DNA from: Calditrichota bacterium
GTDB taxonomy: Bacteria > Zhuqueibacterota > Zhuqueibacteria > Zhuqueibacterales > Geothermadaptataceae
DNA length: 64,000 nt
Direction of reading: 5' to 3'
NCBI GenBank assembly: GCA_008501765.1
Contig: QQUE01000014.1
Location: forward strand, 1-64,000
The notes under the pieces were generated by a model. That model was not told the DNA's origin and did no database searches. It saw nothing but the letters and a program-made list of their open reading frames with translations. Below are positions 1-64,000 of the stretch, one piece after another. The position numbers and the translations under genes were made by a program. How positions within the stretch are numbered: the stretch's first letter is position 1; every line of letters starts with the position of its first letter.

Positions 1-214
1 TTGGGCTGCAAATTGACTGATTTTATGAAAAAAACAGCTTGTATTACAGTTTTTGACTCAATAAAAACAATAAGTTAACTTGATTAGGAAATCGCAAATT
101 TAGTAACTCTGTATGTTAATTAAAAACAATAACTTCTGAATTTTGTGAAACCCTATATGCGAATTATTCAGGTTAGATGCAGGTCTTTTCATCGCTATGC
201 AAGACCGGTTGCAT

Positions 215-240
215 AAAAAAATGGGGTGGAAAACCACCCC
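215..240 (-). terminator. Intrinsic terminator after asnS
   Basis: On the minus strand a perfect 7-bp GC stem (GGGGTGG / CCACCCC, 223-229 and 234-240) with a four-base loop is followed by a run of seven Us (A tract at 215-221). It lies just after the asnS stop and ends the leftward housekeeping run. Confidence 0.85.
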
Positions 241-248
241 GAAAAATT

Positions 249-1559
249 TTAAGGATTCAATCTGTGCATCAAACGAGCAAATGGAATTGTTTCACGGACA
301 TGGTGCAGCCCACACAGCCAGGCAACTGTTCGCTCAATGCCCAAGCCAAATCCGGCATGCGGTACAGTCCCGTAACGGCGTAAATCAAGATACCAGTTGA
401 AAGATTCTTCCGGCAAATCGTGGGCTTTAATTTTGCTGAGAAGAATATCAAGATTGTCTTCGCGTTGGCCACCGCCAATTATTTCGCCGTAGCCTTCGGA
501 TGCAAGCATGTCAAAACCAAGGGCGCGCGTTTTGTCTTCCGGATCTTCCTTCATGTAAAACGCTTTCACAGCAGCCGGATAGCGATGCACCATCACAGGT
601 CTGTCGAACTGGCTGGAAATCACCGTTTCATCATTGGCGCCAAAATCGTCGCCATAGACGAATTCTGTTGCTTCCTTTTTGAGAATTTCAGCAGCTTCAT
701 CGTAGTGCAACCGGGGAAACGGTGCTTTAATAGTCTCTAATTTAGTTGTATCGCGTTCAATGGTTTCCAATTCTTTGCGATTTTTGTCCAGTACGCATTT
801 GGCGATGTAAGAAACGAAATTCTCCGCGAGTTCCATGTCGCCATTGAGATCCATATAGGCTACTTCCGGTTCAACCATCCAAAATTCAGTTAAATGACGG
901 CGTGTCTTTGATTTTTCTGCGCGAAATGTCGGCCCAAAACAATAGACTTTTCCAAAAGCGGCTGCTCCGGCTTCCATATAAAGCTGTCCACTCTGTGTTA
1001 AATAGGCCTTGTCTTCAAAATAGTCGGTTTCAAAAAGTGTTGATGTGCCCTCACAAGCGGCAGGTGTAAAAATCGGCGCATCAATCAGAGTAAATCCCTC
1101 ACCATCGAAAAAATCGCGCACAGCTTTGATTATCGTGTGGCGGATACGTAAAATGGCGTTTTGTTTCTTTGAGCGCAACCATAAATGGCGGTGATCCATC
1201 AAAAAAGTGGTGCCATGTTCCTTAGGTGAGATTGGATATTCTTCGGAGCGGGAAACAAGCTCGAAATTCTGTACATGAATTTCGAAACCACCCGGCGCCC
1301 GATCGTCGGCGTTCACCTTTCCGGTAATTTTAATAGCGGATTCCTGGGTGACATCATCGGCTCGACTGAAGATTTCTTCACCGACGTCAGCTTTGCTCAT
1401 GACACACTGAACAATGCCAGTTCCGTCGCGCAATAACAGGAACGCTAATTTTCCTTTTCCACGTTTATTGTATAACCAACCATAGAGTGAAACGACTTTA
1501 TCTGCATGTTTTCCAAGGTCTTCTACATAAATTTTATCGGTGTTGATGAACTGCTTCAT
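249..1559 (-). CDS. asnS: Asparaginyl-tRNA synthetase
   Basis: Class IIb aminoacyl-tRNA synthetase that charges tRNA-Asn with asparagine in the cytoplasm. The 436-residue length is normal for AsnRS. An N-terminal OB-fold anticodon-binding domain (about residues 15-105, with the [20 protein letters not shown] region) precedes the catalytic core. Motif 2 is seen as [21 protein letters not shown]-like sequence around residues 213-233, and motif 3 as [16 protein letters not shown] near the C-terminus. The gene is the last of a leftward run and is followed directly by an intrinsic terminator. AspRS of the nondiscriminating type is the main alternative, but the short length without a GAD insert favours AsnRS. 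Confidence 0.95.
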
Positions 1560-1596
1560 TGTTGCGCCTCAAATTGTACTCACATTAGAATTATTA

Positions 1597-2433
1597 TTAT
1601 TTTACTAGCAAAACGGGGATTTCTGCATGTTTCATGACTTCTTCGGTAGTGCTTCCCCAAAGAATTTCGTAAATTCGAGAGTGCCCATATGCGCCCATTA
1701 TCACGAGATTTATCTGACTGTCCTTTGAGTACTCACAAATCTTCTTTGCTGCTGAACCGGAATCGAAAACACAACTGCACTCGATCTCATATTTTTTTAG
1801 GTAATCACGGCCTTCACGGATCAGGTCGCCAGCGTCATCTTCTTTTGCATTCAAAACCAACAATGTACATTTCAAGCCGAGTGATGAAGCAATATAACCT
1901 GCCATTGTCAAGGCTTTTGCGGCGGCCGGGCTACCGTCGTATGCGATTAGCACGTGCCCAAACGGCTCAAACTTTTCGCCTACCACAAGAAAAGGCCTTT
2001 CCAGTTGTCGACTTACAGGGCCCAGGGTGGAGCCAATCATATTTGAATGCCAAATATGATATTCACCACGGATTCCCATGATGACCAAATCGACGACGCG
2101 AGCATGATCACAAATGCATTCCACTGGCAAGCCATTAATTGTTTCGATTGAATAATCGACTTGCTTCGCTCTCAATTTCGCTTCTAAAGTAGCCAAGGTT
2201 TTGTCGATCAGGCTCTGACGTTCATCCTGGTTTTCCTCAGAACCCACCACCGTTGGGATTATTGGAACGATGCTTTCAGATCCAACAGAAGCCTGCCAAT
2301 CCTGAGGCCGAACATCGATTACCGAAAGAACTTTTACATGGCAATTCAAACTTTTTGCCAGATATATTCCAGCGTCGACAACGGCATCTGTGTAAGATGA
2401 ACCATCCACTGAAAGAAGTATGGATTTAATCAT
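1597..2433 (-). CDS. Tandem universal stress protein (UspA family)
   Basis: Two fused Usp domains (about residues 1-140 and 155-278) make a 278-residue cytoplasmic protein. Each begins with the usual beta-strand plus Asp (LLSVDGSS; VLIAYDGSP). The second domain keeps an ATP-binding signature of the G-2x-G-9x-G-S/T type (MGAYGHSRIYEILWGST). In the first domain the equivalent loop (MGIRGEYHIWHSNMIGST) is looser. Tandem Usps usually act in stress survival by an ill-defined nucleotide-binding role. The gene starts 4 bp after the gpsA stop and lies 37 bp upstream of asnS, so it is probably cotranscribed. Confidence 0.88.
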   Translation of the reverse strand: MIKSILLSVDGSSYTDAVVDAGIYLAKSLNCHVKVLSVIDVRPQDWQASVGSESIVPIIPTVVGSEENQDERQSLIDKTLATLEAKLRAKQVDYSIETINGLPVECICDHARVVDLVIMGIRGEYHIWHSNMIGSTLGPVSRQLERPFLVVGEKFEPFGHVLIAYDGSPAAAKALTMAGYIASSLGLKCTLLVLNAKEDDAGDLIREGRDYLKKYEIECSCVFDSGSAAKKICEYSKDSQINLVIMGAYGHSRIYEILWGSTTEEVMKHAEIPVLLVK

Positions 2434-2437
2434 AATG

Positions 2438-3460
2438 CTATCCTATGGTTTCAGCTTTTGCTTCCCTTTCCATTAATGTTGCCACAGCCTCCCGTGGAGA
2501 AGCGTTTTCAAAGAGAACACTGTAAACTTTGCTGGTGATTGGCATTTCAATGCCGTTTTGTTGAGCAAGCGCATGGGCCGATTCTGTGGTAGTTACACCT
2601 TCCGCAACCATTACCATTTCATCGAGCACTTCTTTTAGTGTGCGCCCTCTGCCAATTTGGTCACCGACATACCGGTTTCTGCTGTGCTGGCTCATACAAG
2701 TTACGATCAAGTCGCCCATCCCGCTTAATCCTGCGAATGTCATCGGATCAGCTCCCATTGCCACACCGAGACGGGTCATTTCTGAAAGCCCGCGGGTAAT
2801 AAGAGCTGCCTTTGTATTGTCACCAAACCCGACGCCGTCACAAATACCCGCTGCTAACGCAATGATATTCTTCAAAGCGCCGCCAATTTCAACGCCGATG
2901 ACATCACTGTGCGTGTAAACACGGAAATTGGGCCCCATAAAAAAATCCTGGGCCTTTTTTGCCGCTTCAGGGTTGGTAGAAGCTACGGTAACCGCGGTTG
3001 GGATGCTACGTGCAACTTCTTCTGCGTGGCTTGGTCCACTCAGGCAAACAAAATCATATGCATGGTCACCAAAAACTTCTGCCATAATTTTATCTGGCGT
3101 CATCAATGTGCCGATTTCTATCCCTTTTGTGACGCTGACGATACAGGGATTTTGGTCTTTTACGAATGGCAGCATTTCAAGAAGCGCAGAACGGAACCAT
3201 TTTGTTGGCACCGCTAAAACAATGAGTTCACAATCGGTTACAGCTTCTTGTAAATCATTTGTGATTCGCAGGGATCCTGCCAATTTAATTCCTGGAAGAA
3301 ATAACGTATTTTCGTGGTCTTCACGAAAAGATTTTAAAAGTTCAGGCTCGCGCGCATACATCACCACATTTTTACCATTTGCATCAAGCACAGTTCCGAG
3401 TGCTGTTCCCCAGCCTCCGCTGCCTACCACACAGACTTTTGCCAAAATCCCGTCCTCCAT
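2438..3460 (-). CDS. gpsA: NAD(P)H-dependent glycerol-3-phosphate dehydrogenase
   Basis: Reduces dihydroxyacetone phosphate to sn-glycerol-3-phosphate, the first committed step to phospholipids. The N-terminal Rossmann motif is VCVVGSGGWGTALG (GxGxxG class). The conserved block GIEIGTLMTPDKIM, the catalytic-lysine region EIGGALKNIIALAAG and GLSGMGDLIVTC are all present, and 340 residues is the usual length. The ATG at 3460 gives five extra residues; a TTG at 3445 (giving M-A-K-V-C-V-V-G) is better placed behind a GGAGG sequence and may be the true start. Located between purM and the universal stress gene on the same strand. Confidence 0.95.
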   Translation of the reverse strand: MEDGILAKVCVVGSGGWGTALGTVLDANGKNVVMYAREPELLKSFREDHENTLFLPGIKLAGSLRITNDLQEAVTDCELIVLAVPTKWFRSALLEMLPFVKDQNPCIVSVTKGIEIGTLMTPDKIMAEVFGDHAYDFVCLSGPSHAEEVARSIPTAVTVASTNPEAAKKAQDFFMGPNFRVYTHSDVIGVEIGGALKNIIALAAGICDGVGFGDNTKAALITRGLSEMTRLGVAMGADPMTFAGLSGMGDLIVTCMSQHSRNRYVGDQIGRGRTLKEVLDEMVMVAEGVTTTESAHALAQQNGIEMPITSKVYSVLFENASPREAVATLMEREAKAETIG

Positions 3461-3539
3461 TGTTTTACAGGGAAAATCTTCTTCAAAAATTAAATCTTAA
3501 ATCACTGAGAATATTATAAATTAATCATGTAGAATAGCT

Positions 3540-4547
3540 TTATTTTTTATGAGTTTGGCCAATAATCCGAGGGTTGACTCCCGTCTTCTTCAAACCAGTC
3601 ATAAATTCAGTTTCAGATGATTTATCGATGATTAAAATCATGCCAATACCAAGATTAAAAACCTCCCGCATTTCTTGTGTATCAATATCGCCAATCTCTT
3701 GTAAAATTTTAAAAATTGGCAACCAATCCCACGCCTGCCAATCAATACTAAAAGTCATGTCGTTATACATGAGTCTCTCGGTATTTTCAACAATTCCACC
3801 GCCAGTTATATGTGAAATGCCCTTCAAGCCGGGATTGGAAACAAAAGAATCTAGTGCGTTTTTATAGGATCGATGTGGGACAAGCAGCGCATCACCCATC
3901 GTTGTTCCAAGTTCAGAATATTCCTTATGGTAACTCGCAGAATCCGAAAGTTCAACAATTTTTCGAGCGAGGCTAAAGCCGTTTGTGTGCAGGCCAACAC
4001 TTTCAAGACCAATAAGCAGATTGCCATCCTCTATTTTCTCGCCGTTAATTATTTGTTCTTTCTCGACGATACCAACGATGGTTCCCGCAATATCAAATTC
4101 GCCAGGTTGGTATAAGTCCGGCATCTCAGCAGTTTCGCCGCCGATGAGCGCACAATCGTTGGCATCACATGCTTCGGCAAGGCCTTCGGCAAGATCCAAT
4201 ACCGAACTGCCCTCAATTTTACCAAGCGAGAGGTAATCGAGGAAATACAAAGGTTTTGCTCCGCTGCACATAATATCATTAACACTGTGGTTTACAATAT
4301 CGTATCCGATTCCCTTGTAATTATCCATAGCACAGGCCACTTTAATTTTTGTCCCGACACCATCGGTGCTGGAGACAAGCACCGGATGTTTATACTCATC
4401 CTGAGGCAGCTCGAAAAAAGCGCCGAAGTGACCAATACCACCCAAAACACCTTTTCGTGCTGTTTTCTTTGAAAGCTGTGCAATTCTTTTTACAACATCA
4501 TCAGCGGCATCCCGATCAACACCAGCCATTTTATAAGTCAATTTCAT
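3540..4547 (-). CDS. purM: Phosphoribosylformylglycinamidine cyclo-ligase (AIR synthetase)
   Basis: Fifth step of purine biosynthesis: ATP-dependent closure of FGAM to AIR. The 335-residue protein has the family landmarks: GGIGHFGAFFELP, LVSSTDGVGTKIKVA, the NDIMCSGAKPLYFLDYL substrate region, the GGETAEMPDLY loop, and the HITGGGIVENTERL glycine-rich segment. Its start overlaps the stop of the upstream DUF4416 gene by 4 bp (ATGA-type coupling), so the two are cotranslated. No other pur genes are in the window. Confidence 0.96.
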   Translation of the reverse strand: MKLTYKMAGVDRDAADDVVKRIAQLSKKTARKGVLGGIGHFGAFFELPQDEYKHPVLVSSTDGVGTKIKVACAMDNYKGIGYDIVNHSVNDIMCSGAKPLYFLDYLSLGKIEGSSVLDLAEGLAEACDANDCALIGGETAEMPDLYQPGEFDIAGTIVGIVEKEQIINGEKIEDGNLLIGLESVGLHTNGFSLARKIVELSDSASYHKEYSELGTTMGDALLVPHRSYKNALDSFVSNPGLKGISHITGGGIVENTERLMYNDMTFSIDWQAWDWLPIFKILQEIGDIDTQEMREVFNLGIGMILIIDKSSETEFMTGLKKTGVNPRIIGQTHKK

Positions 4548-5071
4548 TTATCTTTTACCAATTTCTGTAAATAAGTGCGTGCTTTCAAAATAAATTCAAT
4601 ACTATTTGCATCTTTATAATCCGGATAGGTCCAGGGATTTACTATATACTCACCACGCCTGTAACGCAATTGAATATCGCCGTAAATTCCTGAAGCAATA
4701 TGAATCCGGTGATCAAAATTTTTTGTAGTTGTAAGCACTAATTTTGCCAAAGTGATATAACCGGGGTCCAGATTGATGCTGCGGCCTGAATCTGTAATAT
4801 ATTTTTGTTCAAGTGCATTTGATTGCAATTTCGTTTCGGCGGCATCCGGTACCGGGTAAAATCCTTTAAAAAATAGAAAGACCTTTTTTAGATGGTCCCC
4901 CATTTCGTTGCGATAATACTGACTGTGATCGAATTCAAAGGGTTTTGTGCATTCCTTAACTATACCGAACTGGCTGAGTATTTCTTTTTCAAGCCAGGTC
5001 ATTTTTACTTCCGGGCGAAAAGAAATCGCCAGAAACAGGATAGCTTCCTCTAATTCGTTTTGTTGACCCAT
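4544..5071 (-). CDS. DUF4416 family protein
   Basis: A protein of about 175 residues recognised as DUF4416 from the C-terminal core: INLDPGYITLAKLVLTTTKN, then HRIHIASGIYGDIQLRYRRG and WTYPDYKDANSIEF. The family has no established biochemical activity, and some members are labelled GTP-binding proteins without experimental basis. I prefer the ATG at 5071 (MGQQNELEEAIL), because DUF4416 proteins usually begin close to this point; an upstream TTG at 5101 would add ten residues. Translational coupling to purM (4-bp overlap) suggests a housekeeping role. Confidence 0.8.
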   Translation of the reverse strand: MGQQNELEEAILFLAISFRPEVKMTWLEKEILSQFGIVKECTKPFEFDHSQYYRNEMGDHLKKVFLFFKGFYPVPDAAETKLQSNALEQKYITDSGRSINLDPGYITLAKLVLTTTKNFDHRIHIASGIYGDIQLRYRRGEYIVNPWTYPDYKDANSIEFILKARTYLQKLVKDK

Positions 5072-5101
5072 AATCCCTGGAAACTGTACTTGGTTATACA
5101 A

Positions 5102-5368
5102 ATGATGAATTTATGATAGACTCCATGGCCTTGACACATATCCGTTTCGGCTTTTATTAATGAAGCTCATTAGTGGTCACCGCTTAAATGTGTTGGCAAT
5201 AAAACCGAATCACCCGGCAAGAGCTATCAAATTTCATTTTTTAAAAATTAAATAAGTCTATGGAGAAAATGGAAATAAATATGGAAATTCAGTGAACAAA
5301 ATGCAAGCAGTATTATTGAAGCACACAATTGCAGAAGAGAAAATACCAGCATGAAATAAAAGATATTC
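5102..5368. other. Intergenic region between DUF4416 gene and tRNA promoter
   Basis: AT-rich spacer between divergent transcription units (leftward DUF4416-purM and rightward tRNA-Leu). I see no supported ORF. The promoter of the leftward operon must lie here, but I could not single out a convincing one. Confidence 0.5.
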
Positions 5369-5397
5369 TTGACTTTATACCGATGATGTATTATAAT
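5369..5397 (+). promoter_or_regulatory. Sigma-70-type promoter of tRNA-Leu
   Basis: TTGACT (5369-5374), a 17-bp spacer and a perfect TATAAT (5392-5397), with the tRNA 5' end 16 bp downstream. Placement and spacing are those of a strong housekeeping promoter for a short-leader tRNA transcript. Confidence 0.85.
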
Positions 5398-5413
5398 TAT
5401 AGTTCTGATTTTT

Positions 5414-5497
5414 GCCGGGGTGGTGAAACTGGTAGACGCGCTGGATTCAAAATCCAGTGAGGGCAACCTCGTGCGGGTTCGAGTCCCGCCTCCGGCA
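5414..5497 (+). tRNA. tRNA-Leu (anticodon CAA)
   Basis: 84-nt class II tRNA. The 7-bp acceptor stem is GCCGGGG (5414-5420) against CTCCGGC with one G-U pair, and the discriminator base is A at 5497. The anticodon stem-loop CTGGA-TTCAAAA-TCCAG gives anticodon CAA, reading UUG. There is a long variable arm (GAGGGCAACCTC), and the T arm reads GCGGGTTCGAGTCCCGC. The 3' CCA is not encoded. A T-rich stretch just downstream may act as terminator. Confidence 0.97.
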
Positions 5498-5812
5498 CTT
5501 TTTATTTTTAAAGGGGTTCACCCATCTTTCTTTTTCTCAATATTTCTCTCACTTTTACTTTTTTTACAAGACACATCTATCTTGTTTAATTGAGGTGTGA
5601 ATATAACACATTTCAATCAATATTGTATTCTTCCGGCGGATAGCACAGAAGTATTAATTGCTTATACAAAGCCGTTTCATCTGCCAATGTGTGCCGTAAT
5701 TCATGAAATCTTCGGTACGTTCACATTCATCCAGCTCGCTTAGTTGCATCCCACCAGGCTTATTTTAAAGTGCAAAACATATCCCTCTGAATAATTACAA
5801 AAACACTTTTAG

Positions 5813-6037
5813 TCACTGCTGTGATCCTACAAAGAAGTAGAAAACTTGATCAAACTTGGAAGTATTCTGTATCCTGTCCGCAAATTTAAGGGCATGAAAT
5901 TCAGGAAAGATAAAAGCGCAGTAAATGAAATCCTTTGCGACTAATTTTGTTACGACACCAACGTTGCCATCCCATTCGCCTGCACAGTTCAACCAAATAT
6001 TTGGTGATGAAATTTCCAGTTGTGAAAACAAAACCAA
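5813..6037 (-). CDS. Small hypothetical protein, possibly decayed
   Basis: A 74-residue leftward reading frame starting at a TTG that follows an AGAGGAAG-like ribosome site. The product is mixed hydrophobic/aromatic (contains SSPNIWLNCAGEWDGNVG and a FAFxF-like C-terminus) with no recognised motif. Another short frame on the same strand (about 5655-5760, containing ELDECERTEDFMNYGTHWQM) lies downstream, separated by stops. The region may therefore be a remnant of one larger gene. Could be chance. Confidence 0.25.
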   Translation of the reverse strand: MVLFSQLEISSPNIWLNCAGEWDGNVGVVTKLVAKDFIYCAFIFPEFHALKFADRIQNTSKFDQVFYFFVGSQQ

Positions 6038-6400
6038 TAGCTTCCTCTTTTTTTAGTATGCTCACTTGATGTTAAGTTTATTAAAAACAGAACTTAATCT
6101 AAAGTACACAGTTTTTTCTATATGGAAAAAGTACAAGGTTTTAAATCATACCCTAACATACCAACAGGAATATGAATATTTACATTGTTTTTCCTAATAA
6201 AAATTAAATAGCATTCATTGAATTAATTCATCTAATATCCTGAAGCAGGTTTAAGAATATATTTGTTGCGTCTTTATATTTTTTTATTTATATAAAGGCA
6301 GCTAATTCAGACTCTGCAATCTTTATACTAATTTTTGAACATCGTGCCTATGTTGATCATTCGAACCGTACTATATTTTAGAGATAAGACATCGGCATCT

Positions 6401-6428
6401 GCCGGGCAAAAATAAACAATTGCCCGGC
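6401..6428. other. Strong isolated hairpin
   Basis: Perfect 9-bp inverted repeat GCCGGGCAA (6401-6409) / TTGCCCGGC (6420-6428) with a 10-base AT-rich loop, about 210 bp upstream of narC. No U tract follows on either strand, so it is not a typical intrinsic terminator. It could be an operator or a leader RNA structure; function unknown. Confidence 0.4.
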
Positions 6429-6637
6429 TTACAGGCTCCCTGCAATGAATATTGATGATCGAACTTTTATTTAGATATTTACTATTGGAGTGCAAATGGA
6501 TTCAAGTTAACATTCTACCAAGATGATGATTCTTGCCACGAATTTTAGGACAATTACAGTTCTGCGCTTTAAAACATTAACCTTACTTAACGTACATTTA
6601 ATATCTTTAAATTAATAAATTTAAAAATAGGATTGAT

Positions 6638-7495
6638 ATGAAAATCCAATTCAAGTGTATGGTAATTCTTTCATTATTCCTGTCCGGTGTCATGGCTTTA
6701 GGTCAGGATGAAGGAGAAAAACTGTTTAAGCAAGTTTGTGTCGCCTGTCACACAATAAACGATGGAAAGTTGGTAGGTCCGGATTTAGCAGGCGTGCATT
6801 TACGCCGGTCGGAAGAATGGCTTCTGAAATTTATCAGATCTTCTCAATCGGTGGTTCAAACCGGGGATCCTGTTGCCGTAGCCTTGTTCGAAGAATTCAA
6901 TAAAATTCCTATGCCGGATAATGCTTTCACCGAAGATCAAATCCGTAAAATTATCGCCTATATTGCTTCAAACAGTCCAGGAGGCCCGGGAGCGGCAGGA
7001 ACTGGTGGTGTTAGCCCTGCAACCGGCAAATTTTCAAACCAATCATTGCAAGGAGATGCCAGTAACGGGGAAAAGTTATTTACCGGCAATGTGCGGTTGA
7101 GCAATGGCGGTCCTTCCTGCATTTCCTGCCACAACGTAAAAAATGACAAAGTAATTACCGGTGGAATTTTAGCAAAAGATTTAACAGATGTATATACACG
7201 CCTTACGGCTGCAGGTGTCCAGGCAATCATAGGCAACCCTCCCTTCCCTGCAATGAGTCAAGCTTACCCCGGTAAATCGTTGCAAGCACAGGAAATAAGT
7301 GATATCACAGCTTTTTTAAAACTGACTGACGACATCAAAAAAAACCAAGAGGGCACAAATTATGGCCTAACTCTATTGCTATCTGGATTGTGCGGTGCAG
7401 TCGTCCTCTTATTGATATTTAAAGGAATTCATAGCCGGTCGAAACGCGGCAGTATCAATCAGCACATATATGATCGTCAGTTAAAATCAATTTGA
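6638..7495 (+). CDS. narC: Membrane-anchored diheme cytochrome c, NarC-like
   Basis: Exported 285-residue protein: a signal peptide (about 1-22, cleavage near ALG-QDE), then two class I cytochrome c domains with CVACH (34-38) and CISCH (161-165). Likely axial Met residues follow each (for example KIPMPDNAF). Near the C-terminus is a single membrane span (about 242-264) and a basic tail. In Thermus a diheme cytochrome NarC is encoded at the head of narCGHJIK and helps attach the nitrate reductase and carry electrons. Gene order here (narC-G-H-J-I-K) is the same, which is the main reason for the name. The two heme domains are joined by a Gly/Pro/Ala-rich linker (about 118-140). Confidence 0.85.
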
Positions 7496-7517
7496 ACAGA
7501 TACCTAACTTTGGAATA

Positions 7518-10500
7518 ATGATTATGAGTTGGATCGAAGACGTAATATCGCCACAAACCCGCCAGTGGGAAGAATTTTATAAAAACCGTTTTCAACACGA
7601 TAAAGAAGTTCGCAGTACGCATGGTGTAAACTGCACTGGAGGATGTTCCTGGAAAATACATGTAAAAGAGGGAATTGTTGTATGGGAAACGCAGCAGGTA
7701 GATTATCCATTATTGGAAGATGGCTTGCCGCCTTACGAACCAAGAGGGTGCCAGCGAGGCATTTCATTTTCCTGGTATTTATATAGCCCTTTACGCATCA
7801 AATATCCTCTGATTAGAGGTGCACTAATCGATGCATATCGGGAAGAGAAAGAAAAATCAGGTGATCCCATAACTGCCTGGGAAAACTTGCAAAAAAATTC
7901 TGAGAAACGTGCCGCTTATCAGAATGCACGCGGGAAAGGGGGCTTTCGCCGTGTGAGCTGGGATGAAATATTGGAAATTATGGCTGTTTCCAATATTTAC
8001 ACCGCTAAAAAATATGGCCCTGATCGCGTTATCGGATTTTCGCCAATTCCAGCGATGTCGATGCTGAGCTATGCTGCCGGAAGTCGTTTTCTCCAGCTAT
8101 TTGGTGGAGTGAACTTGAGTTTTTACGATTGGTATTGCGATTTACCCCCCGCTTCCCCGGAGATTTGGGGTGAGCAAACAGATGTCGGCGAAAGCGCGGA
8201 TTGGTACAATGCAAAATTTATCGCTGTTCTGGGCGCCAATTTAAATATGACGCGAACACCTGACACTCACTTTTTCGCCGAAGCCCGCCACAACGGTACC
8301 AAGGCTGTTGTCTTTTCACCGGATCTGAATATGGTGGCAAAATATGCAGACCAATGGGTGCCTTTACACGCCGGTAGCGACGGCGCTTATTGGATGGCGG
8401 TAACTCATGTTATTTTGAAAGAATTTCATCATCAACAAAAAACACCTTATTTCATTGAATATGCCAAGAAATATACCGACAGCCCTTTTTTGGTTGAGCT
8501 CATAAAAGATGGCGATGGCTACAAAGCCGGTCAACTAATCCGTGCTAATCGAATTAAAAAGTATAAAGACGTCACCAATGGTGAGTGGAAATTTCTCAAT
8601 ATTGACGAATCATCCGGTCAACCTGTTATGCCAAAGGGAAGTATGGGGCATCGCTGGGACGAGAAGCAGGGCAACTGGAATATGAAGTTCGAGGACGGTG
8701 AAGACAACGGCGCATACAATCCAACTTTATCATTCCTGGAAAAGCATGATGCTGTTCACCAGGTTGAGTTTACTGAATTCGGCATGAATTCAAAACAAAT
8801 GCGTGGTGTTCCTGTTCGCTATCTCGAAACTGACGATGGTGAGAAAATTGCAGTTACCACGGTTTACGATTTAATTATGGGACAATACGGTGTTGGCCGC
8901 GGTTTGGAGGGCGCTTATCCGGAAGATTATTTTGATAAAAATGCGGCTTATACCCCGGCATGGCAAGAAATTTTTACCGGTGTTGATGGCAAGACTGTCA
9001 TTGGTTTTGCGCGTGAATGGGCAAAAACGGCCATTGCAACTGAAGGCAAATGCATGATTATCATCGGGGCGGGAATTAATCACTGGTACCATAATAATCT
9101 TATTTACCGCTCCGGTATTATGGCACTGATGTTATGCGGCTGCGTTGGTAAAAATGGAGGTGGACTCAATCACTATGTGGGACAGGAAAAACTCGCACCG
9201 ATGGATTCATGGAGCACGATTGCGCTGGCGAAGGATTGGGTTGACAGTGTTCGTGTTCAACAAGCGCCGTTGTGGCATTATCTCAATACCTGCCAGTATC
9301 GCTACGATGGCAACTTTTCCGCTTACAATACCACACCGGATAATGAACTCACCCGGGGACACAATGCGGATTTGATTTATAAGTCTGTTCGCAATGGCTG
9401 GATGCCGTTTTATCCGCAGTTTGATAAAAACACATTGGAGCTTTCGAAAGAAGCGATTGCAGAAGGGGCAAAAAACGATGATGACATCAAAAAATATGTC
9501 CTGGATAAGTTAAAATCCAAAGAGTTGAAATACGCTGTTGGGGATCCTGACGCCGAAATTAATCACCCGAGAGTATGGTACATTTGGCGAGGCAATGCTT
9601 TGATGGGAAGTATGAAAGGACACGAGTATTTGCTTAAACATTATCTCGGAACCCACTCCAATGCAATCGGTGAAGACATGGCCGATCAAAAGCCAAAAGA
9701 AGTGCAATGGCACGATGTTGCTCCAGTTGGCAAATTAGATCTGGTTGTCGATCTCAATTTCCGGATGGACTCTTCAGCGCTATATTCCGATATCGTTCTT
9801 CCCGCTGCATCCTGGTATGAAAAGGCTGACCTGAACAGCACCGATATGCATTCTTTCATTCATCCGCTCTCGGCGGCGATTGCTCCGGTGTGGGAAGCAA
9901 AAACGGATTGGGATATTTTCAAAGAAATCGCACGCAAAACGAGTGAACTGGCGAAGACGTATTTAGCAGAACCACAAAAAGACATAATTACTGCGCCATT
10001 AACACACGACTCTGCCGATGAAATTTCTCAACCGAAGATGCAAGATTGGTACAAGGATGAATGCGAAGCAATCCCCGGTAAAACCATGCACAAAATCGCT
10101 GTCGTCGATCGTGATTATACACGGATTTACGAAAAGTTTATTGCTTTTGGTGACAAAGTTCGTGCAAATGGGTTGGGCGCTCACGGCAACAATTATCAAT
10201 GCGATGACGCCTACGATGAAATGATTGAGTCCAATCATTTCCCGTTAGTTGATCTGGATGGCAAAAAATATCCATCACTGAAAGAGGACACACAGGCAGC
10301 AAATGTATTGCTGCACATGTCAACTTTGACTAATGGAAAACTCACTGTTCGCGCTTATAAAGATGCTGAAAGACGCACCGGATTGGATCTTGTTGATCTT
10401 GCAAAAGGCAGCGAAGACGTAAAAATCACTTATCAGGAATTACAGGCGCAGCCAAGACGCTACAACACGTCACCATTGTGGTCAGGATTGATGAATGACG

Positions 10501-11144
10501 GCCGGGCCTACTCTGCCTTTACCTACAACGTGGAGCGCCTGGTTCCCTGGAGAACATTAACAGGCCGCCAGCATTTCTATCTCGATCACGAAATGTATCT
10601 GAAATTCGGTGAGCACCTGCCAACTTATAAACCATCGCCACGCTGGCAAGCCTATGGCGATTTGCGTGAGACACTCAAAAACGAAGATGCCAAAGTACTC
10701 AACTGCCTAACGCCACACGGTAAGTGGCATATTCACTCCACCTACTGTGACAACCTGCGCATGTTGACCTTATCGCGTGGCGGCGAGCCGTGCTGGATCA
10801 GCGAAGTGGACGCAAAAGAACTCGGCATCGAGGACAACGACTGGGTTGAAGTTTATAACGACCACGGTGTTTATTGCACCCGCGCCGTTGTCAGCACCCG
10901 AATTCCGGTTGGCGTTTGCATTGTTTATCATGTTCCGGAAAGAACCATTGGCATTCCCAAATCGCAAGTCCGCGGAAACAAACGCGCTGGGGGGCACAAC
11001 AGTTTCACCCGAATTCACTTAAAACCAAATTTATTGGCTGGAGGCTATGGGCAGTTTTCTTATCACTTTAATTATTGGGGCCCAACGGCTGTAAATCGTG
11101 ATACCCATGTGGTGATAAAGAAAATGACGAAAGTTGTGTATTGA
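7518..11144 (+). CDS. narG: Respiratory nitrate reductase alpha subunit
   Basis: Catalytic molybdenum (bis-MGD) subunit that reduces nitrate to nitrite on the cytoplasmic face. 1208 residues, close to E. coli NarG (about 1247). The FS0 [4Fe-4S] ligand set His-x3-Cys-x3-Cys appears as HGVNCTGGC near residue 36, with the fourth Cys in PRGCQRG. The conserved active-site block [12 protein letters not shown] contains the Asp that ligates Mo in E. coli NarG. Further NarG landmarks are [21 protein letters not shown] and, near the end, the [13 protein letters not shown] region. No Tat signal is seen, as expected for the cytoplasmic-facing enzyme. Start may be the ATG at 7518 or 7524. Preceded by narC (22 bp) and followed by narH. 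Confidence 0.97.
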
Positions 11145-11194
11145 TAAATAATTAACTGTACTCAGAAAAATTTCTAAAATAGAGATGACTCATT

Positions 11195-12751
11195 ATGGAT
11201 GTTAGAGCACAAGTTTCGATGGTATTTCACCTGGACAAATGTATTGGCTGTCATACCTGCTCCATCGCTTGCAAAAATATCTGGACAGATCGCAAGGGTG
11301 CAGAATACATGTGGTGGAACAATGTAGAAACCAAACCTGGTACCGGGTACCCGACCAAATGGGAAGACCAGGATATTTATAAAGGTGGATGGCAAAAGAA
11401 AAACGGTGAACTCAAACTCAGAGGCGCAGGTAAAATGCGGGGTTTAGTGAATATTTTTCATAATCCCCATCTGCCGGTAATTGATGATTATTATGAGCCT
11501 TTCACTTATAAATACCTCGATCTGATCGAATCTCCGGCCATGAATGACCAGCCCACCGCGCGACCGGTTTCCCTCATCACTGGAAAGCCAATCGACATTA
11601 AAATGGGCCCCAACTGGGACGATGATCTTGGTGGCACCCCCGATTATGCGCGAAATGATCCGAATCTGCAAGGCCTCACCGCTGCAGAACAAGAGGCTAT
11701 GTTTCAATTGGAAAGAATGGCCTTTTTCTATCTCCCAAGAATTTGTAATCACTGCCTAAATCCTGCTTGTGTGGCATCCTGCCCATCAGGCGCTATTTAT
11801 AAACGTGGCGAAGACGGTGTTGTTCTCATCAACCAGGATGTTTGCCGTGCATGGCGGATGTGTGTTACGGCGTGTCCCTATAAAAAATCCTACTTCAATT
11901 GGGGCACTGGAAAATCAGAAAAATGTATTCTGTGCTATCCGCGTCTCGAATCCGGGCAGGCACCTGCATGCATGCATTCATGTGTCGGCAGAATCCGCTA
12001 TCTCGGTGTTATGCTTTATGATGCGGATAAAATCGAGAGCACGGTTGCCGGCAGTAAAAATGATCAGGATTTAGCACAACGCCAGCGCGATATGCTGCTC
12101 GACCCTTTCGATCCCGAAGTTATTCAGGCAGCGAAAGAAAACGGCGTTGCTGATTCCACGCTCAAAGCTGCCCAGGACTCGCCAGTATTCAAATTTGTAA
12201 AATTGTGGGGTTTGGCTTTACCACTGCACGCTGAGTTTGGCACTTTGCCTATGTTATTTTACGTGCCGCCGCTTCTGCCGGTAATGGCTTCGTTAAGCGA
12301 GGTGGATAATGATGAACACGCAAAAAATATGGATCCGGTCGCCAAACATTGGAATGATAACTGGCTTTACGATACCAGCACGGAAGAGCTGTGGGCTACC
12401 ATTGACAAAGCACGGCTGCCGCTCAAATATCTGGCAAACATGTTTAGCTGTGGTGATGAAAGCAAAGTAAAAGATGTTCTCAAAAAGCTCATGGCTGTGC
12501 GCATCTACCGGCGCTGGAAAACAGTGGGTGATATCGATGAAACCAAAGCCATGGCTGTATTAAATGACGTCGATCTCGCGCCGGAAACCATTGAGGATAT
12601 CTATTATTTAACTTCACTGGCCAAATTCGATGACCGCTTCGTAATTCCGGCTGCTCACCGCGAACAAGCCATTGAAATGCTTGAATTTACCGGCGATGCA
12701 AAAGGCTCTGCTGGTTTTGGAGTAACAGAAAAACCAAGGAGAGGCTGGTAG
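11195..12751 (+). CDS. narH: Respiratory nitrate reductase beta subunit
   Basis: Electron-transfer subunit (518 residues) linking NarI hemes to NarG through four Fe-S clusters. Four cysteine groups are visible: CIGCHTCSIAC (about 18-28), CNHCLNPACVASC, CRAWRMCVTAC and CILCYPRLESGQAPACMHSC. In the third group a Trp replaces one Cys (CRAWRMC), the hallmark of the NarH [3Fe-4S] cluster. MDVRAQVSMVFHLDKCIGCHTC is the usual NarH N-terminus apart from length. The gene follows narG by 50 bp and is followed by narJ after 7 bp. Confidence 0.97.
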   Translation: MDVRAQVSMVFHLDKCIGCHTCSIACKNIWTDRKGAEYMWWNNVETKPGTGYPTKWEDQDIYKGGWQKKNGELKLRGAGKMRGLVNIFHNPHLPVIDDYYEPFTYKYLDLIESPAMNDQPTARPVSLITGKPIDIKMGPNWDDDLGGTPDYARNDPNLQGLTAAEQEAMFQLERMAFFYLPRICNHCLNPACVASCPSGAIYKRGEDGVVLINQDVCRAWRMCVTACPYKKSYFNWGTGKSEKCILCYPRLESGQAPACMHSCVGRIRYLGVMLYDADKIESTVAGSKNDQDLAQRQRDMLLDPFDPEVIQAAKENGVADSTLKAAQDSPVFKFVKLWGLALPLHAEFGTLPMLFYVPPLLPVMASLSEVDNDEHAKNMDPVAKHWNDNWLYDTSTEELWATIDKARLPLKYLANMFSCGDESKVKDVLKKLMAVRIYRRWKTVGDIDETKAMAVLNDVDLAPETIEDIYYLTSLAKFDDRFVIPAAHREQAIEMLEFTGDAKGSAGFGVTEKPRRGW

Positions 12752-12758
12752 GCAAATT

Positions 12759-13448
12759 ATGGTAAGTTCATTTGAACAATATGACCGGCTTGCAGATTTG
12801 TTGGTCTATCCCGGACCCGATTTCAAAAGTAGAGTGAAAAATGCGTATGAATATTTGGAAAAGCCCTATCCCGAAGCGGCGGTCCATTTAAAAGATTTTG
12901 CTGATTTTATCGCCAACGCTACACAAATCGAATCCGAAGAGCTATACACACGCTCTTTCGATGTGCAGGCCGCAACAACTCTGGATATTGGTTACGTGCT
13001 TTTCGGTGATGATTACAAGCGTGGCGCTGTTTTGGTGGGCTTAAATGGTGAGCACAAAGAAGCAGGCATCGATTGTAGCGGTGAATTGGCCGATCATCTG
13101 CCCAATGTTTTACGACTGCTTTCCAAAATGGAAAAACCGGATTTACGCATGGAATTGATCGAGAAAATAGTTGCTCCGGCGGTGAAGAAAATAATCGAAG
13201 AATTTGAGCCGAATAAAATCGAGAGCAAGGAAGTCGTATACAAAAAGCATCATAAGACCATAATTGAACGTTCTGCAGAGTATGGAACGATCTATCAGTG
13301 CCCATTGAAAGCTGTGTATTGCGTATTGAGAGAAGATTTTAATTTCAAAGTGATGGAAATGCCGCCGCAGGGTGCAGATTTTGTTAAATCTGTTGGAACT
13401 GAAATGAAAATTGAATCCGAAAACCATTCCCAGGAAAGGCAAATATGA
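12759..13448 (+). CDS. narJ: Nitrate reductase molybdenum cofactor assembly chaperone
   Basis: Cytoplasmic NarJ/TorD-family chaperone that holds apo-NarGH for Mo-cofactor and FS0 insertion. 229 residues, all-alpha composition, with the family features YPGPDFKSRV near the N-terminus and SEELYTRSFDVQ in the middle, plus the HLPNVLRLLSKM block. Position between narH and narI is canonical. Its stop overlaps the narI start by 4 bp. Confidence 0.92.
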   Translation: MVSSFEQYDRLADLLVYPGPDFKSRVKNAYEYLEKPYPEAAVHLKDFADFIANATQIESEELYTRSFDVQAATTLDIGYVLFGDDYKRGAVLVGLNGEHKEAGIDCSGELADHLPNVLRLLSKMEKPDLRMELIEKIVAPAVKKIIEEFEPNKIESKEVVYKKHHKTIIERSAEYGTIYQCPLKAVYCVLREDFNFKVMEMPPQGADFVKSVGTEMKIESENHSQERQI

Positions 13449-14176
13449 TGGCTGTTTTAGATAATTTTCTATTCGTGGGATTGCCCTACGCCTCATTGCT
13501 TATTTTTTTAGTAGGCACAATTTACCGATACAAAGCCACTAAATTCAATTACTCTTCCCTTTCATCACAATTTTTAGAGGGTGGAAATCTCTATTGGGGA
13601 TCGGTTCCTTTTCACTGGGGTATCCTTTTTTTGTTCTTTGGTCACCTGATCGCTTTTGTAATCCCACATTCTGTTTTGGCCTTTAACAGCGAACCACTAA
13701 GACTGCTTATTCTTGAAATTGTCGCTTTTATATTTGGCCTGATTACATTATTTGGATTAATCATGCTATTGGCGCGCCGGATTTCCAATCCGCGTTTAAA
13801 ACCAGTGACAAACTGGATGGATATTACTATCGAAGGATTATTAATTACCGAAGTGATTTTAGGGATATTGGTTGCCTATACTGCCCGTTGGGGATCATCC
13901 TGGTTTGCGGCAGTTCTCACACCGTATTTATATTCCATCTTCCTCTTGCAGCCGGATATTGCAGCAGTAAGCGCCATGCCACTTCTGGTTAAATTACATA
14001 TTATTGGCGCCTATTTAATCTTTCTGCTAATTCCCTTTTCAAGACTGGTGCATCTATTGGTGGTTCCACTCCATTATATCTGGCGTCCGTATCAACGGGT
14101 TCTCTGGAATTGGTCAAGAAGAAAAGTGCGCAACCCTGCAACCGATTGGACAATCACAAAACCGGAAAATAATTAA
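13445..14176 (+). CDS. narI: Respiratory nitrate reductase gamma subunit (cytochrome b)
   Basis: Integral membrane diheme cytochrome b that oxidises quinol and passes electrons to NarH. 243 residues with five hydrophobic spans. Candidate heme ligands: His in VPFHWGILFLFFGHLIAF (span 2) and in KLHIIGAYLIFLLIPFSRLVHL (span 5), matching the four-histidine pattern of E. coli NarI. The C-terminal tail is basic. Translationally coupled to narJ (ATGA overlap), with narK starting 2 bp after its stop. Confidence 0.95.
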   Translation: MMAVLDNFLFVGLPYASLLIFLVGTIYRYKATKFNYSSLSSQFLEGGNLYWGSVPFHWGILFLFFGHLIAFVIPHSVLAFNSEPLRLLILEIVAFIFGLITLFGLIMLLARRISNPRLKPVTNWMDITIEGLLITEVILGILVAYTARWGSSWFAAVLTPYLYSIFLLQPDIAAVSAMPLLVKLHIIGAYLIFLLIPFSRLVHLLVVPLHYIWRPYQRVLWNWSRRKVRNPATDWTITKPENN

Positions 14177-14178
14177 TA

Positions 14179-15636
14179 ATGGAAAGACAAATAACCGCAA
14201 AGTCCCATAAAATTCTATTTTTTAACACTTTTGCTTTTACGGTTTGCTTTGCTGCATGGATGTTGAATGGCGTTTTGGTTACTTTTCTGGCAGAAAACCA
14301 AATTTTTTCCTGGACTCCGGTTCAAATAGGTTGGTTATTGGGAGTTCCGGTCTTAACCGGCGCGGTCTTTCGTTTGCCGGCAGGTTTATTAACCGATCGT
14401 TTTGGTGGGAAACCGGTGTTCAGCATATTACTATTTCTCAGTGCCTTCCCCATGTTTTTGCTATCCTATGCCGACAGTTATACGGCGTTTATTCTCTGTA
14501 GTTTTGGATTTGGTTTAACCGGGGCAAGTTTTGCGGTCGGAATTGCGTTTACTTCAGTCTGGTATCCAAGAAAATGGCAAGGAACGGCTTTAGGGATTTT
14601 CGGGGCTGGTAATCTCGGCGCGGCTTTAACAACGCTGTTTGCCCCAACCCTGCTCACTGCACTCACACAAAATGGCGATAATCTTGATAATTGGCGGCAA
14701 TTGCCAGTTCTCTACGCCTTGATTTTGCTGGCTACCGGAGTTCTTTTTTTACTTTTCACCGATAACAAGAAACCCGCAGTCAATAATAAAACTTTGGCGC
14801 AAATGTTGGCGCCATTAAAAAAAACAAGGGTGTGGCGGTTTGGTTTATTCTATTTTTTGGTTTTTGGTTGCTTTGTAGCATTTTCTCAGTGGCTCGTGCC
14901 TTATTATGTCAATGTATATTATTTGCCGTTGATCACAGCAGGACTGCTGGCATCAACATTTAGCCTTCCCGCTGGTATAATACGCGCGGCCGGAGGCTGG
15001 ATGTCGGATCGCTGGGGCGCGAATAAAGTTATGCGCTGGGTATTGGGCCTTTCGGTAATCACCAGTTTATTGCTGATTGTTCCAAAGATGGAAATAACTT
15101 CCCCCGGTAAAGGTGTAATGGCAAAAAAGAGCGGTATTGTCACGTTCGTTTCTGATTCCCTTATTTCTGTCGGTAATGTGAGCTATTCGCTCATTTTAAA
15201 AGGCAATCATTTAGATAATGCAGATGAGAGAGTGCTGATATTTCCGGCCAAAGATGTGTGGCAGCAGCCCGTCGTCCAGGTTGGCGACGAGGTAAGTAAA
15301 AAACAATTATTAGCCAGGGGATTTACGCTGATTTATTTCCAGGCCACGATTTGGGTGTTTGTCGGCCTGGTGATTCTTCTCGGCAGTGTGTGGGGTATTG
15401 GCAGCGCCGCAGTATACAAGTTTATTCCTGATTTTTATCCTGATGAAGTAGGCGTTGTCGGTGGAATGGTCGGGGTGTTGGGCGGGTTAGGCGGCTTTTT
15501 TAGCCCCATCATTTTCGGATATTTATTGGAAGGTATTGGCGTATGGACGAGCTGCTGGATGTTTATTCTGCTACTGTCAGCCGTTTGCCTTATTTGGTTG
15601 CAAAAATCAACTGTTGATCAGCAAGCTGCAAAATAA
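14179..15636 (+). CDS. narK: NarK-type nitrate/nitrite MFS transporter with extra periplasmic domain
   Basis: Major facilitator of the NarK/NNP family for nitrate uptake and/or nitrite export. 485 residues with about 12 spans. The N-terminal half carries GWLLGVPVLTGAVFRLPAGLL and the nitrate-signature-like FGFGLTGASFAVGIAF; the C-terminal half carries VVGGMVGVLGGLGGFFSPI. Between spans 9 and 10 is an insertion of roughly 75 residues (about 305-382) that normal NarK lacks. It contains SPGKGVMAKKSGIVTFVS and VVQVGDEVSKKQLLARG, a pattern like a biotinyl/lipoyl barrel-sandwich fold. By MFS topology this loop faces the periplasm. Last gene of the nar operon; starts 2 bp after narI. Confidence 0.92.
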   Translation: MERQITAKSHKILFFNTFAFTVCFAAWMLNGVLVTFLAENQIFSWTPVQIGWLLGVPVLTGAVFRLPAGLLTDRFGGKPVFSILLFLSAFPMFLLSYADSYTAFILCSFGFGLTGASFAVGIAFTSVWYPRKWQGTALGIFGAGNLGAALTTLFAPTLLTALTQNGDNLDNWRQLPVLYALILLATGVLFLLFTDNKKPAVNNKTLAQMLAPLKKTRVWRFGLFYFLVFGCFVAFSQWLVPYYVNVYYLPLITAGLLASTFSLPAGIIRAAGGWMSDRWGANKVMRWVLGLSVITSLLLIVPKMEITSPGKGVMAKKSGIVTFVSDSLISVGNVSYSLILKGNHLDNADERVLIFPAKDVWQQPVVQVGDEVSKKQLLARGFTLIYFQATIWVFVGLVILLGSVWGIGSAAVYKFIPDFYPDEVGVVGGMVGVLGGLGGFFSPIIFGYLLEGIGVWTSCWMFILLLSAVCLIWLQKSTVDQQAAK

Positions 15637-15763
15637 TATAATGCTATGAATAAAATACATTATCAAACAAACCTGAATAATTCTCACGCAGGCACATCAG
15701 GTATACTTTAAAACTTAATCAAATTAAATAAATTGACTCAAACATAAATTAAAAGGATAACCA

Positions 15764-16501
15764 ATGGATACAAAACTCCATGATGCAGCAAATAAAACCG
15801 TGGCCCAATTAGTAACAGAGGATTACCGCAAGGCAGAGGTTTTTAAAAAATTTGGTATTGATTTCTGTTGCGGAGGAAAGCGAACTGTACACGATGTCTG
15901 CGAGGAAAAAGGTCTTGACCTGAAATTAGTACTTCAAGAACTGGAAAAAAGTGGATCAGCTTCGCAATCGCAACAAGAGAACGCTGATCGATGGGAACTG
16001 GGTTTTCTGGCCGATTATATTGTCAATGTACATCATAAATATGTTAGTGAGAACATTCCACTCCTGCTCGAATTTAGCGGCAAAGTTGCCCGGGTGCACG
16101 GTGAAAATTACGCAGAGGTAGTGAAGATTGCAGGATTATTTGAGGAAGTAGCCGCTGAACTACAGCAACACCTTTTAAAGGAAGAACGTATTTTATTCCC
16201 CTATATTAAACATTTAGAAAATATTCAAAAAACAGGCGAGCCCTTTTCAGCGCCACCGTTTGAATCTGCAAAAAATCCAATAGCGATGATGGAAGCGGAA
16301 CATGAGCGGGCCGGCAGCGCGCTGGCACAAATCGACCAACTCAGCAACAATTACACGCCGCCCGAAGATGCATGCAATACATTCCGGATATCCTATTCTA
16401 AATTAAAAGAATTTGAAGAAGATTTGCACCGCCATGTCCACCTGGAAAACAACATCCTTTTCCCCAAAGCCATTGCGTTAGAAGTGCAGTTACAATCATA
16501 G
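15764..16501 (+). CDS. ric: Iron-sulfur cluster repair di-iron protein (RIC/ScdA/YtfE family)
   Basis: 245-residue cytoplasmic protein. An N-terminal ScdA_N/DUF542 domain (about 8-65) carries the conserved KFGIDFCCGGKRTV motif. A four-helix hemerythrin-like domain (about 80-240) supplies di-iron ligands: VNVHHKY, VHGENY, LQQHLLKEERILFPYI, EAEHERAG and LHRHVHLENNILFP. RIC proteins repair Fe-S clusters and handle nitric oxide damage. Position 127 bp after narK fits a nitrosative-stress role. A good AAAAGGA site precedes the ATG. No strong terminator is seen between narK and this gene, so read-through is possible. Confidence 0.93.
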   Translation: MDTKLHDAANKTVAQLVTEDYRKAEVFKKFGIDFCCGGKRTVHDVCEEKGLDLKLVLQELEKSGSASQSQQENADRWELGFLADYIVNVHHKYVSENIPLLLEFSGKVARVHGENYAEVVKIAGLFEEVAAELQQHLLKEERILFPYIKHLENIQKTGEPFSAPPFESAKNPIAMMEAEHERAGSALAQIDQLSNNYTPPEDACNTFRISYSKLKEFEEDLHRHVHLENNILFPKAIALEVQLQS

Positions 16502-16516
16502 TAGAAAGAATTTTAA

Positions 16517-17185
16517 ATGAACCCTTTAAAAGGAATGAATAAACAAGATCCGTTAAAACGTCTGGTTGAGAAACAGTCCGCCCAGAAAGAATTTTCACCA
16601 ATGGACCCACCGGACGCGTATATGCCACCGAAAACGGATTCTATCCCGTATGAAAAAATGAGTCCGTTTCTTCAGGTTTTAATGGATGAACATGTTGTTT
16701 GTCTGAACAAACTCGATTTGTTTGAAGAAGCTCTCCTCCGGCTGCAAAAGAACGGTCTGGTTGCAGATCACCAGGCAGATCCAGGTTTAAGAGATTTTTT
16801 TTCATTTTTGGATAAAAATATTGTAGCTCACAATCAAAAAGAAGAAAAGATATTGTTTCCATTGTTACAGGAGCGCCTTTTGCAAAAAGGCGAGCATAGT
16901 CAGGAACCAAATCCTGTAACAGCGGTCGATATGTTGGAAGACGATCATATCAGATTAATGCAATTGGCCGCAGTAACTTTTAATTTTTTAGGATTAGCAG
17001 TCCGTTTGCCGGATCCTGCTTCACAGGTGATGGTTCTGGATGCTGCGATAGAACAGGGGAAATCGTTAGTCGAGATATTACGCCTGCACATATTTCGGGA
17101 AGACAATGTGGCTTTTTCGTTAGCAGCTAAATTGATAACTGTGAAAGAATTTCAGGAGATGGAAAAACGACTTCCGTCCGAGTGA
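16517..17185 (+). CDS. Hemerythrin-domain protein
   Basis: 222 residues. A proline-rich, non-globular N-terminus (about 1-55) precedes a hemerythrin HHE-like four-helix bundle with candidate iron ligands in MDEHVVCL, IVAHNQKEEKILFPLL, LEDDHIRLM and LRLHIFREDNVAF. It lacks the DUF542 Cys-Cys motif of the upstream RIC protein, so it is a distinct paralogue. Starts 15 bp after ric, so almost certainly cotranscribed. Likely binds O2 or NO or supports cluster repair; the exact role is unknown. A decayed copy of its C-terminal helix lies 0.7 kb downstream. Confidence 0.85.
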   Translation: MNPLKGMNKQDPLKRLVEKQSAQKEFSPMDPPDAYMPPKTDSIPYEKMSPFLQVLMDEHVVCLNKLDLFEEALLRLQKNGLVADHQADPGLRDFFSFLDKNIVAHNQKEEKILFPLLQERLLQKGEHSQEPNPVTAVDMLEDDHIRLMQLAAVTFNFLGLAVRLPDPASQVMVLDAAIEQGKSLVEILRLHIFREDNVAFSLAAKLITVKEFQEMEKRLPSE

Positions 17186-17278
17186 GTTAAGCTTGTAACA
17201 AATTTATTTGCATAAAATTGAATATTATGGCATTGAGCGGTTTTTTCAGCTGCTCTGCCACACGTTTATGGAGGTATA

Positions 17279-17779
17279 ATGGCTTCATCAAAACAAACAA
17301 TTCGTGAGGGTTTAATCGTCGGTATAATCGGTTACGGATCTGTTGCTTTACTTTATGCTGTTTTTGATTTTCTTGCAGCACGTGGTTCTTTATTTACTGT
17401 TAATTTACTTGGAAAAGCTGTGTTTCGGGGATTACGTGATCCAGCTGTCCTGGCATTCCCAATACAATTAGACATGACAGCTATTTATTTGTATAGTGGA
17501 CTCCATTTGATCATCTCCCTAATTATTGGGCTTATTGTTAGCACACTCGTTGATTTATCCGAGCGAAAGCAAGGCATGGCGGGGATTGCTTTGTTTGTAA
17601 TTATAGCTGGATTTTTTATTACTATTTTGGCAGTTGGCCTTCTGACTGATCAAATTCGTTTTTTACTGCCCTGGTGGTCCATAGCCATAGCCAATACTTT
17701 TGCTGTCGTCATTGCAGGATCATATATTATAAAGAAACACCCTGGAATTTGGCAAAGTCTAAATCCTTTCACCAGATAA
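17279..17779 (+). CDS. Small integral membrane protein of the nar locus
   Basis: 166 residues with four predicted spans (about 11-33, 68-90, 100-122, 127-150), a short basic C-terminus and no recognised family motif. A clear GGAGG site lies 5 bases before the ATG at 17279. Lies 93 bp after the hemerythrin gene in the same direction. Membrane proteins of this size occur near hemerythrin and nitric-oxide genes in other genomes, but I cannot assign a function. Confidence 0.7.
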   Translation: MASSKQTIREGLIVGIIGYGSVALLYAVFDFLAARGSLFTVNLLGKAVFRGLRDPAVLAFPIQLDMTAIYLYSGLHLIISLIIGLIVSTLVDLSERKQGMAGIALFVIIAGFFITILAVGLLTDQIRFLLPWWSIAIANTFAVVIAGSYIIKKHPGIWQSLNPFTR

Positions 17780-17849
17780 ATTTACCTGGATCATTTCTGT
17801 TGATTTTTCAATTGGACAATAATTGGAAAGTAATCACTAAATTCAACAT

Positions 17850-18048
17850 TATTTAGCGAAGTTTCCCCACGAAAATGCAGTAGTTCTGGATGCTGCATTG
17901 GAAATGGGAAAGACACTTGGTGAGATTTTGCGGTTACACATTTTCCGTGAGGCACATAGTCTTTTCCCAGGCAAAAGAACAAATCAGTACAAAGGATTTC
18001 CAGGAAATGATGAAGCAGCTTCCACGCTTTGAACACCGCAAATTGTAA
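17850..18048 (+). pseudogene. Frameshifted remnant of a hemerythrin C-terminus
   Basis: Reading from 17862 gives FPHENAVVLDAALEMGKT, then LGEILRLHIFREAHSLFP. This closely matches the end of the intact hemerythrin protein at 16517-17185 (MVLDAAIEQGKSLVEILRLHIFRE). After LFP the frame shifts, and the match resumes as AKEQISTKDFQEMMKQLP, ending at the TAA at 18046-18048 (compare VKEFQEMEKRLP). Only the last quarter of the gene is present. It is a partial duplication or deletion relic, separated from its paralogue by the membrane protein gene. Confidence 0.85.
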
Positions 18049-18061
18049 TGAGTAATGTGTA

Positions 18062-18415
18062 TTGAAAATAAAAGCCGCTAATTTTATTCTATATTGCAAA
18101 GAAATGGAAAGCACCGTTGCTTGGTATAAACAGATACTAAAGCTGGATGTTTCTTTTTCAAATGAATGGTTTGTCGAGTTTAGTCTCAATGAGAAGGCGA
18201 AATTAAGCATCGCCAATGAGGCGAAAGCTTCGATCAAGAGCAGTCGTGGAAAAGGTATTACCATCAGTTTGAATGTAGATGATATTACAGACAAGCATTT
18301 GTCCCTGATTGAAGCAGGGCTTAATCCATCGTCGATAAAAACTATTTGGCACTCCAAAGCATTTTATATCTATGACCCTGAAGGCAACAGAATAGAATTT
18401 TGGTCGAAAATTTGA
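18062..18415 (+). CDS. VOC-superfamily (glyoxalase/bleomycin-resistance-like) protein
   Basis: 117-residue single-module VOC protein. The beta-alpha-beta start has FILYCKEMESTVAWYKQILKL, and the C-terminal signature is AFYIYDPEGNRIEFW, with a Glu at the usual metal-ligand position. The start codon is a TTG at 18062; nearby ATGs are in other frames. VOC proteins are metal-dependent lyases, dioxygenases or binding proteins, and the substrate cannot be read from sequence. Only 13 bp separate it from the hemerythrin relic. Confidence 0.8.
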   Translation: MKIKAANFILYCKEMESTVAWYKQILKLDVSFSNEWFVEFSLNEKAKLSIANEAKASIKSSRGKGITISLNVDDITDKHLSLIEAGLNPSSIKTIWHSKAFYIYDPEGNRIEFWSKI

Positions 18416-18946
18416 TATAAAATCACCATGTCTTCACAATTCTGGTTAACGGGGTGTGATACTTCTTGCCCTGTCTGGAAATTGGTCATCGACTCCGGCT
18501 CGAAAGTGAACCCGGCACTAGTTTTTCCTTTTTTGATACCTTAAATTAACGTGAGTTCGATGTAAGCTGTAACATTTTTTACCAAGCATAATTAAAATAG
18601 AGCGAAGGCGTCTCGCCGAGCGTTTCGTGTGTTATCCTCGGCGGGACGCCTTCGGACTATATCCTATAATTCATTCGTTTTGTCCCAATTCTTCTTATAT
18701 CGAACTCACCTTAAATTATGAATTGGCAATACAGTATTAATAATCCGTTGTGCAAAATAGAATGCACGAACTAACTTAGATTAGTGTTGTATGTGTCATG
18801 CCGGTTTTCACAGCGTGAAATACCGGGATCCCCTGCCATTGAGCTCAATTTTATGGAGATCCCGGTATTGCAAAATACACAAACCGGGGTGAGAAATGAG
18901 ACTGAATTTTAAATCTTTGTGAAAAGATTTAATTTTGCACAATGGG
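18416..18946. other. Intergenic region with two palindromic elements
   Basis: 531 bp without genes. The first about 120 bp show nothing recognisable. The rest is almost entirely occupied by one copy of element A (18538-18718) and, after 17 bp, one copy of element B (18736-18955), both described separately. Confidence 0.8.
18538..18718. repeat. Palindromic element A, copy 1 (MITE-like)
   Basis: About 160-bp element with imperfect terminal inverted repeats (ACGTGAGTTCGATGTAAG at the left; the right end is the complement of GGTGAGTTCGATATAAG). It is flanked by 11-bp direct repeats ACCTTAAATTA (18538-18548 and 18708-18718). The centre is a long GC-rich hairpin (GCGAAGGCGTCTCGCCGAG ... CTCGGCGGGACGCCTTCGG, 18602-18655). 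Copy 2 at 50226-50400 matches along its whole length. No ORF is present, so it must be moved in trans if mobile. Confidence 0.85.
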
Positions 18947-18955
18947 TTAGTAAGA
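18736..18955. repeat. Terminal-inverted-repeat element B, copy 1
   Basis: About 220-bp element bounded by inverted repeats: TAATCCGTTGTGCAAAATAG at the left and AATTTTGCACAATGGGTTAG at the right. Inside is an imperfect palindrome beginning CATGCCGGTTTTCACAGCG and containing ATACCGGGATC/GATCCCGGTAT arms. The right terminus overlaps the end of the leftward GIDE-like gene and provides its TAA stop codon. Copy 2 lies at 56018-56212 and a degenerate copy near 31048-31260. Confidence 0.8.
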
Positions 18956-19849
18956 ATAAGGAAGCATTAAATATATAAATCCATGGGTGAGAAGGAAAAT
19001 GACCAAGGTAACAAAAAAACGAAGGTACTTTTTTCTTTGAAGCAATCGCAAAACTTTTCGTTCATTTCCCGGAATCAACTGATTAATAAACGCATCAGTG
19101 CCGGAACTTGAAACGATAGCATTTGCGTTTTTTGAATATTTGCCAAGCGCACAAACTTCTTGACCGGCCTCGATACATATTTCGGTGATAAGATGATCAC
19201 GCTCCAACTCAGAATCTGGATTCCGACGGTCGCTCCTTTCTGTCTTTTTTAACTCATCTACGATTTGACTTAAATCAGGCGGGTTTTTTAATAAATCTGA
19301 CTGAAGAATTTCAAATTTTGTTCGAGCGAGATATTCCTGCATATTCTCATAAATATCACTATAGTTCAGGTTTTGTGTGGCAAAATACTTTAGATCCATC
19401 TCTCCCAATATTTCAATGTCGCCGGAAATTGTTTGAATTGCGAAGGGGGTGCGTGCAAATCCGATAAAATCGCTTTCCTTGTGATAATCGAAAGATGAAC
19501 TATTCACCATTTTGAAAATATCGTACTCATATCTCACACATTTCAGTTTTTGCAAAGGGGAGATGAGCGGTTTGCCGAGTGGGTGAATTTGGCCAAAAAC
19601 CGCGACATACTCGCCATCTTCAAATACGGACGTCCGCAGACATTTCCTGATCGTCTTTTCTTCCATCCCCCCGGATAAAAAATGCTTTAATCCACCAATG
19701 AAAATCAGGCTGGAAACTGCACCCATGATAGAAAAATGAATATTATAATCTGAATCGAAATAATGGTTCAGGATGAAAAAATAAAGCAATGCCGAACCAG
19801 TGAATAGCAAGAGAAATATGGCACAGCCTGTGGCAATTTTTTTTATCAT
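18947..19849 (-). CDS. Membrane protein with GIDE/MULAN-like domain
   Basis: About 300 residues starting at ATG 19849; a further in-frame GTG at 19933 would add 28 unlikely residues. Two N-terminal spans precede a globular region. That region has GEYVAVFGQIHPLGKPLISP followed by LKCVRYEYDIF, which resembles the GIDE domain of mitochondrial E3 ligase MULAN and its prokaryotic relatives. A final span lies at the C-terminus (LRFFVTLVIFLLTHGFIYLM). Prokaryotic GIDE proteins have no known activity and lack a RING. The stop codon lies inside the terminal repeat of element B, so the natural C-terminus may have been altered by the insertion. Confidence 0.6.
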   Translation of the reverse strand: MIKKIATGCAIFLLLFTGSALLYFFILNHYFDSDYNIHFSIMGAVSSLIFIGGLKHFLSGGMEEKTIRKCLRTSVFEDGEYVAVFGQIHPLGKPLISPLQKLKCVRYEYDIFKMVNSSSFDYHKESDFIGFARTPFAIQTISGDIEILGEMDLKYFATQNLNYSDIYENMQEYLARTKFEILQSDLLKNPPDLSQIVDELKKTERSDRRNPDSELERDHLITEICIEAGQEVCALGKYSKNANAIVSSSGTDAFINQLIPGNERKVLRLLQRKKYLRFFVTLVIFLLTHGFIYLMLPYSY

Positions 19850-20129
19850 TTTGATTTTTTGAGAGAAAACCTTCGAATGATGATCCAAAGAAATAAACAA
19901 TAGCCCGTTATGTACTATTCGTTCAACTCGCACCCATTGCCAATTTTTTCGTCATCGTCATGCTTTTTAGACGGAATCAACCAAACAAAATCGTGCTTAA
20001 ATTGGGGATTATTGCTAAAATCATGCAGAGCCTACAACACACGCATGTCAAAAAAAGTTAAAAAAGGGACCGTTTTAAATTTTGAGTATACACGACGCAC
20101 TCAAATCAAGTGCTGTACAAATATACAAA

Positions 20130-20753
20130 CTACCGATCGCCGAATGGAACGGTTACACCTGCAACTATTTGCAAACCGCGATTTTTCACATCAGATTCCC
20201 CTTCCGCACTATTGATATTTGTCATCCCAAGTACATACCGTGCTTCAGCGAAATACGTTTTATTGCCATGCGGGAACTTGGCACCACCGCCGAATCCCAA
20301 TCCAAAATCCATCCCGCTGGTGTCGTCTTTTTGATCAAGTTCCGGGCCATTTTTAACATCAATTTTTGCGCTCATCAAAATTCCAATACTGGGTCCGGCC
20401 ATGACATACGGCACCATCGATCCATCTTTTTGAAAAGTATAACGAATCATCAATGGAATCTCAAAATAATGAACTTTAAAAGTAATTTCGTCACCATCTT
20501 CTTTTATTACTCCACCTTTTTGTAGAAACATTGGTTCAGCATGAAAATCGAATTGCCCGGATAATGGGCGATCGACAACCGCGCCGAAGCCAAAGCCAAG
20601 ACGGCTGGAATACTCTTCACTGCTGGGCTCAGGATCGACATTGATACTCGCGATATTGATATCGATAGCCCCGCCGAGTGTCCACTGGGCGTGCAGAGGA
20701 ACGACAAATAACATTGTGAGACAAAGAGCTGAAATTAAATTAATAGCTTTCAT
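20130..20753 (-). CDS. Outer-membrane beta-barrel protein (PorT-like)
   Basis: 207 residues. A signal peptide (about 1-22, ending PLHAQ) is followed by alternating beta-strands typical of an eight-stranded barrel: LGFGFGAVVDRPL, YFEIPLMIRYTF, VPYVMAGPSIGILMSAK, FGLGFGGGAKFP and a terminal strand IVAGVTVPF. The FEIPLMIRY and YVMAGPSIG motifs are those of the PorT/OMP_b-brl_2 group. Role unknown; possibly structural or adhesin-like. Transcribed alone and leftward. Confidence 0.82.
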   Translation of the reverse strand: MKAINLISALCLTMLFVVPLHAQWTLGGAIDINIASINVDPEPSSEEYSSRLGFGFGAVVDRPLSGQFDFHAEPMFLQKGGVIKEDGDEITFKVHYFEIPLMIRYTFQKDGSMVPYVMAGPSIGILMSAKIDVKNGPELDQKDDTSGMDFGLGFGGGAKFPHGNKTYFAEARYVLGMTNINSAEGESDVKNRGLQIVAGVTVPFGDR

Positions 20754-21039
20754 GAGTTTCCTCCATTGAAGAATTTAATGTAGTTTAATTACTTTTAAAG
20801 TCTTTAAATTTAGCTCAACATTTAAATAAAACTGGATAAACTAATGCTATTTATCTAAATACTATTTGAAAAATTGGATTGAAAAGATGGAATAAGATAT
20901 GACCCACAATAATGGAATGATCGAGAAGCGACATTAATATCGGTAATGATTTTCATTAATGCAAGTAATTTCAGACAAACAATCGAACAGGCAGGATGCA
21001 CATTTAAAGATAGACATGCGATTTAATAAATATGCCTTG

Positions 21040-22596
21040 TTACCTCGAGAGCAATTTTTCTCGCAATCGAAAAGCGGCCATTTCATTGTTCCGGATAGCT
21101 GCGCTCAATTGAGAGAAAAGTTTTGTTTGGTTATCATAAATACCGCGTTGATTTGGATCCGGCTTTTTGCGTTGATTTGCGCTGAGCTTTACAAACGACG
21201 TACAAATCTCTTCTAAGCTCAAATCACGGTCATTTTCTTTTCCCCAGACCCAGGCGGCATGCAGAGCGGCGCCCAGAGCAGCCCCTTCCCCTTCAACAGG
21301 TACAGTTTCGGTATTAAAAATATTAGCGATTGCCTGGCACCAGGCTGGGGATTGTGACAATCCACCTGTCAACCGGATTTCCGTAGGCCGAACAGGCAGG
21401 CGTTTGAAACCCGTAAATAAATTCTGGATATGCCCTTCGAGCACAGCGCGGCTCAGCACTTCAGCCTTAAAATCATGCAACCCAAAGCCAAAATAAAGGG
21501 GTGCAGCCATCGGAACATTTGGCGTCCTCTCCCCTGCATACCAGGGTATCAAAATGCGGCCCTCATTCCCAGGCGGTGTTTCTTGAACCATGGTAGTAAA
21601 CGCTTCGTGGTTGAGATTGAATTGCTTTAATAATGCGTTATAGCCGTTTGCGAGATTTGTCACACACAACAACGGAAGAAAATGTCCGGTACTATCACAG
21701 AATGCTGCAATTTCTCCCAGCGGATCGATATAAGCTTTTTCCAAAAATGTATAGGCCGTACCGCTCGTTCCGAGACTTATCGTAACAATTCCAGGTTTTA
21801 TATTTCCGGTGCCAACAGCACCATACATGTTATCACCACTGCCCGCATCAATCTTACATTGCTGATTAAAGCCAAACTTTTCGACCAAATTATTCGAAAT
21901 TGATCCAATGCTTTTATCTGCCGGCATTACAGGGGGTAATTTTTTCATCAGCGCCGGGTCGATGCTTGCAACGACTTTTTGCGACCATTTTTGTTTTCCG
22001 GGATGCCAGAGAGCCATTCCTGAAGTGTCACCCGGCTCCATCACTCTCACACCACCTGTCAGGTACCAATTAATATAATTGTGCACAAGAAAAAATGTAT
22101 GTGTGCGGGCGAACATTTCCGGTTCATGGCGTTGCATGTGCAGTATTTTTGCAGCCGTGTAACCTGTTAGCTGCGCATTGCCCACTTCTCCAACCATGGC
22201 GCTCAGCCCGCCTGCTTTTTCGGTGAGAATATCACATTCACGCTGTGTCGAAAAATCATTCCAGAGTTTGCTTCTGGTACGCGAAAGCCCGCCCTGGGCA
22301 TCCAGCGCCACCAGCCCATGTTGCTGCCCCGAAACCGAAATGCACTTAATATCTGACTGTGGCACATGCGATTTTTGTAATCGCCCGAATAGCATTTCAA
22401 CAGCCTGCAACCACATTAACGGTTCGGATTCAGAAACGCCGGATTCGCCATTCTGTAGAACGCCATTTCTGGTGTTAAATTCTGGTAAATCAGTATCATA
22501 GTTTACGGAATCAACATACAAAATATCGTCGTTTTGTAAATCAATCACGACAATTTTACAGGACTGCGTCGATACATCTAATCCGGCGAACAGCAT
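21040..22596 (-). CDS. xylB: Xylulokinase
   Basis: FGGY-family sugar kinase (518 residues) that phosphorylates D-xylulose to xylulose-5-phosphate. N-terminal FAGLDVSTQSCKIVVID and SVSGQQHGLVALD carry the phosphate-binding and xylulokinase-type QQHG motifs. The FGGY signature region is AVLEGHIQNLFTGFKRL, then EIRLTGGLSQSPAWCQAIANIF. A good AAGGTGAG site precedes the ATG. Lies 96 bp downstream of xylA on the same strand, forming a xylAB operon. Confidence 0.93.
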   Translation of the reverse strand: MLFAGLDVSTQSCKIVVIDLQNDDILYVDSVNYDTDLPEFNTRNGVLQNGESGVSESEPLMWLQAVEMLFGRLQKSHVPQSDIKCISVSGQQHGLVALDAQGGLSRTRSKLWNDFSTQRECDILTEKAGGLSAMVGEVGNAQLTGYTAAKILHMQRHEPEMFARTHTFFLVHNYINWYLTGGVRVMEPGDTSGMALWHPGKQKWSQKVVASIDPALMKKLPPVMPADKSIGSISNNLVEKFGFNQQCKIDAGSGDNMYGAVGTGNIKPGIVTISLGTSGTAYTFLEKAYIDPLGEIAAFCDSTGHFLPLLCVTNLANGYNALLKQFNLNHEAFTTMVQETPPGNEGRILIPWYAGERTPNVPMAAPLYFGFGLHDFKAEVLSRAVLEGHIQNLFTGFKRLPVRPTEIRLTGGLSQSPAWCQAIANIFNTETVPVEGEGAALGAALHAAWVWGKENDRDLSLEEICTSFVKLSANQRKKPDPNQRGIYDNQTKLFSQLSAAIRNNEMAAFRLREKLLSR

Positions 22597-22692
22597 TTTT
22601 ACTCACCTTTTTGAAAGTTCAAAATGAATTCAGTTTTTAGACGAAATTTATTTTTGACAGCCTCACCCGGCCCTGGTAAAAAAGGGCTATAT

Positions 22693-24030
22693 TTACTTTA
22701 TATATTGATTTATCAATAGTTCAAATTTCTCCTGTTTGCCGCTTATCTGTGCTGGTTCTCCCAATGAAACAGCCAAATTTTTTAATTCTTCCAAGCTCAA
22801 CTCCCCCTTTTCGAATCGCTTGCCATCACCTGAATCAAAACTTTTATATCGTGTATTTCTCAGCGCAAGAAATTTCGAGTTCTTCAAGATATCATCCGCG
22901 ATCAGCAAGCCGCGAGCCAGGGTGTCCATTGAGCTTATGTGGGCGATGAATAAATCTTCCGCATCGGTGGAATTGCGGCGTAACTTGGCATCAAAATTCA
23001 TCCCGCCGGTACCCAACCCATTATTTTGCAGCAGGATAAGCATTGCATAAACAGCATCATAGATATTGATCATAAATTCATCAGTATCCCAGCCATTGTG
23101 TGGATCACCCTGGTTGATATCCAGACTGCCGAGGAGATCGGCATCAGCGGCCAATTGAATTTCATGAGCAAATGTGTGTTGTGCCAGGGTCGCATGATTG
23201 TTTTCGATATTGATTTTAAAATCATCCGCAAGATTGTATTTATTGAGGAATGCAACCACCGTAGCGACATCAAAATCATACTGATGTTTTGTTGGTTCCA
23301 TGGGTTTGGGTTCGATCAAAAATGTACCTTTAAAACCAATTTTTCTGCCATAATCTCTGGCTTTTTGCAAGAACGTTGCGAGGTGCTCAATTTCACGTTT
23401 TGTGTTGGTGTTCAGCAATGAAAAATAACCCTCGCGTCCACCCCAAAAAACATAATTCTCGCCGCCCAAATATACCGTGGCATCGAGGGCAGCTTTAACT
23501 TGCGCCGCCGCATGTGTTACAACACTAAAATCAGGATTTGTGGCGGCCCCATTCATGTAGCGTGGGTGGGAGAAAACATTGGCTGTTCCCCAAAGCAACT
23601 TCACTCCGGATTGTTTTTGTTTTTCTAAAGCAAGTACTGCCAAAGTTTTAAGATTATCAGCAGATTCATTTACATCTTTTCCCTCCGGCGCCAAATCCCG
23701 ATCATGAAAACAATAATATGGCAATCCTAATTTACTGATAAATTCAAAGGCAGCATCAAGTTTATCTTTGGCTTTTTGCATCGGATTCGAATTATTTAGC
23801 CACGGCATTGGGCGTGTTCCTGGCCCAAATGGATCCGCGCCATCATTACAGAAAGAGTGCCAGTAAGCGGCAGCAAAACGGAAATGATCCCGCATTTTTT
23901 TTCCGGCTACAACTTTATTTTCATCATAATATCGAAATGCCAGCACATTTTTCGACTCAGTCCCTTCAAATGAAATCTTCGAAATACCCGGAAAATATTC
24001 TGTTTTACCTAAAATTACATCGTTCGACAT
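22693..24030 (-). CDS. xylA: Xylose isomerase
   Basis: Converts D-xylose to D-xylulose; class II length (about 445 residues) in the cytoplasm. Metal and active-site regions are visible: [13 protein letters not shown] (catalytic His), [25 protein letters not shown] (Glu/Lys), [34 protein letters not shown] and [13 protein letters not shown]. The start is the ATG at 24030, which is preceded by an AAAGGAG site; the in-frame ATG at 24048 would place that site inside the gene. Followed by xylB. No xylose transporter or XylR lies next to it. Confidence 0.95.
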
Positions 24031-24596
24031 TTTCGCTCCTTTATCCATAAATTATCCAGTGAAATAGATAAAAATAATTCCGATTAACACGACCACCAGG
24101 CCTGAAGTAAAACATCCCATTATAGATTTCTTTTCCCTTACTCATATGCGATTAAAACCTAACACTTTAATCCCATCTAATAATTTTTTCTTGACTTTTG
24201 AGACATCATTAAACATATTAAAAATAGTATATTTTTAAACAAATTCCAATTATGTTCAGTAAAAACTATCCAGCTTCGCTACACTCAATTCAGTACTTTG
24301 AAAGTTCAAAATCACTTCCCTGGTTTGTCATTCTATGTTATGTCGAGAGATCGTCAAAGAATTGATGTCTTTTACAAGTAGTGCTAAAGTAATTCCTATT
24401 TTTATTCTGTTGCATCTTTCGTGCTTTGCAAAAAAACATTTTTTTATAATTTGATTCAATATCAAATTCAATTGAATTTAAAAACTCATTGTTATAATGC
24501 CGTACCGGAATTAATAATTTTAGTCACAGAAAAATAAAAAATACACCCGGTCGGCTGAAGCTAAATTTTTATAGAAAATTAGCAGGAGTACCATAG
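24031..24596. other. Divergent intergenic region, xylA / orphan operon
   Basis: 566 bp of AT-rich DNA that should hold the leftward xylA promoter and the rightward promoter for the 24.6-kb operon. A TTGACT at about 24192 is followed by poly-A/T runs without a clear spaced -10. No ORF, RNA or inverted repeat stands out. Confidence 0.45.
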
Positions 24597-25469
24597 ATGA
24601 AATATTTAATCGCTAACCCTGAAATTATCGCAGCAATCATTGGTGCAGTGATTAGCCTAATTGGGATACTGGTAAAAGTTTACTTCTCATATCGAAGAAC
24701 GCCGGCTGCTGAATCAAATCAGGGAATGATGGCACGGGAAATTTCCACCGGACGATTTAGTATTGGGATTTTAGTTGTTTTGGTACTCTTGCTTCTCGTC
24801 TCAACGGGCCAGTTTTATTTTATTTTTATAAAACCTACAATTGTTTCGTTATCTGAAACAGCCGGGCCCGACGTTGTAACGAAAGAAGGATTTGTGACCC
24901 CAGAAAAACACCAAGTTAATTTATTAAAAATACAAAGTCTTGATTCTACAATTTCTGAGTTGGCAGATCAAAAGGCTGAGCTAACCACCAAAATTCTCAA
25001 CATGCAAAATCAGCACAGACAGGACTCCCTGAAATTAGTCAAGGCAGACAAAACAATCGAAAAGTTAACGGTTTCGAATGAGAAATCCAACTCACAATTT
25101 ACCAAGGCTGAATTAAAACGCCTTTCAGTTGAAGACACTTTATCTGCAGAAAGAAAGGAGATGGGAAATTTAAAGAAACAGCGAAACAGCCTTGTCGATG
25201 TCATTATTTTCACCAATAAACCTGCCGGTGATTGCACCAAAGGAATATCCAGAAAATTATCCCAATTGGGATTTCCCAAGGCAGAGATCAGTTTATTAAC
25301 CGGGATAAATAGCAACGAAATTATATATTTTCAACCACAAACAAAAAAAATCGCGGAAGCTTCTGCCGATTCGTTAAATAAGATAAATTGTCTTGGACAG
25401 AACTTCGAAGTGACCAAACAATCCAACAAAGAAAATGCCCATAAAATTTTTATTCGCCTGCAAAACTAA
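24597..25469 (+). CDS. Hypothetical two-span membrane protein with coiled coil
   Basis: 290 residues: two hydrophobic spans (about 8-30 and 53-78) with a short basic loop between. A predicted coiled coil follows (about 105-195, rich in Lys/Glu/Gln/Ser). The C-terminal globular part (about 200-290) begins VIIFTNKPAGDCTKGISRKL and recalls LytR_C/SPOR-like small domains, but the match is weak. It heads a tight rightward gene set; the next gene starts 18 bp after its stop. No family can be named with confidence. Confidence 0.6.
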   Translation: MKYLIANPEIIAAIIGAVISLIGILVKVYFSYRRTPAAESNQGMMAREISTGRFSIGILVVLVLLLLVSTGQFYFIFIKPTIVSLSETAGPDVVTKEGFVTPEKHQVNLLKIQSLDSTISELADQKAELTTKILNMQNQHRQDSLKLVKADKTIEKLTVSNEKSNSQFTKAELKRLSVEDTLSAERKEMGNLKKQRNSLVDVIIFTNKPAGDCTKGISRKLSQLGFPKAEISLLTGINSNEIIYFQPQTKKIAEASADSLNKINCLGQNFEVTKQSNKENAHKIFIRLQN

Positions 25470-25487
25470 GTGAAAAGGGGTTCTAAA

Positions 25488-26276
25488 ATGGCTTGTTTTA
25501 AATTAAAAAAGCAAATTATAATTATATTCAAACTGAACCGTTTTCTGCTGATCTTTTTGTTTGTATCCAATTGCAGCAGCCCGTTGCGGAAGATGCCTAT
25601 TCAAATGGCGCGTACGACGCAGATCGATTTTTACAAGCAATATTATGATTTTGGTCCAGCTAAAAATATTGGGAAAGCGCAGGATATTGTTGCCAGTTTA
25701 ATGGGATCGAAAGAAACATGGGCGCACTTCACAAAAAGATACGGCCGAACAAATGAGCAATTTTTGTCGGATATTGAAAAGAAACGATTTTATGTTCAAG
25801 GCTCAATTATTTTAACGACATATCTGAGTCCCAAAAACCACGACATGCTTTTTGTCGACGGCACAGGGCGTTATTCAGTTATTTATCAACGTGCGTCGAA
25901 AAACGAGATATTGTTTACAGCGGATTACTTCATAAAAAACATTCCATATTCGATCAAAAATGATATTTTAACTAAAGGCATTTTGCAAGTTAAAATTTCG
26001 CAAGTGCTGATTCGCCATTTCAATATTGCCGGGCAACCCAACATCAATCACTTGCTTGAGGATATTCCACTCTATTTTGAGATAAGATTGGAAAAAGCAG
26101 GAAAGAACGACCAGGTTTTTCGCATAAAATATGTTGGAGAAGACAATCAGCCCTTTTCACACCCTGTCTATTTTAAGGGTGATAAAATCGGTTTTATGCA
26201 GTTTGATAATTTACCGAACAATAACGACAAATTGTTTGACCTTCGCGGTCGTAACTTCTTAAGAAAAGACTATTAA
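25488..26276 (+). CDS. Hypothetical exported protein, possible lipoprotein
   Basis: 262 residues from the ATG at 25488, which has an AAGGGG site 7 bases upstream; a GTG at 25470 directly abuts the previous stop. The N-terminus has basic residues then a hydrophobic stretch ending FLFVSNCSS, a possible but non-ideal lipobox with Asn at -1. The rest is mixed alpha/beta with many aromatic residues (HFTKRYGRTNEQFLSDIEKK; VYFKGDKIGFMQF). No known family recognised. Likely acts in the envelope with its operon neighbours. Confidence 0.6.
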   Translation: MACFKLKKQIIIIFKLNRFLLIFLFVSNCSSPLRKMPIQMARTTQIDFYKQYYDFGPAKNIGKAQDIVASLMGSKETWAHFTKRYGRTNEQFLSDIEKKRFYVQGSIILTTYLSPKNHDMLFVDGTGRYSVIYQRASKNEILFTADYFIKNIPYSIKNDILTKGILQVKISQVLIRHFNIAGQPNINHLLEDIPLYFEIRLEKAGKNDQVFRIKYVGEDNQPFSHPVYFKGDKIGFMQFDNLPNNNDKLFDLRGRNFLRKDY

Positions 26277-26305
26277 GATTCCGATTTCCGGTTGAATGGG
26301 GTTTA

Positions 26306-27919
26306 ATGAATAGCAACTGGCGCCCATTAATTTTTGCTGCCATTTCCTTTTTCCCGGCCTTTTGCTTTGGCCAGGAAAACGAAATTCAGAATTACAAAGA
26401 TATCTACTTCGAATATCAGACCGTCGATTCACTCCAAATGAGTCCGCTGGTTATTTGTGTACCGGGATTTACCCAGCACAATCGCAGTCCAGAATTTCAA
26501 TTATTAAAATCCTGGCTCCGCTCGAAAGGCTACTCCTGCCTTATCATGAATCCGCCGCAACACGGTGAAATCTACCACAAAAGCAGAATTTACACCTGGG
26601 GGGAGCGCGAAGTCGACGATTTGCTTGCGCTCGCGCTGGAAAAACTGCCCGTTTTTGAAAATCACCGGGAAGTCCATCTTCTGGGATTTTCAATCGGGGC
26701 GAAAATTGTCTTAAAATTCGCCGCTCACGAAAAAATTAAATCCAAAATAAAATCCGTGATTGCCATAGCAGCGCCATTTCAGGTTGGGGCCATCAACGCG
26801 CAAAGTTTCGGCAAAGGCCTGGAAGGCCTGTTTTCGAGTTCCTCCGCTCGAAAACGGTCGAGTTTCATGCGTATGAGCTACATGGTTTTCCCGGGCATGG
26901 TGCGGGCATTGTTAATCAATAAAGAAACCCCGGCACTGGAAGTTCCTCAAATTGCGGCGCCGGTGCTTCTGCTGCATGGCGCCAATGATTGGCTGACAAA
27001 ATCCTATCATTCAAAGCTCCTGTTTGAAAGAGGTCGCGCGAATCAGGCAATTTCCTTCATCGCATTAAATACGCGAATTCACGCAGAGGATATGCTCACC
27101 CGTGGAGACTCCGCGTTACAAGCAACTTTTTTTGAGGTAATATCAAACTGGTTCGATTATAATAAAAAAACAAACCTGGATAGCGCTAAAACCACATTTA
27201 ACAACGAATTCACCAATCTCGTTAAACGAAATGAAAATCCCGATGGCATCATATTTCCGGTTGAAAAAATTACACAACTGAGCAGCCCCACTTTAAACAA
27301 TTTGAATTCAAATATCTGGTCGACACCTGCCAGTCAAAATCCAGCCGGATTTTCATTGCAAGGCAGAATCAGTACCAATGGTGATTCAAGGCATTTTATC
27401 AGCATGGGAGCAACGCGTTCGACTAGTATTTTTAAATATTTTCAAGGTGGCTATGCTTTTGCTAAAAATGAAGGCAAAGATTTCTCAAATCATGAAGCCT
27501 ATTTTTCCCTTTACTATCCGGTGGGTTCATTTTTGTGGATGAGAAAACTCACTTATATTTATGGAATCGAGGAAAAAAATCGACGCAGCATTGTGTCGGC
27601 AGACCTTGCTTTTCTGATTCTTGATTTTCAGTTAAACTTCGGCGATATTCGTTCAAGGGATGTGCATGAATGGCAGATTAATTTTAATTTTCCACTCATC
27701 AGCCCGGCAGATGGTCTCTATTTTTGGGGCATAAATTATAGCCGTTTTTTCAATTCGATACCAGCTGCAAATAGTTTCTCGACTTATTTTTATTTTGGCC
27801 CCAGATTAAGCCGGCATCGGGTGCAAATGTTTTGTGAATATCAGTTTTTACAACCTGCCCGCAATTTAAGTGACTCGCGCTGGCAGGTTGGCGTCGCAAT
27901 GAATTTTTTCGAACATTAA
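26306..27919 (+). CDS. Secreted alpha/beta-hydrolase with C-terminal outer-membrane-barrel-like domain
   Basis: 537 residues. A signal peptide (1-22, CFG-QEN) leads an alpha/beta-hydrolase fold (about 45-285). It has an oxyanion-like VCVPGFTQHN loop, nucleophile elbow GFSIG (Ser129), a candidate acid Asp in LLHGANDWLT (about 228) and a His in NTRIHAED (about 258). After a linker (about 285-340) the last 200 residues are strand-like with alternating aromatics (SLQGRISTNG; SLYYPVGSFLWMRKL; YFYFGPRLSRHRVQMFCEYQFL; WQVGVAMNFFEH) and end near an aromatic residue, like an outer-membrane barrel. The substrate is unknown (lipid ester or peptide possible). The fusion is inferred by eye and would need structure prediction. 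Confidence 0.65.
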   Translation: MNSNWRPLIFAAISFFPAFCFGQENEIQNYKDIYFEYQTVDSLQMSPLVICVPGFTQHNRSPEFQLLKSWLRSKGYSCLIMNPPQHGEIYHKSRIYTWGEREVDDLLALALEKLPVFENHREVHLLGFSIGAKIVLKFAAHEKIKSKIKSVIAIAAPFQVGAINAQSFGKGLEGLFSSSSARKRSSFMRMSYMVFPGMVRALLINKETPALEVPQIAAPVLLLHGANDWLTKSYHSKLLFERGRANQAISFIALNTRIHAEDMLTRGDSALQATFFEVISNWFDYNKKTNLDSAKTTFNNEFTNLVKRNENPDGIIFPVEKITQLSSPTLNNLNSNIWSTPASQNPAGFSLQGRISTNGDSRHFISMGATRSTSIFKYFQGGYAFAKNEGKDFSNHEAYFSLYYPVGSFLWMRKLTYIYGIEEKNRRSIVSADLAFLILDFQLNFGDIRSRDVHEWQINFNFPLISPADGLYFWGINYSRFFNSIPAANSFSTYFYFGPRLSRHRVQMFCEYQFLQPARNLSDSRWQVGVAMNFFEH

Positions 27920-27961
27920 CACATTCTTATTTGAAAGTATAAGTACGAGGAAGGCTAAAAC

Positions 27962-28615
27962 TTGAATAATGATGGAAACCGACGAGACCTCATCTCTGCT
28001 TTGGAACTGGCCAAAAACATCATTTTTGATTTTGATGGCGTCCTCGCAGATTCAGAATTCTTTCAGCTTAAAATTTGGCGGGAACTTATTTTAGAGAAAA
28101 AATATGCTGTATCTGAATTTCCAATTTATGCAATCGCGGGAATTGATGACCGCATCGCGATTGAGAATTTGGTGCCCGGGCTGGAGCCCCCTGCCTATGA
28201 TTATCTTGTCGCAGAAAAGCAGCGCCGATGTCGCGCACGCGCGCAAGAAGTCACTCCAGTCGACTCTGCACTCGAATTGCTAACATTTCTGAATTCGAGC
28301 AAAAGACTTTACATCTGTTCAAATTCACGTGCTGTGGAGATTCACCAATTTGTACAGTACAACTTTCCAGCAATTAAATTTAATTTAATCATCGGAAAAG
28401 GTGACTTCGTTAGGGAAAAACCGGACCCTGCGCCGTACCTGAAAATGCTGGAAAGCGCAAAAATAAGTGTAGCCGGGAGTCTGGTTTTTGAGGATTCCAC
28501 TGCTGGAGTCCAGTCAGCACAAGCCGCTGGATTAAATGTAATTTATCTCAATAGATACGGCATCCGCTTACCAAATGTGAATTCCATACTTTCTTTTCGA
28601 GAAATCATCCGCTGA
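27962..28615 (+). CDS. HAD-superfamily phosphatase (beta-PGM/Gph-like)
   Basis: 217-residue cytoplasmic hydrolase. Motif I is IIFDFDGVLADSE, motif II is YICSNSRA, the lysine region is GKGDFVREKPDPAPYL and the acidic motif IV is VFEDSTAGVQSAQAAGL. A helical cap between motifs I and II places it among phosphoglycolate phosphatase/beta-phosphoglucomutase-like enzymes. Substrate not readable. The start is a TTG at 27962 behind a GAGGAAGG-like site. 43 bp after the hydrolase-barrel gene, probably the last gene of that operon. Confidence 0.85.
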   Translation: MNNDGNRRDLISALELAKNIIFDFDGVLADSEFFQLKIWRELILEKKYAVSEFPIYAIAGIDDRIAIENLVPGLEPPAYDYLVAEKQRRCRARAQEVTPVDSALELLTFLNSSKRLYICSNSRAVEIHQFVQYNFPAIKFNLIIGKGDFVREKPDPAPYLKMLESAKISVAGSLVFEDSTAGVQSAQAAGLNVIYLNRYGIRLPNVNSILSFREIIR

Positions 28616-28626
28616 ATTTTTTCCTT

Positions 28627-29931
28627 TTATTCGACATAAATTGGATTCGAATATATCCACGGCACCCATTTCGAATCGAAGTTAATCGCCACTTCAAAAC
28701 GGTAAACACCTTTTTCTAAAATATTAGCCGATCGATAGGAATACGAATCGTATTTTTCATCGATGATTTTCCCATTACGCAACAAGCGAAACCGTCCGGG
28801 CAAAGGGGACTCCGCCGCAAAATTTTTCACATCCTGCAATTTCAGCGCATCGCCCATAATTCCTATAAGATCGCCCGATTCATTCTCAGCATAAAAGAGA
28901 AACCCCTCAGCATCAGCCAGCGATGCAAATGAAATAAAAATATGTCCTTGTAGCAAATGCTTGGCGATGTTTCTTTTTTCCAGCGAGTCAGCCAATACAT
29001 GATTGTTGACAAAATTATAGGAATGGTAAAACGTGTCGAGATAAAGTTTAAATGCCCAACCGTTCTCATCCGGTTCCGAAAGCAGAATTTTTTCTAATAA
29101 GCCGACCTCAACGGTATCAATCGGATTGGCGTTCGGCCCCAACCATTCTACCCTGCCATCCGGAAGAAAGCGCGCACGAATATTTTGATTTTCATGGGCA
29201 TCCACGGCTGAATATCCGACGATCCGGCGCCATGTGTTTAGCGAATCCCATCTGGCCAAAATGGCTGTTTGCTCGTCAAACAGTTCCCGATAAATCCAGT
29301 GACGGTACTTGTTTTGGTTTACTATGGTATTGAATAAAATATCACTATAGGATTCGCCATCTTTGATATCCGTATGAATATTGTAAATTTCCATCCCCTG
29401 ATAATCCGGATTAAGCCAGGGTCGTTTTTCTTCGCAGTGCGGGAAAAAAACCAATCCTCCGGCATCGATTATCTCTTTAATAATTACCGGGTTCTTCTTG
29501 CGCCAGTCGACGACCATTTCTGTAAGCGGCCAGACGACGAGATCATGGTTTTCCGTGCCCGGCACCATGAGTATATTTTCATGCATGCCGTGGTAACCGC
29601 GAGGGAAAGTGTCAAGAACAGCTCTTTCGTGATCCGTGAAAAAGATAAAATCGATATTTGCCTTTTTTGCAGCCGGAATTATTTCCCCCAACGTGCCGCG
29701 GCTATCATGCGACCAATACGAATGTGTATGGATTAATCCTCTGTATTCATTAAGGTTGGACTTTTTCGCCGGGTGCTTGCGCTTTTCTCGAATCTGTTCA
29801 ATTTGACCATCAAGTTTTGGATAAGTGACAAAATAATTCCAAACACCGGGGATGAAAAAATACAGCACAGTTATCAGCAAAACGGTTAAAATAAATTGTA
29901 TGAACCTGGTAAAAACCTTTTTCATTTCCAA
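28627..29931 (-). CDS. Membrane-anchored PHP-domain protein
   Basis: 434 residues: one N-terminal membrane span (about 11-31), then a PHP-type metal-dependent phosphoesterase domain. It has the characteristic ligands HTHSYWSHDS, FTDHERAV, a central NHDLVVWP, FPHCEEK and late AVDAHENQN. The C-terminal about 110 residues look like a beta-sandwich (GRFRLLRNGKIID, YRFEVAINF). PHP domains hydrolyse phosphoesters, but secreted or anchored forms often act on unknown envelope substrates. Convergent with the HAD gene (12 bp apart). Confidence 0.8.
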   Translation of the reverse strand: MEMKKVFTRFIQFILTVLLITVLYFFIPGVWNYFVTYPKLDGQIEQIREKRKHPAKKSNLNEYRGLIHTHSYWSHDSRGTLGEIIPAAKKANIDFIFFTDHERAVLDTFPRGYHGMHENILMVPGTENHDLVVWPLTEMVVDWRKKNPVIIKEIIDAGGLVFFPHCEEKRPWLNPDYQGMEIYNIHTDIKDGESYSDILFNTIVNQNKYRHWIYRELFDEQTAILARWDSLNTWRRIVGYSAVDAHENQNIRARFLPDGRVEWLGPNANPIDTVEVGLLEKILLSEPDENGWAFKLYLDTFYHSYNFVNNHVLADSLEKRNIAKHLLQGHIFISFASLADAEGFLFYAENESGDLIGIMGDALKLQDVKNFAAESPLPGRFRLLRNGKIIDEKYDSYSYRSANILEKGVYRFEVAINFDSKWVPWIYSNPIYVE

Positions 29932-30116
29932 ACCTTTTTCAGAGTCAACGACTAATTAATTGCAGGATTATCAATTATTTTGCATTATTTTATTTTATTG
30001 AAAAAAAATCATTTTAAAAATAGATATTTTGTCTTTTATTCTCTTCTCGCTTAAATGTGATGGCAATTAGAAGCAACAGGCCACGTTTATTTTTAAATAA
30101 TAGAGGAGTAAAATTC

Positions 30117-31031
30117 ATGCGACTTGTCATTGCACTGGGGGGAAACGCTTTGCTGAAGCGCGGCGAACCTATGACCGCCAATGTTCAACGGAAAAATATC
30201 CGGGAAGCCGCCAAAGCTTTAGCCCAAGTCGCATTGGACCACGAGCTGGTTTTATCACATGGGAACGGGCCGCAAGTAGGATTATTAGCCTTGCAAGGCG
30301 CCGCGTACAAAGCTGTGGAATCATATCCACTGGATGTTCTTGGAGCGCAAACAGAAGGCATGATCGGTTACATGATTGAGCAGGAACTTGGCAATTTATT
30401 GCCGATTGAGGTTCCATTCGCTACGATTTTAACGATGACCGAAGTTGATCCCAACGATCCGGCATTTGACAATCCCACCAAATTTGTCGGCCCGGTTTAC
30501 ACCGAGAAGCAAGCGCTCAAACTCGCTCGTGACAAAAATTGGACTGTTAAAGAAGATGGTGATAAATGGCGGCGTGTCGTGCCTTCTCCCCTACCCAAAC
30601 GCATGTTTGAAATTCGGCCCATAAAATGGTTACTGGAAAAAGGAACAATCGTTATTTGCGCCGGTGGCGGTGGCATTCCGGTGATGTATAAAAACCGGGG
30701 GATCCGAATTCTCGAGGGCGTTGAGGCGGTGATTGACAAAGATCTGGCCGGCAGCATGTTGGCCCGTGAGCTCAAAGCAGATATGTACATCATGGCCACC
30801 GATGTCGATGGAATATACAAAAATTGGGGAACACCGAAAAAAGAGAAAATCGACACAATTTCACCAGATGAGCTCGAATTACACAACTTTGCTGATGGTT
30901 CGATGGGCCCCAAAGTTGAAGCTGCATGTGAATTTGCACGCGCCACTCAAAAGACAGCCGCTATCGGCTCTTTGGCTGATATTGATAAGATTGTGCAGGG
31001 AAAAGCAGGTACTATAATTAATTCAACCTAA
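30117..31031 (+). CDS. arcC: Carbamate kinase
   Basis: Interconverts carbamoyl phosphate + ADP and carbamate/NH3 + ATP. 304 residues from the ATG at 30117, preceded by GAGGAG; an upstream in-frame ATG at 30057 would add 20 non-homologous residues. Motifs: [57 protein letters not shown], and [13 protein letters not shown] near the end. No arginine deiminase or ornithine carbamoyltransferase gene is nearby, so its pathway here is open (arginine, purine or cyanate catabolism). Confidence 0.95.
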
Positions 31032-31452
31032 CTTATTATATTCATAAAATTAAACCGTTGGGCAGAATTCACTCAGATCTGTCACGAATCGATGTTTTCT
31101 CGTCATTCCGGTTTTTGCAGCGCAAAATACCGGGATCTCAAACGATTAACTCGAACAAAGTTTTAAGTGTTTAGCCAGGGAGATCCAAGTATCTCGTTGG
31201 CACGCGAACCGGGATGACTTGTTTCATATTCATTTTGGGCTTGCATCGAACTCAGGTTAAAATATATGCCTGGAACCTGGTTAATTCTTTTAATGTTAGC
31301 AAAATAATGATCTTTTGATATTTTTAGCAGGCTTGAATAAGTGCCAGACACTTTCTCACCGGTTCATGAATAGTTTAGCTAAATGCGAAATTATTGTTGG
31401 TCAATTCATAGAAGTTGTGAGGGAAATTCAATTCAACGAAAGGAATGTAGAG
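31032..31452. repeat. Intergenic region with degenerate element B-like palindrome
   Basis: 421 bp. 31048-31070 resembles the left terminus of element B (AAACCGTTGGGCAGAATT). 31098-31220 is an imperfect palindrome starting GTCATTCCGGTTTTTGCAGC and ending GAACCGGGATGAC, closely like the core of element B copy 1. The right side (31243-31260, CATCGAACTCAGGTTAA) instead resembles the terminus of element A. It is therefore a degenerate or chimeric copy. No terminator after arcC other than this structure. Confidence 0.65.
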
Positions 31453-31650
31453 ATGACTGAAAAAAGATATTTTTTAATCTCGGGCATTATCTTTGGCCTG
31501 GTTGCAGTATTACACATTTCACGTGCACTTTTTGATATTCATTTTCAAATCGGCTCCTGGCTGGTGCCTGTATGGATATCGTGGTTTGGCTTCATCGCAA
31601 CCGTCATTCTTTGCAGTTGGGCGTACAAAAGTTATCGCGGCCACAAATAA
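31453..31650 (+). CDS. Small two-span membrane protein
   Basis: 65 residues from the ATG at 31453, which has an AAGGAAT site 8 bases upstream. Two hydrophobic spans (about 7-27 and 35-56) are separated by a short loop and end in a basic tail (YKSYRGHK). No family motif recognised; the pattern (IIFGLVAVLHISRALF) is seen in many small uncharacterised bacterial membrane proteins. Real coding is likely because of the good ribosome site and clean topology. Confidence 0.6.
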   Translation: MTEKRYFLISGIIFGLVAVLHISRALFDIHFQIGSWLVPVWISWFGFIATVILCSWAYKSYRGHK

Positions 31651-31690
31651 TATTTTTTTGCTGGTTTAATCGTGATAAAAGCTAAAAATT

Positions 31691-34060
31691 TTAAAAACTC
31701 TCATCGGAATTATAAAAATCGGCCAGGTTAAACGTAAAATTTTCATGCTTTTTTAATTCTACTGGCATACTTCTGTTTTTATAGACAAGATTGGTTTTAC
31801 CGCCTGACAACGCTCGTACTGTTGCATATTTGAGTTCATTCCGCTGCCAAAAAATATCAACTTCAAAATTGCCGCGTGCTTTTAATCCGGTGATGTGCCC
31901 AGTTTGCCACTGCGGTGGCAGCGCCGGTAACATAGTTATGGTATTTTTTTCATGCGACTGCAAGAGCATCTCGGCGATACCTGCTGTGTAGCCAAAATTA
32001 CCATCAATTTGAAATGGTGGATGCGCATCAAATAGATTTAAATACAGCGATTTTTTCAATAGCAAAGTAATATGGTCATGAGCCATTGCGCCATCCAAAA
32101 GCCTGGCGGCAAAGTTGATGAGCCACGCTCGACTCCACCCTGTTCCCGCGCCGCCATTGGCGAGCCGGTAATCCAAGGTCTTGCGCACCGCCTCAAAAAG
32201 CTGTGGGGTTTCTTTTTTTGTGATACGGCTCCCGGGATGAAAAGCATAGAGGTGCGACATGTGGCGATGCCCTTTTTCACGTTCCGGATATTCTCGATCC
32301 CATTCCAAAATCCGGCCATCACGCCCTAAAATCAACCCCGATCTGAGGTGTTTTCTTTTTTCGCGCACCGAATCGACGAAACTGGATTTTATTGCCAATA
32401 GCTCACAACTTTTCAAATAATTATCAAAAACTTCAGCGATAATTTGTTGATCCATCGCGCTGCCAAGGCACGTGGCAACCGGTTTTTCATCCGATCCAAT
32501 AAAGCGATTTTCAGGGGATGTTGAAGGCGCTGAAACTAACAATCCGTCGCGGGGATCTTCGACGAGCCAGTCAAAATAAAAACGAGCCACTTCTTCCAAA
32601 GCCGGCAGGGCCCGTTTTTCAAGGAATTCGGTATCATTAGTGAAGCGATAGTGCTCAAAATAATGCTGCGCCAGCCAGCCGCCCCCGCCAATCCAGCCAC
32701 CCCAATAAGCGCGTGCGGCCCGCATCCACGCAGGCGCCCACAAATCACTGGCGTGATGAATTACGGCACCACGGAAGCCATAATTTTCATACGCGGTCAC
32801 TTTTCCTGATTTTATCAATCGATCGGTGAAATCAAATAACGGAGCATGCAGTTCACTGAGATTTGTAACTTCCGCCGGCCAGTAATTCATTTGCAGATTG
32901 ATGTTTAAGTGATAATCTGCATTCCAGGGTGCCTGGATGTGGGGATTCCACAATCCCTGCAGATTTGCCGGATTCGTGCCTGGGCGTGAGGAGCTGATCA
33001 AAAGATAGCGGCCATATTGAAACAAAAGCGCCTGCAATCCCAAATCTGGTTCACCCTGTTTTATCCGCTGCAAGCGTTGGTCTGTCGCAAGTGTGTCTTT
33101 TGCATGGTCGCCGAGGCTAAAATCCACACGGGAGAATAACTGTTGATAATCTTTTTCATGAGCGCTGAACAGGGAATCGTAACTCTGCCCACGTATTTTC
33201 GACAATTGAAAATCATTGGAGGGAAAGCAATCACCATAAAAAGATGTCTGCGCGACAAGGTATAAAAGTGCTTTGTGTACATTTTTTAGAACGAGGGTAT
33301 CGCCATCGGTATAAACCTCACCGCCAGCATTTGAGACTTCCAGCTTTGTTTCAAATTTAACTCCACTCAGGATCGGCGCCGGTTTTGATTCAATTTCACC
33401 GCCATATTGAGTGACTTCGCCAGTCATTTTCAATTGATTATCGCCAACCGCAACTGTTTTTGCTGTAATATGGCCTTCGTCCTCTGGCCGGGTGAGACGG
33501 ATTATTCCGTTAAGTCCTTCTGGCGCTGTTGATGTGTATTCGATTATCAGAGCATTGTGGGGGGCTGAGGCAAAAATTTTTTCTGAAACAGAATATTTAT
33601 TCTCGCCAACGTTATATGAAACCGTCACCAGCGATTTGTTTAAATCAAGTTCACGGCGATAGTTCTGCACGTTTTTATGATTTAAATCAATAAAAAGATC
33701 GCCTAAAGTTTGATGCGACCGTTTAATGCCTTTGTGTGAGAATTTTTCTACAAGCAGACTGTCGGCTTGACTATTTTTGCCCGCGAACAAGAGTTGCCGG
33801 ATGGCATACAAATCGTCCGGATTGCCTTCAGGATTTCCCCAATCTGTGGATCCGGGCCACATTGAATCTTCGTTCAGTTGAATTTGCTCATGAACCGGAT
33901 TGCCAAAAACCATCGCTCCCAGACGGCCATTGCCGACCGGTAGAGCTTCGGTCCATTCCTTTGCCGGTTGTTTATACCATAAATTATATGCCGTCGTACT
34001 GGGGCTGGAAGTTTTAGAGACTGTAAAATAAGACAAAATCAAAAAGAGAAGAGCGTACAT
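31691..34060 (-). CDS. GH95 family alpha-L-fucosidase (1,2-alpha-L-fucosidase-like)
   Basis: 789 residues with an N-terminal signal-like hydrophobic segment. The N-terminal GH95 beta-domain begins LWYKQPAKEWTEALPVGNGRLGAMVFG, a nearly diagnostic sequence. The (alpha/alpha)6 barrel carries NPHIQAPWNADYHLNINLQMN (Asn residues equivalent to the catalytic pair of AfcA), GGGWLAQHYFEHY and the C-terminal QIDGNFGYTAGIAEML with the catalytic Asp. GH95 enzymes remove fucose (or in some members galactose) from glycans by inversion. Likely secreted or periplasmic. Points to use of algal or host glycans. Confidence 0.92.
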   Translation of the reverse strand: MYALLFLILSYFTVSKTSSPSTTAYNLWYKQPAKEWTEALPVGNGRLGAMVFGNPVHEQIQLNEDSMWPGSTDWGNPEGNPDDLYAIRQLLFAGKNSQADSLLVEKFSHKGIKRSHQTLGDLFIDLNHKNVQNYRRELDLNKSLVTVSYNVGENKYSVSEKIFASAPHNALIIEYTSTAPEGLNGIIRLTRPEDEGHITAKTVAVGDNQLKMTGEVTQYGGEIESKPAPILSGVKFETKLEVSNAGGEVYTDGDTLVLKNVHKALLYLVAQTSFYGDCFPSNDFQLSKIRGQSYDSLFSAHEKDYQQLFSRVDFSLGDHAKDTLATDQRLQRIKQGEPDLGLQALLFQYGRYLLISSSRPGTNPANLQGLWNPHIQAPWNADYHLNINLQMNYWPAEVTNLSELHAPLFDFTDRLIKSGKVTAYENYGFRGAVIHHASDLWAPAWMRAARAYWGGWIGGGGWLAQHYFEHYRFTNDTEFLEKRALPALEEVARFYFDWLVEDPRDGLLVSAPSTSPENRFIGSDEKPVATCLGSAMDQQIIAEVFDNYLKSCELLAIKSSFVDSVREKRKHLRSGLILGRDGRILEWDREYPEREKGHRHMSHLYAFHPGSRITKKETPQLFEAVRKTLDYRLANGGAGTGWSRAWLINFAARLLDGAMAHDHITLLLKKSLYLNLFDAHPPFQIDGNFGYTAGIAEMLLQSHEKNTITMLPALPPQWQTGHITGLKARGNFEVDIFWQRNELKYATVRALSGGKTNLVYKNRSMPVELKKHENFTFNLADFYNSDESF

Positions 34061-34084
34061 ATTTTTGTCCTGGTATCATGAAAA

Positions 34085-34732
34085 TCAAACTATGCCATTT
34101 TCTTTCAATGCAGTTTGTATTTGGTCAAAGAATATATTTCGGCCTTCATCCGATCGAATGTCCACCTTTTCAACATTGAACACACAAGTTGGAATACTGT
34201 GTTTTTTCTCACAAACCTGCGGGAAAGTGGAGTAATAGGCGTTTAATCCGGAGAGAAATTCGATATCTATGCCACTTTCTTCTTTGCGGCCACGTTTTTT
34301 AATTCTTTCCAGCAGCGTCTCGACTTTATCGACCGTGAGCATAATTACCAGATCCGGCGGATGTAAATCTCGCTTTAATCTTTGAAAATACTCAAAATAG
34401 AGATCCAATTCCTTGTTGCACATAAAGCCCAAACCATGTAAATATTTGGCAAAAATTTCCGGATCTTCGTACAAAGTTCTGTCCTGAATACAGCTTTTAT
34501 TTACGGTTTTTATGAGCTCGTGGTGTTCAATGCGGCGGATGAGAAACTCCAATTGCAAAGTAAACGACCAACGATGCATATCAGCATAATAATCTTTCAG
34601 AAAACGGTTATCGATCACAGGTTCATCAAACAGTTCGTAGCCAAAATGCTGGCTCACCAACTTCGCAGCCGTGGTTTTACCGGCACCAATATTTCCTGCC
34701 ATAGCAATAAAAAGTTTACGCTTCGCTTCCAT
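34085..34732 (-). CDS. Deoxynucleoside kinase family protein
   Basis: 215 residues with the P-loop MAGNIGAGKTTAAKL at the N-terminus. The ERS/DRT-like block is QDRTLYEDPEIFAKYL, and the lid region is RIKKRGRKEE. This is the dNK/dGK-dAK family that phosphorylates deoxynucleosides for salvage. Which base is used (dA/dG versus dC/T) cannot be decided. Stands between GH95 and typA on the same strand, 24 bp upstream of GH95. Confidence 0.88.
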   Translation of the reverse strand: MEAKRKLFIAMAGNIGAGKTTAAKLVSQHFGYELFDEPVIDNRFLKDYYADMHRWSFTLQLEFLIRRIEHHELIKTVNKSCIQDRTLYEDPEIFAKYLHGLGFMCNKELDLYFEYFQRLKRDLHPPDLVIMLTVDKVETLLERIKKRGRKEESGIDIEFLSGLNAYYSTFPQVCEKKHSIPTCVFNVEKVDIRSDEGRNIFFDQIQTALKENGIV

Positions 34733-34774
34733 TTCTCCCTCAATTTATTTTGAATAGAATTCCCTGCTCCATCC

Positions 34775-36595
34775 CTATTTTAGAGCCCTTTTTCGGGTTG
34801 CTTGCCGCTTGTTTGCATCCAGCTCAATTTTTCGAATTCGAACAGTTGCGGGTGTGACCTCAACGAGCTCATCTTCGGCGATAAATTCGATTGCCAAATC
34901 AAGAGACATCGGTCGCGGCGGGCGAATCGTAACTGTCGCATCGGATGTTGAGCTGCGCATGTTGGTCAGTTTCTTTTCCCGGGTGATGTTCACTTCCAGA
35001 TCGATAGGTTTATTGCGCTCACCGATAACCATGCCGCAATAAACTTCATGGTTGGCGCCGAGAAATAATTCGCCCCTGTCTGCCATGGCAAAACGAGCGT
35101 AATCCGTCACCCGTCCCGCCCTGTCAGCGACCAGCGCCCCGGTGTGGCGTTGCGGGATATCACCAAACCACGGTTCGTAACCGTGATACAAAGTATTCAT
35201 AATGCCGGCGCCTTTGGTGTCTGTCAAAAACTGGCTGCGGAAGCCGATGAGACCACGGGCAGGAATGATAAATTCGATGTTAACACGCCCACTGCCATTG
35301 TTGATTAAATTATTCATTTTACCTTTGCGAATGGACAATTTTTCTGTGATCACACCGACAAATTCTTCGGGTGTATCAACGAAAACACGCTCCACTGGTT
35401 CGTGAATTTTCCCGTCAATTTCTTTGGTGATGACGCGCGGTTTCGAAACGGCCACTTCATAACCCTCGCGGCGCATTGTTTCCAGGAGGATTGCCATTTG
35501 AAGCTCACCCCGGCCGCGGACTTCAAACATATCGGCCCGTTCGGTCGGTAAAACCTGCATGGAAACATTGCCGAGTGTTTCTTTCTCAAGCCTGGCTTTT
35601 AAATGGCGCGAAGTCAAATATTTGCCTTCCCGGCCAGCGAAAGGACTGGTATTCACATAGAAAAACATCGCGACGGTCGGCTCATCGATTTTAATGCGGG
35701 CCAATGGTTTCGGATTGTCCATCGAAGTGACGGTGTCTCCGATTTGCACGCCTTCAACGCCTGCAACCGCAATTATATCACCAGCTTCAAGCGTTTCAAC
35801 TTTTTCACGAGTAAGACCTGTAAAAGTGTAAAGCGCTGAAAATTTAATATGATTTGTTGTGCCGTTTTCGTGAACAAGCGCATAATTTTCATTCAATTGC
35901 AGTCGTCCGTTATTCAGCCGTCCAATGGCAATCTGGCCGACATAATTATCGTAACCCAGATTTGTGACAAGAAATTGCGGCGTATGATCGTCGTCTGCCT
36001 CAGGTCCTGGAATTTCGGCAAGAATCGTTTCAAACAATGGCTGCAGATTTTTCGATCCATCATTAAGTTCAATATGGGCAACGCCTTCTTTTGCCACCGT
36101 GTAAAGAATTGGAAATTCAATTTGATTTTCATCCGCATCCAAATCGATGAATAAATCATAAACTTCATCAATGACTTCCGTGATGCGCTCATCGGGGCGA
36201 TCAATTTTGTTTATCACCAAAATCACCGGCAGTTTCTTTTCAAGGGCTTTTTTTAGCACAAAACGTGTTTGCGGCAACGGTCCTTCGCTGGCATCAACGA
36301 GCAACATAACACCGTCTACGAGATTTAAACTACGCTCAACTTCGCCGCCAAAATCGGCGTGGCCCGGTGTATCAACGATATTTATTTTCACATCTTTGTA
36401 TGTAACCGCCGTATTTTTTGCCGCGATGGTAATGCCGCGTTCTCGTTCCAAATCCATGGAGTCCATAACACGGTCCTCGACTTCCTGGTTTTGCCGAAAA
36501 ATGCCACTTTGCTTTAGCATCCCATCAACTAAAGTTGTTTTCCCATGGTCGACATGGGCAATAATTGCTATATTTCTGAACTTGTTTTTTCGCAT
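34775..36595 (-). CDS. typA: GTP-binding protein TypA/BipA
   Basis: 606-residue ribosome-associated translational GTPase. G1 is [15 protein letters not shown], switch I is the [18 protein letters not shown] block, G3 is DTPGHADFG and G4 is NKIDRP. The C-terminal half has the EF-G-like domains III/V and the TypA-specific domain ([28 protein letters not shown]). Needed for ribosome assembly or stress growth in other bacteria. Standard length and fully intact. Confidence 0.97.
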
Positions 36596-36638
36596 CGAAT
36601 TTCTTTCTTTACAGATAAATCTATGATTAAATTTTGGT

Positions 36639-37244
36639 TTAAATTCCTATATCGTTTAACATTTCCAGCAGGCACCATGTTGCTCTTCCAGTCATCCCCC
36701 AGATACAAATTTCTTTTGCAGTTTCAGGATCTGTCCAATGATAGTGAAGTTTGAGAACATTTGAAAAAGTCTCGATTTGTAAATTTGGTTGATGGTTTTT
36801 TAACAATGCTGATACGGGCACATTGAAAATATGCGCTACCTCATCATCATTTCCAGTCAATACTGGTTTTTCGTTCAGTTGACCAAGAAACACATGTGTT
36901 AAAAATCCCGAAACATGCGTACTGAATTCTCCCAACTTCCCAATCACGTTTATATTCTCCTGTTCCAGACTTATTTCTTCAAAGGTCTCGCGCAGGGCGG
37001 CATCAAGCTCTGTTTCACCCGCTTCGATCTTTCCGCCGGGAAAAGCAATTTGTCCTGAATGCGGTTTTTCAACACCGTTGGGAAAAAATGATTTTGTTCG
37101 CTGAATATAAATAATTCGTAAATCATCGTTTTTGCGATAGATAGGAACCAGTGTGGCCGCTGAACGAAAATCTGCAGCCGAGTTGAACCGAACTATATTT
37201 TTACGAAAACTAAGATATTTATTTATTTTATCAAATAAAGTCAT
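36639..37244 (-). CDS. NUDIX hydrolase, CoA pyrophosphatase-like
   Basis: 201 residues. The NUDIX box is [22 protein letters not shown] (G-x5-E-x7-RE-x2-EE). Just upstream is the [12 protein letters not shown] block, the NudL/YeaB-type signature of CoA pyrophosphatases. Hydrolyses CoA or other nucleoside diphosphate derivatives. 43 bp upstream of typA on the same strand and probably cotranscribed. Confidence 0.87.
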
Positions 37245-37740
37245 GCTATCTGAAGCTAAAATTCAATCGTTAAAAATAGACAAATTTGTGCTGACAAAAA
37301 GATTTTTTGAGATTTTTCTTGGTTTTTCTTGTTTATGTGTTAGAATAGTAACTTGATCGTATTCAATTCTACGATGCAAATCCTTCAATCTCTCACCCTC
37401 TAACTATAGAAGGATGTCCCATGGTCCAATTTTTTATGCAAGGTCTCAGCGCGATTTAGAGTGCCCATATCTTTTATTTGGCACCCACTCTCTTTTCTTT
37501 ACTGCCCATGTATTTTTACAGGAAAAATTAATTCCAGAAAAATACCGTTCGATTTCGGGTACTTCTTTTCACCGCTCTTTTTTGCCGTCTGTCAATTAAT
37601 TCCGTTTCAGTGAGCGATTTTTAACTCCAAAAGAGCTCAGGGGAAATTGGACATTTTACTTTTTTAAGTGATTGGGAATTTTACGCTCAAAGCTAAGGGT
37701 AAAATGTTCAAATTTAAAAACCACCAATATAAGGATAATT
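37245..37740. other. Intergenic region upstream of ABC exporter
   Basis: 496 bp. A possible promoter (TTGGTT at 37319, 16-bp spacer, TAGAAT at 37341-37346) points rightward, leaving a leader of about 390 nt before the ABC gene. A 61-codon frame at 37414-37599 has no ribosome site and low coding character. Nothing else identified. Confidence 0.4.
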
Positions 37741-40029
37741 ATGTTTACAACAAGTACAAATATTATAGAACAGCTTTTTAATCAGCCTGGAAAAATTCCA
37801 GAGCCTATTGCGGAGGCAATTTCAAAAAAAACAGGGGGCGAGAAAATACGTCTTTACGCCTTCTGTGATTTAAATAACAAACAACAATTTACAGAATCCT
37901 GGATTGTGCTGACAAAGTCATTTTTTTTCATCGTTGATAAAAACGGTGATGGAGAAAAGTTTAAAACTATTCCTGTGGATGAAATAATAAATGTGGAAAT
38001 TGTAGAGGGTTTTACATTAAACCGCCTTTATCTCCGTGGAAAAGATGGCATTCTTCTCGCTGAAATAAGTTTTACTCGCAGGCAATACCGTGCTGTTGCG
38101 AATATTCATTATTTATTAAGCCAGACCATTAAAAAGCACAGCGATGAACAGCATTTGCAGAATGGTTTTAATGCAGATGAAAAATACTACGAGGCACTCA
38201 ATCGAGCATTTCTGAATTCCCGGGGAACAGCGCATATCAAGAAAAAAGGCATGGTAACACGGTTGCTGGGGTACGCCAAACCCTATAAAAAGCGAATCAT
38301 ATTTAGTTTATTGGCTTCCATCGGCATTACATTCTTGCACCTTCTGCCACCAGCTTTGATGCGGATTCTCATTGATGATGTATTGAAACCGGTTAAAGGC
38401 AGTGATATCGCTGCTGCCAACAAACAAATATGGATGATTATCGGGGCGCTTGCTGCGATTTGGACAACGGCACAAGTAGCGCACTATTTCCGAACACGCA
38501 CAATGAATATCGTTGGCGAGGCCGTTGCCCGGGATTTGCGGTACCAACTTTACCAACACGTGCAACGGTTGAGTCTCAGCTTTTTTAATACGCGCTCGAC
38601 TGGCAATATATTATCGCGAATTACGCATGACACCGACAGAATCTGGGAGTTTATCGCACACAATATCATCGATGTTTTAATTTCCATTTTAATGATGATT
38701 GGTGTGGGGACGGCCTTGTTTATGCACGATCCTTATTTAGCTAAATTCGTTATCATCCCGTTGCCGCTAATGATTGTTTTTGTCTATCTCCTGCGCGAGC
38801 GCTTGAATACAGTTTTTTTGCGTTTTTCACGGCGCTGGTCTGCGTTAACCAGTTTGATTGGGAATGTGATTCCTGGAATTCGAGTTGTAAAAGCATTTGC
38901 TCAGGAAGAAAAGGAGAAAGACCGATTCAGCCAAAAAAATAAATCGGTTTTCGATACTATCGTTGAGGCGCACAATTATTGGAGTCTCGTGTCCCCTTTC
39001 CTCAACTGGATGATGCATTTATGCAGCTTAATAGTCTGGATTTTTGGTGCACCGCGCGTGCTGGAATATATCATAACTGATGGGCAATCAGGCATGTCTC
39101 TGGGCGTATTTATTGCTTTTACGAGTTATCTATGGATGTTTCTCGGGCCAATTCAGGTGCTTGGCAATATGGTCTCATCTTTATCGCGGGCCACTGCCGC
39201 ATCTTCACGCATGTTTGAAATACTCGATACCAAACCAACAATCGTGGATATGAAAAACCCCACGGCTCTGGAACCATTGCAAGGCCGTGTGCAGTTTGAA
39301 AATGTTTTCTACAGCTACGATGGTATTCGTCAGGTGATAAAAGGAATTTCATTTGATGTAAAACCTGGTGAGGTAATTGGACTCGTTGGGCCGAGTGGAG
39401 GCGGCAAAAGTACTTTGGCAAATTTAATTTGCCGCTTTTACGATATCACCGATGGTGAAATACGAATTGATGGCGTGAATATTCGGGATATCGAATTGTC
39501 CTCCTTTCGCCGGCAAATTGGCGTCGTTTTGCAGGAGCCCTATCTTTTTCATGGGACGATCGAAGAAAATATAGCCTATGGGAAACCAAATGCAGGTTTG
39601 GGTGATATCATCGAGGCCGCCAAAGCAGCCAACGCACACGAGTTTATCTGTGGATTCCCCGATGCCTACGATAGTCTTGTGGGTGAGCGCGGACTTACAC
39701 TTTCTGGCGGGGAACGCCAGCGCATCAGCATTGCACGGGCAATTCTCAATGATCCACGTGTTCTCATTCTCGACGAAGCGACCAGCTCGGTCGATTCGGG
39801 AACCGAGAAAAAAATTCAGGAAGCTTTGGACAATCTGGTAAAAGGACGGACGACCTTTGCTATTGCACACCGGTTAACCACACTTCGACATGCTCACCGA
39901 ATTTTTGTTATCGAAGCTGGTAAACTTGTAGAAAGTGGAACTCATGAAACATTGCTTGCCAATACTGAGGGCAAATATTTTAAGCTGCATGAAACACAAA
40001 ATGAATTGCAGGCAATGATGTACGTTTAA
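37741..40029 (+). CDS. ABC exporter with N-terminal PH-like domain (DUF1854-associated)
   Basis: 762 residues from the ATG at 37741 (AAGGATAA before it). The first about 170 residues are not membrane-spanning and look PH/GRAM-like (WIVLTKSFFFIVD; IPVDEIINVEIVEGF). Then come six spans of a type IV exporter domain (about 175-480) and a nucleotide-binding domain: Walker A GLVGPSGGGKSTL, signature LSGGERQR, Walker B VLILDEATSSVD, H-loop IAHRL. A half-transporter that should homodimerise. The next gene is DUF1854, a partner also found beside this ABC type in cyanophycin-associated clusters of other bacteria. Substrate unknown. Confidence 0.88.
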   Translation: MFTTSTNIIEQLFNQPGKIPEPIAEAISKKTGGEKIRLYAFCDLNNKQQFTESWIVLTKSFFFIVDKNGDGEKFKTIPVDEIINVEIVEGFTLNRLYLRGKDGILLAEISFTRRQYRAVANIHYLLSQTIKKHSDEQHLQNGFNADEKYYEALNRAFLNSRGTAHIKKKGMVTRLLGYAKPYKKRIIFSLLASIGITFLHLLPPALMRILIDDVLKPVKGSDIAAANKQIWMIIGALAAIWTTAQVAHYFRTRTMNIVGEAVARDLRYQLYQHVQRLSLSFFNTRSTGNILSRITHDTDRIWEFIAHNIIDVLISILMMIGVGTALFMHDPYLAKFVIIPLPLMIVFVYLLRERLNTVFLRFSRRWSALTSLIGNVIPGIRVVKAFAQEEKEKDRFSQKNKSVFDTIVEAHNYWSLVSPFLNWMMHLCSLIVWIFGAPRVLEYIITDGQSGMSLGVFIAFTSYLWMFLGPIQVLGNMVSSLSRATAASSRMFEILDTKPTIVDMKNPTALEPLQGRVQFENVFYSYDGIRQVIKGISFDVKPGEVIGLVGPSGGGKSTLANLICRFYDITDGEIRIDGVNIRDIELSSFRRQIGVVLQEPYLFHGTIEENIAYGKPNAGLGDIIEAAKAANAHEFICGFPDAYDSLVGERGLTLSGGERQRISIARAILNDPRVLILDEATSSVDSGTEKKIQEALDNLVKGRTTFAIAHRLTTLRHAHRIFVIEAGKLVESGTHETLLANTEGKYFKLHETQNELQAMMYV

Positions 40030-40140
40030 TCCAATTTTTCCAAAATTAGTGGGAAGTCGATCAAATGCTGTTTAAATAGCAGCTCCACCTCGACCGCTTA
40101 CTAAAATTCGCGTAAAAGTTACATAAATGAGGAATTATAC

Positions 40141-40644
40141 ATGACAAAAAATACTTACACATTTAATAAGAAAATACAGCTAATTCAATGCCCGGATGGC
40201 AAAGCAGGTATCCGGCGCAAGCGCAAAGACGGTCAGCAGGAAGATGTTCATGCTCGAATTGTCCGATGCTTTCCATGGCAACACCAATCCAGATTCATCA
40301 GCATCCGCGACCCGAAAGGCAAAGAAGTTGCGTTGCTTGAATCGTTGGATCAGATCGATGATGCAGAGATTCGCAATATGCTAGCCATGGAAATGGAAGC
40401 CATAAATTATGTGCCGCAAATTCTGCAAATCGAATCCATTCACGACGAAGCGCAGCTTTATAATTGGAAAGTGGTGACCACTGCAGGAAAACGTCAGTTT
40501 TTCATGCGTCGAAACGAATCTCCGCGACAACTTGCGAACGAGGGCCTCCTCATGAAGGATATAAGTGGCGATCGCTACTTTATCAAAAGCCTGGAGGATC
40601 TCGATCGTGAAAGCAAAGACAAATTATGGATCTATCTCGATTAA
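40141..40644 (+). CDS. DUF1854 family protein
   Basis: 167-residue cytoplasmic protein recognised as DUF1854: ARIVRCFPWQHQSRFISI, then SLDQIDDAEIRNMLAMEMEA and VPQILQIESI. Family proteins are consistently encoded beside the preceding type of ABC exporter and have no known activity; they may gate or load the transporter. Starts 111 bp after the ABC gene and ends at an intrinsic terminator. Confidence 0.87.
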   Translation: MTKNTYTFNKKIQLIQCPDGKAGIRRKRKDGQQEDVHARIVRCFPWQHQSRFISIRDPKGKEVALLESLDQIDDAEIRNMLAMEMEAINYVPQILQIESIHDEAQLYNWKVVTTAGKRQFFMRRNESPRQLANEGLLMKDISGDRYFIKSLEDLDRESKDKLWIYLD

Positions 40645-40650
40645 TAAACA

Positions 40651-40676
40651 ACGCCCCTTGTTTTGGCAAGGGGCGT
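40651..40676 (+). terminator. Terminator hairpin between DUF1854 and rnhA
   Basis: Perfect 10-bp stem ACGCCCCTTG / CAAGGGGCGT with a 6-base loop, 7 bp after the DUF1854 stop and between convergent genes. The U tracts on both sides are modest, so it may serve both directions. Confidence 0.7.
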
Positions 40677-40727
40677 AGATTTCATCAATTTATAAAAACT
40701 TACACTCTTTATTCCCGGTGAAAATAG

Positions 40728-41180
40728 TCACCGATGCATTTCAATTTGCTCGACAGCCAATCGATCGACGCGCTCATTAAATTCATGCCCGGAATGGCCC
40801 TTTACTTTTATAAATTCTACATCATGCTTCTGCACAAGTACGTCCAGAATACGCCATTGATCTTCATTTTGAACAGGTTGATTTTTTCTCGGGCCGCGCT
40901 TCCAGCCGTTGCGTTTCCAGCCATCGAGCCAGCCTTGTTTGAACGTATTAACAACATATGCACTATCAGAATAAAGTTTTACATGACACGGTTTTTTCAG
41001 GGCCTGTAATCCTTCGATAACCGCCTGTATCTCCATACGGTTATTGGTTGTTTGTGCATCAAATCCGGCAAGCTCTTTTGTCCGTCCTTCGAACATCAAA
41101 ATCGTTCCCCAGCCCCCCGGGCCCGGATTGCCGCTGCATGCACCGTCTGTGTAAATTTCTACCACATTTTTATCGCTCAT
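40728..41180 (-). CDS. rnhA: Ribonuclease HI
   Basis: 150 residues from the ATG at 41180, with GAGG 7 bases upstream. Degrades RNA in RNA-DNA hybrids. The catalytic acidic residues are visible: YTDGACSGNPGPGGWG (Asp), NRMEIQAVIEGL (Glu), YSDSAYVVN (Asp) and the late RVDRLA (Asp). The basic protrusion KNGWKRGPRKNQ-like handle is present. Standard length. Confidence 0.95.
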   Translation of the reverse strand: MSDKNVVEIYTDGACSGNPGPGGWGTILMFEGRTKELAGFDAQTTNNRMEIQAVIEGLQALKKPCHVKLYSDSAYVVNTFKQGWLDGWKRNGWKRGPRKNQPVQNEDQWRILDVLVQKHDVEFIKVKGHSGHEFNERVDRLAVEQIEMHR

Positions 41181-41245
41181 TCTTGTCCTCAAACCTGGAT
41201 AAATAGAGTTAGGTTTTACGGTTGATTTTTCGCCAAAACGGACTA

Positions 41246-42127
41246 TTATTTCGCAGCATGATACGCAGCCTGCTCGTCGGCATGGTAGGAGCTTCGCACC
41301 ATCGGGCCGCTTTCAACATGGCTGAATCCCAGCTCAAGTCCATATTTTTTATAGTGGTCAAATTCATTCGGGTGCACGTAGCGATCGACAGGCAAATGCT
41401 TTTTCGTTGGCTGCAAATATTGCCCGATAGTGACAATATCGACCTGATGCGCCCGCAAATCACGCAGCACTTCTTCCACTTCAGCCTGCTTTTCGCCGAT
41501 GCCAACCATCATACCCGTCTTCGTTGTCATACCCCAGTCTTTTGATTTTTGCAAAAGATCCAATGTTCTTTGATAACGAGCTTGCGGCCGAACGATATGA
41601 TAAAGTCGCGGGACAGACTCTGTGTTATGGTTAAGTATTTCCGGTTTGGCATCCGTCACGATTCGCAGCGCTTTTTCATCCCCCTTAAAATCCGGAATTA
41701 ACACTTCGATCGAGCAATCCGGCAGGCGCAATTTGATCTCACGAATTGTTTCAGCAAAAATGAAAGCGCCACCATCTTCCAGCTCATCTCGGTTCACAGA
41801 GGTTATCACAGCATGACGCAACTTCATTCGATGCACAGCTTCAGCAACCCGGCGTGGTTCATCATAATCGAGCGTTTCCGGGCGCCCGGTTTTTATAGCG
41901 CAGAAGCCGCAACTGCGCGTGCAGGTGTCACCGAGAATCATAAAAGTAGCTGTGCCCCGGCTCCAACATTCTGCCATGTTCGGGCAGCGGGCTTCCTGAC
42001 AGACAGTGTGTAACTCCTGTTTTCCCACCAGATTTTTTACTTGAAAAAATTCTGATGCATCGGCTTTTTTCATTTTTAACCATTCCGGATGGCGGGAGCG
42101 TTTCTTTTTTGCTGCTATATTTTCCAT
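41246..42127 (-). CDS. lipA: Lipoyl synthase
   Basis: Radical-SAM enzyme that inserts two sulfurs into octanoyl-protein to make lipoyl groups. About 293 residues from the ATG at 42127; a longer frame to 42220 has no homologous start. Auxiliary-cluster cysteines: [12 protein letters not shown]. Radical-SAM motif: [13 protein letters not shown]. The C-terminal [11 protein letters not shown] carries the conserved RSSY serine ligand. Next to lpdA, which uses lipoylated complexes. Confidence 0.95.
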
Positions 42128-42188
42128 TTGAGAGTTCCGAATTCGAGTTATTATTCTACAAAATTTTAACGATAGGCGATTTACTGTT

Positions 42189-42818
42189 TCAAATTTTAAC
42201 GGCCACAAGTACGCCGTCATCGACTGGTATTATCGAACTACAGGCATCTTTGCGTTTAAAAATCCGGCGGGTGAAAAGTTTTACCGACTCGGTCGATTCA
42301 TCCACCGGCGCTGCATTGACGACGCTGCCTTTCCACAAACCATTGTCAGCGATTAGCAGGCCCCCTTTTCGCAATCGCGGCCAGGCCGCATCAAAACAGG
42401 CATCGTACTGGAATTTATCAACATCAATAAATATGATATCAAATGTATCTGTTTGTTTATCAAGAATTTCTATTGCATTGCCACAATGAGTTTCAAGTTT
42501 AACCCGGGGCCTGTGTTTTGCGAAAATCTCTTTTGCTAAATTGAGATTTTCCGTGGATAAATCCGTGCAAATAATTTTGCCATTTTTGGGCATTCCTTTG
42601 GAAAACCACAATGCAGAATAACCAAATCCTGAACCACATTCAAATACTTTCTCAGCTTGAGTCAACGCAGCATACTGCCACAACAATCGCCCGGTTTGGC
42701 GGCCAATTATTGGAAATTGCCGTGAAATTGCCAGCTGCTCAAGTTCCCTAAAAAGTGGATCCTGATCTTCGTAAAATGAATCGATATAATTGCTTATCTG
42801 CGGATTTTGAATTTGCAT
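42189..42818 (-). CDS. O-methyltransferase, family 3 (COMT/CCoAMT-like)
   Basis: 209 residues. The SAM-binding motif is [19 protein letters not shown], followed by [15 protein letters not shown] and the metal-site region [15 protein letters not shown], then [13 protein letters not shown]. This is the cation-dependent catechol/caffeoyl-CoA O-methyltransferase-like group; the bacterial substrate is usually unknown. 10 bp after lpdA on the same strand. Confidence 0.85.
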
Positions 42819-42827
42819 ATTTGACGA

Positions 42828-44222
42828 TCACATATTTATAGCTTCATCATAAGCTGCCGCCGCTGCTTCCATAATGGCCTCGGCCAGAGTCGGATGCGCA
42901 TGTACAGTTTTAAAAATCTCCTGCCCGGTTGTTTCCAAAGTGCGTGCCATTCCCAGCTCGGCAATCAATTCCGTTGCCTCCGGCCCTATGATGTGAGCGC
43001 CCAGCAATTCGCCTTTTTCTTCATCAAAAATGAGCTTGGCAAATCCATTGGTTTCGCCCATGGCAATGGCTTTACCCAGCGCCGAAAACGGGAATTTTCC
43101 GACTTTTATTTTGTGGCCGGCTTCGATTGCCGCTTTCTCAGTTAGTCCGATACTCGCCACCTGTGGCTGGCAATAAGTACAACCGGGAATATTATTATAA
43201 TCCACCGGTTTTGGCGCCAAACCGGAGAGGTGTTCAGCCACAACCACACCTTCCGCTGAAGCGACGTGTGCAAGCAGCGGCGGGCCGTTGATATCACCGA
43301 TCGCATAATAATCTTCAATATTTGTCCGGCAAAACTCATCGACAGGAATGAAGCTTTTCTCGGTATTGATGCCAACATCTTCCAGGCCAATATTTTCAGA
43401 GTTACCAGAAAATCCGACTGCAACCAGCGCCAGCGTTCCCGCAAGTTTTTTCTCACCGGTATCACTTTGAATAGTTACAGATACGCCCGACTCGGTCTTT
43501 TCGATTTCCTGAACTTTTGCACCAGTTTCGATTTTAATACCCGCTTTTTTGAAACTCGTCGTCAGTGTTTTTACAACTTCATCATCTTCCACTGGCAATA
43601 TTTGTGGCAGCATTTCAACGATTGTCACGTGCGTCCCGAAACTGGAATAAATATAGGCATATTCCACGCCGATGGCTCCGCCACCAATAATTATCAACGA
43701 TTCCGGCACTTCCTGCAAAATCATCGCGTCTGAGCTGTTGATTATGCGCTCGTTGTCGATTTCAATCCCGGGCAGTGAGCGATGTTTGCCACCAGTCGCA
43801 ATGATGATTTTATCCCCAGAAATCGTGGAATCTTTTCCGTCGGCATCAACTATTGCTATCTCTTTATTTTTCTTTAATTTCGCTGATCCGAAAATCATAT
43901 CGATTTTATTTTTTTTCATCAAATACTCAACACCTTTGTTGAGCTTTTTTGAAACCGTGCGACTGCGGCGAATGACTTTGGGAAAATCAAATTGCACGTT
44001 GTCCGCTGAAAGTCCGAAGGATTTTGCATCTTTCATCAAATGCAATACTTCAGCGCTACGAATGAGGGCTTTGCTGGGAATACAACCCCAATTGAGGCAC
44101 AGTCCCCCCATTTTGTCTTTTTCCACAACCGCCACTTTTTTACCCAATTGCGCTAATCGAATTGCTGCAACGTATCCACCCGGACCGCCGCCAACCACAA
44201 CCACATCATATTTCTCAGTCAT
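42828..44222 (-). CDS. lpdA: Dihydrolipoamide dehydrogenase (E3)
   Basis: 464-residue FAD disulfide oxidoreductase of 2-oxo-acid dehydrogenase and glycine cleavage complexes. FAD motif VVVGGGPGGYVAAIRL, redox-active GGLCLNWGCIPSK, NAD motif IIIGGGAIGVEYAYI, and the C-terminal VHAHPTLAEAIMEA His-Glu pair. Standard length. No E1/E2 genes in the window. Confidence 0.96.
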   Translation of the reverse strand: MTEKYDVVVVGGGPGGYVAAIRLAQLGKKVAVVEKDKMGGLCLNWGCIPSKALIRSAEVLHLMKDAKSFGLSADNVQFDFPKVIRRSRTVSKKLNKGVEYLMKKNKIDMIFGSAKLKKNKEIAIVDADGKDSTISGDKIIIATGGKHRSLPGIEIDNERIINSSDAMILQEVPESLIIIGGGAIGVEYAYIYSSFGTHVTIVEMLPQILPVEDDEVVKTLTTSFKKAGIKIETGAKVQEIEKTESGVSVTIQSDTGEKKLAGTLALVAVGFSGNSENIGLEDVGINTEKSFIPVDEFCRTNIEDYYAIGDINGPPLLAHVASAEGVVVAEHLSGLAPKPVDYNNIPGCTYCQPQVASIGLTEKAAIEAGHKIKVGKFPFSALGKAIAMGETNGFAKLIFDEEKGELLGAHIIGPEATELIAELGMARTLETTGQEIFKTVHAHPTLAEAIMEAAAAAYDEAINM

Positions 44223-44247
44223 TAATTTTGCCTTTCATGTTTTCTGG

Positions 44248-44320
44248 TGACAGGATAACAGGATTTACAGAAAAAAGATTTTTTAAAATCCTGTCCATCC
44301 CGTTATCCTGTCAAAAAAAC
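44248..44320. repeat. Imperfect inverted repeat of GACAGGATAACAGGAT type
   Basis: Left arm TGACAGGATAACAGGATTTA (44248-) and a right arm whose complement reads TGACAGGATAACGGGATGGA, ending at 44313 before an A tract. It lies between ypdA and lpdA. Such GATAACAGGAT inverted repeats recur in many genomes as intergenic elements; only one copy was seen here. Confidence 0.6.
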
Positions 44321-44336
44321 TACTAATTCTGCTAAA

Positions 44337-45404
44337 TTACGCTTGGTGTTTCGAAGCAAAATCATCAACAATATATTTCGCATGAATGCGTCCATTTTCG
44401 ATGAAAATTTTATTCGCATAGCGCAATCCACCTGCTACAATGCCAGCCAGGTAAAGTCCGGATGTTTCGGTTTCCATCGTTTCGGGATTATATAATGGCA
44501 CCAGACCGTCTTCATTTATGCCAACACCGGCCCTGCGCAGAAAATCAAAATCCGGGTGGTAGCCTGTCATCGCCAAAACAAAATCATTATCGATTTCAAA
44601 TGGAACCTGATCTTCTGTTTGAATAGTGATTTTATCAGGCTTAATTTCTCTGACATTTGAATTGAAATATGCCTTGATACTGCCCTCTTTAATACGATTT
44701 TCTATGTCCGGTTTGATCCAATATTTCACAGAACGGCCAACTTCGGCATGGCGATGAATGAGTGTGACTTCTGCCCCGGCACGGTACAACTCAAGCGCTG
44801 CCTCAACCGCAGAATTCTGCCCACCGATAACAGCCACTTTTGTGCGGTAATAAGGATGAGATTCGGTGTAATAGTGGGTTACTTTGGGCAATTCTTCGCC
44901 GGGTACGTCGAGCATGTTTGGGTGATCAAAAAAACCGGTTGCCAGCACAACGGCTTTGGCAGAATAACTCCCCCCAGGCAATAGAGCGAAGGCGTCTCGC
45001 CGAGCACTCCGCTCAGCGGGACGCTTTCGCTCTATATTATTAGCAATTCGGCCACTTTCCGGTTGGGTCTCCACATGAAAGCCATGCTCGTTTTTTAGCA
45101 CATCAATAACTCTTTGCCGCAAACGAATGTTCAATTTATAAAATTCAGCGACTTTTGTATAATACCGCAGCAGTTCCGTACGTGTTGGTTTTGGGCCGTT
45201 AGTTAAAAATGGAATATCGCCAATTTCCACCAACTCCGGTGTGGAAAAGAAAATGCAGTTGGTCGGAAAACGGTACATCGCGTCGAGCAGCACACCTTTT
45301 TCGAGCACGATGTGGCTCAGACCTTTTTTTTGGGCTTCCACCGCACAGGCCAGCCCGATCGGACCAGAGCCGATTATGATGAGATCGTAGTTTTGCTGAG
45401 TCAA
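44337..45404 (-). CDS. ypdA: YpdA-type FAD/NAD oxidoreductase with an in-frame palindromic insertion
   Basis: Thioredoxin-reductase-like flavoprotein, putative bacillithiol-disulfide reductase. FAD motif LIIIGSGPIGLACAVEA, VFFSTP-like FFSTPELVEIGDIPF, NAD motif VAVIGGQNSAVEAALEL and ALAMTGYHPDFDFLRR-type C-terminal FAD contact. At 355 residues it is longer than typical YpdA (about 325). The extra segment, about residues 117-146, lies between FHVETQ and YSAKAVVLATG. Its DNA (44981-45035) is a copy of the element A hairpin read as IERKRPAERSARRDAFALL. The frame stays open, so the gene may still be functional with a surface loop. Confidence 0.88.
   Translation of the reverse strand: MTQQNYDLIIIGSGPIGLACAVEAQKKGLSHIVLEKGVLLDAMYRFPTNCIFFSTPELVEIGDIPFLTNGPKPTRTELLRYYTKVAEFYKLNIRLRQRVIDVLKNEHGFHVETQPESGRIANNIERKRPAERSARRDAFALLPGGSYSAKAVVLATGFFDHPNMLDVPGEELPKVTHYYTESHPYYRTKVAVIGGQNSAVEAALELYRAGAEVTLIHRHAEVGRSVKYWIKPDIENRIKEGSIKAYFNSNVREIKPDKITIQTEDQVPFEIDNDFVLAMTGYHPDFDFLRRAGVGINEDGLVPLYNPETMETETSGLYLAGIVAGGLRYANKIFIENGRIHAKYIVDDFASKHQA
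44981..45035. repeat. Element A hairpin core inserted in ypdA coding sequence
   Basis: 55-bp near-palindrome ATAGAGCGAAGGCGTCTCGC ... ending ACGCTTTCGCTCTAT. Its first half is identical to the central hairpin of the intergenic element A copies (18599- and 50280-). The outer terminal repeats of element A are absent. It is translated within ypdA on the minus strand. Confidence 0.88.
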
Positions 45405-45547
45405 TTTTACAATTCCTCTTTATTACCTATTTTATTTAATTCTACACATTTCTTTTAATCTAGTATTGATATTTCACAAAATTTTGCATGCCATATTATC
45501 CTTGCTAAATCAATGCAGGCAAAGATAATTGAAGTGACCATTTCAAT

Positions 45548-46294
45548 TTAGTATATTGAAGAAAACTTACTTCCAGGAAGAATCCAAGCTTCCTCAAATA
45601 CTTCTGTCCAATCATTTTGAGGAGGTGCATAAACTGATTTCAACCCTTCCCCCGTCAATAGCATATTGTATTTGCAGAATATTTCATCTAAAATTTTCAG
45701 TGATGATTCAAGTTCTGTAAAAGTTGGTATTCTCTTAATTGAGCTATTTTGTGTAAAATGTGCGATTTTTTTATTCACAAATCGGTACACACGTTCTGTT
45801 GTATCTTCAATATTTCTCAGATCTTTTAGAATTTGCTTTTGAGTTAATAATCTTTTCCCCTGCCCAACTAAAATATCAAAAACACGATTACCCTCTATTC
45901 TCTCCTTTCCCCAAAGAGACAGACTTGCATTTCTATTTATAATTCCTGGATATTCTAAGATTTCATATAACATTCTCCATAGGGATGGTGATAATCTGGA
46001 TGATCGATTATCAGTATTAATATTTGCAAGCCTCCTCACCCCAACGCTTACAGTAACAACATAATTTCTGCACATCCAGATGAATATAGTTGGGTTGGAT
46101 AGAATTCTCTTATTTTCTTCAGCTATTTCTTGAAGCTCCCAAAAAATTTCATTGTTTACTAAAAGATCAGCAATATCTTTTTTCAAATGAGGTAGCCATC
46201 GTCGCCATTTACGCCTTAATCTTGCGTGATTGGATATGTCACTATTAAATGATTTTGGCCTTTTTCTTTGAATCTTTTTCATACTAAAATGCAT
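45548..46294 (-). CDS. Hypothetical protein, HEPN/AbiU2-like
   Basis: 248 residues (start at 46294 or the ATG at 46282), mainly helical, AT-rich compared with neighbours. The segment VYRFVNKKIAHFTQNSS recalls the R-x-K-x-x-AH motif of HEPN-type RNases such as AbiU2. The preceding long helices (IFIWMCRNYVVTVSVGVRRLA) and the trailing aspartate-poor helix also fit that layout. HEPN proteins of this sort act in abortive infection or toxin systems, but no antitoxin or nucleotidyltransferase lies beside it. The assignment is by motif only. Confidence 0.45.
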   Translation of the reverse strand: MHFSMKKIQRKRPKSFNSDISNHARLRRKWRRWLPHLKKDIADLLVNNEIFWELQEIAEENKRILSNPTIFIWMCRNYVVTVSVGVRRLANINTDNRSSRLSPSLWRMLYEILEYPGIINRNASLSLWGKERIEGNRVFDILVGQGKRLLTQKQILKDLRNIEDTTERVYRFVNKKIAHFTQNSSIKRIPTFTELESSLKILDEIFCKYNMLLTGEGLKSVYAPPQNDWTEVFEEAWILPGSKFSSIY

Positions 46295-46387
46295 CCAATG
46301 TTTCTGAAAATATGTCGTATCTATGCATCGAATATTTAGAAAAAATAAGGTAGAAAGATATCAAATATTCAAAACCAATCCAAGCAC

Positions 46388-46423
46388 AAAAAAAGGCGAC
46401 AATCCAATTTGAATTGCCGCCTT
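46388..46423 (-). terminator. Intrinsic terminator after sdhB
   Basis: On the minus strand an 11-bp stem (AAGGCGGCAAT paired with ATTGTCGCCTT, one mismatch) is followed by a run of seven Us. It lies 25 bp after the sdhB stop and closes the sdhCAB operon. Confidence 0.88.
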
Positions 46424-46447
46424 CTAAAAAAGGAGAAATATCAATAC

Positions 46448-47203
46448 TTATTCATCAAAAACCATGGCTTTAAAATATTCCCGTTTCATGCGGGCGATGT
46501 GGGTGATCGAAATTTCTTTCGGGCACACAGCTTCGCATTCGGCGTGGTTGGAGCAATCGCCAAAGCCTTCGGCATCCATTTGTGCAACCATATTGGCTGC
46601 CCGGCGTTTACGCTCGGTTTGCCCTTGGGGAAGCAAGGCAAATTGCGATATTTTTGCAGCCGTAAACAATGAAGCGGATGCGTTTGGACAGGCCGCAACA
46701 CAAGCACCGCAACCGATACAGGAAGCAGCATCCATCGCTTCTTCTGCATCCGATTTGGGGACAAGAATAGCACTGGAATCTGCTGCGCCACCCGCGTTGA
46801 TTGACGTATAACCACCCGCTTCAATTATGCGATCAAACGCTGTGCGGTCGACAGTCAAATCTTTCAAAACAGGAAAAGCTGCCGCACGCCACGGTTCGAT
46901 AACGATAATATCGCCGTCGTTGAATTTACGCATGTGCAACTGGCAGGTGGCTGTGCCGTGTTCCTGCCCGTGCGGGCGACCGTTGATCACCAGACTACAC
47001 ATTCCGCAAATACCTTCACGGCAATCGTTATCAAATTCAACCACATCTTCGCCTTTTTTGATGAGCTGCTCATTGAGCACATCCATCATTTCAAGAAAAG
47101 ACATGTGTTCACTTACATTTTCAACAGTATAGGATACGAATTTACCCGGCGACTTTCGATCCTTTTGCCGCCAGATTTTCAATGTTAACGTCATATCTGC
47201 CAT
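46448..47203 (-). CDS. sdhB: Succinate dehydrogenase/fumarate reductase iron-sulfur subunit
   Basis: 251 residues with three Fe-S clusters. The plant-type [2Fe-2S] site is [19 protein letters not shown] and a later CQLH; the bacterial ferredoxin part has [13 protein letters not shown] and [12 protein letters not shown]. Links the flavoprotein to the membrane cytochrome b. Last gene of sdhCAB; the sdhA stop is 12 bp upstream. Confidence 0.94.
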
Positions 47204-47215
47204 CAGGATCGACTC

Positions 47216-49129
47216 CTACTTATAACTTCGTTGGGTTAGTTCTACATTTTCAAAGGTCAATTCTTCTTTGTGCAATGCAGGTTTTTTATCATCGCCTTTG
47301 TATTCCCATGCCGAAACATAGGCATATTCATCATCTTTTCGTTTGGCTTCGCCTTCGTCCGTCTGCGATTCCAGGCGGAAATGGCCGCCACAGGATTCGT
47401 TGCGGTCGAGTGCATCGCGGGCCATGAGTTCGCCAATTTCAAGAAAATCAGCGATGCGACCGGCAAATTCGAGGTCTTTGTTCATCAGGTCTTTGTCGCT
47501 GCTCACGGTGACATTTTGCCAGAATTCTTCGCGCAATTTTGGAATTTCCTTAATTGCTTTTTTCAATCCGGCTTCATCGCGGGCCATGCCGACATATTCC
47601 CACATGAGTTTACCAAGCTCGCGGTGAAACTCCGTGGATGTCTTCTCTCCTTTGATGGCGAGCAATTTATCCATTTTATCATTCACCAACGCAATAGATT
47701 CCTGACACGCCTCGTGCGATGATTCAATTTTATCAAATGAATTTGAGGCCAGGTAATCGCCAATAGTATATGGAATTACAAAATAGCCGTCTGCGAGACC
47801 TTGCATCAAGGCGCTGGCGCCGAGGCGGTTGGCTCCGTGGTCGGAAAAATTGGCTTCGCCGAGCACAAAAAGGCCGGGCACATTGCTCATGAGATTGTAA
47901 TCGACCCAGAGACCACCCATCGTGTAGTGCACAGCGGGGTAAATCATCATCGGAGTTTTGTATGGATTTTCATCGATGATGCGTTCATACATGTCAAACA
48001 AGTTGCCATATTTTTCGCGGATCACATTTTCGCCCAAACGATTGATTGAGTCAGCGAAATCGAGATAGACTGCAACATTGCTCGGCCCCACGCCGCGTCC
48101 ATCGTCGACAACATCTTTCGCGTTTCGGGAAGCCACGTCGCGAGGGACAAGGTTGCCGAAGCTTGGGTAGCGTTCTTCGAGATAATAATCGCGCTCGTCT
48201 TCCGGAATATCGTTCGGCGCCCGGTTATCGCCCTGTTTTTTCGGCACCCACACTCGCCCGTCATTGCGCAGGCTTTCACTCATCAAAGTCAGCTTTGATT
48301 GGTATTCACCTGAGAATGGTATACATGTCGGGTGAATTTGGGTAAAACAAGGATTTGCAAACAACGCACCGCGCTTGTAACAACGCCAGGCAGCGGTTGC
48401 ATTTGAATTTTTGGCGTTGGTTGAGAGAAAGTAAGCATTACCATAACCACCCGTACAAATTGCCACGGCATCAGCCATGTGCGTTTCAATTTCGCCGGTG
48501 ATCAAATTGCGGGTCGTAATTCCCCGCGCTTTTCCATCGACGAGAATGAGATCGAGCATTTCTGAGCGCGTGATGAGTTCAACTTGTTTTTTGGCAACCT
48601 GCCGCATCAGCGAACTGTAGGCGCCAAGTAAAAGTTGTTGACCAGTTTGACCTCGGGCATAAAATGTTCGCGAAACCTGGGCGCCACCAAAAGAGCGGTT
48701 ATCGAGAAGGCCGCCGTATTCACGGGCAAAAGGAATTCCCTGGGCAACACCTTGATCGATAATATTATTGCTCACCTGGGCCAGACGATAAACATTAGCC
48801 TCGCGCGAGCGGTAATCGCCGCCTTTGATGGTATCATAAAAGAGACGCCAAATGCTGTCACCATCATTGGGATAATTTTTCGCGGCATTTATTCCACCCT
48901 GGGCGGCAATACTGTGCGCACGCCGGGGTGAATCCTGAATACAAATATTTTTAACGTTGTAACCGAGCTCAGCGAGCGAAGAAGCGGCTGAGGCGCCGGC
49001 AAGACCAGTTCCAACAACGATTACGCTGTATTTTCGTTTATTGGCGGGATTGACAAGCTTGAGATCAAATTTATGCTTGTCCCACTTTTCAGCAAGTGGA
49101 CCCTCTGGAATTTTGGAATCCAGCTTCAT
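47216..49129 (-). CDS. sdhA: Succinate dehydrogenase/fumarate reductase flavoprotein subunit
   Basis: 637 residues. FAD-binding [19 protein letters not shown], and the covalent-FAD His region in [17 protein letters not shown]. Substrate-site blocks are [18 protein letters not shown], the [12 protein letters not shown] region, [14 protein letters not shown] and [17 protein letters not shown]. Long type-B (Bacillus/epsilon-like) form with a C-terminal helical extension. Direction (succinate oxidation or fumarate reduction) cannot be decided from sequence. Confidence 0.95.
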
Positions 49130-49141
49130 ATTTTAGCTCCT

Positions 49142-49819
49142 TTAAGAATTCAAGAAGATCCAGATTGGAACAAATAAAAATCCAATTGCGAGTATAATTG
49201 CGATAAAAACACCAATAATATATATCATATTGCTGAAGCGTGGCTGCAAAGCGCCCAAAGATTGGAACGCGCTCCAGAATCCATGGCGTAGATGAAAGCC
49301 AAGCAAAGTCATTATAATCACATAACCAGCGACGATGTAGGGTTGCTGGAAATTTTCAACGACTAATTTATAGAGGTCGCGCATTTTTTCGCCACCGATT
49401 GTGGTGTCGTAATGAGCGCCATACTTCAGAGAGACAACATGAAAAACCAGGAAAACAAGCAGTAAAACGCCTGTATAAATCATCGTGACGGAAGATACTG
49501 TTTTTCGGCTGGGGCCACCGGCGTTCGCTACTTTTTTATAACTGACAGGCCGCGCTTTCATCTTTCCAAGAGCGACTGTGATACCCGACACAATATGAAT
49601 CAGGAAAAAAGCGACCAAACCGGCTTCGATAACATAAAGGAAACTGCCCATGCTCGCATAGATATTGGAATACAAATTAAATGCATCCGCATTTCCAGAG
49701 AGCAAGATCAAGTTCCCGAGCAAATGGACAATCAGAAATCCGATCAAGGCTAAGCCGGTCAGGGCCATTAATGCCTTCCGTGCTACTGATGACCATAAAC
49801 TAGTTGGAAGAGCTGGCAT
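49142..49819 (-). CDS. sdhC: Succinate dehydrogenase cytochrome b558 subunit
   Basis: 225-residue, five-span diheme cytochrome b of the type-B SQR/QFR family (single membrane subunit, menaquinone-reactive). Candidate heme ligands: GFLIVHLLGNLIL, FLIHIVSGITVA, LVFHVVSLKYG and GFHLRHGFWSAFQ. GGAG lies 7 bases before the ATG. First gene of sdhCAB, 12 bp before sdhA. Confidence 0.92.
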   Translation of the reverse strand: MPALPTSLWSSVARKALMALTGLALIGFLIVHLLGNLILLSGNADAFNLYSNIYASMGSFLYVIEAGLVAFFLIHIVSGITVALGKMKARPVSYKKVANAGGPSRKTVSSVTMIYTGVLLLVFLVFHVVSLKYGAHYDTTIGGEKMRDLYKLVVENFQQPYIVAGYVIIMTLLGFHLRHGFWSAFQSLGALQPRFSNMIYIIGVFIAIILAIGFLFVPIWIFLNS

Positions 49820-50432
49820 ACATCAACTCCATTTTTTTGAACTGGGTCATTGAATAAAATTAATGATTTTAATTCAACTAATTATAATAACAGGGCACAA
49901 TATAGAAAAGAAATAGTAAATTCCAAATTTAATTTTGTATCAAATAGATTTCTAACCTGTTTAATTTTAACGAACATATATTTGCAATCCACATTAACTA
50001 TAATTATATAAAATAATTAATTTTTAATAACCTACGTTAGGAATTTTAACAGAAGAAAGTTTTGACAATTGCATACTATTATATTTATTTAACAGCTATT
50101 TATTGCTAATTTCATTATTTTTTGACAGATTTATCTACAAAAAAATTTAAAAATATTCTAAAATTGAATAATCCCATACTTCTTTGCATCGGGGATTTTT
50201 ATCAGATTTTGTTTTATCTTTGAACTATTTAACGTGAGTTCGATGAAAGCTGTAACATTCTTTACCAAGCATAATTATAATAGAGCGAAGGCGTCTCGCC
50301 GAGCGTTTCGTGCGTTATCCTCGGCGGGACGCCTTCGGACTAGATTCTATAATTAATTCGGTTTGTCCCAATTCTTTTTATATCGAACTCGCGTTATTTG
50401 ATAATTTTCTTCTCAATTCGGAGCACATTAAA
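49820..50432. other. Divergent intergenic region sdhC / ychF with element A
   Basis: 613 bp of very AT-rich DNA with the sdhC promoter presumably near 49830-49950 (not pinned down). It ends in element A copy 2 (50226-50400), which sits only about 32 bp before the ychF start. Confidence 0.6.
50226..50400. repeat. Palindromic element A, copy 2
   Basis: Full-length relative of the element at 18538-18718: left terminus AACGTGAGTTCGATGAAAGC, conserved stretch TTTACCAAGCATAATTA, central hairpin 50280-50340, the TTTGTCCCAATTCTTTTTAT block, and right terminus ATCGAACTCGCGTT. The flanking bases ATTT are repeated on both sides. It forms the 5' region of ychF. Confidence 0.88.
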
Positions 50433-51533
50433 ATGGCACTTTCAATCGGCATTATCGGCTTGCCAAATGTTGGCAAATCAACCCTTTTCAACGCCTTCAC
50501 AAAAGCCCAAAACGCCGAATCGGCCAATTACCCGTTTTGTACGATTGAACCAAACAAGGCTATTGTACCACTGCCGGATGACCGGTTAGAGAAACTGGCT
50601 ACGCTGGTAAATCCGAAAAATATTATTCATTCCACCATCGATTTCGTCGATATCGCCGGCCTTGTTAAAGGCGCCAGCAAAGGCGAAGGCCTTGGCAATC
50701 AATTCCTCGAAAATATCCGCCAAACTAAAGCTATTTTGCATGTTGTTCGCTGCTTTGAAAACGATGATATTGCCCACGTTGAAACTAATATCGATCCAAT
50801 TCGCGACATTGAAATTGTTGAAACCGAGCTTATTCTGGCGGACATGCAAATGCTGGAACGAAAAATCGACCGGCTATCTCGCCATGTCAAAGGCGATAAA
50901 TCAGTGGCGCCGTTGCTCGAGGAATGCAGGAAAGTTTATGCCCACCTTGAGCAAGGAAAATTTGCACTCACCTACTCCAGCACAAACGATGGGCTCAAAA
51001 AACAGGCTTTTTCTGACCCTGGCCTGGTATCAGCGAAAAAAGTTATTTATTGCGCCAATGTTGACGAAGCAGGAATTGAGGGGACAAATCCTTATATCGA
51101 GCAATTGGTCGATTATTCAAAAAAGAAAAATGTCGAATACGTTGTTGTTTCAGCGCAGGTTGAACAAGATGTCATTGACTTCGATGATGAAGAAAAAGCT
51201 GAATTTCTGGAAAGTTACGGGATTACTGAAAGCGGCATTGAAAAAGTAGTTCACAGCTGCTTTCGTCTGCTGGGTTTAGCAAGCTTTTTTACCTACAATG
51301 CTAAAGAAGCCCGGGCGTGGACGATTCAAAAAGGCTGGAAAGCTCCAAAAGCCGCCTCGGTCATTCACGAAGATTTCGAGCGAGGATTCATTCGGGCAGA
51401 AGTTATAAGCTTTGAAGATTTCATATCTCATGACGGTGAAGCGGGATGCCGCGATGCGGGAGTTTTACGAACTGAGGGAAAAGAATATCAGGTTGCAGAT
51501 GGGGATGTGATTTATTTTTTGTTTAATGTTTAA
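50433..51533 (+). CDS. ychF: Obg-like ATPase YchF
   Basis: 366 residues from the ATG at 50433. The frame is open further upstream, but that part is element A sequence. G1 GIIGLPNVGKSTLFNAF, G3 region FVDIAGLVKGASKGEGLGNQFL, the ATP-selecting VIYCANVDE in place of NKxD, and a C-terminal TGS-like domain (ARAWTIQKGWKAPKAASVIH ... GKEYQVADGDVIYFLFNV). YchF prefers ATP and binds ribosomes; involved in oxidative-stress control in other bacteria. Confidence 0.95.
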   Translation: MALSIGIIGLPNVGKSTLFNAFTKAQNAESANYPFCTIEPNKAIVPLPDDRLEKLATLVNPKNIIHSTIDFVDIAGLVKGASKGEGLGNQFLENIRQTKAILHVVRCFENDDIAHVETNIDPIRDIEIVETELILADMQMLERKIDRLSRHVKGDKSVAPLLEECRKVYAHLEQGKFALTYSSTNDGLKKQAFSDPGLVSAKKVIYCANVDEAGIEGTNPYIEQLVDYSKKKNVEYVVVSAQVEQDVIDFDDEEKAEFLESYGITESGIEKVVHSCFRLLGLASFFTYNAKEARAWTIQKGWKAPKAASVIHEDFERGFIRAEVISFEDFISHDGEAGCRDAGVLRTEGKEYQVADGDVIYFLFNV

Positions 51534-51568
51534 TCTGTCCTAAAAAGCGCGTGAGAAGACCCTAAATG

Positions 51569-51664
51569 GAGCCACTGAGACACTGAGTTCACAGAGAAAA
51601 AGAGATCTAAAATAAATATCTTTTATTGTTTTGAAACACTGTGCTCTCTGTGACTCTGTGGCAC
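51569..51664. repeat. Imperfect palindrome of the GCCACAGAGTCACAGAGA type
   Basis: Left arm GAGCCACTGAGACACTGAGT (51569-) and a right arm whose complement begins GTGCCACAGAGTCACAGAGA (ending 51664), separated by an AT-rich loop. Lies between convergent ychF and the acidic protein gene. This periodic ACAGAG motif recurs as an intergenic element in many bacterial genomes. Confidence 0.6.
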
Positions 51665-51674
51665 AATTCAACTT

Positions 51675-52760
51675 CTAAAAATCAATATCGCCAAAATCCA
51701 CTGAGTCACCTATCGAATCAAACCAGCTGCCGGAATCTTCGCCGATGGACATGTCGGACACATCCGGCATTTCGCCACCCAAATCGAGATCAGCCTGGGC
51801 AAAATCGGCATCATAATCATGGCCGCTGAGAAATTCCACATCGCCGCCTTCCGGGGCTTCGAAGTCAGCTTCGGGATTGAGGGTATCTGTGGCGCCGGCA
51901 TCAAATCCGTTTTCGCCGACTTCCATCATCGTTTGGCCTTGCTCGTCGACTAAGTCAAAATTGTGGCAGTGAATATGGCTTGTGTGCGCAAAAGAAGACC
52001 ACAGCCAGGCGTAAAGAAAAAAATCGCCAAAGCCATGATAACCGTAATAAACGGGATCGGCATTTCTATTGACGGGAATTTCAGAGGTAGTATTAACCGG
52101 CTTTTTCGGACGCACCATTTTCAGGCTTGTCTTTGTTTTTATTTCATCGACGCGAATGCTGCGACGCACGCTTTGCTCAAACCGGCTAACAAACTGATTA
52201 AATACAGCCTGTTTCTCACTCAAAAATGTATCGTATTTTTCCTGCGATGAAAAGACCGATTTCATCTTCGCTTTCGTCTCAGCGCTGGAAGCACCGCTGC
52301 TTTTAAATTCACTCAACACACCATTAATTTTAATTTCGATGGGATAGGCACCGACGCTGTGCTTTCTGTTGATGTCGATCTCAAAAAGGTATTTTATCAA
52401 ATCTTCTTCATGCTCGAGAACGATAAAAATTTTATCGAACAATTCTGATTCATAGCGGTCCGTTTCAAGGCGAAATTTTTCCAGTACTACATCGAGATCG
52501 TCCTGTTTTCCTTCGACATCGAGATAAAAATCGATGTCATCTTTTGCAAGCCGAACCATATTGTTTATCCCCAAATTCTGGCAGGCCAGATTAATCTGTT
52601 GTAATATAGAAACTGCTGTAAATGTCTCATATTCTTCTTTTTTCGAGGCCAATCCCCCGGTCAAAACATGAACGAGGCTGGCAAAAGAATTTTCTGGTTT
52701 CTTGAACTCGATATTTGTCAATTGTGCCGGATCAATGGCTAACGATCCTTTAAAATACAT
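51675..52760 (-). CDS. Hypothetical protein with acidic C-terminus
   Basis: 361 residues from the ATG at 52760, which follows AGGTG; a GTG at 52769 is also possible. The N-terminal part (1-220) is mixed alpha/beta with Lys/Glu-rich helices (EKQAVFNQFVSRFEQSVRRSIR). Then comes a distinctive aromatic block YYGYHGFGDFFLYAWLWSSF with AHTSHIHCHNFD (His/Cys cluster), and a last 80 residues very rich in Asp/Glu/Gly. It has no signal peptide and no recognised family. The His/Cys block could bind metal; that is only a guess. Confidence 0.6.
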   Translation of the reverse strand: MYFKGSLAIDPAQLTNIEFKKPENSFASLVHVLTGGLASKKEEYETFTAVSILQQINLACQNLGINNMVRLAKDDIDFYLDVEGKQDDLDVVLEKFRLETDRYESELFDKIFIVLEHEEDLIKYLFEIDINRKHSVGAYPIEIKINGVLSEFKSSGASSAETKAKMKSVFSSQEKYDTFLSEKQAVFNQFVSRFEQSVRRSIRVDEIKTKTSLKMVRPKKPVNTTSEIPVNRNADPVYYGYHGFGDFFLYAWLWSSFAHTSHIHCHNFDLVDEQGQTMMEVGENGFDAGATDTLNPEADFEAPEGGDVEFLSGHDYDADFAQADLDLGGEMPDVSDMSIGEDSGSWFDSIGDSVDFGDIDF

Positions 52761-52849
52761 GCCGTTCACCTAAGTTAAATTTATTGATTTATCCCGATTG
52801 AATCTTCAGCTACGCTCATTTTTATCCAATGTTTCCCGGTGTAAATTTA

Positions 52850-53533
52850 TTACTCAAAATAAATATCATCAAAATTATTATCTCGAAACCGGGGTGGATT
52901 GCGAAAAAAATACAACAGTATACTGCCAACCAGGAAGCCACCGATGTGCGCAAACCAGGCTATTCCATCTTGTAAACCTATACCCAAAGCGCCAACCCCA
53001 CGCACAATTTGAAAGACAAACCAAATTCCCAGCACAAAAAACGCCGGTACGCGCATGGTATACAAAAAGAACAATATTGGAATAACCACAGAAATACGCG
53101 CCCGTGGAAAAGTAAGAAGGTAGGCGCCTAACACCCCCGAAATAGCACCGCTCGCCCCAATCATCGGGATTGATGAAGTGGGGTCAATTAAAATATGTGT
53201 TGCTGCTGCACCGAGGCCGCAAATGTGGTAAAAAATAAAAAATTTAAACGAGCCCATAATATTTTCAACATTATCCGCGAAAACCCAAAGATACATCATG
53301 TTGCCGGCGAGATGCAAAATATCGCCGTGCAGATACATCGATGAAAACAACGACAGCAGGTTGTTCCCGGATAATATTTGTGAGGGGATGGCGCCATAGA
53401 CCAGAACCAATCCAAAGGAATCGCTTTCAGGTATAAACCAGCGATAAATATGCAACCCAAGATTCGCAGCCAAAAGTGACCAGGTGACGAACGGAGTCGC
53501 AAATAGCGGATTATCATCTCGATATGGGATCAT
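52850..53533 (-). CDS. Rhomboid-family intramembrane serine protease
   Basis: 227 residues, six spans, N-terminus MIPYRDDNP as in many bacterial GlpG/YqgP-like short rhomboids. Catalytic serine in IGASGAISGVLGAYL and catalytic histidine in AWFAHIGGFLVG; an HxxxN-type motif HLAGNMMYLWVF lies in an early span. Cleaves membrane-protein substrates within the bilayer; the substrate is unknown. Lies between the acidic protein and the M23 gene on the same strand. Confidence 0.9.
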   Translation of the reverse strand: MIPYRDDNPLFATPFVTWSLLAANLGLHIYRWFIPESDSFGLVLVYGAIPSQILSGNNLLSLFSSMYLHGDILHLAGNMMYLWVFADNVENIMGSFKFFIFYHICGLGAAATHILIDPTSSIPMIGASGAISGVLGAYLLTFPRARISVVIPILFFLYTMRVPAFFVLGIWFVFQIVRGVGALGIGLQDGIAWFAHIGGFLVGSILLYFFRNPPRFRDNNFDDIYFE

Positions 53534-53597
53534 AGAATAATTACCAGAAGTGATATTCCTCGTGCCAGAAAAAAGTTAAATTAGCACTGAGCTATTT

Positions 53598-55982
53598 TTA
53601 TTTTACCATAAAATTTCGGGTGATTATGATTGTGTTTTCCGAGCGATCGATAGCGCTAAATTGAAATACATGCTGGCCCTTTTCCAGCGCATTTCGCGGT
53701 TTATATTGAACCAGTCCGGTTTCTGGATCGTATTCGGCAATTGCCTTTTTTCCATCGATCAGCATTAGCAGTGATTCTTCGGATGAAAAGCCGGTCTGTT
53801 CATCTTTCGCGCGAACTTTAAAAAGCGGCCTTTCCGGCACTATCTCACCTTCTTTCGGTGTAAAAACGCGCACTTCCGGAGTCGTATCATCTTTGCGGAT
53901 AGCAAACTCTTCCAGGCTAAAAACTTTCGCGGAAATCTGCTTTTTAACCGTGTCAATTTTATTGTCGATAAATGCCCAGCGTTTGGGAGTTTTGTAATAA
54001 ATCCCCAGTTTTTCGGGGTTGGAAAAATCGGCAGGATAGGACATCGTTACTGTTGCACCCCGGTTCATCACAACATCCTGAGGTTCGGCAACATAAACGC
54101 CCCCAATGGCATCTTTGTCCTTTCTATGTGGCGACTTGAGAAAATATGCGCGGCCAAAAATATCATCATAAAGAGATGATTTGTGAAAATCGATTCTAAT
54201 TTTTCCATCTGCAGAAGCAAAAAAATCAGATGTTTTGTGTTGAATATGAAAATTATCAAAGCTCGAATCAGCAGCAATATTTTCCCCGGTAAGGGTCTCC
54301 CCGCTGACCAAAATACGGACATTGGCGCCATTAAAATCATACAGCGATACTGGAACAATATATTCCATTTGTCCGGACTGGATTATTTCAGGGTAGCTGG
54401 TACTGCGGTCACTTGATGTTAACTCGACAATGGGTTTTTTTCGCAAAGGATGGGTCGCACTTATTTTAAAACGTACCCAGTGATCATAATAATCTGATTC
54501 AAATTTGAAAGTGGCTGCTCTGCCTGATTTATCATTTGGTACATTCAAAAATGCCGGCCAGGATTTTAGTCCGAAATCGTTTAAGGCGACAATTTGCACA
54601 GATTTTTGTGTGTGCAGTGTTCCTTTGTGAAATAATCGAAATGGAAGCGATTCGTGGGCATCTTCGGTCGTTCCATTTAAATAAGGCTTGATTCTACTGG
54701 TAAAAAGCCAGTTGTTTTTCTTTTCTACTGATTTTTTCCATAGATGCAAAAGATCGACTGTTCCGCTATTTGTGGTCTCCACCCCATTAAGAAAAACATG
54801 CCCATCAGCAATCGAGTATTGAGGTGTAATCTGATATTTTTTCCCGGCAATTAACTCGCCTGTCACTTTTGTCGCATTACCAAAAAAATCTTCAACGATG
54901 ACTTCTAAAGCATGTCTTCCCGAGCTTAAATAAAGAGGAGCAGCACTTTCATCCATGCCATTTCCATAACTTATTTGCTGCATGGCTGAATCATTTATTA
55001 CTGCATGCGCTTCTTTCGGAGACTTGCCGGCATCAAAGAGCAAACGGCCTTTTTCAGGTCCGCGATAATCATAAAAAGACAGCGGATTGGCCGGATCAAG
55101 AAAGAGTCGATAATATTTGCCAAAACCGCGGCGGCGCAATCGATACTCCCGGTCAAGGTCCATAAAACGGTTGTTGGCGTAGCTAAATTTATCGAATTGG
55201 GATGTGAAATAATGATGGCCATCGATATACAGACTGAGTTTGTAAACACCGAACGCATTGGTTACAGTACCGCTTTTATCAAAAGCACGGATGCCGACAC
55301 CGACTTCGCCATCGAAAGAAACCGGTTCTGTGAGTTCAAAATGGCCCTTCTTTATTTTTTTCAGTGACGCGATGTGAGTAACGAAATCATCATTTATCCG
55401 TGTGCCAAATTTCAAGGGAATAAATGCGATCTTTCTGACGGTCGGAGCGCGCACATCCTTGATTTTATATCCGCGAAGAAACGGATTAAATGGGCGATTT
55501 TTTGAATCACGAAGTTCAAAATGCAGATGGGGCACGCCAATTCCTGTTTCACCGCTGTAACCGAGAAAATCGCCTTTTTTAACTGGAAAAGCGGTAGCGC
55601 TTAAATAGCGGTCGACCCGGTATCTATTATTTTTCTGTTGTTCGTGATAAACGAAGTCCGACAAGGCTTTATTAAAACCGCTAAGGTGGGCAAATATAGC
55701 TATTTCACCCGTGTCCAGTTTTAGATAAACAGCCTTGCCATAGCCGGATGGCGAAACACGAATCCGGGAAACGTATCCGTCGCGCACAGCAAATATTTTA
55801 TAACCCGATTGGCCCCATGTTTTAATATCAATCGCTGCATGCAAGCGCCGCGGCCGATGCTCACCGAAAGCTGAGGTAATCCAATGGCTGGCATCGGTGG
55901 GCCAAAGGTATTCCTGGGCACTGGTCGTCATTGGAAGCAAGAATAAAAAAAGGCATATTTTTAATTGAATATTTCTTTGCAC
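53598..55982 (-). CDS. M23 family metallopeptidase, multidomain, exported
   Basis: 794 residues with a signal peptide (about 1-22). The LytM/M23 peptidase domain (about 30-175) has Zn ligands in RRLHAAIDIKTWG (H-x5-D type) and GVPHLHFELRD, and the loop AIFAHLSGF. The rest (about 180-794) is a string of beta-sandwich-like modules with Ig/fibronectin character (for example PEVRVFTPKEGEIVPERPLF). This M23 group usually acts on peptidoglycan cross-bridges or regulates amidases. Large all-beta C-terminal extension is known in FCB-group members. Confidence 0.9.
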   Translation of the reverse strand: MQRNIQLKICLFLFLLPMTTSAQEYLWPTDASHWITSAFGEHRPRRLHAAIDIKTWGQSGYKIFAVRDGYVSRIRVSPSGYGKAVYLKLDTGEIAIFAHLSGFNKALSDFVYHEQQKNNRYRVDRYLSATAFPVKKGDFLGYSGETGIGVPHLHFELRDSKNRPFNPFLRGYKIKDVRAPTVRKIAFIPLKFGTRINDDFVTHIASLKKIKKGHFELTEPVSFDGEVGVGIRAFDKSGTVTNAFGVYKLSLYIDGHHYFTSQFDKFSYANNRFMDLDREYRLRRRGFGKYYRLFLDPANPLSFYDYRGPEKGRLLFDAGKSPKEAHAVINDSAMQQISYGNGMDESAAPLYLSSGRHALEVIVEDFFGNATKVTGELIAGKKYQITPQYSIADGHVFLNGVETTNSGTVDLLHLWKKSVEKKNNWLFTSRIKPYLNGTTEDAHESLPFRLFHKGTLHTQKSVQIVALNDFGLKSWPAFLNVPNDKSGRAATFKFESDYYDHWVRFKISATHPLRKKPIVELTSSDRSTSYPEIIQSGQMEYIVPVSLYDFNGANVRILVSGETLTGENIAADSSFDNFHIQHKTSDFFASADGKIRIDFHKSSLYDDIFGRAYFLKSPHRKDKDAIGGVYVAEPQDVVMNRGATVTMSYPADFSNPEKLGIYYKTPKRWAFIDNKIDTVKKQISAKVFSLEEFAIRKDDTTPEVRVFTPKEGEIVPERPLFKVRAKDEQTGFSSEESLLMLIDGKKAIAEYDPETGLVQYKPRNALEKGQHVFQFSAIDRSENTIIITRNFMVK

Positions 55983-56017
55983 AATAAATCCTGGTAATTG
56001 ACTTTGGGTAAAAATTA

Positions 56018-56212
56018 ATGAATTACTAACCCGTTGTGCAAAATTAAAGAAATCTACTTAAAATTTCTAAATTTTGTCATCCCCGAATGCTTTTATCGGG
56101 GATCCAGTGCATGTACAATTATGGATTCCCGCTAAATGCTTGCGGGAATGACAGGTCGAGGAGACGAAAAAGGTAGTTAAAATCAATTTTGCACAACGAG
56201 TGAATTACTACT
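56018..56212. repeat. Terminal-inverted-repeat element B, copy 2
   Basis: About 195-bp element: left terminus GAATTACTAACCCGTTGTGC and right terminus whose complement reads GTAATTCACTCGTTGTGC. Its core is a palindrome GTCATCCCCGAATGC ... GCGGGAATGAC. Termini match element B copy 1 at 18736-18955, while the cores differ in sequence but share the GTCAT...ATGAC arm design. Fully intergenic, downstream of the epimerase-flippase-glycosyltransferase set. Confidence 0.82.
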
Positions 56213-56386
56213 ATTTTCAAACTATCGAATACACCCTTCTTTTCTAAACAGAAGTTCCTAAAATAAAATCGAATAAAATGTAATACCAGCCATGGAGCAG
56301 ATCTACTTTCAACCTGAAAGTTCCTCATACAGCGTCACAGGTGAAAAATATGAATTATAATCGCTTTGTTTAAGAAACAGTTTGAA

Positions 56387-56542
56387 CTATCGGGGAGTTT
56401 GTATAGCCCAACCTGCACTGATCGTGACCGAGTTTTGCATAGCAGTCACCGTCACTTGCCGTTGCGGAAACCGCTGCGCTAATTTCCGCACCAATTTAAC
56501 TGGAATTTTAGGGCTATCGTAAAACTCATTTTTTAAACTGAG
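56387..56542 (-). pseudogene. Coding-like fragment downstream of glycosyltransferase
   Basis: A leftward frame of 51 codons with no proper start codon reads SPKIPVKLVRKLAQRFPQ, then RQVTVTAMQNSVTISAGWA, then a stop. It is richer in GC than surrounding spacer and includes an 8-bp hairpin (56463-56470/56483-56490). It may be the 3' remnant of a lost gene or part of a repeated element; no family recognised. Confidence 0.3.
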
Positions 56543-56612
56543 TCATTATATAAAATAAGAATTCCTGGCAAAAGATGATGTAACGGAATGTAATTTTGAG
56601 ACCACTACTTCA

Positions 56613-57872
56613 TTAGATGACTGAATCAAAAATATTTGCCATTTTGTTGACCAACTTTTTCCGTTCATATTGTTTTGCAAAATTCGGGTCGGGTTGCAAA
56701 ACCCGTTGTTTCTTATATTCGTCATAAAACAGGCGTAATGCCTGTAAAATTTCTTCTTCACTGTTGGGATCAGCCAAACGAGTTGCGCCATTTCGCAGCA
56801 GCAGCTGCACACCTTCGACCCTCTCCGCAATAGCTAAAACCGGACGATTTGCGGCAAGATATTCAAAAGTTTTTCCCGGAACAAATCCCTGAGATGGTCT
56901 GCCGGTAACGAGATAAATAAGTAAATCTGCCTTTTGCAGTTCGGATACCGCCATTTTGTGCACTAAATATCCAGCATGCTGCACATAATCAGTGAGTCCG
57001 GCAGCGGCTATTTTTTGTACCAGTTCTCCTGTAATATCCGCGCCGATGAATCGCATACGAATGGCATTGTCGCCGACTTCCATCACAAATTTTCGCAGGG
57101 CATTTAAAAATATATCCGGCAGTGCAAAATTGCCAATACTGCCTACGTGCAGCATTTCGAACTGCATTGTCGGCTGATAATCCGTATCGAAATCCGTTGC
57201 ATTATAGCCATTTGTGACCACTTCAACAGGAGTCAACTGACCGGCTTTTAGTGCCGCAGCCAAACCATTTGAAACAGCAATAATTCTGTGTGCCTTCTGC
57301 AACACTTCTTTCTGTAACCGTTTATCGATAATTGTGTGGAGTCGCGTCCTGTTCTGCTGAAAGTCACCACAGGCCCAGCCATCACGAAAATCGGCCACCC
57401 AGGGTATTTGGAATTTTTTTGCCAGTTTCATCGCCAAAAGGTGAGAAGAATGCGGTGGTCCGGAGCTCAAAATAAGATCAAACCTGATATTATTTATCAA
57501 ATTGCAAGCCGCTTTTTGTGCGAACGGATTCCATAATATCTTGTTGTCAGGTATCATGAAAAAATTGATCAATCGCAGAAATAAATTCTTCCAGCTTTTA
57601 TAGGAAAAAGCATTCGATCTCTGTTCCGAAAGTCTGCTCTGGAATCGCGCAAGCACTCTTGCCAGATCAAGAGATTCGGTTCGCACAATCGGAAGGGATG
57701 ATAGTTCATGCAATAGTTCGGGATCGTGTGCGTGATAAGCTATATCTTTGACGGTGAGTATATGGGGCTGCCAGCCAAACTGTGGTAAATATCGGGCCAA
57801 ACTCAACATTCTTTGTGTACCGCCCATACCCAGCGGCGGGAAATAATAACTGATAATTAAAATATTTTTCAA
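56613..57872 (-). CDS. Family 4-like glycosyltransferase
   Basis: 419 residues. N-terminal GT-B domain starts IISYYFPPLGMGGTQRMLSLARYL with the GG(T) loop of GT4; the middle has WVADFRDGWACGDF and IIAVSNGLAAAL. The C-terminal domain carries YLAANRPVLAIAERVEGVQLLL, in place of the classic E-x7-E nucleotide-sugar motif. The start codon is TTG at 57872 after GGAG. 27 bp after the epimerase-like gene. Probably transfers a sugar in surface polysaccharide assembly. Confidence 0.87.
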   Translation of the reverse strand: MKNILIISYYFPPLGMGGTQRMLSLARYLPQFGWQPHILTVKDIAYHAHDPELLHELSSLPIVRTESLDLARVLARFQSRLSEQRSNAFSYKSWKNLFLRLINFFMIPDNKILWNPFAQKAACNLINNIRFDLILSSGPPHSSHLLAMKLAKKFQIPWVADFRDGWACGDFQQNRTRLHTIIDKRLQKEVLQKAHRIIAVSNGLAAALKAGQLTPVEVVTNGYNATDFDTDYQPTMQFEMLHVGSIGNFALPDIFLNALRKFVMEVGDNAIRMRFIGADITGELVQKIAAAGLTDYVQHAGYLVHKMAVSELQKADLLIYLVTGRPSQGFVPGKTFEYLAANRPVLAIAERVEGVQLLLRNGATRLADPNSEEEILQALRLFYDEYKKQRVLQPDPNFAKQYERKKLVNKMANIFDSVI

Positions 57873-57899
57873 AGGAACGTTTTCACTCCTGTTCCCCGT

Positions 57900-58880
57900 T
57901 TATTTTGATGCATACACATTGCGAAAGCGAAATTTATCCCATTGCATCTTGATGAAATAATGAAATCCGTTAATGGCCGTTTCATAATTTTCCAGCCACG
58001 ATTTCCCTCGTAAAGCGAGAGTTTCATCATCGCATAATTTACTGACGAGATTGAGTAATTCAGCCATGACGGCCACTTCTTCCCTGGTCGCGACACGCCG
58101 GGATGGGTGCAAATCTTTAAAAATCCAATTATTATTCTGGTAACGATCGAGATTATTTTGAATCCCGGTTATGGCTGAATTAAAAACCGTTTCCTGGTTT
58201 CTATCCTGAAAGTAATGGGCCAGTTCATAAACACCAATAATTGCAAAAAGATTGCCGATCAATGGCAGCGTTTGATTTTTCCCTGTAAATGTTTCAAAGG
58301 CTAACCCGCCATCTTCGAAACGGCTGACAAAACCACCCGCTTCCTGCGAGACAAAAAATAATTTTGCGGCTTTTTGAACAGTCTCTTCATATCTGGCATC
58401 GTTATTTAAAAATGCCACACGTAAAAGTAAAGAAATCGCCAATCCCTGTGTTTGGCAAGAAATCCACGGCTCACTAATCTGATAAAATGGTTCGTCATAT
58501 TCAATTGGCCAGGCGAAGAATAGTCCTTGCCATTCTTGAATATTACCCTGCAACCAGTCAGCCATACGCAATGCCGTGTACCGCCGCATAATTTCACCGT
58601 CAATGAGAAACTGATTATGATTGTATAGGCCATAGGCGGCAATTAATGTGGGGTCATAACAGGGCTTTTTAAGCCCTGGGCGCGTTGCATAAGGAATTTC
58701 CCGGTCGTCAAATTTGATATCAGAAAAAAAGCGCTCATCCCACTGAAACGGATATTTTACTGAAAAGTCGCCTTTAATTGTTGCCGGTTTTTTTTCTTGT
58801 TCGTTAGAAGTGCGCCAGGAATTCGTGTTTAGCTGTGTCGCCGGTGGCGATTTATCTGAATAAGATTTTTGATTACCCAT
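57900..58880 (-). CDS. D-glucuronyl C5-epimerase-like protein
   Basis: 326 residues from the ATG at 58880 (AGGAAA before it). Recognised from the (alpha/alpha)-barrel segment CYDPTLIAAYGLYNHNQFLIDG, then WLQGNIQEWQGLFFAWP and EPWISCQTQGLAISLLLR, as in the C-terminal domain of heparosan/glucuronyl C5-epimerases (Glce). No signal peptide, so it acts in the cytoplasm or on lipid-linked substrates. A role in modifying uronic acids of an exported polysaccharide is consistent with the flippase and glycosyltransferase neighbours. Confidence 0.8.
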   Translation of the reverse strand: MGNQKSYSDKSPPATQLNTNSWRTSNEQEKKPATIKGDFSVKYPFQWDERFFSDIKFDDREIPYATRPGLKKPCYDPTLIAAYGLYNHNQFLIDGEIMRRYTALRMADWLQGNIQEWQGLFFAWPIEYDEPFYQISEPWISCQTQGLAISLLLRVAFLNNDARYEETVQKAAKLFFVSQEAGGFVSRFEDGGLAFETFTGKNQTLPLIGNLFAIIGVYELAHYFQDRNQETVFNSAITGIQNNLDRYQNNNWIFKDLHPSRRVATREEVAVMAELLNLVSKLCDDETLALRGKSWLENYETAINGFHYFIKMQWDKFRFRNVYASK

Positions 58881-58963
58881 CAATATTTCCTGTTTTCAAG
58901 AAACAATAATCCGATAGCCAATTTTACAGAGCGTATGAAAAAGGATGCTTTGATTTGTAAAAA

Positions 58964-60448
58964 TTAAATGAAGAGTGACTTAAGTCGATCGATCGAAATT
59001 ACTTTTATTTTTCCCAACCACGTGCGCTCTTCAGGGAGCCAAAAATGAAACACCGTGAGCAGCAATGGCATACCCAACAAGAGACAGATTTTAAAGAAAA
59101 CCGATAAATAGAAACTACTATTTATGATGTAAATGAACAAGACAATTATGAAAATTTTCAGCACGCGTTTTAGTTCATACGAAATTGGATATAATTTCTG
59201 TGTAATTATGTACAGAACAACCGTCATAATAGCGTAACTAAAGACTGTTGCCCAGGCAGCGCCATACATTCCATATTCCGGAATGAGAAACCAGTTACCG
59301 AAGATATTTGAAATAGCCCCACAAAATGTAATCAACGGAAGATATTTTGTTTTTTTTGTCAGATGAATTCCGACGACAATGATAGCATATACTCCAAAAA
59401 AAATGTATGCCAGCATAACAATGGGAACAATTGAGGTGCTGTGCCAATATGCTTGATTGAACAAAGAAATTCCCCGAAATTCAAACCGAACAATATCCTC
59501 GATAAAAAAACAGATGGCGAGATAAAAAGATGTACAAATTAACAGAAAATAGGTCAGAACCCTGGCAAATAATTTTTTCACGTTTTCCTGCTGCGACACC
59601 GAGAGAAAAAACGGATGCCAGGCAAATCTGAATCCTGCAATTAGCAGAGACATGATCATTGCCAGCCGATATCCCGCCCCATAAATTCCGACTTCTGCCG
59701 CGCCCTTAAATTGCAAAAGAAAAAAGCGGTCAATGATTTCCATCAGAATTACGGCAAAAGTTGTCGGCAAATAAGGCAGTCCAAATGCCAAGTGTTCTTT
59801 TAAGCGTACTGCCGAATATTTAACTATTAGATTTGGAAAAACCACCGGCATTGTTAATAAAAAACCGCCCAGCGATGCGCCTAATTGAGCGTAAAATACT
59901 CCTGCCACCCCCTTCTCAAGCCAAACGACGAAAAGGAGATTCAGTCCAATGTTTAGGACCACTGTGATAACTTTAATCAAAATAAATTGCGTACTTTTTT
60001 CTTGCGCGCGCAATAAAAGGAGTGGAATTAAAACCAATGCATCGATGGCGAGAATTGCCGCTGAAATTTTTATTAAATGAGCAAAGTTGCGGTCTTCCAG
60101 CAGCAATCGGGCAATATCAGGACTGGTAATATAAATGAGTATTGAAAATATAATTGATGATGCCAACACCGTCAAATAGCACGTCGATAAAATGATCCGT
60201 TTTTCATCTCTATTTTTTTCAGTTATATAAAAACGCAGGAAAGCAGAATCGAAGCCATAAATGAAAAACAGATTCATCATAGCGAGGAAGGCGGCAACAA
60301 GGGTTACGATGCCGAGTTCAGCCGGCGCTAAAAAATTGGTGTAAAGAGGAAGAAGCACAAATGCAATCGAACGTGTTAAGATATGTCCAAAGCCATATAC
60401 AGCGGTTCCACGACTCAGTTTTTTCAAATTTTCAAGCATGATGGTCAT
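58964..60448 (-). CDS. Polysaccharide flippase (Wzx/MATE-like oligosaccharide exporter)
   Basis: 494 residues with about 12-14 spans; N-terminus LSRGTAVYGFGHILTRSIAF and LYTNFLAPAELGIVTL, typical of polysaccharide biosynthesis membrane proteins (Polysacc_synt family). Flips lipid-linked glycan repeat units across the inner membrane. Start may be 60448 or the ATG at 60439. First gene of the three-gene set with the epimerase-like and GT4 genes. Confidence 0.9.
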   Translation of the reverse strand: MTIMLENLKKLSRGTAVYGFGHILTRSIAFVLLPLYTNFLAPAELGIVTLVAAFLAMMNLFFIYGFDSAFLRFYITEKNRDEKRIILSTCYLTVLASSIIFSILIYITSPDIARLLLEDRNFAHLIKISAAILAIDALVLIPLLLLRAQEKSTQFILIKVITVVLNIGLNLLFVVWLEKGVAGVFYAQLGASLGGFLLTMPVVFPNLIVKYSAVRLKEHLAFGLPYLPTTFAVILMEIIDRFFLLQFKGAAEVGIYGAGYRLAMIMSLLIAGFRFAWHPFFLSVSQQENVKKLFARVLTYFLLICTSFYLAICFFIEDIVRFEFRGISLFNQAYWHSTSIVPIVMLAYIFFGVYAIIVVGIHLTKKTKYLPLITFCGAISNIFGNWFLIPEYGMYGAAWATVFSYAIMTVVLYIITQKLYPISYELKRVLKIFIIVLFIYIINSSFYLSVFFKICLLLGMPLLLTVFHFWLPEERTWLGKIKVISIDRLKSLFI

Positions 60449-60467
60449 AAATTAACAATAACCGGGT

Positions 60468-60497
60468 AAAAAAAAAGGCGATAAAATTATCGCCTTT
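60468..60497 (-). terminator. Intrinsic terminator after sigma-54 regulator
   Basis: On the minus strand, AAAGGCGATAA / TTATCGCCTTT forms a perfect 11-bp stem with a 2-base loop, followed by nine Us. It starts about 20 bp after the regulator stop and isolates it from the flippase gene. Confidence 0.92.
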
Positions 60498-60515
60498 GGC
60501 CAACTTGAGAAAACT

Positions 60516-61613
60516 TTATTCTGAATTTTTCTTCCACGAAGAATGGCGAATATTGTGGAATTGAATTTTATAATTTAACGCCCGCGGAGAGATTCCCAGG
60601 AGCTCAGCGGCGTCCTTTTGGACAAAATTCTTAATTTCCAGCGCCTTTACAATCGCGTCTTTTTCAATTACGGTCAAATTGAGAGAATCACAGGAAAACA
60701 ATCCGGTATCGACACCACGTTGTCGTCGGTCTTTCCCACCGGCCGCGAAATATTCTTTGCCCGGCAAGGACAAATCGTAAGGCATTATATTTTTGCCTTC
60801 TTCAGCTACTAAAATCGACCTTTCGATCAAATTTCTGAGCTCACGAATATTCCCATGCCACGAATGATTTGTCAAAAGTTCGAGTGTCTCAGGTGCAAAT
60901 CCCAGTGTTTTTTTCCGAATCTCACGGGAGAATTTCAAGCGGAAAAATTCAGCAATTAAGGGAATGTCTTCTCTTCGCTGCCGCAGAGGAGGGATTGTCA
61001 GCGAGACCACATTTAATCTATAATATAAATCAGCACGAAAATTTCCAGCTTCTATTTCTTCCCACAAGTCCTTATTGGTGGCTGCAATAATTCGCACATC
61101 GACTTCAATAGTTTTATTTCCACCAAGTCGTGAAAAAGTTTTTTCTTGCAGAACCCGCAATATTTTCGCCTGAGTCGTCAAATGCATATCACCGATTTCA
61201 TCGAGAAACAAAGTTCCACCATCGGCCTGCTCAAATTTCCCCTGCCGTGATTGAAAAGCCCCTGTGAACGCACCCCGTTCGTGGCCAAACAATTCACTTT
61301 CTAATAGATTTTCCGGCAACGCGGCACAGTTAACTTTAATAAAAGGTTTATTGGCCCGATCAGAAATGAACTGCACGAGTCCGGCGATGAGCTCTTTTCC
61401 GGTGCCTGTTTCGCCAGTAATCAAAATTGAAGCGTTACTTTTAGCCACCTTTTTTATAAGCGAATAAATTTCTTTTATTTCAGGACTGCGGCTTACAAGC
61501 GGATAATGGTAGTCAAAACCATAATTTTTGCCTGATCCTGTTTGCAGCGCTTCCTTTGGAATTGTGGCTGCTTCAAATTGTTCAAATTCTTCTGTAGCTG
61601 TGATGTTTGTCAT
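60516..61613 (-). CDS. Sigma-54-dependent transcriptional activator without receiver domain
   Basis: 365 residues: a short N-terminus (about 35), a sigma-54 AAA+ domain (about 40-275) with Walker A GETGTGKE, the GAFTGA sigma-contact loop (GHERGAFTGAFQSRQG), Walker B GGTLFLDEIGDMH and the R-finger region, and a Fis-type helix-turn-helix at the C-terminus (KDAAELLGISPRALNYKI). No REC, GAF or PAS sensory domain, so it resembles PspF-like activators or is controlled by a partner. The gene stands alone; targets unknown. Confidence 0.9.
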   Translation of the reverse strand: MTNITATEEFEQFEAATIPKEALQTGSGKNYGFDYHYPLVSRSPEIKEIYSLIKKVAKSNASILITGETGTGKELIAGLVQFISDRANKPFIKVNCAALPENLLESELFGHERGAFTGAFQSRQGKFEQADGGTLFLDEIGDMHLTTQAKILRVLQEKTFSRLGGNKTIEVDVRIIAATNKDLWEEIEAGNFRADLYYRLNVVSLTIPPLRQRREDIPLIAEFFRLKFSREIRKKTLGFAPETLELLTNHSWHGNIRELRNLIERSILVAEEGKNIMPYDLSLPGKEYFAAGGKDRRQRGVDTGLFSCDSLNLTVIEKDAIVKALEIKNFVQKDAAELLGISPRALNYKIQFHNIRHSSWKKNSE

Positions 61614-62057
61614 AGTTTGTTCTTTCTCCCGCTACTCACTTAATTCTATATTATAAATCGTCAGTTTTTGACCAAGCTTTACATTTTCGTAATTGCCTTT
61701 TTTTGAGTTTTAAAACGAGTACAACAATATCGAAATGAATTAAAAAATAACTTTGTGGCCGAATGCAAGGTCTATGCCACCATCTTACTATTTTGTTCCC
61801 GTTAAATTTCAATTCCGGTGTCAAATTGACATTTTTTATAACTCAGCCTGAAAAGTCAGGCCGAATTACCTTCTCGAAACAGTTTTCATATTTTTAATGA
61901 CAATATTTAAGGGAACTACAAAAATGTTATCTAACAAAAATAATGTATCGAGGGTTCACAGCAATCTTACGCATGTTTCGCATTGAAACAATTGGACTTT
62001 TTGAGTAATTGTTAGATTTATAATTGATTCACCAATGCCCCTTTGTAGAAGTTGTCG
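61614..62057. other. Intergenic region between sigma-54 activator and sucrose phosphorylase
   Basis: 444 bp. A short stem (GCCTGA/TCAGGC, 61846-61861) and a 20-codon rightward frame at 61924 preceded by AAGGGA are the only structures; neither is convincing as a gene. No sigma-54 type GG-N10-GC promoter was found. Confidence 0.4.
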
Positions 62058-63506
62058 CTATAATTTGAGGGATAACATATTTCCTGAGATATTGTCAAAA
62101 TAAAATATAGAGAAAATATGTGTGCGCAGGTTGGCGCTCAACACTGTTTTGAATTCTCCTTTCATCCACTCTATTTCTATTTCATATTGAGAATCGCCTG
62201 GTGTTGTTGATATTTCGCCATCGAATGCGGAGTATGTATTTCGGAATCGCATCAAATTATACAACTTTATTAATACAGGTCGACACAGATTTTTTTCGAT
62301 TTCTTCGCGATTATAATAATGCCTGTTTATATTTCGTCCGGTTTTGGTCTCTTCAAGCAATTGGATATCGTTCTCGCCCGCAAGCAAACCAACATAATAT
62401 ATTTGAGGGATCCCAGGAGTAAAAAATTGTATTGCCCGGGCCAGCAAATAGGCATCATCATTATTCAGAGCCGAGTAAAATGTGCAGTTGATCTGGTAAA
62501 CATCTAAGTTATTATAGGCTTCTGTGCTGTATATTTTTTTTACATTCGCTCCTTTGGAATACAAAGCCGCTTTCGTTTCCTCTATCTCGTCATCGTCAAG
62601 CAGGCCTTTTACATCGACAATCCCGATGCCATCGTGGGTATCAAGCGTGGTAAATTGTTTGCGTGGACAAATATGAAGCCAGTGAATCAGGCGTCTGCTA
62701 TCCCCACTATATAACGCATGAAGGACCAGCATTGGCAGGGCAAAATCATAGACCCAATAGCCTTTTTCTGCCAATTTCATCTGGATTGAATAATGTTCGT
62801 GAATTTCAGGGAGCAGTTCAACTCCGAGGGGCTCCACTATATTTCGCGCAAAATCAAGCAATTCCCAGACTTCGGGCTCGATAAAAAAACAAGATGTATC
62901 CGGTTTTTTTATTGCATACGCAAACGCATCCAATCTAATTATGGATGCCCCTTTAGCACAGAGATTTTGCAGGTTACTCTTGATAAAATGGCGCGTTTCT
63001 ATTTTTGAAACATCGAGATCAATTTGTTCTTCATCAAATGTACACCAGATTTTTTCTGTGCTTCCATCTAAAAATTCGGCATCAATATAAGGGGCGCGTG
63101 GTTTCCTTTTATAGATTGAATCGGTTTGTTTTTGTGTTGGCTCTCCCTCAGGCCAAAATTTGTTATAGCGAATAAAATAATCTTTGTACAGCGAATCTTC
63201 CTTATTTTCAAGAAAATCCTGGAACCATTCGGATGAGCGAGATATATGATTAATCATGAAATCATACATCAAAAAAAAATCATTATTCAGTCGATGCAGG
63301 TCATTCCAGTTTCCAAAAGCCGGATCGACTTTCTCATAAGTTATTGGTGCAAAACCACGGTCTGCCGAAGAAGGGTAAAACGGCAGCACATGGACGCCTA
63401 CAATAACGCCACGGAAATATTCCGCTAAAATAGTAGATAATTCGGCGAGATTATTGCCCATGCTATCCGGGTAAGTGATCAGCATTATTTTATTGCCAAT
63501 ATTCAT
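62058..63506 (-). CDS. Sucrose phosphorylase (GH13 subfamily 18)
   Basis: 482 residues starting IMLITYPDSMGNN, the family hallmark. Catalytic residues: nucleophile Asp in SIIRLDAFAYA, acid/base Glu in ELLPEIHEHYS, stabilising Asp in TTLDTHDGIGI; the VGVHVLPFYPSSADRGFAPITY block confirms GH13_18. Splits sucrose with phosphate into glucose-1-phosphate and fructose. Related members act on sucrose-6-phosphate or glucosylglycerate, so exact substrate is open. A PfkB-type kinase ends 345 bp upstream on the same strand, which fits fructose use. AGGAA precedes the ATG. Confidence 0.9.
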   Translation of the reverse strand: MNIGNKIMLITYPDSMGNNLAELSTILAEYFRGVIVGVHVLPFYPSSADRGFAPITYEKVDPAFGNWNDLHRLNNDFFLMYDFMINHISRSSEWFQDFLENKEDSLYKDYFIRYNKFWPEGEPTQKQTDSIYKRKPRAPYIDAEFLDGSTEKIWCTFDEEQIDLDVSKIETRHFIKSNLQNLCAKGASIIRLDAFAYAIKKPDTSCFFIEPEVWELLDFARNIVEPLGVELLPEIHEHYSIQMKLAEKGYWVYDFALPMLVLHALYSGDSRRLIHWLHICPRKQFTTLDTHDGIGIVDVKGLLDDDEIEETKAALYSKGANVKKIYSTEAYNNLDVYQINCTFYSALNNDDAYLLARAIQFFTPGIPQIYYVGLLAGENDIQLLEETKTGRNINRHYYNREEIEKNLCRPVLIKLYNLMRFRNTYSAFDGEISTTPGDSQYEIEIEWMKGEFKTVLSANLRTHIFSIFYFDNISGNMLSLKL

Positions 63507-63573
63507 TTATTTTTCCTGAAGAATTACAATTCTTGTTTGGATACCTGTTTATGAAAATGAATGGTGTAGGGAT

Positions 63574-63616
63574 AAAAAAACATGGATTTCTACTCAGAAT
63601 GAATTGAAATCCATGT
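63574..63616 (-). terminator. Leftward intrinsic terminator for PfkB-like gene
   Basis: Perfect 11-bp stem ACATGGATTTC (63580-63590) / GAAATCCATGT (63606-63616); on the minus strand it is followed by seven Us. It separates the upstream sugar-kinase transcript from sucrose phosphorylase, or works by attenuation between the two. Confidence 0.8.
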
Positions 63617-63729
63617 CGATTGGATGAATGATCATTTGAATACTGAAAATTATTTTTAGCATTCTATCCTGCAAAGTTCAATCATATAAAAAAAGCCTGG
63701 ATTATCTGCTCTCTTATTTTCTCCTGGTT

Positions 63730-63830
63730 AGCCGGCGTAACTCGCACGCAGAGTCACTGCGATCGCCAAGTTTTGTTCTTTTAAATCTTTTCATTGCGGC
63801 CTTTGCGACTATGCGTGAGAATTAATCAGG
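63730..63830. repeat. Imperfect palindrome of the CGCAGAGTCACTGCG type
   Basis: Left arm TAACTCGCACGCAGAGTCAC (63738-) and right arm whose complement reads TAATTCTCACGCATAGTCGC (ending about 63825). The ACGCAxAGxCGC periodicity is the same kind seen in intergenic elements of many bacteria. Located just after the PfkB-like stop. Confidence 0.6.
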
Positions 63831-63851
63831 GTAGATAAAAATTATCTATAT

Positions 63852-64000
63852 TCAAATTACAGAATCTGTTATGCCACTCACTTTTTGTAAAATTTCAGGT
63901 GAATACAGAGGAACTGCACCTGATCTCGTTACAACAAATTCGGCGATGGTATTGGCAAATACAGCGCTTTCCCGTAATGAGTATCCATGATTATAAGCAT
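63852..64000 (-). CDS. PfkB-family sugar kinase, C-terminal fragment (window edge)
   Basis: Only the last 48 codons are inside the window (stop at 63852-63854). The fragment YSLRESAVFANTIAEFVVTR with SGAVPLYSPE is the usual C-terminal helix region of fructokinase/PfkB kinases (ANxVAAxVVTRxGA). Downstream of it comes sucrose phosphorylase, so a fructokinase acting on the fructose product is a reasonable inference. The gene is cut by the window edge, not truncated. Confidence 0.75.
   Translation of the reverse strand, partial: AYNHGYSLRESAVFANTIAEFVVTRSGAVPLYSPEILQKVSGITDSVI

Follow-up and report, generated by a model that had tools for sequence, protein, structure and literature searches.

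An exported alpha/beta-hydrolase joined to a predicted outer-membrane beta-barrel of no known family in Calditrichota

Enzymes carried on outer-membrane barrels fall into few known classes, namely the EstA type, the PlpD type and OMPLA. The present study describes a gene from a Calditrichota bacterium (assembly GCA_008501765.1), located in a window of 64,000 nucleotides (contig QQUE01000014.1, positions 1 to 64,000), whose product resembles each of these classes in part. Like the type Va GDSL-lipase autotransporters EstA, ApeE and McaP, it has a signal peptide and an N-terminal enzyme of esterase type joined directly, with no beta-helix stalk, to a C-terminal barrel with 12 predicted strands; unlike them, its enzyme is of the Abhydrolase_1/S33 type with a GxSxG motif rather than GDSL/SGNH, its barrel has no PF03797 match, and a pore helix is not confidently predicted. 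With the type Vd patatin-like autotransporters PlpD and FplA it shares the combination of a lipolytic-type hydrolase and a C-terminal outer-membrane barrel on one chain, but it has a Ser-Asp-His triad as opposed to a Ser-Asp dyad, lacks their single POTRA domain, and has 12 predicted strands rather than 16. OMPLA (PldA), which hydrolyzes esters at the outer membrane, likewise has a barrel of 12 strands, but there the barrel itself carries the Ser-His-Asn active site, whereas the fusion has its active site in a domain of its own. The hydrolase fold and the order of the triad are those of monoacylglycerol lipases and S33-type esterases (human and Bacillus MGL, Pf2001, Est1E), which unlike the fusion are free-standing. 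Among the closest solved barrels by fold are KdgM-type small porins, the intimin beta-domain and PcoB, but these have no detectable sequence relationship to the fusion barrel and carry no comparable enzyme domain. Patatin, POTRA and Omp85 families gave no Pfam match in the fusion, and the known anchor families were shown, at the level of sequence profiles, to be absent from it. No description of this combination of hydrolase and barrel families was found in the open-licence literature. If true, the pairing of a canonical Ser-Asp-His alpha/beta-hydrolase with a 12-stranded barrel from an unnamed family would be a further and apparently independent solution, confined in the genomes searched to one poorly studied phylum. 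Anchoring an esterase-like enzyme in the outer membrane in this manner would be rare, and the protein would offer a natural scaffold for attaching esterases to membranes.

The gene (26306-27919) is a single intact frame of 537 codons, and its parts are given in Table 1. By eye its N-terminal hydrophobic segment resembles a signal peptide that can be cleaved, in which a canonical lipobox is lacking, and a hydrophobic N-terminus is also present in those orthologs in which this end is complete. In Pfam the hydrolase domain matched Abhydrolase_1 over residues ~25-290 (2.6e-10, 40.8 bits against a curated cut-off of 25.8), Hydrolase_4 (1.1e-9, 38.5 bits against 27) and Abhydrolase_6 (4.2e-6, also above its curated cut-off), and the full-length orthologs likewise gave hydrolase matches above cut-off. 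S129, D228 and H259 were invariant in each ortholog covering those positions; the nucleophile elbow is GFSIG in full-length members and DFSLG, with the serine kept, in one contig-end fragment (L011, from genome G002). An earlier reading of the sequence alone had called a signal peptide and a Ser-Asp-His hydrolase here, and these matches and the invariant triad bear out the hydrolase. That reading had also set the enzyme apart from GDSL-type autotransporters as a classic alpha/beta-hydrolase. The contrast holds at the level of family, as neither the hydrolase nor the full-length orthologs matched Lipase_GDSL in Pfam and all are instead canonical GxSxG hydrolases with Abhydrolase/S33 matches, but it is narrower than was stated, a review having used the term "alpha/beta-hydrolase fold" for the passengers of EstA and type Vd proteins as well (PMC6555100). 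When the full model was compared by Foldseek, the top matches were alpha/beta-hydrolases, led by the Pyrococcus esterase Pf2001, monoacylglycerol lipases and Est1E. Since these closest folds belong to esterases and monoacylglycerol lipases, the substrate is likely to be a lipid or a small ester. The overall architecture of signal peptide, canonical alpha/beta-hydrolase and then a C-terminal domain that models as a barrel is confirmed, the last part as a prediction.

Table 1. Position in the window of the fusion gene, its parts and the two genes preceding it
Feature	Position	Strand	Basis
Gene with N-terminal membrane segment(s) and coiled coil	24597..25469	+	Upstream of lipoprotein gene
Putative lipoprotein gene, co-occurring with the fusion	25470..26276	+	Homolog search, lipobox reading
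Whole gene, hydrolase-barrel fusion, 537 aa	26306..27919	+	ATG start, intact ORF; orthologs found
Signal peptide, ~residues 1-22, cleavage ~FCFG|QEN	26306..26371	+	Sequence reading
Alpha/beta-hydrolase domain, residues ~25-290	26378..27175	+	Pfam and Foldseek matches
Nucleophile Ser129 codon, in GFSIG (127-131)	26690..26692	+	Family alignment
Catalytic Asp228 codon, DWLT motif	26987..26989	+	Family alignment
Catalytic His259 codon, HAEDM motif	27080..27082	+	Family alignment
Linker / pre-barrel segment, residues 291-346	27176..27343	+	AlphaFold2: one helix (295-308), low pLDDT after it
Predicted 12-stranded outer-membrane beta-barrel, residues 347-536	27344..27913	+	AlphaFold2, Foldseek, strand alternation

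AlphaFold2 modeled the full protein (six-row alignment; pLDDT 64, pTM 0.56) as the hydrolase followed by 12 strands in residues 347-536, and residues 311-537 alone (five rows; pLDDT 73.5, pTM 0.75) gave the same 12 long strands, a prediction that rests on an alignment of five sequences. In the full model, pLDDT fell below 50 behind the pre-barrel helix, at 311-345. Aromatic residues make up 20% of the C-terminal domain compared with 11% of the hydrolase. Hydrophobic alternation between the two faces of the strands scored 33.5 compared with 19.8 +/- 4.2 in within-strand shuffles, of which 0.04% reached 33.5 (p ~4e-4), and the family average was reached by 0.06% of shuffles; as the strands were taken from the model of the same sequence, this is a consistency check and not fully independent. 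Outer-membrane barrels dominated the matches of the C-terminal model in a Foldseek comparison with the PDB, among them the intimin beta-domain (E 3e-5), Omp33, FapF, OmpG, PcoB, KdgM (TM 0.67 by target length), OMPLA and VhGalP; intimin, KdgM, PcoB and OMPLA are 12-stranded. The few matches in the top 50 that were not membrane barrels (a chain of photosystem II, a photocleavable fluorescent protein) had low TM-scores of 0.21-0.24. The better barrel matches had TM-scores of ~0.4-0.53 by query length and rmsd of 4.5-9 A, and because such scores are moderate the number of strands is better supported than the exact shape. Five members searched against Pfam at E up to 10 gave no family match to this domain, apart from a DUF5564 match at 0.087 in one ortholog that we regard as meaningless; there was no NCBIfam match, and the barrel profile matched no PDB sequence at E up to 10. 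Residues 347-536 are thus predicted, from these models, to form an outer-membrane beta-barrel with an even number of strands (12) and of no known family. The sequence-only reading had described some 200 strand-rich residues with alternating aromatics ending close to an aromatic residue, and had named a sandwich or propeller as the contrary outcome of structure prediction; neither fold was among the best Foldseek matches, and the strands, the aromatic content and the alternation were all recovered, but the terminal aromatic is not conserved. The query ends in ...MNFFEH and its orthologs in LYLFDR, FNFDEQ, VNVDEE and INLNER, such that some members but not others have an aromatic close to the end, and the last residue is H, R, Q or E. 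A C-terminal aromatic signature is common among outer-membrane barrels but not universal, and its absence is therefore not disqualifying.

Searching 82 genomes of the phylum with the full-length query identified the fusion in five species: its own (G000), G001 at 56% identity, G002, and G028 and G019, which belong to another family, at 41-42%. Both halves lie in one frame in four of the five, and in the fragmented assembly of G002 they lie on two contig ends. The earlier proposal of a hydrolase-barrel fusion, for which a search for homologues of like arrangement had been suggested, is therefore supported by AlphaFold2 and Foldseek and by conservation of the arrangement across genera of two families. 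The barrel profile found the same five species, all Calditrichota, and nothing else among 388 genomes that included members of other phyla, and the hydrolase profile found in 194 genomes the same five and three weak, ordinary hydrolases of 309-323 aa; with four or five rows, these profiles reach near relatives only. Within that reach there was neither a barrel relative without a hydrolase (388 genomes) nor a close hydrolase relative without a barrel (194 genomes), and a single-sequence scan of genome contigs returned only a record of the G002 type. Because neither half was found alone at close range, the fusion is, as far as sequence searches can show it, a stable unit within the genome sets searched. 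Several weaker candidates were rejected. A possible stand-alone barrel relative in G053 (E 0.045) was attributed to chance, being antisense to a gene for a PorV-like outer-membrane protein; a weak match in G046 contained two internal stops; and hydrolase-only matches in G034, G028, G019, G037, G119 and G143 were ordinary short hydrolases (frames of 260-323 aa) and not fusions.

Sec export and BAM-assisted insertion are established for outer-membrane proteins, and a barrel with an even number of strands has its N-terminus on the periplasmic side. The fusion chain would accordingly be exported by Sec, its barrel would be inserted into the outer membrane by the BAM machinery, and the folded hydrolase would remain in the periplasm, where its target could be an ester at the inner leaflet or close to it, or an ester that comes in through the barrel. 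The genome has 14 matches to the Omp85 family. The periplasmic facing is a default argument: since the N-terminus of the barrel would be periplasmic, the enzyme should remain in the periplasm unless there is evidence that it is translocated. On balance, the fusion is probably an exported, barrel-anchored, periplasm-facing esterase or lipase, possibly acting with the co-occurring lipoprotein, and we favor this over surface display, although the facing side, the substrate and the partnership with the lipoprotein and the coiled-coil membrane protein are what we infer. Display would have the hydrolase pass through or with the barrel to the cell surface and act outside, as in type Va EstA. The domain order and strand number do match classical autotransporters (PMC6555100), and the autotransporter barrels Hbp and BrkA appear among the Foldseek matches of the C-terminal domain, ranked below the leading ones. 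EstA, likewise built as an N-terminal enzyme followed by 12 strands, is located at the surface (PMC6555100; PMC9289746), and because of this a real minority share of our confidence is kept for display. It is nevertheless rather unlikely, as none of the five members matched PF03797 at E up to 10, the family was matched nowhere in the genome even though four other genomes of the phylum gave matches above cut-off when searched in the same way, and a pore-filling helix before strand 1 is not confidently predicted.

Conservation of the barrel bears on another alternative, that it specifically conducts either an ester substrate or the product released from it, with the attached hydrolase doing the processing in the periplasm. 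Mean column identity in the barrel is 57%, and invariant positions cluster in strands 4-9 (S401, P405, W411, R413, S431, D433, D440, Q442, Q457 and P463, among others). By our reading of the alternation phase in the predicted strands, the invariant polar residues S401, S431, D433, D440, Q442 and Q457 face inward, which argues that the barrel is under constraint. This conservation, the inward polar residues in several strands and the structural likeness to small substrate-specific channels (KdgM, VhGalP) would all suit an enzyme coupled to a channel, but barrels that do not conduct are also stabilized by internal polar networks, and linked uptake or catabolic genes were not recognized beside the fusion, so that we consider a channel improbable. 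Catalysis of the OMPLA type within the barrel was rejected, there being no invariant His in the barrel alignment and no match to the OMPLA profile. Least probable is that the C-terminal domain is some other strand-rich periplasmic domain and not a membrane barrel, for which the absence of a sequence match to any barrel family, the modest model confidence and the variable terminal aromatic could be cited but which is at odds with the 12 strands, the alternation and fold matches to outer-membrane barrels in nearly every case, the best including neither a sandwich nor a propeller.

Returning to the favored periplasm-facing enzyme, a possible partner is encoded nearby. The coiled-coil gene and the lipoprotein gene lie directly upstream of the fusion in the window; the pair (24597-26276) matches no Pfam family and was found, in the genomes searched, in only a few Calditrichota. 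The lipoprotein, which has the motif PIQMAR..QIDFYKQ and a lipobox that we read as canonical in three of four complete homologs, occurred among the 82 genomes in four of the five with the fusion (G000, G002, G019 and G028), was absent from the fifth, G001, and otherwise gave one partial match, in G037. In G002 (L011) the fusion again follows this pair, and in G019 it follows a pair of similar layout; in G028 such a pair is at another locus (L030), unlinked to the fusion. Sequence searches detected the coiled-coil gene in G000 and G002 only, its versions in G019 and G028 being called homologs by position and layout; the gene in this position in G019 (L019) gave a LytR_C match that fell short of the threshold (E 0.031). 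The co-occurrence of lipoprotein and fusion is suggestive of a functional link, bearing in mind that related genomes are not independent. That an unnamed barrel family with its own hydrolase makes up a coupled enzyme and channel, served by a dedicated lipoprotein and an inner-membrane coiled-coil partner, is a more elaborate proposal to which we give little credence. The window, G001 and G002 have a HAD phosphatase gene downstream of the fusion; G019 and G028 lack one there. In G019 (L019, 6423-10168) the order is lipoprotein, fusion, nitrilase; in G037 (L031, G037:C437, 1837-3040) the end of the lipoprotein gene adjoins a nitrilase-type gene with no fusion between them. The two layouts possibly reflect a natural event in which the fusion gene was gained or lost. 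The lipoprotein pair of G028 adjoins a gene (L030, 5453-9997, minus strand) for a protein of ~1514 aa in which IPT-like repeats and a C-terminal sorting-like tail were seen by eye.

Elsewhere in the window, a gene on the minus strand (53598-55982) encodes an exported protein of 794 aa; an M23 peptidase domain (1.4e-11) lies close to its N-terminus, and the long remainder matches no other Pfam family. A second, small outer-membrane barrel protein, unrelated to the fusion barrel, is encoded at 20130-20753 on the minus strand (OMP_b-brl_2, 1.8e-23). At 6638-17185 a block resembling a nitrate reductase operon was read by eye, with a cytochrome-like protein, large and iron-sulfur subunits, a chaperone, a membrane subunit and a transporter, followed by a protein that by eye resembles iron-cluster repair proteins and a hemerythrin-domain protein (1.1e-8).
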